From assembly GCF_016774335.1 (NCBI RefSeq), contig NZ_JAETWA010000026.1, forward strand, positions 1 to 64,000: 64,000 nucleotides of DNA, given 5' to 3'. The notes under the pieces were generated by a model that was not told the origin of the DNA, searched no databases, and saw only the letters and a list, made by a program, of their open reading frames with translations. The stretch comes from Luteimonas saliphila (GTDB lineage: Bacteria > Pseudomonadota > Gammaproteobacteria > Xanthomonadales > Xanthomonadaceae). How positions within the stretch are numbered: the first letter of the stretch is position 1; each line of letters opens with the position of its first letter. Positions 1-64,000 of this stretch are shown here, piece by piece. Position numbers and translations under genes: made by a program.

Positions 1-80
1 ACGTAGAACTTTGCGCCACACTTGGCCGTCGCGCCAGGACTTAAGAGCAGAAGAAAGAGAAGTGCTAGGGATGTTCGCAT
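1..80 (-). CDS. Cassette-encoded secreted protein, 5' part only
   Basis: Reading frame open from an ATG at 80-78 to the window edge, 26 complete codons. The start lies four bases after the core site that closes the attC at 85-144, the usual layout of a cassette gene. The translated N-terminus is a clear Sec signal peptide: Met-Arg-Thr-Ser, then a long Leu/Ala-rich core and a likely cleavage site after Ala-Thr-Ala, followed by Lys-Cys-Gly. The rest of the protein lies outside the window, so no family can be named. Confidence 0.55.
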   Translation of the reverse strand, partial: MRTSLALLFLLLLSPGATAKCGAKFY

Positions 81-84
81 TGGG

Positions 85-144
85 GGCTAACGCCTGAATT
101 AAGCCGCGCCGCGAAGCGGCGTCGGCTTGAATAAATTGTTAGGG
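85..144 (-). repeat. attC site 1 (60 bp)
   Basis: Begins GGCTAAC (85-91) and ends GTTAGGG (138-144) on the plus strand, with an imperfect inverted repeat whose loop centre is CGCGAAGCG. On the minus strand this is the attC of the cassette carrying the lipoprotein gene 139-579, whose TAA stop lies inside the outer box. Confidence 0.9.
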
Positions 145-579
145 TGCAGCCCGTGCTGTCTCCGCCACTGTCGTGGCACAGATTGAACCTGGCCATTGGC
201 CAAGATGTCCCTGGATGGTGTGCGTGAAGAATCCAGTGACCTCAACATGCTTGCCGGAGAAGCTGTCGTCCACGCCAAACAGCCAGATCCCCGTGCGAAA
301 GTTCTGAGCGTAGAGCTCTCGCTCCGGGTGTGAGTAGATGGCAGAGTGCTCAAAGTAGGAGTAGTAGTATCCGGAGACTTGAACATACGCGCCTTCATAC
401 TGATCAGGGGCATCCGCGAGGGTCTTGATGGACAGCGCCACTGGTGTGCTAAGGGAGGTAGGACATTTTGCATACGGAAAGCCTGATAGGTCCGGTCCAG
501 TCACAGTTTGCTCGTTGCTGCCGCTAGGTTGGCAAGCGGAGAGCGCGATGACGATTACAAGGGCGTGAAGTTCTCGCAT
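139..579 (-). CDS. Cassette-encoded putative lipoprotein of unknown function
   Basis: Protein of 146 residues. The start is the ATG at 579-577, only four bases beyond the core site of the neighbouring attC; the frame stays open further upstream but that part runs through attC 2 and is not cassette coding sequence. Residues 1-17 form a signal sequence ending Ala-Leu-Ser-Ala-Cys, a lipobox, so the mature protein should be lipid-anchored. The remainder is soluble with several Tyr/Ser-rich stretches (residues 75-95) and no motif I recognise. The TAA stop (141-139) is provided by the attC outer box, so gene and cassette end together. In the canonical cassette orientation, expression would depend on a promoter to the right or within the array. 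Function unknown. Confidence 0.75.
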   Translation of the reverse strand: MRELHALVIVIALSACQPSGSNEQTVTGPDLSGFPYAKCPTSLSTPVALSIKTLADAPDQYEGAYVQVSGYYYSYFEHSAIYSHPERELYAQNFRTGIWLFGVDDSFSGKHVEVTGFFTHTIQGHLGQWPGSICATTVAETARAAP

Positions 580-582
580 GCA

Positions 583-694
583 CCCTAACGCCTGAGTTAA
601 GCCGCGCCGCGTAGTGGAGCAAAGCACATGGCAAGCTGTACCTGCCATGTGCTTTGTGTAACGAAGCGGCGTCGGCTTGAACGAACTGTTAGGC
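583..694 (-). repeat. attC site 2, long form with nested hairpin (112 bp)
   Basis: Bounded by CCCTAAC (583-589) and GTTAGGC (688-694). Compared with the 60-bp attC sites here it has about 50 extra bases at the tip of the hairpin. The extra DNA is itself a perfect palindrome, with a 13-bp stem (621-633 pairing with 643-655) and a 9-base loop. The same long form recurs at 1662-1773. Confidence 0.9.
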
Positions 695-979
695 GGCACG
701 CTACGACGAAAATCGGGGTGCGGCAAGCTCTTGGCTTGGGATGTGGCCGGAGCCAACGGCGCCCGGGTGCGCCGGCCCGGAACCTGGCTCCGGACCTGGT
801 CGAAGCCGGCGAGGGACGGTCCGATTGCAACGCCTGCATCCAGCCATCCGAAGGCTGCCGCGACGAACTATCCCGGCGTGCTTGTGACTACCTGGCTGAA
901 GTCAAAGATGCTGGCAGCACGTTGACCGATCCGATTGCGACGACACTTAATGCCATGACATTGCAGCGTGCCGCCTAAC
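695..979 (-). mobile_element. Cassette body without a convincing gene, copy A
   Basis: Region between attC 2 and attC 3. No minus-strand frame starts near the core site at 979-973. A plus-strand frame (628-978, 116 codons, Arg-rich at the start) is open and ends at a TAA in the core site, but it begins inside attC 2. A near copy, gap-free and roughly 90 per cent identical by eye, lies at 1774-2058. Differences between the copies are spread over all three codon positions of the plus frame, with only a mild third-position excess towards its end, so coding is unproven. Confidence 0.6.
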
Positions 980-1032
980 GCCTGAGTTAAGCCGTGCCGC
1001 GAAGCGGCATCGGCTTGAACGAATTGTTAGGC
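973..1032 (-). repeat. attC site 3 (60 bp)
   Basis: Bounded by GCCTAAC (973-979) and GTTAGGC (1026-1032), with the same short hairpin as site 1 but with compensating base changes in the stem (GTGCCGC against GCGGCAT). It closes the cassette carrying the gene at 1027-1305. Confidence 0.9.
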
Positions 1033-1305
1033 CTCATTGAGAACGGCCTGCCGAAACTGCTGCACATACGCAGCGCCAAGCCTTGGTTCAAGCCGTTCCA
1101 CAGCCTCTAGTGCTTGCGCCACGTCGAATGCTCGCCCATCAAGTGTTGAGAGTGCTTGATTGTGAAGAGAATACGCAAGCCAAGCTGCATCACTTGCGGG
1201 GCTTTTCTCCTCGGGGTCGAGGTGGCCTGCAAGCAGAACCCGCAGATTAAACAAGGCAGCAGCCAGAAGTCGCTTCTCTAGGTCGACGTGCTGATCATCT
1301 GACAT
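1027..1305 (-). CDS. Cassette-encoded hypothetical protein
   Basis: Protein of 92 residues, acidic and helix-rich, with no signal peptide or membrane segment. The ATG (1305-1303) lies three bases after the core site of attC 4. The TAA stop at 1029-1027 is part of the attC 3 outer box, so the frame fills the whole cassette. The composition (many Leu, Ala and Glu, for example residues 63-80) suggests a small helical cytoplasmic protein. I recognise no family. The fit of start and stop to both cassette borders is the main reason to accept it as real. Confidence 0.72.
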   Translation of the reverse strand: MSDDQHVDLEKRLLAAALFNLRVLLAGHLDPEEKSPASDAAWLAYSLHNQALSTLDGRAFDVAQALEAVERLEPRLGAAYVQQFRQAVLNEA

Positions 1306-1308
1306 GAG

Positions 1309-1368
1309 GCCTAACGCCAGAATTAAGCCGACCCGCGAAGCGGGTTCGGCTTGAATGATTTGTTAGGC
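1309..1368 (-). repeat. attC site 4 (60 bp)
   Basis: Bounded by GCCTAAC (1309-1315) and GTTAGGC (1362-1368). The stem differs from the other sites (CCGACCCGC pairing with GCGGGTTCGG) while pairing is kept, as expected for selection on folded single-stranded attC rather than on sequence. Confidence 0.88.
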
Positions 1369-1661
1369 CGCAGCATGCGACGACAGACAGGGGCGTGCAA
1401 GGCCTTTGCTCTGGATGCGCCCTAGGCTAGGACCGTGAGCGCGCGGCGAGGAACTAGCCGCAGGGAATCTACCGAAGCCAGGGCGTGCCCCGCGATGCAG
1501 GCTGCCCACTGCCTGGCCGGCGGCCAAGCACCCGAAGACCAACAACCGGACGGCGGATCTGTCCCGCGCGGCGACAGACCGACCGGAGCATAAGGATGCT
1601 CCCCGATGCGATGCGCTGTCCAAGCAGGTGCAAGCGCTACTGCTTGCCTTTGCTCTTTGCG
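1369..1661 (-). mobile_element. Cassette body without a supported gene
   Basis: Between attC 4 and attC 5. A minus-strand frame runs through to a TAA in the attC 4 outer box, but it has no start codon inside the cassette and an Arg/Ser/Ala-rich composition typical of chance frames in GC-rich DNA. A 60-codon plus-strand frame (1485-1667) is no better. It may be a non-coding, promoter-bearing or RNA-encoding cassette; nothing decides. Confidence 0.5.
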
Positions 1662-1773
1662 GCCTAACGCCTGAGTTAAGCCGCGCCGCGTAGTGGAGCA
1701 AAGCACATGGCAAGCTGTACCTGCCATGTGCTTTGTGTAACGAAGCGGCGTCGGCTTGAACGAATTGTTAGGC
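1662..1773 (-). repeat. attC site 5, long form with nested hairpin (112 bp)
   Basis: Bounded by GCCTAAC (1662-1668) and GTTAGGC (1767-1773). It is almost identical to attC 2, including the extra 13-bp palindrome (1700-1712 pairing with 1722-1734). Confidence 0.9.
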
Positions 1774-2058
1774 GGAACGCTACGACGAAAATCGGGGTGC
1801 GGCAAGCTCTTGGCTTGGGATGGGGCCGGAGCCAATGGCGCCCGGGTGCGCCGGCCCGGGACCCGTCCCCGGACCTGGCCGAAGCCGGCGATGGACGGTC
1901 CGATTGCAACGCCTACATCCAGCCATCCGAAGGCTGCCGCGACGAACTGTCCCGGCGCGCTTACGAGTACTTGGCCGAAGCCAGAGATGCCGGCAGCACG
2001 TTAGCCGATCCGATTGCGACGACACTCAGTGACACGACATTGCAGCGTGCCGCCTAAC
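1774..2058 (-). mobile_element. Cassette body without a convincing gene, copy B
   Basis: Paralogue of the cassette at 695-979, aligned without gaps by eye. It is the integrase-proximal cassette by attC polarity. As in copy A there is an open plus-strand frame (1707-2057) ending in the core site, but no frame in the canonical direction with a sensible start. Confidence 0.6.
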
Positions 2059-2066
2059 ACCTGATT
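2052..2066 (-). repeat. Broken attC or attI-like half site at the array end
   Basis: GCCTAAC (2052-2058) is followed by ACCTGATTA, which resembles the first bases of a complete attC here, and then unrelated sequence. The second half of an attC is missing. It could be a truncated attC left by a deletion, or the simple half site of an attI whose integrase has been lost. Confidence 0.6.
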
Positions 2067-2349
2067 AGTCCCCAAACCCGAGGAATAACACAACTTTGCG
2101 CGCGCCCATTCACAACGTCAATCCTTTGTGGATCAGATGCTTGCGATCCGCTTGGCCGCCTCGACGCAGGTTTAGCATGCGGAAACGGGTTGATATCTGA
2201 TATTCCCCGCGAATCTGTCTGATAACCGGTCGACGCCGACCGCCGACCGCCGACCGCCGACCGCCGACCGCCGATCGCCGATCGCCGATCGCCGACCGCC
2301 GATCGCCGATCGCCGATCGCCGATCGCCGCTGGCCGGCGCCTGGCGTCC
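2067..2349. other. Boundary region between cassette array and S9 peptidase gene
   Basis: No gene seen. The stretch 2067-2234 is less GC-rich than the flanks (for example around 2180-2215), suggesting imported or non-coding DNA. It is followed by the heptamer array and then the peptidase stop codon at 2350. Confidence 0.5.
2235..2325. repeat. Tandem heptamer repeat, 13 units of GCCGAYC
   Basis: Thirteen uninterrupted 7-bp units. Units 1-5 and 9 are GCCGACC; units 6-8 and 10-13 are GCCGATC. It lies 25 bases after the S9 peptidase stop codon. Such heptad arrays change copy number by slippage; no function can be assigned. Confidence 0.95.
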
Positions 2350-4395
<2,046 letters not shown>

Positions 4396-4963
4396 GGGGC
4401 GGCTCCTGCAAAGGGTGGGCACAGGCTAGTGCAGATTGCGGGGCGACGCAGGTGCCGCGGCAGGCTCGCGAGGTGGAGGCGGGCTGCATACGCGGGCGCC
4501 CCACCGCAGCTGGCAGATGCCCGGCGGTCGCACCCGCGTGCGCAACTAGGGAGTGTGCGACGGCGCTCGCGGGCGGGCGGAGCTGCCCGGGTGCCCCTGC
4601 GGAGGCGGATGTCCGGATGACCGGCGTGTCCATGGCACCAGCCCGCGGCAGGGCCGAGGGGTGAAGACGCGCTTCCGGTTCCGCAAAGACCGCATCCGGT
4701 TCAACCGCGCGGCGTGAGCACCATCAGCACGGTGGCGCCCTCGCTGCCGGCCGGCGGCTGCACCAGGGCGGCCGCTACCACGCGGGTACCGTCGGTCCAG
4801 GCTTGGCGTGCATAGCCGGTGCCCTGCGCGGAGAGGCTGGAATGCGCCTGCCAGCCTGCGACACGCGCCTCCGGCGCGCCCCCATCTGGCTTCGGCACCT
4901 TTTCCCGCAAGCGGGAGAAGGAAATCGGAAGTCGCGTCCGCCCATGGCCCGAAGCGTGCGCCG
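4396..4963. other. 568-bp gap between S9 peptidase and dnaG
   Basis: In many relatives dnaG is followed by rpoD; here it is not. The gap holds a possible gene remnant (4701-4860) and a short palindrome (TCCCGCAAGCGGGA, about 4903-4916) of a kind often found in Xanthomonad intergenic repeats. Nothing else is seen. Confidence 0.5.
4701..4860 (-). pseudogene. Possible 3' remnant of an unidentified gene
   Basis: About 50 codons ending at a TGA (4703-4701) show coding-like third-position GC and a plausible C-terminus (…GYARQAWTDGTRVV…, then Val-Leu-Met-Val-Leu-Thr). No start codon or N-terminal part is present; to the right it runs into an intergenic palindrome and then the dnaG stop. It looks like the tail of a gene lost when the dnaG-rpoD neighbourhood was rearranged. 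Chance is possible. Confidence 0.3.
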
Positions 4964-6697
4964 CTACCGCCGCTGCAACAGCTCCCGCAGCTCCGCCTTG
5001 TCCGCCTCGTCCAGCCCGCCGCTGCGCTGCTTCTCCTGCAGTTCGTCCACACGCTGCTGCAGCGTCTGCCGGTCGAGCTGGGCGATGGCGTCGAGGAACT
5101 CGTCGCGCCAGGCCGCCTCGTCGCCGGGCATGGTCTGGCTGGCGAGCTTCTGCAGCGCGGCGCCTTCCTCGCGGTCGGCGAAGTGTTCGAGCAGGGCGCC
5201 GATGGTGATCGCCGGGCGCATGCTCACCAGCGCGATCAGTTCGGTCAGCAGTTCGATCCCCGGCTGGCGCAGCGCCACGAAGCGGTACGGAGGTTGCAGT
5301 TCGAGCGCCAGCGCGGGGTTCTGCAGCAGCAGCGCTATCGCGCTGCGCACCATGCTGCGCTTGGGCGGCGCCAAGGGACGGCTGCCGTGGCGGCGGATCG
5401 GCGCGGTCGGCTCCGGCGCGGCCTGGCGCGCGCCGACGCCGGTGAGTTCGGTCAGCCGCTGCTGCATCAGGTCGCCAAAGGCGCCATCGGGGATCTGCGC
5501 CAGCAGCGGCTTCGCGCGCTCGGCCAGACGCGCCTTGCCGTCGAGCGTGGACAGCGCGATGCCGTCGGACAGCGTGTCGAACAGGAACCGCGACAGCGGC
5601 GTGGCCTCGTGCAGGCGCGCATTGAAGCCTGCCGCGCCTTCCTTGCGGACGATGCTGTCGGGATCCTCGCCCTCGGGCAGGAACAGGAAGAACCCCTGGC
5701 GCCCGTCGCGCATGCGCGGCAGCACCGATTCCAGCGCCTTCCACGCCGCTTTGCGGCCGGCGCGATCGCCGTCGAAACAGAAGTACACGTCGGGCGCGTT
5801 GCGGAAGAGCAGCTCCGCATGGTCGGGCGTGGTGGCGGTGCCGAGCGTGGCCACGGCCACGCTCACGCCGTGCTCGAACAGCGCGATCACGTCCATGTAG
5901 CCCTCGACCACCACCAGGCGCTCGATCTTCGCGTTCGCCTGTCGCACCTGCCACAGCCCGTACAACTCGCGGCCCTTGTGGAACAGCGGCGTCTCGGGCG
6001 AGTTGAGGTACTTCGGGCCGGCGTCGCGGCCATCGGCGGGTGCGTCCAGCACGCGTCCGCCGAACGCGATCACGCGGCCGCGGCGGTCGTGGATCGGGAA
6101 CATCACCCGGTCGCGGAACTTGTCGTAGACGTGGCCGCGGTCGTTCTTGGAGAACAGGCCGGCGCGTTCGAGCAGGCCCATGCGCCGGGCGTCGGTGCCG
6201 AGCGCGTCCTTCAGCGCGGAGAAGCCGTCGGGCGCGTAGCCGACCGCGAACTGCGCGCGCACCGCCACGCCGACGCCGCGCCGGTCGAGGTAGGCGCGGG
6301 CCCTGTCGCTGGCGGCGAGCTGGCGCTGGAAGAACGCGGCGGCCGCGTCGAGCGCCTTGAACAGATCCTGCGTGTCCGGGTTGGCGTTGTGCTGCTGGGT
6401 GTCGCGCGGCACGTCCATGCCGGCGCGCCGGGCGAGCTCGTCGACCGCGTCGAGGAACTCGAGCCGATCGTAGTTCATCAGGAACGAGATCGCGGTGCCG
6501 TGCGCGCCGCAGCCGAAGCAGTGGTAGAACTGCTTGGTCGGCGAGACGGTGAACGACGGCGAGCGCTCGTCGTGGAACGGGCAGCGCGCCGAGTACTCCT
6601 TGCCCTGACGCTTGAGCGGCACGCGCGCGTGGATCAGTTCGACGATGTCGGTGCGGGCAAGGAGCTCGTCGATGAAGGCGTCGGGGATGCGGGCCAT
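4964..6697 (-). CDS. dnaG: DNA primase DnaG
   Basis: Protein of 577 residues that makes RNA primers at the replication fork. The zinc-binding domain has Cys39-His42-Cys60-Cys63 (CPFH and CFGC). The catalytic TOPRIM core has Glu265 in EGYMD and a DGDRAG metal site. A C-terminal helical region for helicase (DnaB) contact follows. The start at 6697 is chosen over an in-frame ATG 36 bases upstream because MARIPDAFIDELL matches the family N-terminus. The length is normal. It is separated from rpsU and yqeY by about 5 kb of unrelated genes and has no rpoD downstream, so the classical rpsU-dnaG-rpoD operon is broken here. Confidence 0.98.
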   Translation of the reverse strand: MARIPDAFIDELLARTDIVELIHARVPLKRQGKEYSARCPFHDERSPSFTVSPTKQFYHCFGCGAHGTAISFLMNYDRLEFLDAVDELARRAGMDVPRDTQQHNANPDTQDLFKALDAAAAFFQRQLAASDRARAYLDRRGVGVAVRAQFAVGYAPDGFSALKDALGTDARRMGLLERAGLFSKNDRGHVYDKFRDRVMFPIHDRRGRVIAFGGRVLDAPADGRDAGPKYLNSPETPLFHKGRELYGLWQVRQANAKIERLVVVEGYMDVIALFEHGVSVAVATLGTATTPDHAELLFRNAPDVYFCFDGDRAGRKAAWKALESVLPRMRDGRQGFFLFLPEGEDPDSIVRKEGAAGFNARLHEATPLSRFLFDTLSDGIALSTLDGKARLAERAKPLLAQIPDGAFGDLMQQRLTELTGVGARQAAPEPTAPIRRHGSRPLAPPKRSMVRSAIALLLQNPALALELQPPYRFVALRQPGIELLTELIALVSMRPAITIGALLEHFADREEGAALQKLASQTMPGDEAAWRDEFLDAIAQLDRQTLQQRVDELQEKQRSGGLDEADKAELRELLQRR

Positions 6698-7110
6698 GTC
6701 AGTGGCCCCGGCCGCGCAGGCGCGCGACGCCACGACCGGGGCGCCCCGTTTTCGCGACGGCGCACGCGCAGTCGCAGTCGCACGGAACGGCGTTTCGGGC
6801 GGGAATGGTGTCGGGAAGCGGGCTCACCGCACCATGATCGCATCCGCGCGCGGACCTCGGGCATGCCTCGGGTGAAGCGGCGGCCCGCTGGGCCCCGGCT
6901 CGCCCTCGGAGCCAGGTCGGCGCGCTCGATGGCCGTCCAGTCCAGCCGGCAGGCGGGCATTCGGCGATCGCGACCGCCCCACCGGACCGACCCCGGAGAC
7001 GGTCCGATCCCCCGGACTGCGCTCGCCGGTCGCCGCGCCAGCCGCGGCGGCCCCACCGCCGCATCGCAGCGACGTGCGGCGCCCTCGCAACGCGGGGTTG
7101 CGCCGTGGGT
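6698..7110. other. 413-bp gap upstream of dnaG
   Basis: No supported gene or repeat seen. It must contain the dnaG promoter, but no clear -10/-35 pair stands out in this GC-rich stretch. Confidence 0.4.
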
Positions 7111-8019
7111 TCAGCCGCTGCCGCCGGTCGCGGACGCTTCGGAAGTGTGTTCGTCCTCGTCGCCCCGCTCCGCCCCGCGGGCGCGCTCGTCGATCACCGC
7201 GGTGATCAGCGCGCCGGTGTAGAACACCATCGCCGCGTAGTACATCCACACCAGCAGGATCACCAGCGTGCCCATCGAACCGTAGGCGCTGCCCGGTGCG
7301 GCATGCGCGATGTACAGGCCGATCGCCCAGCGCCCGAGCACGAACAGCAGCGAGGTGATCACCCCGCCCAGCAGCGCCTGCCGCCAGTGCACGCGGCGAT
7401 CGGGCAGGTAGTGGTACATCAGCGCGAAGGCGAGCGTGTAGATCGCGAGCGCGGCGAGGTTGCCCAGCACCGGCAACGTCGGCGAACCGTCGAACGCGAT
7501 TTCCAGCGCCGTGGTCAGCGCCGCCGACACCACCAGCAGGAAGCCCAGCGCGAACACCACGCCGAACGAGAACACGCGCTTGCGCAGCCACGCCAGCAGC
7601 CCGCCCAGCCGGGCGGCATCGGTGTGGAACACGAGGTTGAGCGTGTTCTGCAGCCGCGCGAACACGGCGGTGGCGCCGACGAACAGCAGCAGCGTGCTCC
7701 ACAGCCCAGCCAGCGAGCCGACATCGGGCCGGGATTCGGCGTTGCGCAGCACGGTGGCGGCGACCTCCTGCGCGCCGCTGCCCGCCAGCCCGCCGAGCTG
7801 GTCCATCAGCGCCGCCTGCGCCGACGGATACAGCGACGCGGTCAGCCACAGCAGCAGCACCAGCAGCGGCGCCAGCGACAGCAGGGCGAAGAACGAGAGC
7901 GACGCGGCCTGGGTCAACAGGTCGATCTCGACGACGCGGCGCAGCAGTTCGGCCGGCAGACTCTGCTGCACGCGCTCGAGGTGCCTGCGGAGTGTCGGGG
8001 ACAGGCGCATGCGTCCCAT
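7111..8019 (-). CDS. YihY/BrkB-family inner-membrane protein
   Basis: Protein of 302 residues with about six membrane segments (roughly 35-60, 105-125, 150-175, 185-205, 215-240 and 250-280) and the family signatures near LLTQAASLSFFALLSLAPL and a C-terminal MGTLVILLVWMYYA segment. The family was once annotated as ribonuclease BN or BrkB virulence factor; a transporter-like role is suspected but unproven. The tail (280-302) is charged and Ser/Gly-rich, likely cytoplasmic. A closer in-frame ATG (MRLSP, residue 4) is an alternative start. It stands alone between dnaG and the serine hydrolase pair, transcribed in the same direction. Confidence 0.88.
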   Translation of the reverse strand: MGRMRLSPTLRRHLERVQQSLPAELLRRVVEIDLLTQAASLSFFALLSLAPLLVLLLWLTASLYPSAQAALMDQLGGLAGSGAQEVAATVLRNAESRPDVGSLAGLWSTLLLFVGATAVFARLQNTLNLVFHTDAARLGGLLAWLRKRVFSFGVVFALGFLLVVSAALTTALEIAFDGSPTLPVLGNLAALAIYTLAFALMYHYLPDRRVHWRQALLGGVITSLLFVLGRWAIGLYIAHAAPGSAYGSMGTLVILLVWMYYAAMVFYTGALITAVIDERARGAERGDEDEHTSEASATGGSG

Positions 8020-8074
8020 GATCGCCGTTGCGGCGTCGCCGTCGCGTCAGCACGCCTCGCGCGCCGACGGCTCC

Positions 8075-9199
8075 TCAGGGTCGCGGTGCCGGCGCCAGCA
8101 CCGTGTCCGCGAGGGCACGGCCCAGTGCCTGGAACGCCCGCTCGGCCTGCGCCAGCTCGTCGAAGCCTTCGGCACAGGCGACCACCACGGTCGCGCCATC
8201 GGTCCCGCGCGCGGCATCGAGGATGCCGACGTTACAGGCGCGTCCGAGCTGGGTGCCGGTCTTCTGTGCGAAGTCGGTGCCGGGCGGCAGTTCGGCGGCG
8301 ATCCGTCGATCGCCGGTGGTGATCGCGCGCATGTGCCGCAGCAGCAGGTCGGTGCCGTCCCGGGAGAGCAGTTCGCCGGCCACCAGCCGCTGCAGCAGGC
8401 GCGCGAACGCCGGCAGCGTCGCCGCGTTGCGGCCGGTGGCGTAGTAGTCGTCGAACACCGCCTGCAGCGAATCCGTGCGCAGCGCTTCGCGCTCCACGCC
8501 CAGCGCGTTCGCCAGCGCCCGCAGCCGCGGCTCGCCGGCCTCGGCGTTGCGCAGGGCGACGATCTGCATGTTGTCCAGGTCGGCCACGCCCGGATGCAGT
8601 GCGCCGTAGGCGTCGTAGCGCACCTGCACGATGGTGGTGAGCGGGCCGAAGCCCTCGCCCACCCAGTCGGCGAGGCGCGCGTTCAGGTGGTCTTCGCCGA
8701 TGCGGCGGATCAGCATGTCGGTCGCGGTGCTGTCGCTGTCGCGCAGCGACTTCTCCAGCAGCGTCCCGATGCGCAAGCGCGTGCCCGGATCGTGCTGCAG
8801 CAGGTCGCCGGCGCCGTCGACGAAGTCGCTGCGCGCGAGTTCGATCTCTTCGTCGAGCGCGATGCGCCCGGCGTCGACCGCCTCCAGCACCGCGATCGCC
8901 ACCGGCACCTTGACCGTCGATGACAGATACCAGCGCCGATCCGCGCCGCGGTCGAGCGTGCCGGCCTGTTCGCCGAAATGCGCGACGTGGACGCCGAACT
9001 CGCCCGGCATCGCCTCGTCGATCGTGGCGATGGCGGCGTCCAGCGGTGCGACCCAGGCCGGATCGGCGGGACGCGATCCGGCCTGGCGTTCGACCGGGCT
9101 CGCCGGCTCGTCGCGGCAGCCGCCCAGCAGCGCCAGCAGCGCCAGCGGCAGCAGCAGGCGCGTCGACAGGCGTGCGGTACGCGGCGTGGCGAGGCTCAT
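8075..9199 (-). CDS. Serine hydrolase of beta-lactamase class A fold, lipoprotein
   Basis: Protein of 374 residues. A signal sequence with lipobox Leu-Leu-Gly-Gly-Cys28 predicts a lipid-anchored envelope enzyme. Active-site motifs: SxxK as Ser94-Thr-Val-Lys97, the second triad present as Ser155-Asp-Ser157 instead of SDN, and KTG followed by Thr-Gln. No ExxLN omega-loop motif is visible, so true beta-lactamase activity is doubtful; a carboxypeptidase-like or esterase role is possible. Its ATG overlaps the stop of the upstream paralogue by four bases (ATGA at 9199-9196), so the pair is translationally coupled. Confidence 0.85.
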   Translation of the reverse strand: MSLATPRTARLSTRLLLPLALLALLGGCRDEPASPVERQAGSRPADPAWVAPLDAAIATIDEAMPGEFGVHVAHFGEQAGTLDRGADRRWYLSSTVKVPVAIAVLEAVDAGRIALDEEIELARSDFVDGAGDLLQHDPGTRLRIGTLLEKSLRDSDSTATDMLIRRIGEDHLNARLADWVGEGFGPLTTIVQVRYDAYGALHPGVADLDNMQIVALRNAEAGEPRLRALANALGVEREALRTDSLQAVFDDYYATGRNAATLPAFARLLQRLVAGELLSRDGTDLLLRHMRAITTGDRRIAAELPPGTDFAQKTGTQLGRACNVGILDAARGTDGATVVVACAEGFDELAQAERAFQALGRALADTVLAPAPRP

Positions 9200-10323
9200 C
9201 GGGTGGGGTCGATCGGCGACACCGTCGGGCGCGGCGGGGCGTCCACGAATACCCCGGACGCGGTGACGGCGGCGCCAACGTCGCGCAGGGCGCGTTCGCC
9301 GGCGGCAGTGCCGGTGCCGCGCGCGCAGGCGGCGATCACCACCCGCGCGGGCGGCGTGCCGGCGCGCGTGGAGGGCACGGTGGCGATGCCGAGGTCGCAG
9401 CTGCGCCGATGCTGGGTGCCGGTCTTGTGTTCGAAGCGCGTGCCCGGCGGCAATCCCGCGCGGATGCGGCGATGGCCGGTCTGCACGCGCGCCATCAGGT
9501 CGAGCAGATAGGCGGTTTCGGGCAGGTCCAGCGCGCGCCCCTCGGCCAGCGCGGCAAGGATGCGGCCGAAATCGACCAGCGTGCCGCTGTTGACGTGGGT
9601 GGCGTAGTAGGCCTCGAAGGCGCTGTCCAGGTCGGGCGCGCGCAGCTCCTCCGGGGGAATGGCCAGCATTCGCACGAGCGCGTCGATCCGCGCCTGGCCC
9701 GCGCCGCTTCGCCGCAGCGCCAGCAGGTCGCGCGACTGCAGCCGGGCGGCCGCCGGATGCAGCTGGCCGTACGCGAGCCGGCGCACGTCGGCCAGGGTGG
9801 TGATGCGCACGCCGGCCGCGTCGGTGAGTTCGGCGGCCACCGCATTGACCGCGTCGATGCCGACCGCGCGGATCAGCACGTCGCTGGCGGTGTTGTCGCT
9901 GTGCACGATCATCTGCTCGAGCAGCCACGACACGCGCAGCCGCGCGCCGGCGCGGAACGCATTGGTGCCGCCCGCGCCGTCGACGAAGTCGTCCTCGCGC
10001 AGCGTCAGCCGCGTGTCCAGCGCCAGGTCGCCGCGCGCGACCGCGCGCAGGACCGCGATCGCCACCGGCACCTTGACGCCCGAGGCGAGATACCACGGCT
10101 CGTCGGCGCGATAGGAGAAGGATTCGCCTCGCTCGAGATGGCGCACGTACACGCCGATGTCGCCGGCGTAGCGGGCATCGGCCTCCGCCAGGCGGCGCTC
10201 CAGGTCGAGCGTCCACGCCGGTACGCGCAGCCGCGAACCCTCCGCGGGCGCGGCCGCGGATGCCGGCGGCCACGACAGCAGCAGGACCGCGGCGAGTGCG
10301 GCGAGGGCGGGCAGGCGCTTCAT
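9196..10323 (-). CDS. Serine hydrolase of beta-lactamase class A fold, exported
   Basis: Protein of 375 residues, first gene of a coupled pair with 8075-9199. A Sec signal peptide covers residues 1-25. Motifs: Ser81-Gly-Val-Lys84 (SxxK), Ser142-Asp143-Asn144 (SDN) and KTG. As in its partner, the Glu of the ExxLN omega loop is not evident, while both share a Tyr-(Gly)-x-Leu-His-Pro motif downstream of SDN. The start at 10323 is chosen because the signal peptide begins there; the frame is open further upstream, and an ATG 45 bases ahead is less likely. The pair arose by tandem duplication and has diverged strongly outside the active-site motifs. Confidence 0.87.
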   Translation of the reverse strand: MKRLPALAALAAVLLLSWPPASAAAPAEGSRLRVPAWTLDLERRLAEADARYAGDIGVYVRHLERGESFSYRADEPWYLASGVKVPVAIAVLRAVARGDLALDTRLTLREDDFVDGAGGTNAFRAGARLRVSWLLEQMIVHSDNTASDVLIRAVGIDAVNAVAAELTDAAGVRITTLADVRRLAYGQLHPAAARLQSRDLLALRRSGAGQARIDALVRMLAIPPEELRAPDLDSAFEAYYATHVNSGTLVDFGRILAALAEGRALDLPETAYLLDLMARVQTGHRRIRAGLPPGTRFEHKTGTQHRRSCDLGIATVPSTRAGTPPARVVIAACARGTGTAAGERALRDVGAAVTASGVFVDAPPRPTVSPIDPTR

Positions 10324-10367
10324 CGCCGCCCGAGTCTGGCGTGAAGGCGCGCGACCTGCGCTGAACA

Positions 10368-11510
10368 TCAGCCGCGAGGCGTGCCCGCTGCCGCTTCGCG
10401 GCGCGAGTTGCGCCATGCACGCGCCGCCGCCTGCCATAGCCGGATCCACAGCGCGGTGAACGCCACCAGCGCCAGCGACAGCCACAACGCGCGTTCATAC
10501 GGCACTGCCTGGTACAGGCCGAGCGTGTGCCGCAGCAGGAGGAAGATCACGCTGATGTGAACGATGAACGCCATCAGCGCGTCGCTGCCGACGATCGCGA
10601 CCGGTCGCAGCACGCGCGCCAGCAGGTTGCCGCCGGCGATGCACACGGCCAGCAGTCCCAGCGCACCGCCCACGCTGAACAGCGAGAACAGCAGCCCCGG
10701 CGGGTGCTTGCCGTCGTTGCGGCCGATCGCCACCAGCGCATCGGACAACCCGTCCCCCACGCGCAGCTGGAACCAGGCCAGCAGCGACAACGCCACCAGC
10801 GCGATGCCGGAAGCCAGCAGCAGGCGACGGCTGGCGCGCGCATGGCAGCGCAGCAGCAACCCGCCGATGAGCAGGCCGGCCAGCACCAGCGGCAGGCGCG
10901 AGAGCTGGCCCCAGGTGTAGTAGTCCGGATGCTCGACGAAGATCGCCTGCCGTTGCGGCACGCCGCCGAATCCGGCGTTGTTCAACAGCCACCACGACAG
11001 CCACAGCACCGGCAGGGGACTCAACCAGCGTAGCCACGCCGGTGCCTTCGCCCACAGCGGCAGCAGCCAGGGAATCCACAGCAGGGCGATGGCGTAGAAG
11101 CCGAGGATCTCGACGAACGAGGGGAAGTCGCGGTACAGCAGCGCGTCCGCGATCTCTTCGCGGCTGCGGTCCCACAGCTCCACCACCGTCAGCACCTTGT
11201 ACCAGAACAGCACCACCAGCCCGCGCCACAGCAGCCGGTTGCGTCGCCGGGGCCAGTCCGGCGCCGTCGTCTTCGGTACGAACGCCACCGCCAGCGCCAT
11301 GCCGAAGACGATGAAGAACAGCGAAGAGGAGAACTTGGTGAGCGCATGCACCGGCACCTGGCCCCAGTCGGGGAAATCGCCGTAGGGCATCAGGCCGTTG
11401 GTGCCGTGCGCGACGATCATCAGGCACACGGCGAGGCCGCGGGCGAGATCGATCGAGTCGATCCGCCCGCCGCGCAGGGGCTGTCCGTCGGCGGACTCGG
11501 CCGGACTCAC
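10368..11510 (-). CDS. Multi-pass membrane acyltransferase-like protein (DUF1624/HGSNAT or acyltransferase-3 type)
   Basis: Protein of about 380 residues from a GTG at 11510; no in-frame ATG fits without overlapping the next gene, so the start is tentative. The N-terminus reads RIDSIDLARGLAVCLMIVAH, the pattern of membrane acyltransferases that acetylate sugars using a conserved His in the first membrane helix. About ten hydrophobic segments follow, with a charged, Arg-rich tail. The substrate is unknown. The neighbouring GNAT (11762-12259) is transcribed in the same direction, 250 bp upstream. Confidence 0.75.
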   Translation of the reverse strand: MSPAESADGQPLRGGRIDSIDLARGLAVCLMIVAHGTNGLMPYGDFPDWGQVPVHALTKFSSSLFFIVFGMALAVAFVPKTTAPDWPRRRNRLLWRGLVVLFWYKVLTVVELWDRSREEIADALLYRDFPSFVEILGFYAIALLWIPWLLPLWAKAPAWLRWLSPLPVLWLSWWLLNNAGFGGVPQRQAIFVEHPDYYTWGQLSRLPLVLAGLLIGGLLLRCHARASRRLLLASGIALVALSLLAWFQLRVGDGLSDALVAIGRNDGKHPPGLLFSLFSVGGALGLLAVCIAGGNLLARVLRPVAIVGSDALMAFIVHISVIFLLLRHTLGLYQAVPYERALWLSLALVAFTALWIRLWQAAARAWRNSRREAAAGTPRG

Positions 11511-11761
11511 TGCGCCGTTGCCGGCGCGCGGGCCGGCGTCGTCGCGGTCGTTCGCCGGCGCGCGTTGCCGGCGTCCGTCGCGACCGCCAGTCCGCCGTGC
11601 GCATCGACGAATGCCACGCGCATCGACGCGACCGGCGTATGGACCACCGGACGCCGGCGCCGCGGATCGTGGCCGGACGGGGAGCGCATGGGCAGGAGCC
11701 TCCTCTCGCGGGAGGCGCCATTGCAGCAAGCGTGCCGTGACGGCGCGGTCAGCGCGTGGCG

Positions 11762-12259
11762 TCAGCCTGCCGCCGCGGCGAGCCGCCGCAGCGCCTCGCC
11801 ATCGACGCGCTGCACGGTCCACTCATCCATGCCCACTGCGCCGAGGCTGCGGTAAAAGGCGATTGCCGGCGCGTTCCAGTCCAGCACCGACCACTCGAAA
11901 CGGCCGCAGCCGCGCGTCAGCGCGAGTTGCGCCAGGTGCGCCATCAGCCGCCTGCCGATGCCGTGTCCACGGAAGCGCGGTTGCACGAACAGGTCCTCGA
12001 GGTAGAGGCCGGGCCGGGCGAGGAAGGTGGAATAGTTGTGGAAGAACAGTGCGAAGCCGGCGGCCTCGCCTTCGGCCTCGGCGATCACCACTTCGGCGCA
12101 GGGCCGCTCGCCGAACAGTGTCGCCGCGAGTGCGGATTCGTCGGCCTCGACCTGGTGGGCGAGCTGCTCGTATTCGGCCAGCCCGCGGATCAGCGCGAGC
12201 AGAACCGGCACGTCATCGCGGCGCGCCGGCCGCAGGAGGATGTCGGGTGAAGGGGTCAT
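11762..12259 (-). CDS. GNAT-family N-acetyltransferase (SSAT-like)
   Basis: Protein of 165 residues, a single GNAT domain. The acetyl-CoA-binding motif A is seen as LEDLFVQPRFRGHGIGRRL (about residues 78-96), preceded by FALFFHNYSTFLARPG, a pattern typical of spermidine/spermine- and thialysine-type acetyltransferases. It probably acetylates an amine or amino acid; the substrate cannot be set from sequence. The start at the ATG 12259 gives the family N-terminus (ILLRPARRDDVPVLLALI). The upstream DNA is occupied by a repeat array. Confidence 0.87.
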   Translation of the reverse strand: MTPSPDILLRPARRDDVPVLLALIRGLAEYEQLAHQVEADESALAATLFGERPCAEVVIAEAEGEAAGFALFFHNYSTFLARPGLYLEDLFVQPRFRGHGIGRRLMAHLAQLALTRGCGRFEWSVLDWNAPAIAFYRSLGAVGMDEWTVQRVDGEALRRLAAAAG

Positions 12260-12303
12260 GCCCCGGATTGTCCACACAACCCGGCCCCGCCTCCACCGCT
12301 CCC

Positions 12304-12528
12304 GCAGGAGCGCCTTCAGGCGCGACCACCCGACAGCGCCACGCCCCCAACCTGCGCCACCGCAGGTCCGCGCAGGTCGACCCCGCACCGCGGCCTCCGT
12401 AGGAGCGCCTTCAGGCGCGACCACCCAACACCGCCATGCCCCCAACCTGACCACCGCAGGTCCGCGCAGGCCCGCGAAGGTCGACCCCGCACCACGGCCC
12501 CGTAGGAGCGCCTTCAGGCGCGACCACC
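12304..12528. repeat. Tandem intergenic repeat, about 95-103 bp period
   Basis: A unit starting GYAGGAGCGCCTTCAGGCGC occurs at 12304, 12399 and 12502. Copies 1 and 2 continue with related sequence (CCCCCAACCTG…GCAGGTCCGCGCAGG…TCGACCCCGCACC); the second spacer is longer by eight bases. The third copy is truncated. The core GCGCCTTCAGGCGC is an imperfect palindrome. A reverse-oriented copy of the core lies at 12568-12581, just before the yqeY stop. It fills the 337-bp gap between GNAT and yqeY. Confidence 0.85.
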
Positions 12529-12596
12529 ATCGACAGGCATTGCCCCTCATGCAGCTCTGCGGAGCGCGCCTGAAGGCGCCCCTGCACGGGCATCCT

Positions 12597-13043
12597 TCAG
12601 CCGGCGAGCTTCTTCCTCACCAGCGCCGACACCTGGCCCATGTCGGCCTGACCCGCCAGCTTCGGCTTGAGCACGCCCATCAGCCTGCCCATGTCGGCCG
12701 GGCCGCTGGCGCCGGTGTCGGCGATGGCGGCGTCGATCGCCGCGAGGATCTCCGCTTCGCCCAGCTTCGCCGGCAGGTAGGCCTCGATCACCACGATTTC
12801 GGCGCGCTCGATCGCGGCCAGGTCCTCGCGATCCGCGGCCTCGTACTGGCTCACCGAATCCCGGCGCTGCTTGACCATCTTCTCCAGCACGGCCAGCACC
12901 GCGGCATCGCCGAGCTCGACCCGTTCGTCGACCTCGCGCTGCTTGATCGCCGCATTGATCAGGCGGATCACGCCGAGGCGCTCCTTCTCGCCGCTCTTCA
13001 TCGCGGCCTTCATGTCTTCGGTGAGCTGCTGTTTCAGGGTCAT
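12597..13043 (-). CDS. yqeY: YqeY/GatB-tail-like protein
   Basis: Protein of 148 residues, full length for the family. It begins MTLKQQLTEDMKAAMKSGEK and has the conserved VIRLINAAIKQREVDER segment. The fold resembles the tRNA-binding tail of the GatB amidotransferase subunit; the cellular role is unknown. It lies directly downstream of rpsU, a common neighbourhood in proteobacteria, but is separated from it by the rpsU terminator, so it may rely on read-through or its own promoter. Confidence 0.93.
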   Translation of the reverse strand: MTLKQQLTEDMKAAMKSGEKERLGVIRLINAAIKQREVDERVELGDAAVLAVLEKMVKQRRDSVSQYEAADREDLAAIERAEIVVIEAYLPAKLGEAEILAAIDAAIADTGASGPADMGRLMGVLKPKLAGQADMGQVSALVRKKLAG

Positions 13044-13155
13044 GGCGATCGGGTCCGGTCGATTGGGGCGGAAGGCACGGTCGTGGCCACCGGGGAAGAG
13101 GGCTCTGGATCGGGCGTGACCATTGTCACTTCCCGGTTCGCGGGGTGCCAGAAAC

Positions 13156-13190
13156 ACAAAAAGCCGGCAGCGCTCGCGCGCGGCCGGCTT
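13156..13190 (-). terminator. Rho-independent terminator of rpsU
   Basis: On the minus strand AAGCCGGC (13190-13183) pairs with GCCGGCTT (13168-13161) around a GC-rich loop, followed by TTTGTGTTT. It starts about 20 bases after the rpsU stop. Confidence 0.85.
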
Positions 13191-13211
13191 CGGATGCGGC
13201 GTCGCCCCGGA

Positions 13212-13427
13212 TCAGTACAGGCGCTGGCGCTTGGTGACGTCGCGCGAGGTGCGGCGGGCCTGGCGCTTCACGGCGGCCGCGGCCTTGCGCTTGCGCTCCT
13301 GGGTCGGCTTCTCGTAGAACTCGCGCTTGCGGGTCTCGGCGAGCACGCCGGCCTTCTCGCAGGTGCGCTTGAAGCGGCGCAGGGCAAACTCGAACGGCTC
13401 GTTTTCGCGGACTTTGACGCTGGGCAT
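13212..13427 (-). CDS. rpsU: 30S ribosomal protein S21
   Basis: Protein of 71 residues, the normal length. It begins [20 protein letters not shown] and ends in a very basic tail. It binds the small subunit late in assembly and helps initiation. Codon use is typical of a highly expressed gene. It is divergent from tsaD with 146 bp between starts, the classical rpsU-tsaD arrangement, so both promoters lie in 13428-13573. Confidence 0.98.
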
Positions 13428-13573
13428 AGGAATCTCGGGGTTCTTGGGACGTCCGGCCCGGTGGCCGGCCTGTGCGAAGGACTCGCACCCGCCCGGCGGC
13501 GCTGCAGCCAGGGCGAGCCGCGTATGATAACTGCCCGACTTGCAACGGCGCAACCGGCGCCCCTCCGTCCCGC

Positions 13574-14611
13574 ATGAAGGTCCTGGGCATCGAATCGAGC
13601 TGCGACGAGACCGGCGTGGCCGTGTACGACACGGCCCTGCCCGGCGCCGCCGGCCTGCGCGCCCATACGGTCTACAGCCAGGTGGCCCTGCATGCCGAAT
13701 ACGGCGGGGTGGTGCCGGAACTGGCCAGCCGCGACCACGTGCGCAAGCTGCTGCCGCTGGTGCGCCAGACCCTGGCCGAGGCCGGGCTGGGGGTCGGCGA
13801 CATCGACGGCGTGGCCTATACCGCCGGTCCGGGCCTGGTCGGCGCCCTGCTGGTGGGGGCCGGGGTGGCGCGCTCGCTGGCCTGGGCGCTGGACGTGCCG
13901 GCGGTCGGCGTGCACCACATGGAGGGCCACCTGCTGGCGCCGCTGATGGAGGACGACCCTCCCGAGCCGCCGTTCGTGGCCCTGCTGGTCTCGGGCGGCC
14001 ATACCCAGCTGGTCGCCGTGGACGCCATCGGCCGCTACCGGCTGCTGGGCGAGACCCTGGACGACGCGGCCGGCGAGGCCTTCGACAAGACCGCCAAGCT
14101 GATGGGCCTGCCCTATCCGGGCGGCCCGCAACTGGCCGCGCTGGCCGAGACCGGGACCGCGGGCGCCTACCGCTTCTCGCGACCGATGACCGACCGCCCG
14201 GGGCTGGACTTCAGCTTCAGCGGGCTCAAGACCCAGGTGCTGCTGGCCTGGCGCCAGTCAGACCAGTCCGGCGGGACCCGCGCCGACATCGCCCGCGGAT
14301 TCGAGGATGCGGTGGTCGACACGCTCGCGATCAAGTGCGAACGCGCGCTGGATGCGGCCGGCAGCGACGTGATCGTGGTCTCGGGCGGCGTCGGCGCCAA
14401 CCGCCGGCTGCGTGCGCGGCTGCAGGCCATGGCCGCGAAGCGCGGCGGCCGCGCCTGCTTCCCGCGTCCGGCCCTGTGCACCGACAACGGCGCGATGATC
14501 GCGTTCGCCGGCGCCCTGCGCCTGCAGGGTGGCCAGCATGACGATGCCGCGGTCCACGTGACGCCGCGATGGGACATGGCGTCGCTGCCGCCGGTGGCGG
14601 CAGCGACGTGA
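13574..14611 (+). CDS. tsaD: tRNA threonylcarbamoyladenosine transferase subunit TsaD
   Basis: Protein of 345 residues, full length. With TsaB, TsaE and TsaC it makes the t6A37 modification of ANN-decoding tRNAs. The N-terminal ASKHA nucleotide-binding start is [13 protein letters not shown]; the metal-binding HHMEGH motif is at 114-119 (His115, His119); VVSGGVGAN and DNGAMIA lie near the C-terminus. The start at 13574 gives exactly the family N-terminus; longer in-frame extensions run into the rpsU promoter region. It is followed by a palindromic repeat that may end transcription. Confidence 0.98.
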
Positions 14612-14660
14612 TCCGTGATTCGTGATTGGTGATTCGAAAGGGAAGTAGCGCCATACCCTT

Positions 14661-14734
14661 GTCATCCCGAGCGCAGCGAGGGATCTTGCGGCCGATGCAA
14701 CGCCGAGCAGATCCCTCGCTGCGCTCGGGATGAC
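14661..14734. repeat. Palindromic intergenic repeat, family 1 copy 1
   Basis: A 74-bp inverted repeat with outer arms GTCATCCCGAGCGCAGCGAG and its complement, centre around AACGCCGAG. Related copies lie at 17081-17154 and 61427-61501. It sits 50 bases after the tsaD stop. Further imperfect arms (14612-14633 with 14774-14795) enclose it. Confidence 0.9.
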
Positions 14735-14801
14735 AGCCAGCGCCGCAACTTGCAACCCTCCAATCACCACCCCAATCGCCAATCACCAATCACGGCCCCT
14801 C

Positions 14802-15170
14802 ATGGACAAAGTCTTCATAGAAGGCCTCGAGATCGAGGCACTGATCGGCATCTACGACTGGGAACGGCGGATCCGGCAGACCCTGGTGTTCGACCTGGAG
14901 ATGGGCTTCGACAATCGCGTGCCGGCGGCCACCGATTCGATCGCCGACACCCTCGACTACAAGGCCGTGAGCAAACGCCTGATCGAGGTCGTGTCGCAGT
15001 CGGATTTCGGCCTGGTGGAAACGCTGGCGGAGCGCTGCGCCGGGATCGTGATGAGCGAGTTCAAGCTCGACTGGTTACGATTGAAGCTGAGCAAGCCGGG
15101 CGCGGTGCGCGGCGCGCGCGCGGTCGGCGTCATCATCGAACGTGTACGCACGCAGGACGGGAACGGGTAA
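14802..15170 (+). CDS. folB: Dihydroneopterin aldolase
   Basis: Protein of 122 residues that converts 7,8-dihydroneopterin to hydroxymethyl-dihydropterin and glycolaldehyde in folate synthesis, also acting as epimerase. The family N-terminus MDKVFIEGLEIEALIGIYDW, with the active-site Glu in this region, and the C-terminal KLSKPGAVRGARAVGV are present. The start at 14802 matches family length; an upstream in-frame ATG would run through the repeat. The stop abuts the TTG start of the next gene, suggesting an operon. folK follows 1.4 kb downstream. Confidence 0.96.
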   Translation: MDKVFIEGLEIEALIGIYDWERRIRQTLVFDLEMGFDNRVPAATDSIADTLDYKAVSKRLIEVVSQSDFGLVETLAERCAGIVMSEFKLDWLRLKLSKPGAVRGARAVGVIIERVRTQDGNG

Positions 15171-16439
15171 TTGCAGGCACATCTGGAGTCTTTTCGCACG
15201 GCGCTCGCGCCGTATCCCTGGGCCTACGCCGCGGTGGTGATCGCCGCGCTGCTGCTGGCGGCGTGGCTGGCGAACTGGCTGACCAAGCGCGTGCTGCTGC
15301 GCGGCATCCAGCGCGGCCTGCGCGCGACGGCGCTGGGCGGCGCGCATCACGACCGCGACGTGCAGTTGCGGGTGATCCCGCGCCTGGCCAACGTGGTGCC
15401 GGCGCTGGTGATCGCGGGCGGCGTGGCGGTGGTGCCGGACCTGCCGCCGCAGGTGGTCACGGTGGTGCGGGCGCTGTGCCAGGCCTTCATCGTGCTGACG
15501 GTGGCGCTGTCGGTCTCGCGCGCGCTGGACCTGGCGAACCAGTCCTACGAGCGGCGCCCGGACGCGCGCAACAAGCCGATCAAGGGCTACCTGCAGGTGG
15601 CCAAGATCGTGATGTTCGCGCTGGTGGCGATCTCGATCGTCGCCACCCTGATCGGCGCGCAGTTCCTGCACATCCTCACCGGCCTGGGCGCGGCGACGGC
15701 GGTGCTGATGCTGATCTTCCAGGACACGATCCTGTCGCTGGTGGCGAGCGTGCAGATCAGCAACGACGGCCGCGTGCGCATCGGCGACTGGATCGAGATG
15801 CCCTCGCAGAACGCCGACGGCGACGTGATCGACATCGCGCTGCACACGGTGACCGTGCAGAACTGGGACAAGACCATCACCACGGTCCCGACCAAGAAGC
15901 TGATCAGCGAATCGTTCAAGAACTGGCGCGGCATGACCGAGGCAGGCGGGCGCCGGGTCAAGCGCGCGCTGTACCTGGACCAGCACTCGGTGCGGTTCCT
16001 GGAGGACGACGAGATCGCGCGCCTGCGCCGCTTCGCGCTGATCGACGGCTACCTCGACGCCAAGGCCGGCGAACTGCGCGAGTGGAACGCGACCCTGGCC
16101 GAGCGGGGCACCGAAGCGGTGAACCGGCGTCGGGTCACCAACCTCGGCACCTTCCGTGCCTACGTCGAGCGCTACCTGCGCAGCCATCCGGGCGTCCACC
16201 AGCAGCTGACCCTGCTGGTGCGGCAGCTGCAGCCGACCGCCGAGGGCCTGCCGCTGGAGATCTACTGCTTCACCAGCGACACCGGCTGGTCGGCCCACGA
16301 GGCCATCCAGTCCGACATCTTCGACCACCTGCTGGCGATCCTGCCCGAGTTCGGACTGCGCGTGTTCCAGGCGATGGGCGATGGGCCCCTCGACGTCACC
16401 CTGCGCCGCGCCGAAGCTTCGCCGTCCGGCGACGATTGA
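15171..16439 (+). CDS. MscS-family mechanosensitive channel (YbdG/MscM-like)
   Basis: Protein of 422 residues. The TTG start directly follows the folB TAA. Several membrane helices occupy residues 15-190. The pore-lining helix and MscS beta domain follow (about 165-260), with GDWIEMPSQNADGDVIDI and VQNWDKTITTVPTKKL, and SFKNWRGM at about 245. This motif set fits the longer, miniconductance YbdG type rather than short MscS. It should open under membrane tension during osmotic downshift. Translational coupling to folB is implied by the absent spacer. Confidence 0.9.
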   Translation: MQAHLESFRTALAPYPWAYAAVVIAALLLAAWLANWLTKRVLLRGIQRGLRATALGGAHHDRDVQLRVIPRLANVVPALVIAGGVAVVPDLPPQVVTVVRALCQAFIVLTVALSVSRALDLANQSYERRPDARNKPIKGYLQVAKIVMFALVAISIVATLIGAQFLHILTGLGAATAVLMLIFQDTILSLVASVQISNDGRVRIGDWIEMPSQNADGDVIDIALHTVTVQNWDKTITTVPTKKLISESFKNWRGMTEAGGRRVKRALYLDQHSVRFLEDDEIARLRRFALIDGYLDAKAGELREWNATLAERGTEAVNRRRVTNLGTFRAYVERYLRSHPGVHQQLTLLVRQLQPTAEGLPLEIYCFTSDTGWSAHEAIQSDIFDHLLAILPEFGLRVFQAMGDGPLDVTLRRAEASPSGDD

Positions 16440-16528
16440 GCCACGCCGCGACGGACGTGCGTTGACGGACGCGCGTTCCGGTGCCGCCGCCGATGCGCGA
16501 TCATGGGCGCCCTCTCCGAGAGCGCGCC

Positions 16529-17014
16529 ATGCCCACCGCCCACCTCAGCCTCGGCAGCAACCTCGATCCCGAGCGGCACCTGCGCGCTGCGATCGCGGCA
16601 TTGCGCGAACGCTTCGACGAGGTGCGAGTATCGTCCGTCTACCGGTTCCCGGCGGTCGGCTACGATGGGCCCGACTTCCTCAATGCCGCGGCCTCGCTGC
16701 GCACCGACCTGTCGCCCGCCGCGCTCAACGCCTGGCTGCACGCGCTCGAGGACGCGCACGGGCGCGACCGCAGCGGGCCGCGCTACAGCGACCGCACCCT
16801 GGACATCGACATCGTCCTCTACGACGAGCTGGTCGCCGAAGGCGCAGGCAACCTGCGCATCCCGCGCGACGAGCTGCGCCACGCCTTCGTGCTCAAGCCG
16901 CTGGCGCAGATCGCGCCCGACGCGCTGCATCCGCTCGCGGGGAGGACGATCGCCGAGCTGTGGAGCGCGCATCCCGATCACGGCGTGGATTTCGAGCGGG
17001 TGGCGCTGGACTGA
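16529..17014 (+). CDS. folK: 2-amino-4-hydroxy-6-hydroxymethyldihydropteridine pyrophosphokinase
   Basis: Protein of 161 residues, full length. It transfers pyrophosphate from ATP to hydroxymethyl-dihydropterin, the step after FolB. The N-terminal LSLGSNLDPE, the central SVYRFPAVGYDGPDFLNA and the signature RYSDRTLDIDIVLYD with the metal-binding Asp pair are all present. The start at the ATG 16529 fits the family; an alternative 48 bases upstream adds a non-conserved tail. A four-tract G-rich run follows the stop codon by seven bases. Confidence 0.96.
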   Translation: MPTAHLSLGSNLDPERHLRAAIAALRERFDEVRVSSVYRFPAVGYDGPDFLNAAASLRTDLSPAALNAWLHALEDAHGRDRSGPRYSDRTLDIDIVLYDELVAEGAGNLRIPRDELRHAFVLKPLAQIAPDALHPLAGRTIAELWSAHPDHGVDFERVALD

Positions 17015-17021
17015 GCCGGCC

Positions 17022-17043
17022 GGGGCCGGGGCCGGGGCCGGGG
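17022..17043 (+). repeat. G-quadruplex motif: four GGGG tracts spaced by CC
   Basis: GGGG runs at 17022, 17028, 17034 and 17040 give G4N2G4N2G4N2G4 on the plus strand, in the 3' untranslated part of a folK transcript. This fits the standard quadruplex pattern; formation in the cell is inferred. Confidence 0.8.
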
Positions 17044-17080
17044 CCGGCGCCAGTCGGAAGTCGGAAGTCGCCCCACCACT

Positions 17081-17154
17081 GTCATCCCGAACGAAGTGAG
17101 GGATCTTGCCTCCGATGCAACGCGGATCAGATCCCTCGCTGCGCTCGGGATGAC
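17081..17154. repeat. Palindromic intergenic repeat, family 1 copy 2
   Basis: A 74-bp inverted repeat, same length as copy 1, from GTCATCCCGAACGAAGTGAG to its near complement ending GGGATGAC. The left arm carries several changes from copy 1 while the right arm is nearly identical. Confidence 0.9.
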
Positions 17155-17457
17155 AACTTCAATCTCGACGCTCTGCTCGGCGACGGTACTCCCCACGATT
17201 TCAACTTCGAACATCGCCGCGCAAGCAGGAACACCCGCTGCCTCCGCCCACCACCCGGATGTCGCCCTTCTGTCGAGACGACAGGCGGACCGATGTCCTT
17301 ATCCCCAGTCGCCCGGACCCTGGCTCGGACGCTCGCACGGGCGCAGTGCGTTCCACGGTCACATCCGCCGCCCAACCCTGGTCGAGTAGGTGACATCCGT
17401 CAATTGCCGGCGCCGGGGCGTCCGGGCACGATGGCGGACATCCACGGAGGCGACACC

Positions 17458-18288
17458 ATGTTCGACAAATTCTCGCGCAGTTGGGACCTGGTCAAGGCCA
17501 GCGCTTCGGTGCTGCGCTCGGACAAGGAGCTGATGCTGTTCCCGGTGATCTCCGGCCTCGTCACCCTGGTGGTGCTGGCGACCTTCCTGCTGCCGATGTT
17601 CGCGCTGCGGATCTTCGCCGACGGCTTCGGCGTCGGCGGCGTGGTGTTCGGCTTCGCGTTCTACTTCGTGCAGTACAGCGTGATGATCTTCTTCAACTGC
17701 GCGCTGGTCGGCGCGGCGATGATCCGCCTCGACGGCGGCGACCCGACCCTGGGCGACGGCTTCCGTGCCGCGCGGGCGCGGATCCCGGCGATCCTGGGTT
17801 ACGCCGCGATCGCCGCGACCGTCGGCGTGCTGCTGCAGGGCCTGAAGCAGAAGGACAACTTCTTGGTACGCCTGATGGGCAGCGTGCTCGGCGCGGCGTG
17901 GACCCTGGCCACCTTCCTGGTGGTGCCGGTGCTGGTGTCGCGCGACATCGGTCCGATCGATGCGCTGAAGCAAAGCGTGTCGCTGCTCAAGCGCACCTGG
18001 GGCGAGAACGCGGTCGGGCAGGTCGGCATCGGCGCGGCGTTCGGTCTGATCACGGCGGCGGTGGCGATCGTCGGCTTCGGCCTGGCCTTCCTCGCGGCGC
18101 AGGCCTCGTTCGCGCTGGCGATCGTGGTCGGCGCGGTGGCGTTGCTGGCGGTGCTGCTGGTCGGCGTCTACCAGGCCGCGCTCAGCGGCATCTACTCGGC
18201 GGCGCTGTACCGCTACGCGGTCTCGCACGAGACCCCGGACGCATTCCGCGGGACCGACTTGGAGCACGCGTTCCTGCCGAAGGCCTGA
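17458..18288 (+). CDS. DUF6159-like multi-pass membrane protein
   Basis: Protein of 276 residues. It begins MFDKFSRSWDLVKASASVLR and has about six membrane segments (residues 30-55, 62-85, 110-130, 145-165, 195-225 and 228-258). The pattern is that of a conserved membrane family of unknown role. The start is supported by GGAGG seven bases ahead. The C-terminal 25 residues are polar and probably cytoplasmic. It stands alone between folK and the convergent pteridine reductase. Function unknown. Confidence 0.78.
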   Translation: MFDKFSRSWDLVKASASVLRSDKELMLFPVISGLVTLVVLATFLLPMFALRIFADGFGVGGVVFGFAFYFVQYSVMIFFNCALVGAAMIRLDGGDPTLGDGFRAARARIPAILGYAAIAATVGVLLQGLKQKDNFLVRLMGSVLGAAWTLATFLVVPVLVSRDIGPIDALKQSVSLLKRTWGENAVGQVGIGAAFGLITAAVAIVGFGLAFLAAQASFALAIVVGAVALLAVLLVGVYQAALSGIYSAALYRYAVSHETPDAFRGTDLEHAFLPKA

Positions 18289-18356
18289 TTTCCGGAACCG
18301 AGGTCAGAGTATTCTCTGGCCCCGGTTTTCCCGATTCTCCCGGTCTTCTTCCGCAT

Positions 18357-18456
18357 GTCATTTCGACCGGAGGAATAAATCTCCAGCCTCGGCCGCCCGG
18401 CTGCCTTTTCCTCGCCGGGTCGGCAGCAGCAGATTTCTCCCTTCGGTCGAAATGAC
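18357..18456. repeat. Palindromic intergenic repeat, family 2 copy 1
   Basis: About 100 bp with terminal arms GTCATTTCGACCG…GGAG and its complement ending GTCGAAATGAC. The second copy is at 49575-49639. It lies between the convergent DUF6159 and pteridine reductase genes and ends eight bases before the latter's stop, where a two-way terminator would be expected. Confidence 0.88.
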
Positions 18457-18464
18457 AGTACGGG

Positions 18465-19202
18465 CTACAACGGCGTGCGTCCGCCGTCGACGGCGACCAC
18501 CGAACCCGTGGTGTAGCCGGCGTCGCGCAGCAGCCACAACGCGGTGGCTGCGATCTCGTCGACCTGGCCGGTCCGCGCCAGCGCGGTATGGGCCAGGATC
18601 CTGTCCTGCATCGCCGGGTCGGGCGCGTCCTCCGGCCACAGGATCGCGCCGGGAGCGATCGCGTTGACCCGCACCGTGGGTGCCAACGCCACCGCCAGCG
18701 CGCGGGTCATCGCTTCCAGCGCACCCTTGCTGATCGCGTAGGCGGCCAGATCGGCGCGCGGCTGGCGGGCGTAGACGTCGCTGAGGTTGAGGATCGCGCC
18801 TTGCGTGACCGCCAGGTGCGGTGCCGCGGCCTGGGAGAGGAAGAACGGCGCGCGCAGATTGACGGCGAACAGCGCGTCCCACCGCGCCGGCGTCACGCTG
18901 CCCAACTGCGTCGGGAAGAACGTGGCGGCATTGTTGACCAGCGCATCGAGCCGGCCGAAGCGGCCGACGGCCTGCGCTACCAGTTCCGGCAGCCGGTCGA
19001 ACTGCGCCAGGTCGGCTTGCAGCACGAGGGTGCTGTCCGCGCGTGCGGCCTCCAGCTCCGCGGCCAGCACGTCTGCTTCCGCACGCGAGTCGCGGCAATG
19101 AAGCGCGACCGCGTAGCCGGCTTCGTGCAGCCGGCGCGCGATCGCCGCGCCGAGGCGGCGTGCGGCGCCGGTGACCAGGGCGACGCGGGGCGGTACTGGC
19201 AT
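18465..19202 (-). CDS. Pteridine reductase-type short-chain dehydrogenase
   Basis: Protein of 245 residues, an NAD(P)H-dependent reductase of the SDR superfamily. The cofactor loop TGAARRLGAAIA (about 11-22) has the Arg in TGxxxRxG that marks pteridine reductases (PTR1/FolM) and NADPH preference. LVNNAATFFP and the catalytic Tyr/Lys (YAISKGA, about 157-163) follow; the C-terminus is VDGGRTPL. It probably reduces dihydrobiopterin or dihydrofolate; proximity to folB and folK supports a folate/pterin role. The start at 19202 gives the family N-terminus. It is divergent from the methyltransferase at 19256. Confidence 0.88.
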   Translation of the reverse strand: MPVPPRVALVTGAARRLGAAIARRLHEAGYAVALHCRDSRAEADVLAAELEAARADSTLVLQADLAQFDRLPELVAQAVGRFGRLDALVNNAATFFPTQLGSVTPARWDALFAVNLRAPFFLSQAAAPHLAVTQGAILNLSDVYARQPRADLAAYAISKGALEAMTRALAVALAPTVRVNAIAPGAILWPEDAPDPAMQDRILAHTALARTGQVDEIAATALWLLRDAGYTTGSVVAVDGGRTPL

Positions 19203-19255
19203 GGCGTGCTCCGGAATGCCGTTATCCTGTGCATTGTCGCCGCTGCCGCCGCCCG

Positions 19256-20434
19256 ATGCCCGATTCCCCGCTTTCCGACGAAGCGCTTGCGCACAGCGCA
19301 CGCCTGCAGGCGCTGATCCGCGAACAGATCGCGGCCGCCGGCGGGGCGATCCCGTTCTGGCGCTTCATGGAGCTGGCCCTGTACGCGCCCGGCTTGGGCT
19401 ACTACAGCGCGGGCGCCACGAAGTTCGGCGAAGCCGGCGATTTCGTCACCGCGCCCGAACTCGGCCCCCTGTTCGCCGGCTGTGTGGCGCAGGCGCTGGC
19501 GCCGGTGCTCCGAGAGCTCGGCAAGGACGCACGCCTGCTCGAGATCGGCGCAGGCAGCGGGCGGTTCGCCGAACACGCCATCGCGCGGCTGCTGGAGCTC
19601 GACGCGATGCCGGCGCGCTACGCGATCCTCGAACCCAGCGCCGACCTGCGCCAGCGTCAGCGAGAACACCTGTCGCGATGCCTGGCGCCGCCGGCGTTCG
19701 ACCGGGTCGAATGGCTCGACGGGCCGATGCCGGACGACTGGAACGGCGTGCTGTTCGCCAACGAGGTGATCGACGCGCTGCCGACGCCACGGTTCGCGAT
19801 CCGCGGCGGCGAAGTGTTCGAGGAGCATGTCGCGTTCGACGACGGCGGATTCGTGCGCAGCGAGCGGCCGGCCGACGCGCTGCTGGCCGCGGCGGTACGA
19901 CATGTCGAGCGCCAGCTCGATGCGCCGTTCGCCGAAGGCTATCGTTCGGAGCTGCTGCCACAACTGCCGTACTGGCTGCAGGCGGTCGCGGGCGGCCTGA
20001 AATCCGGCGCGATGCTGTTCGTCGACTACGGCCATCCGCGCCGCGAGTACTACGATCCGCGCCGCGGCGACGGCACGTTGCGCGCGTTCCACCGCCATCG
20101 CGTGGTGGACGACGTACTGGCACGCGTCGGTCTGCAGGACATAACCGCCTCGGTGGACTTCACCGCGCTGGCCGAAGCCGGCACCGGCGCCGGCTTCGAG
20201 TTCGCCGGCTACTGCACCCAGGCCAGCTTCCTGATCGGCAACGGGCTGGAGCAGTGCCTGGCCGCGCACGAGGCGCGGGCCGCCGACGAGGCCGCGCGCT
20301 ATGCGCTGCGCCAGCAGGCCAAGGCGCTGACGCTGCCGGGCGGGATGGGTGAGCGCTTCCAGGCCATGGGGTTCGCACGCGGGGCCGGGTTCGATGCGGC
20401 CTTCCTGCTCGGCGACCTGAGCTTCCGCCTGTGA
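19256..20434 (+). CDS. SAM-dependent methyltransferase of the MidA/NDUFAF7 family
   Basis: Protein of 392 residues. Motifs: FWRFMELALYAPGLGYYSAG and GDFVTAPELGPLFAG at the N-terminus, a SAM-binding loop LLEIGAGSGRFAEH, and FANEVIDALP and DYGHPRREYY further on. The mitochondrial relatives methylate an Arg of a complex I subunit; the bacterial target is not established. The start at 19256 is chosen over an ATG 27 bases upstream because the family begins close to the LQALIREQI segment. The GTG of the next gene overlaps its stop. Confidence 0.9.
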   Translation: MPDSPLSDEALAHSARLQALIREQIAAAGGAIPFWRFMELALYAPGLGYYSAGATKFGEAGDFVTAPELGPLFAGCVAQALAPVLRELGKDARLLEIGAGSGRFAEHAIARLLELDAMPARYAILEPSADLRQRQREHLSRCLAPPAFDRVEWLDGPMPDDWNGVLFANEVIDALPTPRFAIRGGEVFEEHVAFDDGGFVRSERPADALLAAAVRHVERQLDAPFAEGYRSELLPQLPYWLQAVAGGLKSGAMLFVDYGHPRREYYDPRRGDGTLRAFHRHRVVDDVLARVGLQDITASVDFTALAEAGTGAGFEFAGYCTQASFLIGNGLEQCLAAHEARAADEAARYALRQQAKALTLPGGMGERFQAMGFARGAGFDAAFLLGDLSFRL

Positions 20435-20847
20435 GCGGGCTGCGCTTCGGCCGTTCGCTCAAGCCGCTGCGGCATCCGCGCGCCTGGTGCGCGCTGTGGT
20501 GTCTGGCGATCGCAGTGGTGGTGGTGGCTTCGCTGATGCCGCCGCCACCGATGCCGGACTTCGACCACAGCGACAAGTGGTCGCATTTTCTCGGTTACTT
20601 CGTGCTGGCCGCGTGCGCGGTGCAACTATTCCGCAACTGGGCGGCGCTGCTCGGCGCCGGGCTGGGGCTGGTGCTGCTCGGCATCGGCATCGAGCATGCG
20701 CAGGGCGCACTGTCCACCGGACGCACGTTCGACATGAAGGACGCGCTGGCGAACACGCTCGGCGTCGTCGCCGGCCTCGGCATCCGGCTCACGCCGTTGC
20801 GCGACCTGCTGCTGCGGATCGACGGAACGCCTGGCGGCACGGGTTGA
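20431..20847 (+). CDS. VanZ-family membrane protein
   Basis: Protein of 138 residues starting at a GTG that overlaps the upstream TGA (GTGA), so it is translationally coupled to the methyltransferase gene. Four hydrophobic segments and the family motif HSDKWSHFLGYFVLA (about 46-60), plus FDMKDALANTLGVVAG near the end, place it in the VanZ-like group. Apart from teicoplanin resistance in one member, the role of the family is unknown; resistance should not be assumed. Confidence 0.87.
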   Translation: MSGLRFGRSLKPLRHPRAWCALWCLAIAVVVVASLMPPPPMPDFDHSDKWSHFLGYFVLAACAVQLFRNWAALLGAGLGLVLLGIGIEHAQGALSTGRTFDMKDALANTLGVVAGLGIRLTPLRDLLLRIDGTPGGTG

Positions 20848-20887
20848 GCGACGGCACGATCCGGGTCGCGGACAGCGGGAGCGCGGG

Positions 20888-21493
20888 ATGGAGAAGATCG
20901 ATTTCAAGCATGAGCTGAAACAGCTCTACCACGCGTCGGCGAAGGCGGTCGTGGAAGTGGATGTCCCGCGCCTGCGCTTCCTGATGGTCGATGGCGCGGG
21001 CGATCCGAACACCTCGCCCGCCTATGCGAGCGCTGTCGAAGCCTTGTATGCGTCGTCCTGGGCCGTGAAGTTCGCGGCGAAGAAGGCGCAGGGCATCGAC
21101 TACGTGGTGATGCCGCTCGAAGGGCTCTGGTGGTCGGGGGACATGGGCGCCTTCGCCTCCGGCGACAGGGCGAAATGGCGATGGACGATGATGATCCTGC
21201 AGCCGGACGTCGTCGACGAGGCGACGATCCTCGCGGGCATCGCGCAGGCGGAGCGGAAGCGGCCCATTCCAGCGGCCAGCCGTCCCCGGCTGGAATCGTT
21301 CGAGGAAGGACGCTGCGCGCAGGTGCTGCACGTCGGGCCCTACCGCGAGGAGGGCCCCACCATCGAACGCGTGCATGCCTTCATCCGCGAACGCGCGGTG
21401 CTGGCAGGCAGGCACCACGAGATCTACCTCGGCGATCCGCGCCGCACGGCCCCGGCGCGGCTGCGGACCATCCTCCGCCAGCCGATGGCGTGA
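20888..21493 (+). CDS. GyrI-like small-molecule-binding domain protein
   Basis: Protein of 201 residues. It begins MEKIDFKHELKQLYHASAKAV, followed by VPRLRFLMVDGAGDPN and a C-terminal half with VLHVGPYREEGPTIERVHAFI, the signature of the stand-alone GyrI-like (SOUL/SRPBCC-like two-fold) domain used to bind hydrophobic small molecules. Some family members hydrolyse small toxic esters or cyclopropanoids. No DNA-binding domain is present, so it is not itself a regulator. It lies 40 bases after vanZ on the same strand. Confidence 0.85.
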   Translation: MEKIDFKHELKQLYHASAKAVVEVDVPRLRFLMVDGAGDPNTSPAYASAVEALYASSWAVKFAAKKAQGIDYVVMPLEGLWWSGDMGAFASGDRAKWRWTMMILQPDVVDEATILAGIAQAERKRPIPAASRPRLESFEEGRCAQVLHVGPYREEGPTIERVHAFIRERAVLAGRHHEIYLGDPRRTAPARLRTILRQPMA

Positions 21494-21540
21494 GGCGCGG
21501 CCGGACCGATGCCCTGCACGCGGTCGATCCGGCCGGCGGC

Positions 21541-21697
21541 GTAGCCCGGATAAGGCCGCAGGCCGCATCCGGGTTCCGGGCCCGGGACGTGACGCGCGAT
21601 GGGAGGTGGAGATACGCCCCGGGTGCGCTGCGCTTACCCGGGCTACGCGGGGGGTCGGATTCGCGTAGCCCGGATAAGGCCGCAGGCCGCATCCGGG
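21541..21697. repeat. Intergenic repeat cluster, family 3 (two direct copies and one inverted)
   Basis: GTAGCCCGGATAAGGCCGCA plus GGCCGCATCCGGG occurs at 21541-21573 and again at 21665-21697. Between them (21618-21646) is a partner ending ACCCGGGCTAC in the opposite sense. The cluster fills the gap between the convergent gyrI-like and GH20 genes. This repeat type is widespread between genes in gammaproteobacteria. Confidence 0.88.
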
Positions 21698-21706
21698 ATC
21701 CGGGCT

Positions 21707-24040
21707 TCAGTGGGGCACGAGCGCGACGCGGTCGACCACCCACATCGCCGGGCGCGTGTCGCCGGTGGCGGTGAAGCACAGGTCGGTGCGGCCGCTGATC
21801 GCTTCGAACGGCACCTCGACCTCGATGAAGCCGTCGGCGCCGGCCGCGGCCGGCAGCGGCTGCCGTGCCACGGTCTGGCCATTGCAGCCGCCCGTCTGCA
21901 CCAGCAGTTCGCCGTGCTCGGTCTGCGCCGCCATGAACTTGCGCGCCGGCTCGTCGTGGGCGAGCTGGAAGTAGTAGGGCATCCGCCCCAGCCGCACCTT
22001 GACCGATGCGATGCCGTCGAGATCGGCGTCGGTCCACAGCCAGCAGGGGTAGAAGATGGTCACGTTGTAGAGCGCGCGTTCGCCGTCGACCGGGCCATCG
22101 TCCTCCAGGCGCAGCAGCAGGCGGCCGGTGTCGGGACAGGTCGCGAGTTGCTCGTCGCTGCGCACCAGCAGGCTGGCGGCGTCGTAGGCGTGTCGCGTGG
22201 CCGCGGCCAGCGCCGTGGTGCCGGCGAATGCGGCGGCGCGGATCTCGACCGGCAACGGTGCCGCGACCGGCGCCTCGTACAGCGGCGAGTCCGCATCCGG
22301 CTCGCTGCCGTCGACGGTGTAGCGGATGGCGTAGCCCAGCGGGTTCTCCAGCGCCACCTCCACCATGCCCGCGCCACGATCGTCCTTCGCCGTGGCCAGC
22401 ACCTCGAACGGCGTCTGCGCGTAGGCGATGCCGAAGGCGCGGTAGCGCGCCAGCTGCGCCGGCAGGCGGGTGAGGAAGTCGGCGTAGTCCTTGCGCCCGG
22501 CCGGGGACCATGCCGATTCGGCCAGCGCGGCCACGCGCGGGAAGAGCGCGTGCTGCACCCGCGGCCAGGTGCGCATGTGTTCGGTCCAGACATTGGCCTG
22601 CACCCCGAGGATGTGCTTGCGCTGTTCGGCAGTGAGCACCTCGGGCACCGGCTCGAAGTCGTAGACCGTCTGCAGCGTGACCTGGGTGGGCCGGCCCGGC
22701 GGCTCGTTCGGCGACATCGTCTGCAGATAGTCGAGGTAGAGCTTGTCCCACGGCGTCATCACCACGTCGTGACCGGCCCGGGCCGCGGCGATTCCGCCCT
22801 CGGTGCCGCGCCAGAACATCACCGTCGCCCGCGGCGGCAGGCCGCCGTCGAGGATCTCGTCCCAGCCCAGCAGGCGCCGGCCCTTGCCCTCGAGATAGGT
22901 CTCGAGCCGCTTGATGAACCAGCTCTGCAGCGCGGTCTCGTCGGCGATGCCGAGTTCCTTCATCCGCGCCTGCACGATCGGCGACTGCTGCCACTGGTCC
23001 TTGACCGCCTCGTCGCCACCGATGTGGATGTAGGTCGAGGGAAACAGGGCGACGATTTCGTCGAGCACGTCCTCGATGAAGACGAAGGTCTCCTCCTCGA
23101 CGTTGAACAGGTACTGGTGCACGCCCCACTCGTTGGAGGCCGGCGGCGTGTCGCCGAGCGAGCCGTACTGCGGGTAGGCGGCGACGATCGCCTGCACGTG
23201 GCCGGGCATGTCGAATTCCGGCACCACGGTGATGTGGCGCTGCGCGGCGTAGGCGACGATGTCCCGGATCTGGTCCTGGGTGTAGTAGCCGCAGTAGGGG
23301 CGGGTTTCGCCGGTCGCCGGGTCGGTGCCGGCTTCGCCCGCGGGGATGCGGCACGCGGCGACTTCCATCAGCTTCGGATACTTCGGAATCTCGATGCGCC
23401 AGCCCTGATCGTCGGTCAGGTGCCAGTGGAAGACGTTGAGCTTGTGCCGGGCCATGGCATCGAGCAACTGCTTGATCTCGTCCACCGACTGGAAGTGCCG
23501 GGCGGAATCGAGCATCACCCCGCGCCAGCCGAAGCGCGGCGCGTCCTCGATGCGCAGCGCGGGGATGCGCACGGCCTGCCCCTGCGCCGAGGACAGCAGT
23601 TGCCAGAGCGTGACCGCGCCGTAGAACAGGCCGCGCTCGTTGGCCGCAGCCACGCGCACGCCCTGTGGCGCGACCTCGAGCGCGTAGGCCTCGGGCGCGT
23701 CGGCGGGCATGGACGGGTCGAGCACGAACGTGATCGCGGGCTCGGCACCGGCGCCGGCCAGCGCCGGCGTGACGCCCTGGGTGGTGGCCACCAGGCTCGC
23801 GAACGAGACCGCGACCCGGCGCGCGGCCTCGCCCTCCGCGACCATCTGCGTGCCGCGGTCGAAGCGAAAACTGCCCTCGCGCGTCTGCACCGAGGCCGGT
23901 GTCGGGATCAGCGCGGGGCGTGCCGTCGCTTCCGCCACCGAAGGCGCCGGCGGCGGCGCGGACTCGCGGTCGCAGGCGGCCAGCAGGGTGCAGCAGGACA
24001 GGGTCAGCGCCAGGCGCCAGTTACGTCGCATCGGGGTCAT
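21707..24040 (-). CDS. Beta-N-acetylhexosaminidase, GH20, lipoprotein
   Basis: Protein of 777 residues. A signal sequence with lipobox Leu-Ala-Ala-Cys23 predicts membrane anchoring in the periplasm or outer membrane. A GH20 N-terminal domain (about 45-160) precedes the catalytic barrel with Asp343-Glu344 in HIGGDEA, the residues for substrate-assisted catalysis. HWHLTDDQGWRIEIPKYP lies upstream. A C-terminal part (about 530-777) carries a chitobiase-like domain and an extra beta-rich region with paired cysteines. It releases GlcNAc from chito-oligosaccharides or glycans, feeding the kinase, NagA and NagB-II encoded nearby. It lies 113 bp downstream of the receptor gene, beyond a terminator. 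Confidence 0.95.
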   Translation of the reverse strand: MTPMRRNWRLALTLSCCTLLAACDRESAPPPAPSVAEATARPALIPTPASVQTREGSFRFDRGTQMVAEGEAARRVAVSFASLVATTQGVTPALAGAGAEPAITFVLDPSMPADAPEAYALEVAPQGVRVAAANERGLFYGAVTLWQLLSSAQGQAVRIPALRIEDAPRFGWRGVMLDSARHFQSVDEIKQLLDAMARHKLNVFHWHLTDDQGWRIEIPKYPKLMEVAACRIPAGEAGTDPATGETRPYCGYYTQDQIRDIVAYAAQRHITVVPEFDMPGHVQAIVAAYPQYGSLGDTPPASNEWGVHQYLFNVEEETFVFIEDVLDEIVALFPSTYIHIGGDEAVKDQWQQSPIVQARMKELGIADETALQSWFIKRLETYLEGKGRRLLGWDEILDGGLPPRATVMFWRGTEGGIAAARAGHDVVMTPWDKLYLDYLQTMSPNEPPGRPTQVTLQTVYDFEPVPEVLTAEQRKHILGVQANVWTEHMRTWPRVQHALFPRVAALAESAWSPAGRKDYADFLTRLPAQLARYRAFGIAYAQTPFEVLATAKDDRGAGMVEVALENPLGYAIRYTVDGSEPDADSPLYEAPVAAPLPVEIRAAAFAGTTALAAATRHAYDAASLLVRSDEQLATCPDTGRLLLRLEDDGPVDGERALYNVTIFYPCWLWTDADLDGIASVKVRLGRMPYYFQLAHDEPARKFMAAQTEHGELLVQTGGCNGQTVARQPLPAAAGADGFIEVEVPFEAISGRTDLCFTATGDTRPAMWVVDRVALVPH

Positions 24041-24073
24041 CTCGTTATTCCTGGATCACGGTCGGACGATAGC

Positions 24074-24108
24074 GAAAAAAAGCGGGCCTGGAGAGATCCA
24101 GGCCCGGG
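24074..24108 (-). terminator. Rho-independent terminator after the TonB receptor gene
   Basis: On the minus strand GGGCCTGG and CCAGGCCC pair around a six-base loop, followed by GC and seven Ts (24081-24075). It lies between the receptor stop (24154) and the GH20 start (24040), so GH20 expression needs read-through or its own promoter. Confidence 0.9.
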
Positions 24109-24153
24109 AGGTAAACGTCTCGTAGGAATCCGCCCGGCGGGCCCGCCCGATCG

Positions 24154-26865
24154 TCAGAACCGGAAACGCAGGTTGAGGTAGTACTGGCGGCCGTTGCTGT
24201 AGAACGCGTGCGGCAGGTAGCCCGGCACGGCGGCGTTCTCGGTGTAGTACTTGAGCGTCGGGTCGTTGAGGTTGAGCGCGTCCAGGCTGACGGTCAGGTA
24301 GTCGGTCGCCTTGAATCCGAGCGAGGCGGACAGGGTGGCGAAGTCGTCCTGGTAGAAGTTGTCCGCGCGGCTGACGCCCGCGTAGAACGAGCTGCGGTAG
24401 CTGTAGTTCACGCGTGCGTTGAAGCGGTCGTTCTCGTAGAACGCGGACAGGTTGAAGGTGTCCTTCGAGGTGCCGTTGAGTGGCTTGTCGCCGTCGGCCT
24501 CGCCATCGACATAGGTGTAGTTGGCGTTGATGCCGAAATTCTCGCCGATCGGCTGCTCGTAGGTCAGCTCGATGCCGCGCGCCTTGCCGTTGGAGTTGAC
24601 CGGGATCGAGACCAGGTAGTCGCTGTACACGTCGGTGCCGGCCTCCTGGCTGGCCTGCTGGTCCTTGTACTGGATGATCACGTTGCCGAAGTCGACATAG
24701 CCGTCCAGGTCCATGGTGAACACGCTCGCCGCCAGCAGGGCGCGCGGTGCGAAGTACCATTCCAGCGAGGCGTCGAAGTTGGTCGACACCAGCGGGTCGA
24801 GGTTCGGATTGCCGCCGCTGCCCTCGTGGGTCAGGTCGTTGAGCGTCAGCGATCCCGCGAGCGCGGAGAAGTCCGGACGCGTCATGGTCTTGCTGCCGGA
24901 TACGCGCGCAACCAGATCCTCGGTCAGTTCGAACTTGAAGTTCACGCTGGGGAGGAGCTCGTTGTAGTCGTTGTTGACCACCACCGGCAGGTAGTCTCCG
25001 AACGCCGAACCCGTCACCGCGCCCGGAACGCCGGAGTCGAGTGCCAGCGCCTGGTTGTAGTGGATGTCGGAGGTGGTGCGCACGTAGCGCAGGCCCGCGT
25101 TGCCGCTCCAGCGATCACCGCCGAAATTGAGCTGGGTGTATACAGCGTTGATGTCTTCCTGCACGCCGTACACGTCGGAGAAGTAGAACCGCTCGGGATT
25201 GTTGCGGTTGGCGAACGTGGCGTTGATCTGGGCGAGCTGCTCGGGCGTGTAGAACCAGATCCCGGACGGCACGTTGCCGCCGATGCCGCTGCCGAAATCG
25301 CCGGGATAGTATCCGCCCGCGTCCGGATAGGCGTTGATGTCCTGCCAGTTGCTGGCCCAGTTCGGACCCTGGGCGAGCGAGAAGTCGTTGCTGCGCTCAT
25401 GGGTGGCGTAGCGGTAGCCGAAGTCCAGCGAGGACACGATACCGTCGAAGAAGAACTGGCCGTCGACCGAGGCCCAGTCCTCCTTGTCCAGCACGTCGAT
25501 GCCCTGGGCGCCGAAGATCCAGCCGCTCTGCGGCAGGTGCGTGGCGGCGGTGTTGGTGCCGCCCAGCGACCAGTCGAGCGGGCTGTCGACGCCGTTCATG
25601 CGCCAGCTGGCGCCGCCGTTGCCGGCCAGGCCGGTCTCCAGCACGTCCTGGGTGGGGCTGCTGCCGTTGCCCTTGGTGGCGCCGACCTGGAAGGCGAAGC
25701 GCAGCGCGTCGCTCGCGTCCCACTCCGCGTCGAGCGTGATGTAGCGGGAGGTCGATTCCGCGCCAGGACGCGAGATCATGTCGTAGACGCCATAGGGCGT
25801 CACCGTGCCGCTAGTGACCGGATCGTAAGTGGCGCTGGTGAGCACGCCGTTCTCCACCGTGTAGGCGCTCGGCGTCTGCGAGTTGACGAACTGGCTGGCC
25901 CACATCATGTAGTTGCGGTTGTAGTTGTCGGCCTTCAGCAGCGAGTAGAACGCGTTGACGTTCAGGGTGAGGCTGTCGGTGGGCTTGACCTCGATGTTGG
26001 CGACGCCGCCCTGGCGCTTGCGTACCTGTTCGAACAGCACCGCGCCCAGCAGGTTGGGATACAGGACTCCGTCGAGTGCCGGATCGTCGGAGCTGATGGT
26101 GCCGTAGCCGCCAACCACTTCCTGGCCGTCGCGGCGCAGGCTCCGCTCCTCGTTGAACACCTGCACCATCAGGCCGGCGGTGCGCTCTTCGTTGCGCACG
26201 TTGAGCAGCGCGTCGAACTGCGGCTTGGTGTCGCCGGGGAGATCCGAATGCACCGCGCCGATGGAGCCCTGAATGGTGAGCGGGTCGGCGAACTGCAGCG
26301 GCCGCCGGGTGATGATGTTCACCGAGCCCGCGGTGCCGCCCTCGACCAGCTTGGCCTGCGAGGTCTTGTGCACCACGACCCGGTCGACGATCTCGGAGGG
26401 ATACAGGGAATAGCTCACGCTGCGGCCGACGTTGCCCACCTGGCTGAGCACGAACCAGTCGCCCGTGCCGATGGTATGACCGTTGACCAGGGTCTGGGTG
26501 AGGCTGGGGTTGGTGCCGCGCAAGCTGACGCGGTCGGCCTCGTCGAACCCGCCTTCGCTGGCGCTGGAGGAGGCAATGTTCACGCCCGGCAGCTGGCGTA
26601 GCGTGTCGGCGACGTTCTTCGCCGGCAGCTTGCCCACGTCCTCGGCGGTGACTACCTCGACGTGGGTGCTGGCTTCGCGCTTGGCGTCGAGCGCCTTCTC
26701 GATGCTGCCGCGGATGCCGGTGACGACGACCGTGTCGAGATTGGTGGCCTCCTCGGAGGGCGGGGCGGCGCGCTCGTCCAGCGAGGAGTCCTGCGCGTGC
26801 GCGCTCGCGGCGAGGCCGATGCTCATGGCGATTGCGGCCGACAACATGGATCTGCGGTACTTCAT
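24154..26865 (-). CDS. TonB-dependent receptor of the GlcNAc locus
   Basis: Protein of 903 residues with a Sec signal peptide (1-24). The TonB box region (TVVVTG, about 46) is followed by GIRGSIEKALDAKREASTHVEVV, the pattern of the Xanthomonas/Caulobacter receptor group used for carbohydrates. A plug domain (about 60-190) and a large beta-barrel ending in Phe (NLRFRF) follow. It should take up chito-oligosaccharides or N-glycan fragments across the outer membrane with TonB energy. It lies 68 bp downstream of the sugar kinase gene, likely one operon. Substrate is inferred from neighbours. Confidence 0.93.
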   Translation of the reverse strand: MKYRRSMLSAAIAMSIGLAASAHAQDSSLDERAAPPSEEATNLDTVVVTGIRGSIEKALDAKREASTHVEVVTAEDVGKLPAKNVADTLRQLPGVNIASSSASEGGFDEADRVSLRGTNPSLTQTLVNGHTIGTGDWFVLSQVGNVGRSVSYSLYPSEIVDRVVVHKTSQAKLVEGGTAGSVNIITRRPLQFADPLTIQGSIGAVHSDLPGDTKPQFDALLNVRNEERTAGLMVQVFNEERSLRRDGQEVVGGYGTISSDDPALDGVLYPNLLGAVLFEQVRKRQGGVANIEVKPTDSLTLNVNAFYSLLKADNYNRNYMMWASQFVNSQTPSAYTVENGVLTSATYDPVTSGTVTPYGVYDMISRPGAESTSRYITLDAEWDASDALRFAFQVGATKGNGSSPTQDVLETGLAGNGGASWRMNGVDSPLDWSLGGTNTAATHLPQSGWIFGAQGIDVLDKEDWASVDGQFFFDGIVSSLDFGYRYATHERSNDFSLAQGPNWASNWQDINAYPDAGGYYPGDFGSGIGGNVPSGIWFYTPEQLAQINATFANRNNPERFYFSDVYGVQEDINAVYTQLNFGGDRWSGNAGLRYVRTTSDIHYNQALALDSGVPGAVTGSAFGDYLPVVVNNDYNELLPSVNFKFELTEDLVARVSGSKTMTRPDFSALAGSLTLNDLTHEGSGGNPNLDPLVSTNFDASLEWYFAPRALLAASVFTMDLDGYVDFGNVIIQYKDQQASQEAGTDVYSDYLVSIPVNSNGKARGIELTYEQPIGENFGINANYTYVDGEADGDKPLNGTSKDTFNLSAFYENDRFNARVNYSYRSSFYAGVSRADNFYQDDFATLSASLGFKATDYLTVSLDALNLNDPTLKYYTENAAVPGYLPHAFYSNGRQYYLNLRFRF

Positions 26866-26933
26866 GGCGGTACTCCCCTACTTGGAATGGGTTGGCTGCG
26901 TGCGGATGGGTGTCGTGGGAGGCGGGAATCCGT

Positions 26934-27959
26934 TCACCCGTTATCGTTCTGGGATTGGTCGAGGTACCAACCGGCGGCGCCGATCACGCCCAGTTGCCCG
27001 TGATCGACCAGGGTCACGGGGATGCGGAGCAACGCCTCGCGCATCGGTCCCTTGTCGAGGAACCGCTGCACGAAGCTGCTGTGTGCGAGGAAATCGCGGA
27101 TCTGCGGCAGGATCCCGCCGGCGAGATAGACCCCGCCGTGCGCGCCGTAGAGCAGCGCCATGTCGCCGACGGCGCTGCCGAGCAGGCCGCAGAACAGCTC
27201 GAGGGCGTCGCGCGCGAGCGGATCGTCGCCGCTGCGGGCGGCGGCGGTGATCGCGGCGGGCGTGGCGTGAGCGGGTTGGATGCCGCGCACCCGCGCCAGC
27301 GCCGCGTGCAGCCGGACCAGGCCGGGGCCCGATAGCGCGTGTTCGATCGGAACGTGGCGCCGTTCGCGCAGGAACTCGCGCAGGATCTCGATTTCCGCTT
27401 CGGTGGAAACGGTCAGCGCCGCCTGCCCGGCTTCGGTGGCGAGCACGACGGCGTGCCCGCGGTCCGGAATCCGCACCGCGGCGCCGAGCCCGGTGCCAGG
27501 CCCGACCACCAGCACCGGTCCCGGCGGTGCACGCTCGGGGCCGGACAGGTGCAGCAGCGATTGCGCGCCCGCCGCTTCCACGGCGTGGGCGACCGCCTCG
27601 AAATCGTTGACCAGGCGCAGATCCTCGAAGCGCAGCTGCGTGCGGATGCGCTGCGGCACGACCGGCCACGGCAGGTTCACCGACAGCAGCGATCCGTCCT
27701 CCAGCGGGTGTCCGGCGCAGGCGATCACGCCGTGGCGGACCGGGGCGGAGGCCGGCAGCTCGGCGAGGTAGGCCTCGAGGATGGCCGCCAGTGCGGGGAA
27801 ATCCGCGCAGGCGTACTTGCGATAGTGCCCGACCCGGATCGGGCCGTCGTCGTGCACCAGACCGACGCGCACGTGGGTGCCGCCGACATCGGCCGCGATG
27901 AACGGCGTGCGGGCCGGCTGGCGGCCGGCGGCGGGCAGGGGACGGGTCGTTGCTCCCAC
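26934..27959 (-). CDS. Glucokinase-family sugar kinase (GlcNAc/glucose kinase)
   Basis: Protein of about 341 residues. ATP-binding motif DVGGT at 24-28, sugar-binding VNDFEAVAHAV, and VVGPGTGLG place it in the bacterial glucokinase (Glk) family; in this cluster it likely phosphorylates GlcNAc. The start is set at the GTG 27959 because AGGAG lies five bases upstream. An in-frame ATG at 28049 would place the operator palindrome at 28022-28035 inside the gene and add a non-conserved, Cys/Arg-rich tail. First gene of the minus-strand arm, followed by the receptor. Probably controlled by the divergent LacI protein. Confidence 0.87.
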   Translation of the reverse strand: MGATTRPLPAAGRQPARTPFIAADVGGTHVRVGLVHDDGPIRVGHYRKYACADFPALAAILEAYLAELPASAPVRHGVIACAGHPLEDGSLLSVNLPWPVVPQRIRTQLRFEDLRLVNDFEAVAHAVEAAGAQSLLHLSGPERAPPGPVLVVGPGTGLGAAVRIPDRGHAVVLATEAGQAALTVSTEAEIEILREFLRERRHVPIEHALSGPGLVRLHAALARVRGIQPAHATPAAITAAARSGDDPLARDALELFCGLLGSAVGDMALLYGAHGGVYLAGGILPQIRDFLAHSSFVQRFLDKGPMREALLRIPVTLVDHGQLGVIGAAGWYLDQSQNDNG

Positions 27960-28021
27960 ACGGGCTCCTGCGGATCGCCACCCGCGGGACGCGGCGGCGT
28001 TGGCGCAGTGTCGGCAGGTCG

Positions 28022-28035
28022 TGACAACGATGTCA
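28022..28035. promoter_or_regulatory. Putative LacI-type operator 1 (TGACAACGATGTCA)
   Basis: A 14-bp near-perfect palindrome with central CG, as LacI-family proteins favour, 63 bases upstream of the kinase start. From memory it resembles the TGACA-N-TGTCA box reported for NagQ in Xanthomonas campestris; that comparison needs checking. Confidence 0.65.
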
Positions 28036-28257
28036 AGAGAGGATGACATTACCGCGAACCGACCAGCGGGAATGCGTGCGTACCCAGAACGATGGGTCGT
28101 CTCGCGTCGATATCGTTCTTCATATCGTCGTAAAAACGGAACCGACGGTCGATGTCCAGCCCATGTCCCACGCCGCGCATGTTGCAGGACAACACCTGTC
28201 GACGCGCGATGGCTCCACTCGTGGAGGGCGTGTGCTCTGGCAATCCCGGCGAAACTA

Positions 28258-28272
28258 TGACAACGTTAGTCA
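28258..28272. promoter_or_regulatory. Putative LacI-type operator 2 (TGACAACGTTAGTCA)
   Basis: Shares TGACAACG with operator 1; the right half is offset by one inserted base. It lies 38 bases upstream of the LacI start, fitting autoregulation, and could loop with operator 1. Confidence 0.55.
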
Positions 28273-28310
28273 CCCTGTCCGAGGGCAGGACAACGAGGGC
28301 AGGAAGGCAG

Positions 28311-29378
28311 ATGAGCGAGGTATCGGCCAGTCCGCGCAAGCCGACGATCCGCACCGTGGCCGAGCGCGCCGGGGTGTCGCTGAAGACCGTCTCGCGCGTG
28401 ATCAACAACGAGCCGTCGGTGCTGCCGGCGACCCGCGCCCGCGTGCTGCAGACCATCGCCGAACTCGACTACGAACCGGACCCCTCCGCGCGCAACCTGC
28501 GCAGCGCCAGCGCCTACGTGATCGGGCTGGTGTACGACAACCCGAACCCGTACCACATCATCGGCCTGCAGAACGGCGTGCTCTCCGCCTGCCGCGAAAC
28601 CGGCTTCGGCTTGCAGATCCATCCCTGCGACGCGACCTCGCCGCTGCTGGCCGACGAACTGGTCGAACTGGTGCAGCGCTCGCGCCTGGCCGGGCTGGTG
28701 CTGACCGCGCCGATCTCCGAACGCGCCGAACTGATCGAGGCGCTGGAGCAGGCAGGCGTGCGCGCCACCCGCATCATCGCCGCAGCCGAAGACCCCGACG
28801 ATGGCCATCCCTGCGTCTACGTCGACGACCGCGACGCCGCCTACGAGATCACCGAGCATCTGGTCCAGCTCGGCCACCAGCGCATCGGCTTCCTCTGGGG
28901 CGGCCAGGAACACCGCTCCAGTTCCGAGCGTTACCTGGGCTACGAGCAGGCGCTGAAGGATTACGGCATCACCCTCGACAAGCACCTCGTGGTCCCCGGC
29001 GACTACACCTTCGACGACGGTTTCCGCGGCGCGCGCCGGCTGCTGGCGCTGCGCGATCCGCCGACCGCGATCTTCGGTTCCAACGACGAGATCGCCGCCG
29101 GCGTGCTGGCCGCGGCCAAGTCCGCCGGCATGAACGTGCCCTACGACCTGTCGATCGCCGGCTTCGAGGACAGCCCGTTCTCGCGCCAGTCGTGGCCGGC
29201 GCTGACCACCGCCAAGCAGGCCACCGAGGAGATCGCGCGCCACGCCGCGCGGATGCTGATCGCCGGCCTGCGCCCGGATGCCGCCGCCACGCACAACCAG
29301 GGCTTCGTGCCGCAGCTGGTGGTGCGCGGCTCCACCGCGCCGGTGCGTCCGCGCGCGCAGCCGGCGAGCGAAGCATGA
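28311..29378 (+). CDS. LacI-family transcription regulator of the GlcNAc locus (NagQ-like)
   Basis: Protein of 355 residues. The helix-turn-helix and hinge helix are at the N-terminus (TIRTVAERAGVSLKTVSRVI, about 11-30). The periplasmic-binding-protein-like sensor domain follows, with IGLVYDNPNPYHI near 68, DDRDAAYEITEHLVQLGH, and FGSNDEIAAGV. The start at 28311 is supported by AGGAAGG five bases ahead and by the helix position; longer in-frame starts would include operator 2. It likely represses both divergent arms until a GlcNAc-derived inducer binds. The gene overlaps the start of nagB-II by four bases. Confidence 0.9.
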   Translation: MSEVSASPRKPTIRTVAERAGVSLKTVSRVINNEPSVLPATRARVLQTIAELDYEPDPSARNLRSASAYVIGLVYDNPNPYHIIGLQNGVLSACRETGFGLQIHPCDATSPLLADELVELVQRSRLAGLVLTAPISERAELIEALEQAGVRATRIIAAAEDPDDGHPCVYVDDRDAAYEITEHLVQLGHQRIGFLWGGQEHRSSSERYLGYEQALKDYGITLDKHLVVPGDYTFDDGFRGARRLLALRDPPTAIFGSNDEIAAGVLAAAKSAGMNVPYDLSIAGFEDSPFSRQSWPALTTAKQATEEIARHAARMLIAGLRPDAAATHNQGFVPQLVVRGSTAPVRPRAQPASEA

Positions 29379-30433
29379 ATGCGCTGATCGAAGCGGACGC
29401 GTTGCGCGCGCGCGCGGCATCGACCCGGATGTTCCGCGAAGCCGCGGAGGCCGCTGGCGTGGTGGCCTCGCAGTTCGTCGCCAACCGCGACGTGCTGGCC
29501 GGGCTCGCGGCCGACCTGCGGCGCCGCCCGCCGGCCTTCGTCGCCACCTGCGCGCGTGGCAGCTCGGACCACGCGGCGACCTATGCCAAGGCGCTGTTCG
29601 AGACCCAGCTGGGCGTGGTCACGGCCTCGGTGTCGCCGTCGATCGGCTCGGTCTACCGCGTCCCGCAGCGGCTGGGCGACGCGCTGTTCATCGCGATCTC
29701 GCAGTCGGGCCGCAGCCCGGACCTTCTGCGCAACGCCGAGGCCGCGCGCGCGGCCGGCGCGCGGGTGGTCGCGCTGGTGAACGTCGAGGATTCGCCGTTG
29801 GCGGCGCTGGCCGACGTGGTGGTGCCATTGCATGCCGGGCCCGAGCGCAGCGTGGCCGCGACCAAGAGCTACCTGGCATCGCTGTCGGCATTGCTGCAAC
29901 TGGTTGCATTGTGGAGCGACGACTTCGCCCTGCTCGACGCGCTGGAGCGGCTGCCCAACGCGATGCGCGCGGCCTGGGACTGCGACTGGTCGTCGGCCGG
30001 CGACGGCCTGGTGGGCGCGCACAAACTGTTCGTGCTCGGCCGTGGCCTCGGCCTCGGCGCCGCGCAGGAAGCGGCGCTCAAGTTCAAGGAAACCTGCGGC
30101 CTGCATGCCGAGGCCTACAGCTCGGCCGAGGTGAAGCACGGGCCGATGGCGCTGGTCGGTCCTGGCTTCCCCGTGCTGATCCTCGACCAGCCGGACGAGA
30201 CCGGCGCCGGCACCCGGGCGCTGGCCGGGGAATTCCGCGCGCGTGGCGCGCAAGTGTGGCTGGCGTCCTGCGGCGGCGAGGCGGATCTTCCGGTGTTGCC
30301 GGCGCCGCACGCGGCCTGTGCGCCGCTGCTGCTGGTGCAGAGCTTCTACCGGATGGTGAACGCGCTGTCGCTCGCGCGCGGCCACGACCCGGACACGCCG
30401 CCGCACCTGAACAAGGTCACGGAAACGGTCTGA
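29375..30433 (+). CDS. nagB-II: Glucosamine-6-phosphate deaminase, SIS-domain type (NagB-II)
   Basis: Protein of 352 residues with two SIS sugar-isomerase domains, resembling the isomerase half of GlmS but lacking the glutaminase half. Motifs: CARGSSDHAATYAK, ISQSGRSPDLL, and KFKETCGLHAEAYSSAEVKH; the C-terminus is LNKVTETV. In this gene order it should convert glucosamine-6-phosphate to fructose-6-phosphate and ammonia, replacing classical NagB. Its ATG overlaps the regulator stop (ATGA), so regulator and enzyme are co-translated. A nine-base gap separates it from nagA. Confidence 0.93.
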   Translation: MNALIEADALRARAASTRMFREAAEAAGVVASQFVANRDVLAGLAADLRRRPPAFVATCARGSSDHAATYAKALFETQLGVVTASVSPSIGSVYRVPQRLGDALFIAISQSGRSPDLLRNAEAARAAGARVVALVNVEDSPLAALADVVVPLHAGPERSVAATKSYLASLSALLQLVALWSDDFALLDALERLPNAMRAAWDCDWSSAGDGLVGAHKLFVLGRGLGLGAAQEAALKFKETCGLHAEAYSSAEVKHGPMALVGPGFPVLILDQPDETGAGTRALAGEFRARGAQVWLASCGGEADLPVLPAPHAACAPLLLVQSFYRMVNALSLARGHDPDTPPHLNKVTETV

Positions 30434-30442
30434 GGACACGCG

Positions 30443-31594
30443 ATGGCGACCGCACTGGTCAATGGCCGCATCCTCGGCGACGACGGATTCCACGACGGGC
30501 GCGTGGTGCTGGTCGACGGCGGGCGGATCGCCGCGGTGGTGGACGCGTGGGATCCGCACATCGCCGAGGCCGAACGCATCGACCTCGCCGGCGGCGCCCT
30601 GGTGCCGGGCTTCATCGACGCGCAGGTCAACGGCGGCGGCGGCGTGCTGCTCAACAACACGCCCACGGTCGAGGGTGTGCGCGCGATCGTCGCGGCCCAT
30701 CGCCGCTTCGGCACCACCGGCCTGCTGCCGACCCTGATCAGCGACGATCGCGACACCATGCGCGCCGCGATCGCCGCGGTGCGCGAGGCGATCGTGCAGG
30801 GCGTGCCGGGCGTGCTCGGCATCCACCTCGAGGGCCCGTACCTCGCACCGACGCGCAAGGGCACCCACGATGCGCGCGCGTTCCGCGCGCCCGACGCCGC
30901 CGAGATCGCGCTGGCGACCTCGCTCGGCAATGGCGTCACCCTGCTCACCCTGGCGCCGGAGCAGCTGCCGTCCGCCACCATCCGCGCGCTGGTGGCGGGC
31001 GGGGCGGTCGTCGCCGCCGGGCACACGGCGGCCAGCTACGAACAGATCCGCGAAGGCCTCGACGCCGGGGTGCGCGGGTTCACCCATCTCTACAACGCCA
31101 TGTCGCCGTTGCAGGGGCGCGAGCCGGGCGCGGTCGGCGCGGCGCTGGACGACCGCGACAGCTGGTGCGGGATCATCGTCGATGGCGTGCACGTGCATGC
31201 CGCCAGCCTGCGCGTCGCGCTCGCGGCCAAGCCGCGCGGCAAGTTGTTCCTGGTGACCGACGCGATGCCGATGGTCGGCGCCGACGATCCGGCGTTCGAG
31301 CTGTACGGCGAAACCATCACCGCGGTCGATGGCGTGGTGCGCAATGCGGCCGGCGCGCTCGCAGGCTCCGCGCTCGACATGGTCACCGCGGTGCGCAACG
31401 CCGTGCGAATGCTCGGCCTGCCGCTGGAGGAAGCCGCACGCATGGCCTCGCGCTATCCCGCCGAGTTCCTGGGGCTCGGCCACCGCCATGGCCGCATCGC
31501 GCCTGGTTACGCCGCCGACCTCGTGCTGCTCGACGCCGCGCTGGACGTGCGCGCGACCTGGATCGCGGGCGACATGGCGCGGCACGACGCTTGA
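30443..31594 (+). CDS. nagA: N-acetylglucosamine-6-phosphate deacetylase
   Basis: Protein of 383 residues that removes acetate from GlcNAc-6-P. Amidohydrolase fold with the metal ligands in HLEGPYL (Glu), AGHTAASY (His) and HLYNAM (His), and the catalytic Asp in VTDAMP. The N-terminal VPGFIDAQVNGGGGV is typical, with the normal length. It lies nine bases after nagB-II and its stop overlaps the TTG start of nagX, giving a tight nagQ-like/nagB-II/nagA/nagX operon. The acetate produced could feed Acs. Confidence 0.96.
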   Translation: MATALVNGRILGDDGFHDGRVVLVDGGRIAAVVDAWDPHIAEAERIDLAGGALVPGFIDAQVNGGGGVLLNNTPTVEGVRAIVAAHRRFGTTGLLPTLISDDRDTMRAAIAAVREAIVQGVPGVLGIHLEGPYLAPTRKGTHDARAFRAPDAAEIALATSLGNGVTLLTLAPEQLPSATIRALVAGGAVVAAGHTAASYEQIREGLDAGVRGFTHLYNAMSPLQGREPGAVGAALDDRDSWCGIIVDGVHVHAASLRVALAAKPRGKLFLVTDAMPMVGADDPAFELYGETITAVDGVVRNAAGALAGSALDMVTAVRNAVRMLGLPLEEAARMASRYPAEFLGLGHRHGRIAPGYAADLVLLDAALDVRATWIAGDMARHDA

Positions 31595-32661
31595 GCGCGC
31601 CGGCGCCGAGGTTCGCATCGGTCGACGCGCTGCGCGGCCTGACGGTCGCGGCGATGTTGCTGGTCAACAATCCCGGCGACTGGGGCCATGTCTACACGCC
31701 GCTGCTGCATGCGACGTGGCACGGCTGCACGCCGACCGACCTGGTGTTTCCGTTCTTCCTGTTCGTGGTCGGCGTATCGATCGCGCTCGGCATCGTGCCG
31801 CGACTGGAACAGGGTGCGGATCCGCGCGCGCTGCATCGCGCGATCGCCTCGCGCGGGCTGCGCATCGTCGCGGCCGGGCTGCTGCTGCATGCGATGGCGT
31901 GGTGGGCCTACGACCAGGCGCATTACCGGCCCTGGGGCGTGCTGCAACGCATCGGCCTGTGCTTCCTGGTGGCCGCGCCGCTGGCGATGCATCTCAAGGC
32001 CCGCACCCAATGGGCCTGCATCGCGGTGTTGCTGCTCGGCTACTGGCTGCTGCTGGCGCCGGGCGGTTACGCACGCTTCGACAACCTCGCCGATCGCATC
32101 GACACCGCGCTGTTCGCGCCCCTGCTTTACCGGTACGACCCGGCGACCGGAGCCGGACACGATCCCGAGGGCCTCGTCAGCACCCTGCCCGCGATCGCGA
32201 CCGTGCTGCTCGGGGTCCGCGGCGGGGACTGGCTGCGTCGCGGCGAGGTGCGACGCCTGCTGCTGGCCGCGCTGGCGATGCTGGCGGCTGGCGCGCTGTG
32301 GTCGCTGGCGATGCCGGTCAACAAGTCGCTGTGGACCTCGTCGTACGTGCTGTGGAGCGGCGGCTGGGCGGCGCTGGCGCTGGCCCTGGCGCACGTGCTG
32401 GTCGACCGGCGCGGCTGGCCTGCGCTGGGGCGCAGCTTCGGTGTCAACGCGATCGCCGCCTACGCCGGCTCCGCCCTGATGGTCTACCTGCTCGCGGCCA
32501 CGGGTGTCTGGGGCGCCCTCTACCAGCATGGGTTCGCCGGCTGGATGACGCCACGTTTCGGCCCGACCCTGCCGTCGCTCGCGTTCGCGCTGGCCTTCGT
32601 CGCGCTGTGGTGGTGCATCGTGCGCGTCATGGACAGGTGCGGCTGGCACCTGAAGATCTGA
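31591..32661 (+). CDS. nagX: NagX-like membrane protein (DUF5009/HGSNAT-related)
   Basis: Protein of about 356 residues with around ten membrane segments. The TTG start overlaps the nagA TGA (TTGA). The N-terminus RFASVDALRGLTVAAMLLVNNPGDW and the segment TWHGCTPTDLVFPFFLFVVG are the signatures of NagX and of the eukaryotic heparan-glucosaminide acetyltransferase membrane domain. NagX is found in GlcNAc loci of Xanthomonads and marine gammaproteobacteria, where transport or acetyl transfer at the inner membrane is proposed. Position in the nag operon supports the name; the biochemical role is inference. Confidence 0.9.
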   Translation: MSAPAPRFASVDALRGLTVAAMLLVNNPGDWGHVYTPLLHATWHGCTPTDLVFPFFLFVVGVSIALGIVPRLEQGADPRALHRAIASRGLRIVAAGLLLHAMAWWAYDQAHYRPWGVLQRIGLCFLVAAPLAMHLKARTQWACIAVLLLGYWLLLAPGGYARFDNLADRIDTALFAPLLYRYDPATGAGHDPEGLVSTLPAIATVLLGVRGGDWLRRGEVRRLLLAALAMLAAGALWSLAMPVNKSLWTSSYVLWSGGWAALALALAHVLVDRRGWPALGRSFGVNAIAAYAGSALMVYLLAATGVWGALYQHGFAGWMTPRFGPTLPSLAFALAFVALWWCIVRVMDRCGWHLKI

Positions 32662-32734
32662 AGCCGCGGCTGCCGCGCGAGGCCCCCCGCACCGGTTCAC
32701 CGCCGCATCACGCCGGCTGGCTACGCTCCGCCGC

Positions 32735-33811
32735 ATGCGCACGTCGACGCCGGCCAAGGGCCGCAGGAAGCCCCGGACCCCGCTGACGCCGGAACAGCGC
32801 GACGCGATCGAGGCCGGCCTGCGCTACGTGAGCGACGCCACGCCCGGCATCAGCCGCGTGCGCAACGGACGGGGTTTCGGCTACCGCGACCCGCAGGGCC
32901 GACCGGTGTGCGATGCCGACACGCTGCAGCGCATCCGCGCGCTGGCGATTCCGCCGGCGTACCGCGAAGTCTGGATCTGCAGCTCCGCGCGCGGCCACCT
33001 GCAGGCGACCGGGCGCGATGCGCGCGGGCGCAAGCAGTACCGTTACCACCCGGACTGGCGCCCGCTGCGCGACGCCAACAAGTTCGACCGCATCGTCGCC
33101 TTCGGCCGCGCCCTGCCGAAGCTGCGTCGCGGCGTACGCGTCGATCTCGCGCTGCCCGGGTTGCCGCGCGAGAAGGTGCTGGCCGGCGTGGTCGCGATCA
33201 TGGCCACCACCCTGGTGCGCGTGGGCAACAGCAGCTACGCGCGCGACAACGGCTCGTTCGGCCTGACCACGCTGCGCAACCGCCACGCCAGGTTCCTCGG
33301 TGGCGAACTCCGGCTGCAGTTCGTCGGCAAGGGCGGGCGCCAGCACGAGGCCGGCATCCAGGACCGGCGCCTGCTGCGGCTGGTGCGCGCGGTGCACGAA
33401 CTGCCCGGGCAACGCCTGTTCCAGTACCGCGACGCGGACGGCACGCTGGTGCCGGTCGAGTCCGCCGACGTCAACGACTACCTGCGCGAACGGATGGGCG
33501 CCGCGTTCACCGCCAAGGATTTTCGCACATGGGGTGCGACCGAGGTCGCGTTTCGGCTGCTGGCGGAGGTGCCGCCCGATGCCGACGCCAGCGTGGCGGT
33601 CGTGGGTGGTGTGCGCAGGCAGGTGATCGATGCGGTGGCGGCGATGCTCGGCAACACCGCCACCGTCTGCCGCAAGTCGTACGTGGATCCGCGGGTGTTC
33701 GACGGCTGGCAGGACGGCAGCCTGCATCGCGCGGCGAAGGGTGCGCGCGGGCCGCGGCAGTGGGAGGCGGCGGTGCTGCGCTTCCTGGCGCGTGCATCGC
33801 GAAAGAACTAG
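32735..33811 (+). CDS. DNA topoisomerase IB
   Basis: Protein of 358 residues, the usual size of the bacterial/poxvirus-type enzyme, which relaxes supercoils through a 3'-phosphotyrosyl link. The catalytic Tyr316 is in [10 protein letters not shown]. The [13 protein letters not shown] region, the [22 protein letters not shown] strand (catalytic Lys and Arg) and the [11 protein letters not shown] segment are all present. The N-terminal 15 residues are basic. Its stop TAG (33809-33811) shares a CTAG palindrome with the stop of convergent cca. Confidence 0.95.
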
Positions 33812-35043
33812 GCGGCGGAGCCCGCGCCTCGCGCCGCGTGGATCGCGGCCACGCGCGCCTTGCGCAACGCGTCGCCGATCGCCGGGCCGTCGAGGCCGTC
33901 ACGGGCGAGGTCGCGCGCATTGATCGCGAGCGCGGCGGCGTGCAGGCGCTGCAGTTGCGCGGCCTGCGGATAGGGTGCGTCTTCGAGGCCGAGGCGGCCG
34001 CGCTTGTCGGCTTCGCAGACCAGGGCGAGCCTGGCGATGCGCCCGGGTTTGCGGAAGGCATCGCAGCGGACCAGCAGGTCGTGCACGGTGGCGTCGCGCA
34101 ATTCGGCCAGGCGGTGCACGTTGAGGTGCTCGCGGCAGGCGACGATGGCCAGGTCGCGATGCTCCAGCGGCACCTTCAGGCGCTCGCACAGCGCGCGCAG
34201 CGGCGCCAGTCCGGCCTGCTCGTGGCCGATATGGCGCGGCAGTTCGTGCTTCGGCGTGCGGGCCTTGCCCAGGTCGTGGGTGAGCGCGGCGAAGCCGACC
34301 ACGGTATCGCCGGGCGCGAGCCGCGCGGCCATGTCGCTGACCAGTTCCTGGTGGGTGCCGGTGTCGACCTCGGGGTGGTACTCGGCGCGTTGCGGCACGC
34401 CGTAGAGCGCGTCCACTTCGGGAAGCACCGCACGCAGCGCACCGGCCTCGCGCAACGTGCGCAGGAACGCGGAAGGCTGCCGCGCGGCGAGCGCCTTCGA
34501 CAGTTCCTGCCAGACGCGCTCGGCAACCAGCGTATCGAGTTCGCCGCCGGCTGCCATCTGCTGCATCAGCGCCATGGTCTCCGGCGCGACGTGGAAGCCG
34601 AGCGGCGCGAGCCGCGCCATGAACCGCGCCGCACGCAGCACGCGCAGCGGATCTTCGACGAAGGCCGGGCCGACATGGCGCAGCACGCGCGTTTCGAGAT
34701 CGCGCACGCCCCCGAGGGGATCGACGAGGTTGCCTTCGGCATCCTCGGCAATCGCGTTGATGGTGAAGTCGCGGCGCTCGATGTCCTGCTCCAGCGTCAC
34801 CGACGGGTCGGCGTGCACCACGAAGCCGCGATGGCCCGGCGCGGACTTGCGTTCGGTCCGTGCGAGCGCGTACTCCTCGCCGGTGTCCGGGTGCAGGAAC
34901 ACCGGGAAATCGCGTCCGACTGGCCGGAAACCGGCGGCGCGCATCGATTCCGGTGTTTCGCCGACGACGACCCAGTCGCGGTCGCCCGGCGGCAGGCCGA
35001 GCAAGCGATCGCGCACCGCGCCGCCGACGAGGTAGGTCTTCAT
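33808..35043 (-). CDS. cca: Multifunctional CCA tRNA nucleotidyltransferase
   Basis: Protein of 411 residues that adds or repairs the tRNA 3' CCA end. The nucleotidyltransferase head has GGAVRD (7-12) and the metal ligands Asp21 and Asp23 in [18 protein letters not shown] and [12 protein letters not shown] follow. A C-terminal HD domain ([10 protein letters not shown]) adds phosphatase and phosphodiesterase functions, as in E. coli. The start at 35043 matches the family N-terminus [17 protein letters not shown] degenerate duplicate of its first 70 codons and leader lies at 41233-41458. Confidence 0.96.
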
Positions 35044-35278
35044 ACGGGCATGATGCCTGAAGGCTGATGCGGGGCTGGTGGGGGACGCTGCGATCCGTTT
35101 GCTCCCTCCACGTGGAACGGGGGAGGGCTGGGGGCGGCGACTCGCCGGAAGCTCGACGCCGCGCGTCTCGTGCCCATCCCGACCCCGCAACAGGTGCGGG
35201 ACAGGCTCTTCCACCCGTGAAGGGCGCAATGCCCCGCAAGGAGGAAGGAGCAGGGTTCGGCGTCGAAAGGGGCCCGGG

Positions 35279-36457
35279 CTACTTCGTCGCGGCGGCGGTC
35301 GTTGCGCGCAGCGGGGCGAGTGCGCCGGGGTCGTCGGAGAACAGGGCGTCCACGCCGGCGTCGGCCAGGGCGCGGGCTTCCGCCAGTGCGCCCTCCAGGC
35401 AGCGGGTGCGCGCGTCGCCCTCGCAGCGCAGGGCGGGCGGCAGGAAGTGGTTTTCGGGGCGCAGGGTCCATACGTGCACCGCCAGTCCGGCGGCGTGCGC
35501 GGCCTGCACCAGCGGCGAGGGTGGGGCGAGCGCGCCCGACGCGTCCAGCGGCAGCACGTAGCGCAGGTGCGGGGCGAGTACCTCGGCGTAGCCGGCGATT
35601 TCCGCCAGCGCGGCGGGCGAGGACACCATTTGCAGGTAGGGCAGTGGTTCCCCGGCGAGCGCGCGGTCGTACGGCGATTCCTCCGGCCCGCCGATCAGCT
35701 GCACGAGGAACACGTTGTCCAGCCCGGCAGTATCGAGCAGTCCGCGCAGTCGCCGCAGGTTGCCGATCTCGAACGACTGCACGCCCACCGGCACGCGGCG
35801 CGTATAGGCGTGGTGCCGCAGGCGCTCGACCAGCGTCGCTTCCGGGTCCAGCCCCAGCGCGTGGAAGTGGCTCGAATGCTTGATCTCGGGCACGAGGCCG
35901 ATGTCGCGGCCCGCCTCCTGCGCCAGGCGCTCGACATGCTCGACGATCTCGTCCAGCGTCGGCACTGCGTGGCGGCCGTCGTGCCCGGTGCCGCGCAGTT
36001 CCGGCAGGCGCTCGATGGTGCGCAGTTCGCGCAGTTCGTCGAGGCTGAAGTCCTCGACGAACCAGCCCTCGGCTTCGACGCCGTCGACCTGCTGGCGACG
36101 CTTGCGCGCGGCGAACTGCGGACGCTCGGCGACGTCGGTGGTCGAGCCGATCTCGTTCTCGTGGCGCGCCACCAGCGCGCCGTCGCGCGTCATCACCAGA
36201 TCCGGCTCGATGAAATCCGCGCCGTCCGCGATCGCTTTCGCATAGGCTTCGAGGGTGTGCTCGGGGCGCAGCGCGCTGGCGCCGCGGTGGGCGATGATGC
36301 GTGGTCCGTGCGCGTCGGCGCGGATGGCTTGCCGCATGGTCGGCTCCTCGCCCCAGGGGGCCGCCGGCCCGACGACGGGATCGGAGGCGATGCACGGCGC
36401 CACGAGCAGCGCCGCGCAGAGCAGTCCCATCTGGCCGCGGGCGTGATGGTCGCGCAT
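35279..36457 (-). CDS. Periplasmic glycerophosphodiester phosphodiesterase (GlpQ-like)
   Basis: Protein of 392 residues. It hydrolyses deacylated phospholipids to alcohol plus glycerol-3-phosphate. A signal sequence covers about residues 1-25. Catalytic motifs: [15 protein letters not shown] (His and Arg), [10 protein letters not shown] (acidic metal ligands), and a late [10 protein letters not shown]. The long form with an insertion (95-160) matches periplasmic GlpQ rather than cytoplasmic UgpQ. A GTG at 36463 overlapping the receptor stop (GTGA) is an alternative start; ATG 36457 is taken. It is directly coupled to the TonB receptor gene, suggesting joint use of phosphodiesters. Confidence 0.92.
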
Positions 36458-36459
36458 CG

Positions 36460-38823
<2,364 letters not shown>

Positions 38824-39058
38824 CGGGCGGGGTGCGGGGCGGAGGCGGGGTGCGGGGGCGGGGAAAGGCATCGGGAGTCGACTCCATGGAGAAAAGGCCG
38901 CGCGAGCGGTCAACCGGAGAAGGGTTCCACGCGCAAATTGCAGGGCAGTGACTGCCGCCGCGTCACCGTGGCGTCACCTGCGCGCGCTGCACTGGACAGT
39001 TCCGGCGCGGCGCGGACCCGTGGCGCCGGCCTCCCCATCCTTCCGTTGCGAGCCCCAC
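38824..39058. promoter_or_regulatory. Divergent region between TonB receptor and phoD, with Pho-box-like repeat
   Basis: GTCAC occurs at 38962-38966 and 38973-38977, eleven bases apart, the spacing of PhoB half-sites; the bases resemble TGTCA only partly. It lies about 85 bases upstream of phoD. The control assignment is inferred from spacing and gene content. Confidence 0.4.
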
Positions 39059-41215
39059 GTGCAGACTTCCCTCACCCGACGCCGGTTCCTCCGCACCATC
39101 TCCCTGAGCGCCGCCGCGCTGGCCGTCCCCGCCATCGCGTTCCCGCCCGCCGAACGCGGGCCTTCGGGGCCGTTGCCAGCAGACCGCGGCCGCTTCCCGC
39201 AGTCGGTCGCGTCCGGCGATCCGCGCCCGGACAGGCTGCTGCTGTGGACACGCGTCTCCAGCGCCGCGCCGCGCGAGACACTGTTGCTGCAGCTGGCGAC
39301 GTCGGACGACTTCTCGCAGATGCTGTTCGAGCGCGACGTGGCGTGCATGGCCAGCCATGACCACTGCGTGCGCGTGCGCGTGATCGACCTGCCGCCACGC
39401 ACGACGCTGCACTACCGCTTCCTGCTGCGCGAAGACGAGCGCTGGGTCGCCTCGCCCGCGGGACGCACGTGCACCGCGCCCGCGCCCGGCGACGACGCGC
39501 CGCTGCGCTTCGCCTTCATGAGCTGCCAGGACTACGGCGGGCGCTGGTACAACACCCTGCTGCCGCTGCTCGACGAGGACCTGGACTTCGTCCTGCACCT
39601 GGGCGACTTCGTCTACGAGACGGTGGGCGATCCCGGCTTCCAGTCCACCGACGGCGGGCGCCGCATCGCATTCGACGATCTTTCCGGGGCGCTGGCGCTC
39701 GGCGATCCGGACGCGCCGTACTTCGCCGCGCGCAGCCTGGACAACTACCGGCAGTTGCACCGCACCGTGCGTACCGATCCGGTGCTGCAGCGCCTGCTTG
39801 AGCGCGCGCCGCTGGTGGCAATCTGGGACGACCACGAGTTCGCCGACGATTGCTGGCAGGACAACGCCACGCATTTCGACGGCCGCTTCGGCGAGTCCGA
39901 CCGCGAGCGTCGGCGCAATGCCGAGCAGGCGTACCTGGAATACATCCCGATCGACATCGATGACCGCATGCCGGGCGAGGCCCAGGTGCCGCGCGAGCGG
40001 CTGTTCCCGCAACTGCGGATTTGGCGCAACCTGCGCTTCGGCCGCCACCTCGACCTGCTGCTGACCGACACGCGCAGCGAGCGCCCGGACCACCTGATTC
40101 CGGAGGACGCCTTCCCCGGCCGCGTGCTGCACGACGCGGAGGAACTGCACGCGCGCCTGCCGCAGCTGGGCATCGATCCGGCCACGCTCGACGGGTTGCT
40201 GGTGCCGTGGATCGACCTCGACGCGCCCGCGCACGCGGCCTTGCGCGCGCCGCTGCACGCGGTGGTGGAGTCCGCCTGCCTGCGCGATGGACTGGACGAG
40301 ACACAGGCGCGGCAGTACGCCGACACAGCGGTACACGGACGCATCGCGTGGCCGGTGGTGGGCGAGCTGCTCGCGCAGTGGAACGCGCAGGCGCCGGAAG
40401 CGGCGCGCGTGACCGTTCCCGACGCGGCGCAGGCGGACGGCTTCGGCTTGGCGTGGCTCAGCCTCGGCAAGAGCCGGCTGTTCAGCAGCCTGGGCGCGCG
40501 CTACATGGTGCCGGAAGCGTCCTATGCCGCACTGGCCGCGCTGCTGCGCGGGCCGGTTCACCGGCCGATGTCGGACGCGCAATGGCAATGGCTCGGCGAC
40601 CGCCTGCGGCAGTCGGATGCGGGTTGGAAGCTCGTCGCCAGCTCGATCTCGCTCACGCCGATCCTGCTCGACCTGTCGCGACCGGAGCTGGAGGCGCCGG
40701 CCGCGCTGCGGCACCGCTTCCTGCTCAACGTCGACCAGTGGGACGGCTTCCCGCAGGCGCGCGCCGCGCTGGTCGATGAGGTGTTCGCGCCGGCCGGCAA
40801 CGTGGTGGTGCTCAGCGGCGACATCCACGCCGCCTTCGTCAGCCAGCACGGGCCGCGGGTGAGCGAGTTCACCGTGCCGGCGGTGTCCTCGACCACGCTG
40901 GGCGACATCGTCGCCGACGAAGTCGAGCGCGATCCCGCCTCCGCCGCGACCGGACGGCGACTGGTCGAAGGCCTGGACGCGCTGGTGGCGGCCGGTTCAT
41001 CGCGATTGCGCCACGTGTGCACGCGCAGGCATGGCGTGTGCCTGGCGCGCGTGGACGGCGGCGTGTTCGAGGTGGAGCTGCTGACGCTGCCGCCTGCGTT
41101 GGCGCGACAGTCGTTCTACGAGCGGCCGGAAGCGCTCGCCGGGCAGTTCGAGCGGCGGACGTTCCGGGTCGCGGCGGAAAGCGGGCAGGTGGCGGCAACC
41201 GGCCACAGGTTCTAG
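39059..41215 (+). CDS. phoD: PhoD-type alkaline phosphatase/phosphodiesterase, Tat-exported
   Basis: Protein of 718 residues from a GTG at 39059; no in-frame ATG precedes the signal peptide sensibly. Residues 1-28 are a twin-arginine signal with TRRRFLR. The PhoD N-terminal domain begins [19 protein letters not shown]. Metal-site motifs are [18 protein letters not shown] and [10 protein letters not shown]. The enzyme needs Ca/Fe and releases phosphate from mono- and diesters outside the inner membrane. It is longer than Bacillus PhoD owing to an insertion around residues 375-480. Divergent from the receptor/glpQ pair, so together they form a phosphate-scavenging locus. Confidence 0.92.
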
Positions 41216-41587
41216 GCAGTCGGCGCCGGGCCGGCGGACTTCTTGCGGTGCGTGCGAGCGTATATTCCTCGCCCGTGTCCGGATGCAGGAACACCGGGAA
41301 GTCGCGGCCCACCGGCCTGAAGCCGGCGGCCAGCATCGACTCCGGCGTTTCGCCGACGACCACGAAGTCGCGGTTGCCGGGGGCTGGCCCAGCAGCCGGT
41401 CGCGGACTGCGCCGCCGACGAGATAGCTCTTCATCCGCGCATGATGCCTGAAGGCAACCCCGGGGTCGGAGCCGCTCTCCCCGTCGGGGTTTGCGGTATC
41501 CATGCCGCATGCAGAACAGGCGACGCTGGCCCGGTCTTCCGGTGCGCGTGAATCCGGCGTACGCAAGGGTCCTCCTACACTGCAGTC
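41216..41587. other. 372-bp gap between phoD and the CNNM gene
   Basis: Mostly occupied by the cca-derived remnant (41233-41458). The rest (41459-41587) shows no gene; the promoter of the CNNM-type gene should be here. Confidence 0.5.
41233..41458 (-). pseudogene. Degenerate duplicate of the cca 5' end
   Basis: Translation from an ATG at 41434-41432 reads [19 protein letters not shown], then shifts frame; the next frame continues [19 protein letters not shown] to [13 protein letters not shown], matching Cca residues 19 to about 63. A single missing base near 41380 explains the shift. Homology begins at about 41233 and includes the leader motif CATGATGCCTGAAGGC shared with 35046-35065. Roughly 80 per cent identity to the intact gene means an old duplication or a remnant of a second, diverged cca. 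No downstream Cca sequence remains. Confidence 0.85.
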
Positions 41588-42814
41588 ATGAAGCCAAAGA
41601 CATTCGGGCGGGTTGGACGCTTGGTCGCAATCGCGCCGGCCCTATGGCTGCCGATGGCCGCCCTCGCCGCCGCTGCGCCGGCGCCGGGCGAGACGCCCGC
41701 AGCCGGGACGACGCTCGACGTGGTGCTGATGCTGTCGTACCTCGGCGCCGCGATCGTGCTGTCGTTCCTGTGTTCGATCGCGGAGTCGGCGCTGCTGAGC
41801 ATGACGCCGTCCTACATCGCAGGCCTGCGCAGCGCGCGCCCTCGGCTCGCGGACCAGCTCTGGCGCCTGCGGCTGGGCAATATCGACCGCTCGCTGGCCG
41901 CGATCCTGACCCTGAACACCATCGCCCACACTGCCGGCGCCGTCGGCTCCGGCGCCAAGGCGACCGTGGTGTTCGGCAGTGCGTGGGTCGGCGTGTTTTC
42001 CGCGGTGGCGACGCTGCTGATCCTGTTCCTGTCGGAAATCGTGCCCAAGACGCTGGGCGCGCTGTACTGGCGCCGGCTCGCGGTACCGACGATGTGGTTC
42101 ATCCGGGTGCTGATCGTGCTGCTGTATCCGCTGATCCGGGTCTCGGAACTGCTGACCCGGCTGCTGGCGCGCGGGCACGAGGGCGAGGGTTTCAACCGCG
42201 AGGAGTTCCTCGCGATGGCGGGCATGGGCGAGGCCAGCGGCGATCTCGATCCGCGCGAGTCGCGGATCCTGCGCAACCTGTTCGGCATGAGCACGCTGCG
42301 CACCTGGAACGTGATGACGCCGCGCACGGTGATCGCCTCGCTGGCGGCGGACACGACCGTGGAAGCGGCGCTTGCCGACGCGCGCACCGCGCCGTTCTCG
42401 CGCATCCCGGTGTTCACGCGCGACATCGACGATGTGGCGGGTTTCGTACTGCGCGACGAACTGCGCCAGGCCGAAGCGACGGGGCGCGGACGCGAACCGG
42501 TGTCGGCACTCGCGCGGCCGCTGCTGACGGTCGCCGACAGCATGCCGCTGAGCGGGTTGCTGGAGTTCCTGCTGGAGAAGCGCCAGCAGTTGGCCCTGGT
42601 GGTCGGCGAGTACGGCGACACCGTCGGACTGGTGACGCTCGAGGACGTGGTCGAAACCCTGCTGGGCGACGAGATCGTCGACGAGCGCGACCGTGTCAGC
42701 GACATGCAGCGACTGGCGCGCGAGCGCTGGGAGCGGCGCGCGGCGCGGCACGGCATCGTCTGGCAACAGGAAGACGAGGAATCCGGCTCACGCCGCGCAT
42801 CGCCGCCGGAGTAG
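41588..42814 (+). CDS. CNNM/HlyC-CorC-type protein (DUF21 plus CBS domains)
   Basis: Protein of 408 residues. An N-terminal hydrophobic leader (10-30) is followed by the DUF21 transmembrane domain (about 45-200) with CSIAESALLSMTPSYI and LFLSEIVPKTLGA, then a paired CBS domain (about 240-375) with VMTPRTVIASL and VVGEYGDTVGLVTLEDVVETLLGDEI. The usual C-terminal transporter-associated domain is missing, so it ends soon after the CBS pair. Relatives handle Mg/Co ions. It stands alone and is convergent with the transglycosylase gene. Confidence 0.9.
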   Translation: MKPKTFGRVGRLVAIAPALWLPMAALAAAAPAPGETPAAGTTLDVVLMLSYLGAAIVLSFLCSIAESALLSMTPSYIAGLRSARPRLADQLWRLRLGNIDRSLAAILTLNTIAHTAGAVGSGAKATVVFGSAWVGVFSAVATLLILFLSEIVPKTLGALYWRRLAVPTMWFIRVLIVLLYPLIRVSELLTRLLARGHEGEGFNREEFLAMAGMGEASGDLDPRESRILRNLFGMSTLRTWNVMTPRTVIASLAADTTVEAALADARTAPFSRIPVFTRDIDDVAGFVLRDELRQAEATGRGREPVSALARPLLTVADSMPLSGLLEFLLEKRQQLALVVGEYGDTVGLVTLEDVVETLLGDEIVDERDRVSDMQRLARERWERRAARHGIVWQQEDEESGSRRASPPE

Positions 42815-42939
42815 CGCGATGGGGTCCGTCGCCCGGTCCGCGTTCCGGGGCACGACGACGCGTCCGGGCTCGCTCGCCCCGCTTCCCACGATGGACTGCC
42901 CGCAACGCAGGTGCGCTGCCCCCGGCGAGCGGTGCCCGG

Positions 42940-44865
42940 CTACGAAGCGGCCGGGCAGGCGAACCTGCGGCGCGGCGAACCGGCGATGCCGAGCATGCGG
43001 TCGCTGACCGGCGTCGCCACGCCGTACATGCGCCAGTCGTAGATCACGCTGAAGGCGAGGATGCGGGCGATGTACTCGCGCGTTTCCTTGTAGCTGATCG
43101 TCTCGATCCACAGGTCCGGATCCATCGTCGGCCGCTGCGAGAGCCAGCGCGAGGTCGGCGTCGGCCCGGCGTTGTAGGCGGCGATGGCGACGTAGGGCTT
43201 GCCATACATCTGCTCCTTCTCGCGCAGGTAGGCGGTGCCGATGACGATGTTGGTTTCCGGATCGTAGAGGCTCTCCGCGCCGCTCCAGGGCAGGCCGAGC
43301 CGACGCGCGACCGCGGCGCCGGTACCGGGCAGCACCTGCATCAGGCCGCGCGCGTCGGCGGGCGAGCGCGCTCGCGGGTTGAACGTGCTCTCGGCGCGGA
43401 TCTCTGCAGCGATCCAGGCGGGGTCTAGCCCGTTCTTCTTCGCCTCGCGCTGGATCACGTCGGCGTGGTGGATCGGGAAGCGCAGCGTGTACAGCCGCAG
43501 TTCGCCCGGGGCCTTGCCGAGGCCGAACACGCCGCGGTCGAACCAGCCGTGGTCCTGCGCGACCTCGACCGCGATGCGTCGCTGCGCATCGTCGAACCGC
43601 GACAGCGCGTCGTTCCATTCGCGGACCGCCCAGCCGCTGCGGTCCGCGCGCTGCAGCGCCATCGCGCGCACGATCGCCGGGTCGGCGGCGACGGCCGCCT
43701 TCTGCGTCGGCGTCCAGTCGGGCATCCACGGACACAGCGCGTAGGGTTGCTGCAGTCTGTCGGCGGCGAGGAAGCCATGGAAGTCGGCACTGGTGGCGAC
43801 CTGCGCATACAGCGCCTGCGCGCCGGCGCGGTCGCCGGTCAGCTCCCGCATGCGCGCCTCGAACCATTGCCAGCGCGAGTTGCCGCGCTGCTCCGCACCC
43901 ATCTTCTGCAGCGCCGCGAGCGCGGCGCGCCAGTCCGAACGCGCGAGCGCCTCGCGTACGCGCCATTCGTGCAGGCGCTCGTCGTACGCGCTGTCGGGCA
44001 CCAGGGCCAGCAGGCGCGCCGAGTCGGGCAGGTAGGAGGCCACCGTCCACAGCGCGGCCTGGTACAGCACGCGGCCTCGCTCTTCCTCGCCGAAGCCCAG
44101 CGCATCGGCGATCGCGGACAGTCGCGCTTCCGCGGCGAGCGGATCGGCCTTGGCGAACTTCGCCAGTCCGTGCGAGGCGACCAGGCGGCTGCGTGCGGTC
44201 CTCGGCCATCCTGTCGCGCGTGCGTGCGGCGCCTGCACGAAGGCTGCGTAGTCGTTCGCCTGCGCGAGCTGTTCCGGCGGCAGGCCGCGCGCGGCGACGC
44301 GCATCACGCCCGGCTCCCATTCGGCGGCGGCGAGTTCGATCCGTTCCCAGCGCAGTTCGTCGCCAAGGCCGCCGCGTGCCGCGAGCGCGACGAACACCGG
44401 ATCGCATGCGTCGGGCAGCGACTTGCCGCTGCTGCGCCACATGTCCTGCGCATCGCGGGTCCATTGCGCGTCGGCGGCGCCGGTGCGATGGCGCGCGTCG
44501 AGTTCGGCGCAGCGCAGTGCAACACTGCTGACCGATGGCGACCATGCGGCGCGCAGGCCGCTCCAGTCCTCGCGCTTGAGCAGGGCGCGCAGCCACGCGT
44601 CGCGGAACACCTCGGCGACCGCTTCGCCGCGGTAGCGCGACAGGAAGGCCTGCGCCTGCGCCGCCGGCAGGGCGTCGATGTCCCGGCGCAGCGTGGCCAT
44701 CTCCACCCAGCGCCGGGCGGGATGGCTGTCGGCGAGCGCGGGTGCCGGCAGGCCGCGTTCGGCGGCCTCGATCGCGGTTCGCAGCGCCGCATCGGCATCC
44801 TGGGCCTGCGCGGCGGGCGCCAGCAGCAGCGTGGCGAGTACGATGGACAGGCGTGGCTCGAACAT
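42940..44865 (-). CDS. Soluble-type lytic murein transglycosylase (Slt70-like)
   Basis: Protein of 641 residues, close to E. coli Slt. A Sec signal peptide (1-21) precedes a long alpha-superhelical ring domain (about 25-440), then the lysozyme-like catalytic domain with Glu492 in AEIRAESTFNP, followed by SPADARGLMQVLPGTG and AIAAYNAGPTPTSRWL. It cleaves peptidoglycan with formation of 1,6-anhydro sugars, so its products (GlcNAc-anhydroMurNAc) could also supply hexosamine recycling. It is divergent from the TSUP permease gene. Confidence 0.94.
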   Translation of the reverse strand: MFEPRLSIVLATLLLAPAAQAQDADAALRTAIEAAERGLPAPALADSHPARRWVEMATLRRDIDALPAAQAQAFLSRYRGEAVAEVFRDAWLRALLKREDWSGLRAAWSPSVSSVALRCAELDARHRTGAADAQWTRDAQDMWRSSGKSLPDACDPVFVALAARGGLGDELRWERIELAAAEWEPGVMRVAARGLPPEQLAQANDYAAFVQAPHARATGWPRTARSRLVASHGLAKFAKADPLAAEARLSAIADALGFGEEERGRVLYQAALWTVASYLPDSARLLALVPDSAYDERLHEWRVREALARSDWRAALAALQKMGAEQRGNSRWQWFEARMRELTGDRAGAQALYAQVATSADFHGFLAADRLQQPYALCPWMPDWTPTQKAAVAADPAIVRAMALQRADRSGWAVREWNDALSRFDDAQRRIAVEVAQDHGWFDRGVFGLGKAPGELRLYTLRFPIHHADVIQREAKKNGLDPAWIAAEIRAESTFNPRARSPADARGLMQVLPGTGAAVARRLGLPWSGAESLYDPETNIVIGTAYLREKEQMYGKPYVAIAAYNAGPTPTSRWLSQRPTMDPDLWIETISYKETREYIARILAFSVIYDWRMYGVATPVSDRMLGIAGSPRRRFACPAAS

Positions 44866-44935
44866 GCGCGGACTATAACGAAGGGCCCATGAACTCCGAT
44901 TCAGACTGCTCCATCACCCGCGAAGGGGCGCGCGC

Positions 44936-45730
44936 GTGATCGAAGGCTGGTGGATATTTCCGTTGCTCGGCGTCGCCGCCGGCGTGCTCGCGGGCCTGCT
45001 CGGCATCGGCGGCGGCCTGGTACTGATCGGTGCGCTGGTGTGGCTGCTGCCTGCGTATGGCGTGCCGCAGGACGCGGCGATGCACGCGGCGCTGGCGAGT
45101 TCGCTGGCGAGCATCGTGCTCACCGCGGCCTCGTCCGCGCGCTCGCACCACCGCCGCGGCGGCGTGCTGTGGCCGACGGTGGCGTGGATGGTGCCGGGAC
45201 TGCTGCTCGGGGGCTGGTTGGGCAGCCTGGTGGCGGTCGCGCTGGACGGCGACGTGCTGCGCTGGTGCGTGGCGCTCTATTGTTTCCTGGTCGCGGCGCA
45301 GATGGCCTTCGGCGGCCCGCGCGGCGACGCGGCGCGCCCCGGCATCGTGCCGACGGGGTGGCCGATGTCGCTGGCAGGCGGCGGCATCGGCGCGGTCTCG
45401 GCGGTGGTCGGCATCGGCGGCGGCAGCATGACCGTGCCGCTGCTGGTCTGGCGCGGCGTGGTACCGGTGCGCGCGGTCGGCACCTCGTCGGCTTGCGGCA
45501 TCTTCATCGCGATCGCCAGCGCGGCGGGCTACGCGGTGCATGCGCCCGCGGGCGCACTGCCGGCGCATGCGGTCGGCTATGTCTATCTGCCGGCGGCGAT
45601 CGGCATCGCGCTGGCCTCGGTGCTGGCGGCGCCGCTGGGCACGCGCCTGGCGCATGCGATCAGCGGCACCGCACTGCGGCGCGTGTTCGCCGGGTTCATG
45701 GTGCTGGTGGGGATCAGCATGCTGCTCTGA
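44936..45730 (+). CDS. TSUP-family sulfite/organosulfonate-type permease
   Basis: Protein of 264 residues with about eight membrane helices and two copies of the family repeat (GVLAGLLGIGGGLVLIGALV near 15-35 and GAVSAVVGIGGGSMTVPLLV near 150-170). Members export sulfite, sulfoacetate or related anions; the substrate is unknown. Starts at a GTG with AAGGGG about seven bases upstream. A 16-codon mini-frame (44889-44939) ends in GTGA overlapping this start and may be chance. It is followed by a strong inverted repeat. Confidence 0.88.
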   Translation: MIEGWWIFPLLGVAAGVLAGLLGIGGGLVLIGALVWLLPAYGVPQDAAMHAALASSLASIVLTAASSARSHHRRGGVLWPTVAWMVPGLLLGGWLGSLVAVALDGDVLRWCVALYCFLVAAQMAFGGPRGDAARPGIVPTGWPMSLAGGGIGAVSAVVGIGGGSMTVPLLVWRGVVPVRAVGTSSACGIFIAIASAAGYAVHAPAGALPAHAVGYVYLPAAIGIALASVLAAPLGTRLAHAISGTALRRVFAGFMVLVGISMLL

Positions 45731-45743
45731 AGCGAACCGGAGA

Positions 45744-45825
45744 AACCGGGGTCAGAGTCGACTTTTCGCCGGCGGCGCCTGGGCGGAATCGGCAGAAGGT
45801 CGAAAAGTCGACTCTGACCCCGGTT
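45744..45825. repeat. Perfect 25-bp inverted repeat between convergent genes
   Basis: Arm 45744-45768 (AACCGGGGTCAGAGTCGACT plus TTTCG) is exactly complementary to 45801-45825, with a 32-base loop. It lies 13 bases after the TSUP stop and six before the stop of the convergent lipoprotein gene, so it may terminate both. GGGGTCAGAGTCGACTTT-type repeats are common in Xanthomonads. A partly similar GGTCAGAG…CCCCGG stretch occurs at about 18302-18325. Confidence 0.88.
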
Positions 45826-45831
45826 CTGGTT

Positions 45832-46689
45832 TCACTCCGGCGCGATCGCAGCCTCCGCGTGCCGCAGGAAGTCGCTGACATACCAGCGGCCCTCGCGGCG
45901 TTCGAGGTTGACGATGGTGTCGACCGGGGTGCCGGCGAGCGTGTACTGCAGCCGCACGCGGGCGAGGTCGCCGGTCTGCGACTGCAGCTGGACCTGCATC
46001 CCGCCCAGGTCGGCGTCGAGATCGAAACCGTAGGACGCCAGCACCTGCTTGCCGGTCGCCAGCACCTTCGACATGCGCCGCAGGCTTTCCTCCATGCCGG
46101 CGTCGGCGAAGGCCTGCTCGCTGTCGAGCGCGGCCTCGCGGGCGGCGGTCGCCATCGTCGCGATCGCGGCCTGCGCGCGCGCGCGGTCGCCGATCGGCGC
46201 CTGGCCGGCCCACGCCCCGAGGGCCTGCACCAGTTGCGGGTAGTGTTCGCGCTCGGACGGGCTGAAATCGCCCTGCTGGGTGATGTACTGCACGGTGAAC
46301 ACGGTGAGGAATTCCGCGGCCGAAGCCAGGCTGGCGTTGGCGAGCTGGCGGTCGAAGCCCTGCTGCAGGGTCTTCTCCGCGTCCGGCGCCGACAGCGCCG
46401 CCATCGCCCGCGGCAGGTGCTGGGCGAACGGCAACTGGTCGAGCGGCCACCGGGTCCGGCCCTCGCGCCACGCTACCTCGAGCTGCCCGTGGATCGCGGG
46501 TGTCACCGCGTCGCGGGCGAAGGCTTCGAGGTCGTTGCCGCGCAGGTGTGCGGTGAGCAGGCGTACCGTATCGCCCGGGGTCGGCGCCTCGGCGGGCGGT
46601 GCGGTGGGCGCGTCGCCGCGACAGCCCGGCAGCGCCAGCGCGGCAGCCACCAGCGGCGCGACCCACGCGACGATTCTGCGGTTCCCCAT
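45832..46689 (-). CDS. Putative lipoprotein of unknown function
   Basis: Protein of 285 residues. The signal sequence ends in Ala-Leu-Pro-Gly-Cys23, a lipobox. The body is helix-rich and Ala/Gln-rich (about 45-210), ending in a small beta-rich part (ARVRLQYTLAGTPVDTIVNLERREGRWYV…) that resembles the NTF2-like endings of other exported proteins. The start at 46689 is set by the signal peptide; upstream in-frame codons are Pro/Arg-rich. Third member of no clear operon; the next gene upstream on this strand is 160 bp away. I do not recognise the family. Confidence 0.75.
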   Translation of the reverse strand: MGNRRIVAWVAPLVAAALALPGCRGDAPTAPPAEAPTPGDTVRLLTAHLRGNDLEAFARDAVTPAIHGQLEVAWREGRTRWPLDQLPFAQHLPRAMAALSAPDAEKTLQQGFDRQLANASLASAAEFLTVFTVQYITQQGDFSPSEREHYPQLVQALGAWAGQAPIGDRARAQAAIATMATAAREAALDSEQAFADAGMEESLRRMSKVLATGKQVLASYGFDLDADLGGMQVQLQSQTGDLARVRLQYTLAGTPVDTIVNLERREGRWYVSDFLRHAEAAIAPE

Positions 46690-46849
46690 GGCAGGACCTT
46701 TCCCCAGGATCCGTCCGCATCTTGGCCGTTGGGGCCGCAGCCGGCAACCGGACGCGGCGCGAACCGGGCCGGCGTCGGCTTTCACCGACGGCCTGTGGTC
46801 CCCGCAGGGGCGAACCTCGGCGCGGATCGCGATCGCCGGCGTGCGACCG

Positions 46850-47530
46850 CTACAGGTCGCGCACCACCCAGCCCGGCGGCAGGTCGGCATGGGCGGCGTC
46901 GATCGCCGCCTGGGCGACGGCCTCCGGCGACTCCCCCGCCCGCCAGGCGCGGGCGATCGCCGCCAGCCGCTCGCGGGTGGCGCGGGTGTAGGCGCCTTCC
47001 AGCTCGTTCAGCGCGTCGGCCGCGAGCTTCTGCGGGTACAGCGCGCGTGCCTCGTCGCTGTGGTTGAGCAGGTCGACCAGCAAGGCGAGCTGCCGGCGGA
47101 AGGTGTCCACGCCCAGGGAGGTGCGCTGGGTGCGCTGCAGGTGCCAGACCAGCAGGTATTCGACCGGACCCAGCATCCTTCGCGGCGAGGCGCCGAAGAA
47201 GTGGCCGGACAGCGCACCCACCGGCAGGCCGGTGACGTCGTCCGGCAACCGGGTCGCGCCCCAGGAACTCAGCGCGCCGCCGGGCAGGTCGGCACGGCGC
47301 AGCGCGGTGGCGACGGTGTCGGCGAGCAGGCGCTTGGCGACGTGGTCGTCGCTTTCGGCGACGACGCCCAGCAGCCGCAGGAACATCGGGTAGTGGTCCT
47401 CGCCTAGCCGTCGCGACAGCCGCTTGAGCACGGCCAGGCGGTATTCCGGGTCGTCGTGCGCGGCCAGGGCCGAGACCAGGCGCCCGGCGGCGTCGCGCAG
47501 TTGTTCGGCGGTGGGCGTGGACGGATTCAT
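46850..47530 (-). CDS. Conserved hypothetical cytoplasmic protein
   Basis: Protein of 226 residues with no signal peptide or membrane segment. It is mostly helical, with HEAT/TPR-like spacing (YRLAVLKRLSRRLGEDHYPMFLRLLGVVAES, about 29-60) and a central GPVEYLLVWHLQRTQR. The codon and GC pattern is that of a normal gene and the ATG at 47530 is a clean start. Family not recognised. It precedes the lipoprotein gene on the same strand. Confidence 0.7.
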   Translation of the reverse strand: MNPSTPTAEQLRDAAGRLVSALAAHDDPEYRLAVLKRLSRRLGEDHYPMFLRLLGVVAESDDHVAKRLLADTVATALRRADLPGGALSSWGATRLPDDVTGLPVGALSGHFFGASPRRMLGPVEYLLVWHLQRTQRTSLGVDTFRRQLALLVDLLNHSDEARALYPQKLAADALNELEGAYTRATRERLAAIARAWRAGESPEAVAQAAIDAAHADLPPGWVVRDL

Positions 47531-47892
47531 CGGCGCGTCGCGAGCGAAGTGGCGGCCATTATCGGCCCGATGCCGCGAGGCGCCGGCATCGCGCCGTCAC
47601 GCGGTGGCACGCGTGCGGCGGGCGCCCCGCGGCAGCCCGCCCGGATCGCCCGGCCAGGGATGCAACAGGTCGCGTATCCGCCGGCGGGCCGATCTGCCGG
47701 TTTCGAGCGTCGGGAAGGCTCGCCCCCGGGTCGCGCTGCGACCGCATCAGGTGGACATGGGGTGCGGCGGACCGGGCCCGCCCTGCGGAGGGGAAGCTGT
47801 CTGCGCGGGGCGCCAACCGCAGCCGCCCCGCATTCGCGCCTCGACCGTGCCGGCGAGGCCAGCGGCGGCTGACGCGGAACGAAGGGCCGGAT
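47531..47892. other. 362-bp gap
   Basis: No gene or repeat is supported in this stretch. It should hold the promoter of 46850-47530 and the 3' end of the 47893-48207 transcript; no terminator hairpin was seen. Confidence 0.4.
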
Positions 47893-48207
47893 TCAGAGCG
47901 CCGAGAAGATGTGGTCGACCGCCGCGTTCGCGGCGTCGGCCCGATCCATCTGCGAAAGTTGCGCGGTCAGCGCATCGGATCTCGGCAGGGTGCGCGCCGC
48001 GCCGGCATCGTCCCACGCCGACAGGTTCAGCACCGTCTCGCCCGCGTCGACCAGCGGTGCTGGAGCGGCCTCCGGTGCCGCGCTTCCGGCCCCGGTATCG
48101 GCGCGCAGCAGGCCCTGCTGGCGCGCCTCGTCGAACGAGACCTGCCCGCCGGCCGGATCGAATCCGGTCGTACCCAGTCCAGGCGGCGTGGAACCGATGG
48201 CGCTCAT
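47893..48207 (-). CDS. Small hypothetical protein divergent from sctU
   Basis: Protein of 104 residues from an ATG at 48207 (an in-frame ATG 57 bases upstream is less likely). The N-terminus MSAIGSTPPGLGTTGF is low in charge and Ser/Gly/Pro-rich, as in many secreted type III substrates or rod/needle-associated proteins. The C-terminal 30 residues (LTAQLSQMDRADAANAAVDHIF) are helical. Its 217-bp divergence from the type III switch gene makes a link to secretion possible, but no family match is evident and coding itself is only moderately certain. Confidence 0.5.
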   Translation of the reverse strand: MSAIGSTPPGLGTTGFDPAGGQVSFDEARQQGLLRADTGAGSAAPEAAPAPLVDAGETVLNLSAWDDAGAARTLPRSDALTAQLSQMDRADAANAAVDHIFSAL

Positions 48208-48424
48208 GTCGAGGGGAGTGGTCCGGCGGGTGCTGGCAAGCCGCGGCTGCGGCGACATGCACACTCTAGCGAGGCTGTCATCGCACTGTCACCTCGGGTC
48301 GACCCTAGGACACGGCCCCCGCTGCGGCCGCATTCATGCACGGCGCCGCGGCGGCCTCGACCGCGGTCGCCGCGGCGCCGTGCTAGCCTCGGGCGGACGC
48401 GAACCAGGCACGGGACGACGTGGC

Positions 48425-49528
48425 ATGGCCGACAAGGACCAGGGCGCCGACAAGACCGAAAAGCCGACCCCGAAGAAGATCCGTGACGCGCGCAAGGAAG
48501 GCAATGTCGCCAAGAGCAGGGAGCTCACCGGCACCGTGCTGCTGCTCGGCTGGGTCGCGCTGGGCGGCATGCTGTCCACGTTCATCTTCGGGCGGGTCAA
48601 GGCGCTGTTCGACCAGAGTCTGCAGGCGGTCGGCCAGCCGTTCCACGAGGTGCTGCCGCGATTGGGGCAGCTCGCGTTCGAGACCCTGCTTTGGATCTGC
48701 CTGCCGCTGATGGGAATGGCGCTGGCGCTGGGCGTGCTGATCGAGTTCCTCCAGGTCGGGCCGGTCACCTCGATCAAGAAGGTGACGCCGAAGATGGACA
48801 AGATGAATCCGGTCGAGGGCATCAAGAAGATGTTCTCGATGGACAACCTGGTCGAGCTGGTCAAGTCGATCCTCAAGTGCGTGGCGCTGATCGGGATCGG
48901 CTACATCGTGCTGCGCGGGATGATGGAGTGGCTGCTCAAGCTGCCCTACGCGCCGCCCTCGGCGATGGCCGCGGCGTTCTGGCACGGGGTGAAGTGGATC
49001 GCGGTGTGGACGATCGCGGTGTTCTTCTTCGTGTCCGCGCTGGACGTGTGGTACCAGAAGTTCTCCTACACCAAGAAGCTGCGCATGAGCCGGCGCGACA
49101 TCCGCCAGGAGGTGAAGGAGAACGAGGGCGACCCCTACGTCAAGCAGCGCCGCCGCCAGTTGCACCAGGAGTGGGCGCAGCAGAACATGCTCACCTCCGT
49201 GCGCAAGTCCAACGTGGTCGTGACCAATCCCACCCACATCGCCGTCGCATTGCAGTACGAACCCGGCGAAACCGACCTGCCGGTCGTGGTGGCCAAGGGC
49301 GAGGGCGCCTTCGCCGAGCTAATCAAGAAGACCGCCGAGGAGGAAGGCATCCCGATCCTGCAGAACGTGCCGCTGGCGCGCGGGCTCAACGAGCAGGTCG
49401 AGCTGGACGACTACATCGGCAACGAGTTCTTCGACGCGGTGGCCGAGGTATTGCACTGGGCCGAGAACGTGCGCCGCGAGCGCGGCGACGACATCGAGAC
49501 GGTCTACCGCGAGCCGGAACCGGAATAG
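48425..49528 (+). CDS. sctU: Type III secretion export switch protein (SctU, FlhB family)
   Basis: Protein of 367 residues. It sets substrate specificity of the export apparatus by self-cleavage in Asn268-Pro-Thr-His271. Four membrane helices lie in residues 30-215; a long cytoplasmic tail follows. The N-terminus KTEKPTPKKIRDARKEGNVAKSREL and the C-terminal EEEGIPILQNVPLARGLNEQVELDDYIGNEFFDAVAEVL fit the injectisome branch (YscU/HrcU/SctU) better than flagellar FlhB, which usually has PATPRR and an aromatic-rich end. No other type III or flagellar gene is in the window, so it is isolated. Start ATG 48425. Confidence 0.85.
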   Translation: MADKDQGADKTEKPTPKKIRDARKEGNVAKSRELTGTVLLLGWVALGGMLSTFIFGRVKALFDQSLQAVGQPFHEVLPRLGQLAFETLLWICLPLMGMALALGVLIEFLQVGPVTSIKKVTPKMDKMNPVEGIKKMFSMDNLVELVKSILKCVALIGIGYIVLRGMMEWLLKLPYAPPSAMAAAFWHGVKWIAVWTIAVFFFVSALDVWYQKFSYTKKLRMSRRDIRQEVKENEGDPYVKQRRRQLHQEWAQQNMLTSVRKSNVVVTNPTHIAVALQYEPGETDLPVVVAKGEGAFAELIKKTAEEEGIPILQNVPLARGLNEQVELDDYIGNEFFDAVAEVLHWAENVRRERGDDIETVYREPEPE

Positions 49529-49574
49529 GGCGGATCAACCGGGTCTTTCGATGTGTCGGTGGGTCCTTCCGGTT

Positions 49575-49639
49575 GTCATTTCGACCGAAGGGAGAAATCC
49601 TCCTCAATCACGCAGATTTCTCCCTTCGGTCGAAATGAC
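49575..49639. repeat. Palindromic intergenic repeat, family 2 copy 2
   Basis: A 65-bp inverted repeat, arms GTCATTTCGACCGAAGGGAG and its complement, loop of about 15 bases. It lies 46 bases after the sctU stop and 23 before the stop of the convergent response regulator gene, suggesting a two-way terminator. The arms match those of 18357-18456. Confidence 0.92.
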
Positions 49640-49662
49640 AGACTGAAAAGGCGCGCCGCCGC

Positions 49663-50202
49663 CTACTTCACCCGCCGCTTCTCCAGCTTGCGCGCCAGCG
49701 TGCGCCGGTGCATGCCGAGCTGGCGCGCGGCTTCGGAGATGTTGAAATCGGCCGCGGCCAGTGCCTCGTGGATGTGCTCCCATTCCAGCGTCTTGATCGA
49801 GGTCTGGCGCCGGGTCAGTTCCACCCCGGCGTCGCCGCCCTCGCGCGCGAACGCGGCCTCGATGTCGTCGGTGTTGGAGGGCTTGGCGAGGTAGTGCCGG
49901 GCGCCGAGCTTGATCGCCTCGACCGCGGTGGCGATGCTGGCGTAGCCGGTCAGCACCACGACCAGCATCTCCGGGTCGTGCGCGTGCAGCGCCTTGACGC
50001 AGGCCAGCCCGGAGTCGCCGCCGGCCAGCTTCAGGTCGACCACGGCGTGGGTCGGCGCGAACTCCGCGAGCGTCTGCTCCAGCGCGTGCAGGTTGGCGGC
50101 GTCGCGCACGTCGTAGCCGCGCCGCTCGAACGAGCGCGACAGCGTGCGCGCGAATGCGGCGTCGTCCTCGACGATCAGCAGCCTGCGGGGGTCAGTCGTC
50201 AT
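49663..50202 (-). CDS. RegA/ActR/PrrA-type response regulator
   Basis: Protein of 179 residues. Receiver domain (8-120) with phosphoacceptor Asp56 in VVDLKLAGGDSG and the Lys of YLAKPSN; a short linker, then a Fis-type helix-turn-helix (NISEAARQLGMHRRTLARKL, about 154-173). This architecture, and its kinase partner upstream, match the RegBA/ActSR/PrrBA redox systems that tune respiration, carbon and nitrogen genes. It overlaps the kinase gene by 11 bases. Targets are unknown here. Confidence 0.93.
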   Translation of the reverse strand: MTTDPRRLLIVEDDAAFARTLSRSFERRGYDVRDAANLHALEQTLAEFAPTHAVVDLKLAGGDSGLACVKALHAHDPEMLVVVLTGYASIATAVEAIKLGARHYLAKPSNTDDIEAAFAREGGDAGVELTRRQTSIKTLEWEHIHEALAAADFNISEAARQLGMHRRTLARKLEKRRVK

Positions 50203-51535
50203 CCTCGTCCGGTTCCAGGGCCAGCGCCTGCAGCGGCAGGGTGATGGTCACCGTGGCGCCGCCGCCTTCGTTGCGTGCGTCGATGGTACCGCCAAGCGTG
50301 CGCGCGACGTTGACCGCGAGGAACAGCCCCAGCCCGCGCCCGGGGGCGCCCTTGCTGGACTGGTAGGGCTTGCCGATGCGGTCGAGCATGTCCGGCGCGA
50401 AGCCCGGGCCGTCGTCGCTCACGCGCAGCACCAGCGTGTCGTCGACCTCCCCGGCGTCGAGCACCACCCGCGAGCGCGAGGCTTCCAGCGCGTTGTCCAG
50501 CACGTTCCACAGCATCTGCTGCAGGCCGGCATCGGACACGATCGCGAGTTCGCCGTCGATCCGGTCCCGGTACTCGAAACCGCGCACCGGGCGGCTGCGC
50601 TTCCATTCGTCGACCAGGCCATCGAGGAACGCGCGCAGCGTGGTCCCGCGTGGCGCCTCGCCGCGGGTCTCGCCGGCCGAGGCGAGAATGCCCGAGACGA
50701 TCGCCTTGCAGCGCTGGACCTGGGCCTGCATTTCGGCGACGTCCTCGAGCAGTTCGGGCTCCGCGGCGAAATGCGGCAGTCGCCGCCAGTCGCCGAGGAT
50801 CACCGCCATCGTCGACAACGGCGTCCCCAGCTCGTGCGCGGCGCCGGAGGCGAGCAGGCCCATGCGCACGATGTGCTCCTCTTCCGCGGCGCGCTGGCGC
50901 ATCGCGGCGAGGCCGGCATCGCGCGCGCGCAGGGTGCGTCCGGTGCGGATGACCGACACCACCAGCAGCGCCGCGATCAGCACGAAGCACAGCAGCAGGC
51001 CCTGCACGTAGGGGTCGGAAAGCCCGCCGTCGGGGCTGGCCGGCAGCGTCACCGGCCCCGGGAACAATGCCAGGCCGACGATGCAGGCACTGGTCAGCGC
51101 GACGATCAGCCAGGTCGACCAGGGCCTGAGCAGGACCGCGGCCAGCACCACCTGCAGCAGGTACAGGAACGCGAACGGATTGGTGATGCCGCCGCTGAGG
51201 TAGAGCTGCACGGTCAGCGCGGCGACGTCCACCAGCAGTCCCAGCAGCAGCGACGCATTGCTGACCCGTCGCTGACCCCGCCAACGCAGCATCGCCCCGA
51301 GATTGAACGCCGCAAGCGCGGCCAGTACCGCCAGCATCGGCGGCAACGGCAGCGCGATTCCCATTGCCGCGTGCACCACCACGATGGTCGGCAGCTGGCC
51401 GACCACGGCGATCCAGCGCAGCTGGATGAGCTGGCGCATGTGGTTGCTGCCCGCGCTTGCGCCGATGGCGTCGGCGACCGGTCGGGTACCTGGGGCGGGC
51501 GGGTCCAGGGGCGGTGGCGGCAGCGGAGGGGGCAT
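50192..51535 (-). CDS. RegB/PrrB-type sensor histidine kinase
   Basis: Protein of 447 residues. A Pro-rich N-terminus (1-20) precedes about six membrane helices (40-190), then the dimerisation helix with His234 in SGAAHELGTPLSTM, typical of RegB, and the ATPase domain with NVLDNALEAS, DDGPGFAP and GRGLGLFLA. The start at 51535 follows GGAGG-like purines; an upstream extension is Arg-rich and rejected. The redox-active Cys of classical RegB near the H box is not seen, so quinone sensing by the membrane part is the likelier input. First gene of the pair. Confidence 0.9.
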   Translation of the reverse strand: MPPPLPPPPLDPPAPGTRPVADAIGASAGSNHMRQLIQLRWIAVVGQLPTIVVVHAAMGIALPLPPMLAVLAALAAFNLGAMLRWRGQRRVSNASLLLGLLVDVAALTVQLYLSGGITNPFAFLYLLQVVLAAVLLRPWSTWLIVALTSACIVGLALFPGPVTLPASPDGGLSDPYVQGLLLCFVLIAALLVVSVIRTGRTLRARDAGLAAMRQRAAEEEHIVRMGLLASGAAHELGTPLSTMAVILGDWRRLPHFAAEPELLEDVAEMQAQVQRCKAIVSGILASAGETRGEAPRGTTLRAFLDGLVDEWKRSRPVRGFEYRDRIDGELAIVSDAGLQQMLWNVLDNALEASRSRVVLDAGEVDDTLVLRVSDDGPGFAPDMLDRIGKPYQSSKGAPGRGLGLFLAVNVARTLGGTIDARNEGGGATVTITLPLQALALEPDEDDD

Positions 51536-51791
51536 GGGGGCACAGGAGGTCGGAACCGGAAGTCGCCGGACCCGGGCCCGCCCGGGCGACGCGCCGTGCG
51601 ACGACGCCATCGGCCGCCCGCACGGACCACGCCAGCGCGGCCGCCGCGGCTTGCCGAACCGTACCACGGCCATGAAGCCTGCACCGCGCGGGTCGTGCAC
51701 ACGACCGGCTCCCGGCCGCCAGGCGGCGACGCGTTACCGACCTTGGTCGGGTCGGGCCCGGCCGGCCGCCCCGGAGCGCTAGTATCCGGGC

Positions 51792-53645
51792 ATGGACAGC
51801 CCGCTGGCCGATGTCGAACGCTTCCTGGCGCAGACCCCGCCGTTCGACGGCCTCGAACCGGCCGCGCTGCGGCGCGCGGCGGCATCGTTCGAGGCGGTGT
51901 ACCGGCGCAGCGGCACCGAGATCCTGCGCATCGGCGAACGCAACGACACCCTGTTCCTGATCCGTCGCGGCGCGGTCGAGACCCACGACGGCCAGGGCAA
52001 CCTGATCGGCCGCTACGGCGAGGGCGAGAGCTTCGGCCTGCAATCGCTGCTGGGCGGGCGACCGACCCGCTTCCGCGCGACCCTGATCGAGGACAGCCTG
52101 CTCTGGCTGATGCCCAAGGCGGATTTCGACGACCTGCGCGCCGGATCGCGCGCATTCGACGATTTCTACATTCGCAGCCTCGAGGAGCGGCTGGTCGGCG
52201 CGCTGCAGGAGAGTGCGGCGGGCAAGCAGTCGGCGACGCTGTTCCTGGCGCCGTTGTCGGAGCTGTCCAGGCGCGCGCCGATCAGCGTGCCGCGCGGCAC
52301 GCCGGTCGCGGATGCCGCGCGGGTGATGTCGGAGCACGGCGTGTCGTCGCTGCTGGTGGGCGAAGGCGGCGAGGTCGAAGGCATCCTCACCGACCGCGAC
52401 CTGCGCAACCGCGTGCTCGCCCGGGGCCGCGAGCCGACCACGCCGGTGCAGGAGGTGATGACGCCCGCGCCCCTGACCCTGGACGCCGACAGTCCCGTGC
52501 TGTCGGGCATCGTCGCCATGGCCGGGCGCGGCATCCACCACCTGCCGCTGACCCGCGACGGCGGCGTGGTCGGGATGGTGACCACGCGCGACCTGCTGAG
52601 CCTGCAGACCCACCATCCGCTGTACCTGGCCGCGCAGATCCAGAAGCAGGACACGCGCGAGGGCGTGGTCGAGGTCTGCCGCCGGGTGCCGAAACTGTTC
52701 GAGCTGCTGCTGGCCTCGGGCCTGCGGGCCGAGGAGGTGCCGAAGGTGATGAGCACGATCACCGATGCGGTGACGCGACGCCTGGTGCACCTCGCGCAGG
52801 CCGGACTCGGGCCGGCGCCGGCGCCGTGGGCGTGGCTCGCGTTCGGCTCGCAGGCGCGCGAGGAGCAGAGCCTGCGGACCGACCAGGACAACGGCATCGT
52901 CTACGCCGACGACGCGCCGCCCGGTGCCGACGACTACTTCGCCGCGCTGGCGCGCACCGTCAGCGATGGCCTCGACGCCTGCGGCTACGTCTACTGCCCG
53001 GGCGGGATCATGGCCACCACGCCGCAGTGGCGGCAACCGCTGTCGGGCTGGCTGCGCCACTTCGCGCACTGGTCGACCCTGCCCGATCCGGAAGGCGTGC
53101 TGCGGGTGAGCATCTTCTTCGACCTGCGCGGCATCGACGGCGACGCCGTGCTTGTGTCGCGGATCCGCACGGCGATGGTCGACTGCGCCAGCGGACGCGG
53201 CAAGGCGGTGTTCCTGACCGCGCTGGCGCGACAGGCGGTGCAGTACGAAGTGCCGCTGGGCTTCTTCCGCCGCTTCGTGCTCGAAAGCCGCGGCGAGCAT
53301 CGCGAGACGCTCGAGATCAAGGGCGCCGGCCTGCTGCCGCTCACCGACCTGGTGCGGGTGCGCGCGCTGGAGGGGGGCGTGACCGTCGCCTCCACCCGCG
53401 AACGGCTGACGGCGCTGGTCGCGCGCGGCGCGATGAGCCGGTCCGACGGCGACCGCCTGGATGGCGCCTACCGGCTGTTGTGCGGCCTGCGCGTGCGACT
53501 GCACGCCGAACTCGCGCGTCGCGGCGAGGCCCCCCACAACCACCTCGACGTTCGCCGCATCAGCCACGCCGAGCGCGCCGCGCTGCGCGACGCCTTCCTG
53601 GTGATCCGCGAGGCGCAGGCCGCGCTGGCGCAGGATTTCCCGTGA
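51792..53645 (+). CDS. DUF294 signal protein: cNMP-binding, CBS pair and nucleotidyltransferase-like domains
   Basis: Protein of 617 residues in four parts: a cyclic-nucleotide-binding-like domain (about 10-135), two CBS domains (about 165-285, with MSEHGVSSLLVGEGGEVEGILTDRD and GMVTTRDL), a DUF294 nucleotidyltransferase-like domain with FGSQAREEQSLRTDQDNGIVY (about 355-376), and a C-terminal helical domain. Such proteins commonly accompany acetate symporter/acs genes. The GSxAR…DxD pattern suggests active nucleotide transfer to an unknown target, in the style of GlnD. The next gene overlaps its stop (GTGA). Confidence 0.9.
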   Translation: MDSPLADVERFLAQTPPFDGLEPAALRRAAASFEAVYRRSGTEILRIGERNDTLFLIRRGAVETHDGQGNLIGRYGEGESFGLQSLLGGRPTRFRATLIEDSLLWLMPKADFDDLRAGSRAFDDFYIRSLEERLVGALQESAAGKQSATLFLAPLSELSRRAPISVPRGTPVADAARVMSEHGVSSLLVGEGGEVEGILTDRDLRNRVLARGREPTTPVQEVMTPAPLTLDADSPVLSGIVAMAGRGIHHLPLTRDGGVVGMVTTRDLLSLQTHHPLYLAAQIQKQDTREGVVEVCRRVPKLFELLLASGLRAEEVPKVMSTITDAVTRRLVHLAQAGLGPAPAPWAWLAFGSQAREEQSLRTDQDNGIVYADDAPPGADDYFAALARTVSDGLDACGYVYCPGGIMATTPQWRQPLSGWLRHFAHWSTLPDPEGVLRVSIFFDLRGIDGDAVLVSRIRTAMVDCASGRGKAVFLTALARQAVQYEVPLGFFRRFVLESRGEHRETLEIKGAGLLPLTDLVRVRALEGGVTVASTRERLTALVARGAMSRSDGDRLDGAYRLLCGLRVRLHAELARRGEAPHNHLDVRRISHAERAALRDAFLVIREAQAALAQDFP

Positions 53646-54325
53646 GCGCGTGGCAGTCGTGGCGCCAGGCGTGGGCGCGCCGGCGCTCGCGGCTGCCGGC
53701 GCAGGTGGCGGCGCTGGCGCGGCCGCTGCCGGCGCGCGGCACGCGGTTCGAGGCGTTGGAACTCGTGGTCCTCGACTTCGAGACGACCGGCCTGGATCCC
53801 ACGCGCGACCAGGTGCTGTCCGCCGGCTGGGTCCCGATCGGGCGCGGGCGCCTGCGCATGGGCGGCGCCCGCGAAATCCGCGTGCGTCCGCGCGGCGCCG
53901 CCGGCGTCGGACAGAGCGCCACCATCCACGGCCTGTTCGACAGCGACCTGGCGCAGGCCACCGACGAGGCCGGCCTGCTGGCCGAACTGCTGCCGGCGCT
54001 GGCGGGGCGCGCGATCGCCGCGCACGCCGCATCGATCGAGCGCGGCTTCCTGCGCGCACTGCTGCGGCGCCACGGCGGCGTGGCCCCGCCCAATCCCTTC
54101 ATCGACACGCTGGCGCTCGAGCGCATGCTGCTCGAGGGCGCCGGCGAGCGCATCGACGAACACGGCGGTGCGCTCATGCTGGGCTCTGCGCGCCAACGCC
54201 GCGGCCTCGGGGCGCACGCGCAACATTCCGCGGTCGCCGATGCGCTGGCCTGCGCCGAGCTGCTGCTGGCCCAGGTGGAGCACCTCGGCGGCGTCTCGCG
54301 GGTGCGCCTGCGCGACCTCGACTAG
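53642..54325 (+). CDS. DnaQ-like 3'-5' exonuclease
   Basis: Protein of 227 residues from a GTG overlapping the DUF294 stop. Exonuclease motif I is VVLDFETTGLDP (Asp/Glu metal ligands, about 46-57); motif II lies in AIAAHAASIERGFL, where the usual Asn/Asp after His is replaced; motif III is HSAVADALACAELL. It could trim nucleic acid or a nucleotide ligand. Fixed pairing with DUF294 suggests a joint signalling role rather than replication proofreading. Confidence 0.88.
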   Translation: MSAWQSWRQAWARRRSRLPAQVAALARPLPARGTRFEALELVVLDFETTGLDPTRDQVLSAGWVPIGRGRLRMGGAREIRVRPRGAAGVGQSATIHGLFDSDLAQATDEAGLLAELLPALAGRAIAAHAASIERGFLRALLRRHGGVAPPNPFIDTLALERMLLEGAGERIDEHGGALMLGSARQRRGLGAHAQHSAVADALACAELLLAQVEHLGGVSRVRLRDLD

Positions 54326-54382
54326 CGCGCCCGAGTAGGTCAAAGTCCGCATATCGACGGCAACGACGGGCGCGCTCGCAGG

Positions 54383-55069
54383 ATGATCCAGGACCACGAC
54401 GACGGCGACGGATCGCGCTCGCGCCTCGCCGGATTCCTCGCGATGGCGCGCGACTACCTCGGCATCGGCGGGCGGGTGCGGCGCGAGCCGCTGCGCGATG
54501 CGGAGGCCCTGCGCGGCTTCCTGTCCTCGCGCGCGAGCTTCATCGCCCAGACCAGCCTGTACGGCTACCTGCGCACGCGCGCCGGGCAGCGCTATCCGGA
54601 ACTGTTCGAGAACGACGGCTTCGTCGAACTGCTCAACGCCGCCAAGTGGCACATGTGGCTGGCCTGCCTGTCCGACATCACGGTCTACGCGGGAGGACTG
54701 CTGGCCCGCGGCGGGATGCCGCCCGAACGGGTCGGCATGCTGATGCGGCGCCTGCTCGACGCCACCCTCGACGAGACCGGCGTGCCGCAGGAGGCCGACG
54801 CGGGATTTCCCGAGCACGCCGCGCGCGTGCGCGCGCGCATCGCCCTGACGCCCTGGACCCGCATCGGCGACGACGAAGGCTGTTTCCACGAAAGCCCCTC
54901 GGCGCTGGTCAAGCACGCGCCGATCGTCGAGAGCCTGATGCGGCTGGACGAGGAGATCGTGCGCAACTCGGTGAGCTTCCACTGGCAGGAAGTACGGCGC
55001 GATCTGCGCGAACTGCTCGAGGTCGAGTCGGTGGCGCAATCGTTCGAGGAGCTGACGTCCGGGGAATGA
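54383..55069 (+). CDS. Conserved hypothetical protein of the acetate cluster
   Basis: Protein of 228 residues, soluble, helix-rich, no signal peptide. Notable stretches are FIAQTSLYGYLRTRAGQRYPELFENDGFV (about 53-80) and SVSFHWQEVRRDLRELLEVESVAQSF (about 197-220). The regular codon pattern and position 57 bases after the exonuclease gene support a real gene of the same transcription unit. I do not recognise a family with known function; recurrence beside DUF294/symporter genes would tie it to organic acid transport control. Confidence 0.75.
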   Translation: MIQDHDDGDGSRSRLAGFLAMARDYLGIGGRVRREPLRDAEALRGFLSSRASFIAQTSLYGYLRTRAGQRYPELFENDGFVELLNAAKWHMWLACLSDITVYAGGLLARGGMPPERVGMLMRRLLDATLDETGVPQEADAGFPEHAARVRARIALTPWTRIGDDEGCFHESPSALVKHAPIVESLMRLDEEIVRNSVSFHWQEVRRDLRELLEVESVAQSFEELTSGE

Positions 55070-55155
55070 GTGCGTTCGGATGAGCGCCGGATTGTCGCCG
55101 GCTCGCTGGACAACGCGCGAGCCGGTAACTCCCCGCGACTTCCGCGCGAACGCGG

Positions 55156-55554
55156 TCAGCCGCCCAGCAGCTTCTGCGTGATCCAGTACAGCCCCTGCGC
55201 GATCTGCCCTTCCAGCGGGAACGACAGCATCCCGACCACCGAGTAGCCCAGCACCCAGGGCATGACGTAGAAGCGGGCCAGGAAGAAGAACCAGGCCACG
55301 TACAGCGGCACCATCGGCTGCACCAGGAACCCGGGGGTGATCGGCTCGAACAGCTTGAGCAGCGGGTCGGTGACCCGGACGAAAAAGCGGCTGAAGAAGA
55401 ACTTGCTCTCCTCCGGCAGGAACAGGCGCATGCCGAAGCGTCCGATCAGGGTCCACATCACCATGCCCAGCAGGTAGTCGATCACGACTGCGTACAGCGG
55501 TACTCCGGTCACCATGCGTTGTCGCGGCTCCTCGCCCCAGGCCTCGACGGCCAT
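55156..55554 (-). CDS. YggT-like small membrane protein
   Basis: Protein of 132 residues with three hydrophobic segments (about 20-40, 78-95 and 97-118). The stretch RVTDPLLKLFEPITPGFLVQPMVPL resembles the YggT family repeat (TDPLLxPxRxxxP). An ATG 39 bases downstream is an alternative start. It lies beyond the symporter terminator on the same strand and converges with the 54383-55069 gene. Function unknown; YggT proteins have been tied to osmotic stress. Confidence 0.65.
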   Translation of the reverse strand: MAVEAWGEEPRQRMVTGVPLYAVVIDYLLGMVMWTLIGRFGMRLFLPEESKFFFSRFFVRVTDPLLKLFEPITPGFLVQPMVPLYVAWFFFLARFYVMPWVLGYSVVGMLSFPLEGQIAQGLYWITQKLLGG

Positions 55555-55564
55555 GCTCTCACAA

Positions 55565-55603
55565 TCAAAAGGATGCCGGGGGAGTCGCCTCGCCCCGGCA
55601 TCC
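55565..55603 (-). terminator. Rho-independent terminator of the DUF4212-symporter operon
   Basis: On the minus strand GGATGCCGGGG pairs with CCCCGGCATCC around an 11-base loop, followed by TTTTGATTGT. It starts 27 bases after the symporter stop. Confidence 0.9.
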
Positions 55604-55629
55604 GGTTTCCGAACTTGTCTACCGTCGGG

Positions 55630-57450
55630 TCAGTGGTGGCGCACCAGCGATTCGCCGCGCGGCACGCGCACTGCGTCGACCATGCGCTGGGTCTCCTCGT
55701 CCGGCGCCGGAGTCAGCAGCGACACCGTGATCATCGCGATGAAGCTGGCGACCACGCCGACCACGCCGAAGCGCAGGTGGTCGAGGCCCAGCCACGGCGT
55801 CATGCCGTTGCGCACCGCGATCAGGTAGCCCCAGCCGGCGATCAGGCCGACCACCATGCCCGCGACCGCACCGGCACGGTTGGCGCGCTTCCACCACACG
55901 CCCAGCACCAGCGGCGCGAACAGGCCCGACATCGCGAAGCAGAAGGCCCAGGCCACCGCGCCGAGGATGCCTTCCAGCCGCATCGAGGCCACCGCCGCAC
56001 CGGCCGCACCGATCACCAGCAGCAGGACGCGGGCGGTCAGCAGGCGCTTCCGGGTTTCGGCCTTCGGGTCGATGATCTTGTAGTACAGGTCGTGCGACAG
56101 GGTGTTGGCCATGGCCAGCAGCAGGCCGTCGGCGGTGGACAGCGCCGCCGCCAGGCCGCCGGCGGCCACCAGGCCCGAGATCACGTAGGGCAGACCGGCG
56201 AACTCCGGCGTGGCCAGCACGATGATGTCGGGGTTGAGGAAGAACTCGTTGATCTGCAGGATGCCGTCGCCGTTGGAATCGCGGATCGCCACCAGGCCGA
56301 TCTCGCCCCAGTTCCGCACCCAGCCCAGCGCCTCGACGTCGGCGATCGCCTTGCCGAAGATCGAGCTGGCCAGGGTCGGGTCGAACAGCGAGAGCTTGCT
56401 CAGCGTGGCCAGGGCCGGCGCCGAGAAGTACAGCAGGAAGATGAAGAACAGCGACCAGGCCACCGAGCTGCGCGCCGCCTTGACCGACGGAGTGGTGAAG
56501 TAGCGCATCAGGATGTGCGGCAGCGATGCGGTGCCGACCATCATGCAGAACGCCAGGGTCACGAACTGCCACGCGGCCAGGGCCCCGTCCGCCGGCGAGG
56601 CGTGCAGGGTGGTCAGCGCCGAGAGGCCGGCGACGGTATCGACCGGTGCGGTGCCCACGCCGAGCAGCGGCTCGAGTTCCTGGATGCGTTCCACCGCGGG
56701 GCCGTACTGCAGCTGCGGGAACCAGCCGAAGCCCTGCGCGCCCGACATCCACACGATCGGCAGGATGTAGGCCACGATCAGCACGATGTACTGCGCCACC
56801 TGGGTCCAGGTCACCGCGCGCATGCCGCCGAGCATCGAGCACACCAGGATGCCGACCAGGCCCAGCCAGCAGGCGAGCTCGAACGGGATCAGGAAGGCGC
56901 GTGCGGCGATCGTGCCGGTGGCGGTGATCTGCGCGGTGACGTAGGTGAACGAGGCCACGATCAGCACCACGATCGCGCAGAACCGGGTCAGCTTGCCGCC
57001 GTAGCGCGTGCCGATGAAGTCGGGCACGGTGTAGCAGCCGAACTTGCGCAGGTACGGCGCCATCAGGGTCGCGACCAGGATGTAGCCGCCGGTCCAGCCG
57101 ACCACGAAGGCCAGGTACGGATAGCCGGACATGAAGATGCCGCCGGCCATCGCCACGAACGACGCGCCCGACATCCAGTCCGCCGCCGTCGCCATGCCGT
57201 TGAACACCGGCGGCACGCTGCGGCCGGCGAGGTAATACGCATCCGCTGCCGCGGTCCGCGACAGCACGCCGATGAAGGCGTAGATGCCGATGGTGAAGGC
57301 GACGAAGCTCAGGCCGATGGCGCGCGCGCTGAGCCCGAACTGCTCCAGTACCGCCATCAGCGCGAAGAACGCGAGGAACCCGCCGGTGTAGATCGCGTAG
57401 ATCTTCGGCAGGCTTTGTGTGAAGGACTTGCCTTCGAATTCCAGTGCCAT
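55630..57450 (-). CDS. Sodium:solute symporter, large subunit (SLC5 type, VC_2705 subfamily)
   Basis: Protein of 606 residues with about 13 membrane helices. SSS-family motifs include GRSVPPVFNGMATAADWMSGASFV, and GLAAALSTADGLLLAMANTLSHD late in the protein. The partner small subunit DUF4212 lies 18 bases upstream. Gene order with acs suggests uptake of acetate or a similar short organic acid. A 12-residue EF-hand-like loop, DSNGDGILQINE (residues 391-402, bases 56280-56245), sits in an extramembrane segment. The terminator follows the stop. Confidence 0.93.
   Translation of the reverse strand: MALEFEGKSFTQSLPKIYAIYTGGFLAFFALMAVLEQFGLSARAIGLSFVAFTIGIYAFIGVLSRTAAADAYYLAGRSVPPVFNGMATAADWMSGASFVAMAGGIFMSGYPYLAFVVGWTGGYILVATLMAPYLRKFGCYTVPDFIGTRYGGKLTRFCAIVVLIVASFTYVTAQITATGTIAARAFLIPFELACWLGLVGILVCSMLGGMRAVTWTQVAQYIVLIVAYILPIVWMSGAQGFGWFPQLQYGPAVERIQELEPLLGVGTAPVDTVAGLSALTTLHASPADGALAAWQFVTLAFCMMVGTASLPHILMRYFTTPSVKAARSSVAWSLFFIFLLYFSAPALATLSKLSLFDPTLASSIFGKAIADVEALGWVRNWGEIGLVAIRDSNGDGILQINEFFLNPDIIVLATPEFAGLPYVISGLVAAGGLAAALSTADGLLLAMANTLSHDLYYKIIDPKAETRKRLLTARVLLLVIGAAGAAVASMRLEGILGAVAWAFCFAMSGLFAPLVLGVWWKRANRAGAVAGMVVGLIAGWGYLIAVRNGMTPWLGLDHLRFGVVGVVASFIAMITVSLLTPAPDEETQRMVDAVRVPRGESLVRHH
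56245..56280 (-). other. EF-hand-type Ca-binding loop inside the symporter
   Basis: Residues 391-402, DSNGDGILQINE, have acidic or polar ligands at loop positions 1, 3, 5, 12, Gly at 6 and Ile at 8, the full EF-hand consensus. Only one loop is seen and flanking helices are not obvious. Confidence 0.75.
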
Positions 57451-57468
57451 GACGTATCCCCTAGGTTG

Positions 57469-57720
57469 TCAGTCTTCTTCGTGGACGCCGTACTTGACGT
57501 CGATGGCGTGCTGCTGCCTGCTGAACAGGAACAGCTGGACGACGAACACGGCCAGCGACCCCTGCGCGGCCATGTAGTACCCCAGCGGCCAGCCGAGGAA
57601 ACGGATGTGGTTGATGTCGTGGGCGAACCAGTGGATCAGGAACGCGAAGACGAACCAGACCGCAAGGTGGGCGAGCGTCAGGTTGCGGGTCTTGCGCCAG
57701 TGTTCAGTGTCTGCACTCAT
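57469..57720 (-). CDS. DUF4212 small subunit of the sodium:solute symporter
   Basis: Protein of 83 residues with two membrane helices (about 17-37 and 46-67), NLTLAHLAVWFVFAF at the start of helix 1 and LGWPLGYYMAAQGSLAVFV in helix 2. It is found as the partner of VC_2705-type symporters and is needed for their activity or stability by inference. First gene of the two-gene operon, 18 bases before the large subunit. Confidence 0.92.
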   Translation of the reverse strand: MSADTEHWRKTRNLTLAHLAVWFVFAFLIHWFAHDINHIRFLGWPLGYYMAAQGSLAVFVVQLFLFSRQQHAIDVKYGVHEED

Positions 57721-57783
57721 GGTTGAAACGCCTCCGTGGATCTTCAGGTGTCGAACGCCGGATGGTTCCCGTTGCCGGAGTCG

Positions 57784-57811
57784 GCGGGGCCGCCTTTGAC
57801 GGCGGCCCCGC
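57784..57811 (-). terminator. Strong hairpin after the porin gene
   Basis: GCGGGGCCGCC (57784-57794) pairs with 57801-57811 around a six-base loop. It lies 13 bases after the porin stop. No T tract follows on the minus strand, so it may be a pause or mRNA-stabilising element rather than a full terminator. Confidence 0.55.
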
Positions 57812-57823
57812 GCGGACGACGGA

Positions 57824-59227
57824 CTAGAAGGAATACTTGACGGTGGTCTGGATACGCTTCAGGTCGCCCTTGCGGTCGTCCTCGAGCGCGCGCTCGCCCC
57901 AGCTGATCTCGGCGCCGACGTCCAGCTTCGGGAACGGCGAATAGATCACGTTGGCGTGGAACGATTGCGCGCGTTCGACCGCCGCCCAGCTTCCCGGCCC
58001 CCATCCCGCCAGGCCGCGGTCGTTGTCGAACTCGGCGACCGAGTACATCAGGTTGGTGCGCAGCTGCGGGGTGAAGGCGTGGCGCCACGCGACGAAGCCA
58101 CCGGCGCCGTTCTGCGCGTGCAGCTCGCCGTTGGCGTCGAGCACGGCGTCGGCGCCGAGGCCGAAGGCCATGTAGCGGCCGATGCCGGCGCCGTAGTTGG
58201 CCATCCAGCGGATGTCGTCGCTGGCGCCGAGGTTGAAGCGTCCCGACAGGCTGACCGCGGCCCCGCTGGTGCTTTCGGTGCCGGACTTGAGCTGGCGCAC
58301 CAGGCCGGCGACGCTGAAGTGGCCCCAGTCGCCCTTGGTCACGTAGCGCGCGGTGAGGTCGGGCATGAGGTTGCTGCCGCCGGCGTTGTTGCGCGCCGCG
58401 GTGGCGACGCTGCTGACCGTGGTGAGCGGGTTCTCCAGGGCGACCGAGAACGGACCCTTGGTGTAGCGGACCTGGGCCTGGCGGACGAAGGTGGTGCCCT
58501 CGGTTACGCCGACGAAGTCCACCGCCTCGGGGAGCGCAGCCACGTCCTGGAAGTTGGACCAGGTCTGGCCGGCCAGCCAGTTGTTCCAGGTCACGAACGC
58601 GTGGCGGAGCGTGACGCCATGGGTGTTGGTCGCCACCTCGTTGCCCAGATTGGCGCTGCCGCCGCCGAACATGTCTGCCTCGATGAAGCCGCGGAACTTG
58701 TCGCCGCCCTCGCTGGTGAAGTCGGCGGCCAGCCAGAAGCGCGAGAACGCGGCATGCACGTCGGTGTACGGATCGGTGTCGGGCTCGGCGCCGTTGGCGA
58801 CCACCGGGATCGTGGCCGGCACGTAGAACAGCCGTCCGGCCGAGCCTTCGGCGATCGCGCCGTCGCTGGTGTCGGTGGTCATCGCATCGAGCTTGATGAA
58901 GCCGCCGTAGGAGAACGCGCTGCCCGGCGTGGCTCCGGTCAGGATCGGCGAGCCCTGGATGCGCGGCTTGCCGTCGGCCGGCGCCCCCTGCGCCACCCGC
59001 ACCTCGTCGAGCTGGGTCCTGGTCGCCGCGACCGTGGCCTGGGTCTCGGCGACCGAGGCCTGCGTCTGCTGCTGCGATTGCAGCAATGCCTGCACCTGCG
59101 CTTCGAGCTGGGCGATGCGCGCCTCCAGTTCCCGTTCCTTCGCGGTCTGCCCGAACGCCATCCCCGGCGCCATCAGGGCCACCATCATCGCAACCGCCAG
59201 CGGTCGCATCGGCCTGTGTCTTGTCAT
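57824..59227 (-). CDS. DcaP-like trimeric outer-membrane porin
   Basis: Protein of 467 residues. Signal peptide 1-26, then an N-terminal coiled coil (about 28-78: KERELEARIAQLEAQVQALL, with Gln-rich continuation) typical of DcaP-type porins, then a beta-barrel ending KYSF with terminal Phe. DcaP proteins pass dicarboxylates and other small anions. Position between the symporter operon and divergent acs suggests it lets the same substrate across the outer membrane. The start at 59227 is supported by GGGAGGGGAA upstream. Confidence 0.9.
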   Translation of the reverse strand: MTRHRPMRPLAVAMMVALMAPGMAFGQTAKERELEARIAQLEAQVQALLQSQQQTQASVAETQATVAATRTQLDEVRVAQGAPADGKPRIQGSPILTGATPGSAFSYGGFIKLDAMTTDTSDGAIAEGSAGRLFYVPATIPVVANGAEPDTDPYTDVHAAFSRFWLAADFTSEGGDKFRGFIEADMFGGGSANLGNEVATNTHGVTLRHAFVTWNNWLAGQTWSNFQDVAALPEAVDFVGVTEGTTFVRQAQVRYTKGPFSVALENPLTTVSSVATAARNNAGGSNLMPDLTARYVTKGDWGHFSVAGLVRQLKSGTESTSGAAVSLSGRFNLGASDDIRWMANYGAGIGRYMAFGLGADAVLDANGELHAQNGAGGFVAWRHAFTPQLRTNLMYSVAEFDNDRGLAGWGPGSWAAVERAQSFHANVIYSPFPKLDVGAEISWGERALEDDRKGDLKRIQTTVKYSF

Positions 59228-59433
59228 GAAGTTCCCCTCCCAGAGACGTGTGTGTACGCACTAGCACGGCGAGGCTGCGCGCCGGGGACGACCGTGCCTA
59301 TTCGTCTTTGGTAGGGGGCGGTATTGCGTGCGACCAAAGTCCAAGGCCTGTGTTGCGTTGCAACATGCGTGGATGCGGCACACTGGCGGGCGATGCAGGA
59401 TCGATTGCCGGACGCAAGCCTCGGGAGGGCGAC
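59228..59433. promoter_or_regulatory. Divergent promoter region between porin and acs
   Basis: Holds the promoters of both genes. A small palindrome-like TTGCGTTGCAACATGCG occurs at about 59351-59367. No certain -10/-35 or -24/-12 element was identified. Confidence 0.4.
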
Positions 59434-61377
<1,944 letters not shown>

Positions 61378-61426
61378 CCCGGTTGCTCGGCTTGGGTCGG
61401 CCAGGGAGCGGCGAGCCGAGGTGGCT

Positions 61427-61501
61427 GTCATCCCGAGCGAAGCGAGGGATCTCCTGTCGGCTGCAGGGACGAAGCAGATCCCTCGCTTCGCTCGGGATGA
61501 C
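61427..61501. repeat. Palindromic intergenic repeat, family 1 copy 3
   Basis: A 75-bp inverted repeat with arms GTCATCCCGAGCGAAGCGAG and its complement, 49 bases after the acs stop. The arms match copies at 14661 and 17081 while the loop differs, as expected for pairing-conserved elements. Confidence 0.92.
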
Positions 61502-61653
61502 AAGAATAGGGAGTTTCTCGGTCCGGTGAATTCTTCGGCTCCATTGAAGGCTTCGACGTCAGTGAACGCCCGGACCCGTCGCGTTGTCGAAGTGTCGCGC
61601 CGGCGCCCCTGCAGGCGCAGTTGCCAGTTCCGCAGGAGGCGGGGCCCCAACGC

Positions 61654-62322
61654 ATGACCACCATTCTCGTAGCCGACGACCACCCCCTGTTCCGCGAGGC
61701 ACTGCGCGGCGCGGTGGTGCGCGTGATCCCGAACGCCGAACTGCACGAAGCCGAGAACGCGCAGGGCCTGTACGCGATGGCCGACGCCCATCCCGACGCC
61801 GACCTCCTCCTGCTCGACCTCAACATGCCCGGCGCCCAGGGTTTCAGCGCACTCGTGCACCTGCGCGGGCTGCACCCGCAACTGCCGGTGGTGATGGTGT
61901 CCGCGCGCGAGGAGCCGGCCGTGATCCGGCGCGCGCTCGACCACGGCGCGATGGGCTTCATCCCCAAATCCTCCAACGCCGAGGCGCTCGGCACCGCCCT
62001 GCGCCACGTCCTCGAAGGCGACCGCTGGGTGCCGGAGATCGCCAGCGGCGCGCCGGACACCGCGCCCGACGAGCACGAGGTCGCCGCGCGCGTGCGCGAG
62101 CTCACGCCGCAGCAGTTCCGGGTGCTGCAGATGCTCGGCTCGGGCAAGCTCAACAAGCAGATCGGTTACGAGCTGGGCGTGTCCGAGGCCACGATCAAGG
62201 CGCACATGAGCGCGATCCTGCGCAAGCTCGGCGCGTCCAACCGGACCCAGGCGGTGCTGATGGCGGGCAAGCTTTCGGTCGATCCGGACAAGGTCGTCGC
62301 GCCGGACGGCGAGTTCGACTGA
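61654..62322 (+). CDS. LuxR-type (NarL-family) response regulator, possibly CrbR-like
   Basis: Protein of 222 residues. Receiver domain (1-120) with phosphoacceptor Asp55 in LLLLDLNMPG and the Lys of FIPKSSN; C-terminal LuxR helix-turn-helix (LTPQQFRVLQMLGSGKLNKQIGYELGVSEATIKAHMSAIL, about 150-190). In Vibrio and Pseudomonas, CrbR, a regulator of this type, turns on acs; position beside acs makes a similar role likely. No cognate kinase is in the window. The start at 61654 is set by AGGAGG upstream and the receiver's first strand. Confidence 0.9.
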   Translation: MTTILVADDHPLFREALRGAVVRVIPNAELHEAENAQGLYAMADAHPDADLLLLDLNMPGAQGFSALVHLRGLHPQLPVVMVSAREEPAVIRRALDHGAMGFIPKSSNAEALGTALRHVLEGDRWVPEIASGAPDTAPDEHEVAARVRELTPQQFRVLQMLGSGKLNKQIGYELGVSEATIKAHMSAILRKLGASNRTQAVLMAGKLSVDPDKVVAPDGEFD

Positions 62323-62338
62323 TCGTCGCCGCGCGCGG

Positions 62339-62986
62339 TCAGTACGCGTGGCGGTGCTTGCCGAAGCGGTCCAGGTAGTCGCGCGCGAACGGGTCGAGCG
62401 GCATGTCGCCGAGGTCGGCGCGATCGTACGTGCGCAGGTCGGCGATGGCGGTGAACGCGCCCGTGGCCGCGACGCGTTCCAGCGAGCGCAGGCGCAGGCG
62501 GTAGTCGGCCACGCGGTAGTCCGCAGGCAGCCCGACCGCATCCAGCCACTCCAGCGTCACCCTGCGGCCTGCGGCATCGCGACCGGCAAGACGCGTGGCG
62601 TCCTCGCCGAAGCGCTGCGCGCTCCCCGCGCCGCGCAGGGAGGCGCGCAGGGACGGTGGCACGATCCCGGCCAGCGTGTCCCAGTCGGGCAACTCGTCGA
62701 GCGCGCGCAGGTCGCCGGGCGAGGCGACGACGACCGCGCCGCGCCCGGAGAACACCTCGGTGCGTTCGATGCCGTCGTCGAGCCGCCGCCAGATCCGCGG
62801 CGGCATGGCATCGCTGCCGCGGTACTCCACGCGCGCGTCGTCGCGCACGACGACCAGCGCGTGCCGGCGAGCGCCCTCGTGGATCTCGTACTCGGCGCGC
62901 CAGGCATCGGCGGCCCATCCCTGGCCGGCGATGCAGGACGCCAGCAGCCACAGGGCGATCCGCGGACCGCTCGCGTGGCGGCGCAC
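62339..62986 (-). CDS. Exported protein of unknown function
   Basis: Protein of about 215 residues from a GTG at 62986, which gives a normal signal peptide (RIALWLLASCIAGQGWAAD). The body has a beta-rich pattern (WRAEYEIHEGARRHALVVVRDDARVEYR, about 26-53) like periplasmic substrate- or lipid-binding proteins, and ends in a basic segment. The family was not recognised. It lies five bases after the alkaline phosphatase stop and is probably co-transcribed with it, hinting at phosphate metabolism. Confidence 0.72.
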   Translation of the reverse strand: MRRHASGPRIALWLLASCIAGQGWAADAWRAEYEIHEGARRHALVVVRDDARVEYRGSDAMPPRIWRRLDDGIERTEVFSGRGAVVVASPGDLRALDELPDWDTLAGIVPPSLRASLRGAGSAQRFGEDATRLAGRDAAGRRVTLEWLDAVGLPADYRVADYRLRLRSLERVAATGAFTAIADLRTYDRADLGDMPLDPFARDYLDRFGKHRHAY

Positions 62987-62991
62987 CGGCC

Positions 62992-64000
62992 TCACCTGCG
63001 GACCGGCGGCTTGCCGCCGCCCAGGCCCGCACGTAGGTCGGCTTCCATCAGTGGTGGCGCCAGCGGCGGGCGCGTCAGCTTGCCTGCCGGCGACCCTGCG
63101 CCCGACCCGCTGCAGCCGCCGAACAGCGCGCACAGGAACGCGTTGATGTCCTTCTGCGACTGCGACATCACGTGGAAGATCACGTTCTGCTCGACCACGC
63201 CCTGGAACGCGTGCGCGCCGGGGCCGCTGGCGTAGATGCCCACGTCCTCGCCGGCGTGGGTCTCGCTGCCCAGGGGCAGGGTGGCTTCCTGCAGGAAGTC
63301 GGGATGCGCGGTGTCGGTGGTGGTCAGGTCGGGGCGGCCGTTGCCGCCGCGGTAGCCGGGGCCGTTGGCATAGCCGAGCGTGGTGTACGGCTTGCCGTCG
63401 CCGGCGAGCGCGAACTGGCCTTCGCTGACCACCTTGCCGAGGATGTCGTTGCCGCGGTCGGGATAGCCGGCGATCGTGAACACGTGGCTGTGGTCGGCGC
63501 TGACCACGATCAACGTGTCGTCCTCCGACGTCAGGTTGCGCGCCACGCGCACCGCGTCCGACAGCGCGATGGTGTCCGACAGCGCGCGGCTGGCGTTGCC
63601 GGCATGGTGGCTGTGGTCGATGCGGCCGCCCTCGACCACCAGCAAGAAGCCCTTGCCCGTGTCGTTGGCCTGCAGCACCTGGATCGCCTTGCGCGTCATC
63701 GCCGCGAGCGAAGGCTCCTTGCCGGTGTCGTCGGCACGGTCGTGCTCGTACTCCATGTGCGAGCGCTCGAACAGGCCCAGCAGCTTGCGCGTGCTGGCCG
63801 GGTCGATCGCGTTGAACTGCGCGCGGTTCCACACGTACGCCGCGCCGGGGCGACTGGCCCACTCCTGCGCGAGGTTGCGGCCATCCTTGCGGCGACCGAA
63901 GGCGCCGGCGTCCTCCGGGTCCGCCGCGGTGTTCGGCAGGAAGTAGCTGCGGCCGCCGCCGAGCACGACTTCCAGCCCGTCGCCGTAGGGGAATTCGATC
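62992..64000 (-). CDS. Alkaline phosphatase, 3' part of the gene
   Basis: The 336 C-terminal residues of an alkaline phosphatase superfamily enzyme; the gene starts beyond position 64000. Visible metal-site motifs are LLVVEGGRIDHSHHAGN and VVSADHSHVFT, and a late SETHAGEDVGIYASGPGAH, the order expected for the PhoA family. The phosphorylated Ser site lies in the missing part. A low-complexity Gly/Ser tail with a Cys pair (about 275-300 of the fragment) follows the fold. Likely periplasmic. The unknown exported protein follows five bases downstream. Confidence 0.9.
   Translation of the reverse strand, partial: IEFPYGDGLEVVLGGGRSYFLPNTAADPEDAGAFGRRKDGRNLAQEWASRPGAAYVWNRAQFNAIDPASTRKLLGLFERSHMEYEHDRADDTGKEPSLAAMTRKAIQVLQANDTGKGFLLVVEGGRIDHSHHAGNASRALSDTIALSDAVRVARNLTSEDDTLIVVSADHSHVFTIAGYPDRGNDILGKVVSEGQFALAGDGKPYTTLGYANGPGYRGGNGRPDLTTTDTAHPDFLQEATLPLGSETHAGEDVGIYASGPGAHAFQGVVEQNVIFHVMSQSQKDINAFLCALFGGCSGSGAGSPAGKLTRPPLAPPLMEADLRAGLGGGKPPVRR

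Follow-up and report, generated by a model that had tools for sequence, protein, structure and literature searches.

The first 2 kb of the window, which is the whole 64,000-nt stretch analysed and corresponds to contig C24 of the Luteimonas saliphila draft genome (G000; 4.65 Mb, 48 contigs) from its base 1, hold integron cassettes that end beside an S9 peptidase gene rather than an integrase gene, raising the question of whether this array is a static relic or still exchanges its cassettes. The window was read as containing the proximal end of a second array of this genome, with five attC sites and an attI-type site but with intI missing, whose cassettes are likely exchanged in trans by the integrase (IntI) encoded on contig C44; we give this reading a probability of roughly two in three.

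Positions 1-2051 were the proximal end of a minus-strand cassette array. A sequence-only reading of the same DNA had proposed five intact attC sites of a single polarity and a covariance-model search as a check. All five sites, spanning 85-1773, scored 70.4-90.9 bits on the minus strand (E from 2e-16 to 6e-22) with a covariance model built from 31 sites of G000, three of them from the window; their plus-strand copies reached at most 28.1 bits with the same model. The covariation score of the attC pairing and the number of doubly changed cells were each reached by 0 of 500 shuffles; on weaker measures, pairs changed on both sides were reached by 36 and pair types by 58 of the 500. The R and L boxes paired as a hairpin in which unpaired bases set the polarity. 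By this polarity the integrase side was located at about 2052, in agreement with the value of about 2058 proposed earlier from attC asymmetry, and the array of C44, in equal orientation, has intI at that side.

From the distal end, all on the minus strand, the array consisted of the tail of the next distal cassette W (1-84, cut by the contig end; window 1-95 was identical to the last 95 bp of C44 and of C15), a 60-bp attC (85-144, 80.5 bits, E 4e-19), a cassette ORF of 146 aa (139-579) with an N-terminus that looked lipoprotein-like by eye, a 112-bp attC of cassette type X (583-694, 70.4 bits), a 60-bp attC (973-1032, 90.9 bits), a cassette ORF of 92 aa (1027-1305), the 60-bp attC of cassette Y1 (1309-1368, from the covariance model; cassette 1309-1661) and the 112-bp attC of a further cassette X (1662-1773, 76.4 bits), the first at the docking site. 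The two 112-bp sites differed from the 60-bp sites by 52 extra bp, a palindrome in the terminal loop, and both folded as a single long hairpin. X-type cassettes were present in two copies in the window, two at the left of C44, two on C17 and three on C6. A Pfam search of the two cassette ORFs gave no match, and Rfam at gathering scores found nothing in the window.

What had been taken for a broken sixth attC at the proximal end was rejected as such, since 2052-2122 had no attC match up to E = 1 and was like attI instead. On the cassette (minus) strand, the site scored 46.5 bits (E 6e-13) with a model that includes the site itself, and it aligned with the stretch that separates intI from the first cassette in related integrons (pairwise alignments without shuffle control). 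There were 19 invariant columns in an alignment of 16 attI-type sites, 11 of which adjoin intI. When a profile of these 11 intI-adjacent sites only was run against stretches of G000 and three loci of relatives, intI-less sites were recovered in C16 (E 3e-15), G041 (5e-13), G049 (3e-8) and G019 (0.012), the C44 site, itself a profile member, scored E 5e-17, and a partial site on C28 scored 3e-7. The window site (E 6e-4) did no better than the partial site at C17:27731 (E 5e-4) and was among the weaker matches, with 61% identity to the C44 site over about 70 bp; in likeness to intI sites, that of its own genome came third of 12. Weak when taken alone, the putative attI of the window draws its support from the orthologue in the sister species G049, which lies at the same place beside the S9 gene and was 83% identical over attI and 71% over the next 160 bp. 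The proximal end was thus of the attI type of a complete integron by sequence likeness only; in a complete integron intI adjoins attI, whereas none did so at the window array.

Within the attI-type site, a cassette promoter was predicted at 2093-2121 on the minus strand (TTGACG, 17 nt, CAAAGT) from the attI alignment; a scan of the window for strict consensus promoters found none. TTGAC pointed toward the cassettes in 40 of 41 attI sites examined, with and without intI alike, a count that is not independent because many of the sites were chosen with a model ending in this block. The second hexamer, 17 nt on, had A at position 2 and T at position 6 in 36 of 40 sites, with only 3-4 of six consensus bases; the predicted -10 of the window had three of six. 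The hexamers of the attI block are consistent with the pattern expected of a cassette promoter.

Beyond the site, likeness to the DNA upstream of intI continued for about 180 bp to the intI start region (about 2238) and was common to G049. We annotated 2123-2240 (plus strand) as an intI-upstream remnant that ends roughly where the intI start codon would be, with no intI coding sequence found after it. Short GC-rich repeats (GCCGACC/GCCGATC), delimited by eye and absent in G049, filled 2230-2331 between the remnant and the S9 prolyl oligopeptidase-family gene (2350-4422, minus strand, PF00326 match), the proximal flank, and dnaG, encoding DNA primase, followed at 4964-6733 (minus strand, from flanking-gene annotation), so that both neighbours named earlier were found in place. 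S9 beside dnaG was common in the genus: of 17 orthologous S9 loci, 11 had a dnaG match in their 1.5-kb flanks. The array had been called unpowered, which held for the integrase, there being none locally, but less so for the docking site: judged by likeness, the proximal end is an attI-type site followed by the upstream region of a missing intI, and the array appears still to have its port of entry.

Cassettes might also have been placed beside the S9 gene by chance, the C44 integrase acting on an attG site. Insertion at attG has been described (Loot 2024, as cited in excerpts of PMC12444791), and its product would have a proximal boundary devoid of attI homology. Here, conserved attI-type sequence spanned about 70 bp at the boundary and led into sequence like that upstream of intI, and several species had this locus occupied, making such an origin highly improbable. 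A precise mobile attI element with its right border at the intI start codon was likewise rejected, as other sites differed and the G046 site described below was a deletion in place; for three sites, those of the window, C16 and G049, the likeness did end at that codon.

Only one G000 match exceeded the TIGR02249 cut-off (G000:C44:2310-3248, 481 bits, no internal stop); its neighbours were genes for an Lrp/AsnC-type regulator and an aromatic amino acid hydroxylase. When the C44 integrase was used as query, no intI match was obtained in the first 9 kb of the window, and the earlier statement that the proximal end has no integrase was upheld. The genome-wide search suggested with it returned one intact intI, on C44, and attC of the same family elsewhere in the genome. 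For mobilisation in trans by an integrase elsewhere, also put forward earlier, an intact intI and attC of one family are present; the recombination itself we infer. The missing integrase was not an assembly artefact, because base 1 of the window, where the contig ends, is on the distal side; the integrase side is internal to the contig, bordered by S9 and dnaG, and an intI just past the contig end was rejected. With at least two attC and no neighbouring integrase the array is a CALIN, and its lack of integrase is due to place and not to a contig break, the same arrangement being present in G049 on a 3.3-Mb contig.

Array A of G000, a complete integron, ran from C17:64685 to intI at C44:3248, with a 93-bp overlap between C17 and the left end of C44. 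The window array (array B) was equal to this sedentary chromosomal integron in attC family, attI position and layout, but array A has intI and the window site does not. At 90-93% identity, C44:306500-325586 was collinear with the DNA that flanks the S9 array of G049 distally; together with the 95-bp overlap, this indicated that array B extends from the C44 right end into the window. If C44 joins the window directly, as our reading assumes, the window attI likely lies about 340 kb from the C44 intI. In G049, the distance from the S9-array attI to intI was 300 kb by positions. Contig C15, which ends in the same 95 bp, joined both cassettes V and W and had no placeable position in the draft. A third array, on C16, began with three attC, followed by an attI-type site (1027-1098, 56.9 bits) and tRNA-Leu(CAA); intI upstream sequence ended at about the start codon, and there was no intI. 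Two partial attI matches were also located, each with an attC beside it: C28:1352-1386 (27.7 bits; attC at 805-864) and C17:27731-27777 (20.3 bits; attC at 27104-27163). G000 has at least three attI-headed arrays (A, B and C16) and one intact intI.

Cassettes were common to these arrays. Array A, C16 and C15 carried cassette V without a difference over 379 bp, array B and C15 carried cassette W without a difference over 500 bp, and Y1 was 96.3% identical between the intI-bearing array A (on C17) and array B (in the window); its identity to the G049 copy was 92.9-93.9%. Identity of cassettes between arrays of G000 (96-100%) was therefore higher than that between G000 and its sister species G049 (90-93%, collinear DNA). 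Cassettes have thus moved between arrays of G000, probably since the species split, whereas the intI-less state is common to the species.

The array could instead be an ordinary degraded integron that lost intI, has been static since and resembles other arrays through old common descent. CALINs are generally read as degraded integrons (excerpts of PMC9024848), and attC scores were low in the distal part of array B (C44:332216-338107; 28.8-64.9 bits except one at 79.4) and in part of the S9 array of G049 (33.4 and 29.2 bits, next to 79.8 and 72.1). However, the 60-bp attC nearer the docking site had 79-93 bits in array B compared with 70-94 bits in array A, the cassettes common to the arrays were closer than the two species are, and orthologous intI-less arrays had few cassettes in common. 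We consider such a static relic unlikely.

A second alternative concerns the agent: instead of IntI, homologous recombination or gene conversion at repeated cassettes such as X may have carried cassettes from one array to another. For V, W and Y1, identity ended on one side at the cassette edge, against unrelated cassettes; on the other side there was an X-type cassette in both arrays compared (V and Y1) or the contig end (W), so recombination through repeats keeps a place as an explanation, the recurrent X copies being potential crossover points. By contrast, the neighbouring X copies were clearly less alike than the moved units (96-100%), which together with the sharp cassette edges fits the movement of single cassettes better, and we regard homologous recombination as improbable, somewhat more so than the static relic. 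The simplest reading of cassettes shared between arrays and of an intI-less state common to the species is service in trans, with homologous recombination as its main alternative. Under service in trans, C44 IntI would exchange cassettes between the arrays, one enzyme would serve the window array and at least one other array like it, 2052-2122 would still work as attI, and the promoter predicted there would still drive cassettes.

When loci were matched across species by the flank beyond attI, the tRNA-Leu(CAA) site was common to five species (G000, G049, G025, G017 and G027) and the S9 site to three (G000, G049 and G019); in G041, too, an attI-type site with its array adjoins an S9 gene, the flank being too short for this comparison. 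Three further intI-less loci were each common to two species, giving five such loci in total, each in two to five species. Flanks beyond attI were 82.7-92.1% identical in all 16 orthologous pairs. On the cassette side, over 0.8-3.2 kb per site (13.5 kb for array B of G000), a common stretch of at least 200 bp was present in only 3 of the 16 pairs, at 69.5-82.6%, and in every case within one recurrent cassette family. The S9 arrays of G000 and G049 had nothing of 220 bp or more in common; one stretch at their distal edge aligned at 75.7%. C6, which overlaps C16 and C15, aligned with the tRNA-Leu array of G049 over 606 bp at 80.4%, so that the count of 3 in 16 may understate how many old cassettes this array has retained. 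A rule that attI type follows the resident integrase was rejected, as 13 of 18 satellites failed to rank the intI site of their own genome first among 12. The five that did were C16 (96% over 52 nt), G017_C13, G041, G010_C30 and G026_C70.

The genus was surveyed with a sequence-only model (R2) of 16 attI-type sites at E up to 1e-3. In 33 of 52 Luteimonas genomes, 81 attI-like sites were found; R2 pairs only 26 sites with 43 intI rows, so that many attI were missed. An intI lay within 500 bp downstream at 26 of the 81 sites and was lacking at 55, and in the top 48 rows (E up to 7e-7) the split was 32 sites without intI to 16 with it. Matches to intI (E up to 1e-40) were present in 41 of the 52 genomes, some of which carry partial or broken genes (G005, G046). 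Most intI-less sites (48 of 55) were in genomes with an intI match elsewhere, and 24 of the 41 intI genomes had at least one intI-less attI-like site.

The context was read for 39 of the 55 intI-less sites, and for 33 of these an attC with the expected polarity lay no more than 700 bp away towards the array (28 of 34 sites outside the model and 5 of 5 used in it). Among the six sites lacking a near attC, none was found at G010_C30, two were at a contig start (G034:C65 and G038:C129), and the nearest attC was 1.8 kb away at G026_C88, 1.6 kb at G023_C88 and 1.0 kb at G026:C78:18531. Remnants of intI were detected by protein search at G003_C33, G023_C88, G028 and, weakly, G016, all in genomes with no intI match. 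When the survey was extended to 198 genomes of 54 genera of the family (R2, E up to 1e-6), other genera gave 69 sites as counted from R2 matches, of which 34 had intI no more than 500 bp away and 35 did not; 24 of these 35, from 12 genera, were in genomes with intI elsewhere. The window array, on the strength of these matches, appears to belong to a class of attI-headed, intI-less arrays found across the genus and family.

One site pointed to how such arrays arise. The 30 intI loci fetched (of 43 intI rows) fell in five places, 17 at lrp/phhA, 8 at comEC and 2, 2 and 1 elsewhere. At comEC, G046 has an intI-less attI with two attC beside it. When this locus was aligned with that of its relative G002 (L040), the match ran from attI to about codon 12 of intI and resumed some 13 codons short of its end; both ends of intI are kept, and about 894 bp between them are missing. 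At least one satellite is therefore a former integrase home, and the likely origin that G046 points to is deletion of intI in situ, at a locus where other genomes carry the gene. The other intI of G046 was in two overlapping pieces. None of the 30 fetched intI loci was at the S9 or tRNA-Leu site; loss of intI by deletion at these two sites is extrapolated. In our model, an intI would once have stood at the S9 place too and been deleted, as at comEC of G046.

On our best reading, the window array once housed an integrase and has been retained as a port that is served in trans, the activity in trans being what we infer. What looks like an ordinary CALIN would then most likely be one port of a several-port integron. 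More tentatively, with the odds close to balanced, the integron of Luteimonas and other Lysobacteraceae may be multi-port: a single integrase would serve several attI-headed arrays at separate, fixed chromosomal positions, all of them former integrase homes where selection has preserved the docking site beyond the loss of intI, with cassettes circulating between the ports and being read simultaneously from several promoters. Clusters of attC without integrase are usually counted as wreckage; if their attI works, the integron would become a set of ports with one enzyme, which would explain why such clusters keep their chromosomal places across species. Several cassettes could then be in first position next to a promoter at once, and the modelling of cassette dynamics would change, each port having a predicted site.

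Similar clusters are known from the related genus Xanthomonas, where, according to excerpts of PMC12444791, CALINs occupy seven distinct loci at relatively conserved positions and can be mobilised in trans. The window array is like them in being an attC cluster without adjacent intI at a conserved locus apart from the intI locus; it differs in its attI-type site and intI upstream sequence, no attI being described at the Xanthomonas CALINs in those excerpts. IntegronFinder detects no attI outside class 1 integrons (excerpts of PMC9024848). A search of literature titles and abstract starts, among the matches listed and mostly outside subscription journals, returned none on integrase-less, attI-headed arrays served by one integrase.

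The 60-bp attC of the window were also alike in sequence to attC of class 1 cassettes such as aadA1, which are termed Xanthomonadales-like in excerpts of PMC8352920, where aadA1a is assigned to Xanthomonadales. At least 5000 plasmid records matched the window array; in the 20 records listed, 19-22% of the query was covered, and the matches fell on cassettes with resistance-gene annotations. The two cassette ORFs of the window differ in having no Pfam match.

Cassette X occupied the first position both at the attI beside the single intact intI of the genome, on contig C44, and at the attI-type sequence of the window (2052-2122), which has no intI. Nine copies, each carrying a 112-bp hairpin attC, were spread over four contigs of L. 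saliphila; two lie in the window (583-972 and 1662-2051) and others in stretches L020 (C44, with intI), L022 and L023 (C6). A tenth 112-bp site, at 7309-7420 of stretch L021, had a low score. Cassette X has no clear ORF, and recurrent 'empty' cassettes are mentioned in a Xanthomonas paper (PMC12444791). An exact 27-base part of the X palindrome matched 43 stretches of named genomes, many of them from Luteimonas.

The intI of L. saliphila (L020 2277-3248) was only 72% identical to that of the sister species G049 (L051), whereas the compared part of the neighbouring lrp gene was 97% identical, suggesting that the integrase gene was replaced in place. In the genus relative G026, six attI-type sites followed one another on a single contig (C78:1-33000, L198-L199) at a spacing of about 3-11 kb, and for five of the six an attC lay no more than 700 bp away on the cassette-carrying side. 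Two further partial attI-type matches were seen in L. saliphila, each beside a single attC (1352-1386 of L026, contig C28; 2732-2778 of L031, part of C17), and are possibly eroded attI-headed arrays. At window 2230-2331, a series of GCCGACC/GCCGATC repeats separates the intI-upstream remnant from the S9 gene; it was absent from G049.

No path through all the array contigs of L. saliphila that used each once was found, C15 and C6 being among the contigs concerned; a culture with the arrays in more than one state, or short contigs absent from the assembly, could account for this. Cassette V stands at the start of contig C15 (L024) and cassette W at its end, and both also occur in other arrays. 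At 8172-8910 of L023, sequence that was read by eye as an IS3-type transposase breaks into the C6 array at its distal end, and the end of this contig shares a 73-bp overlap with C28 and C29.
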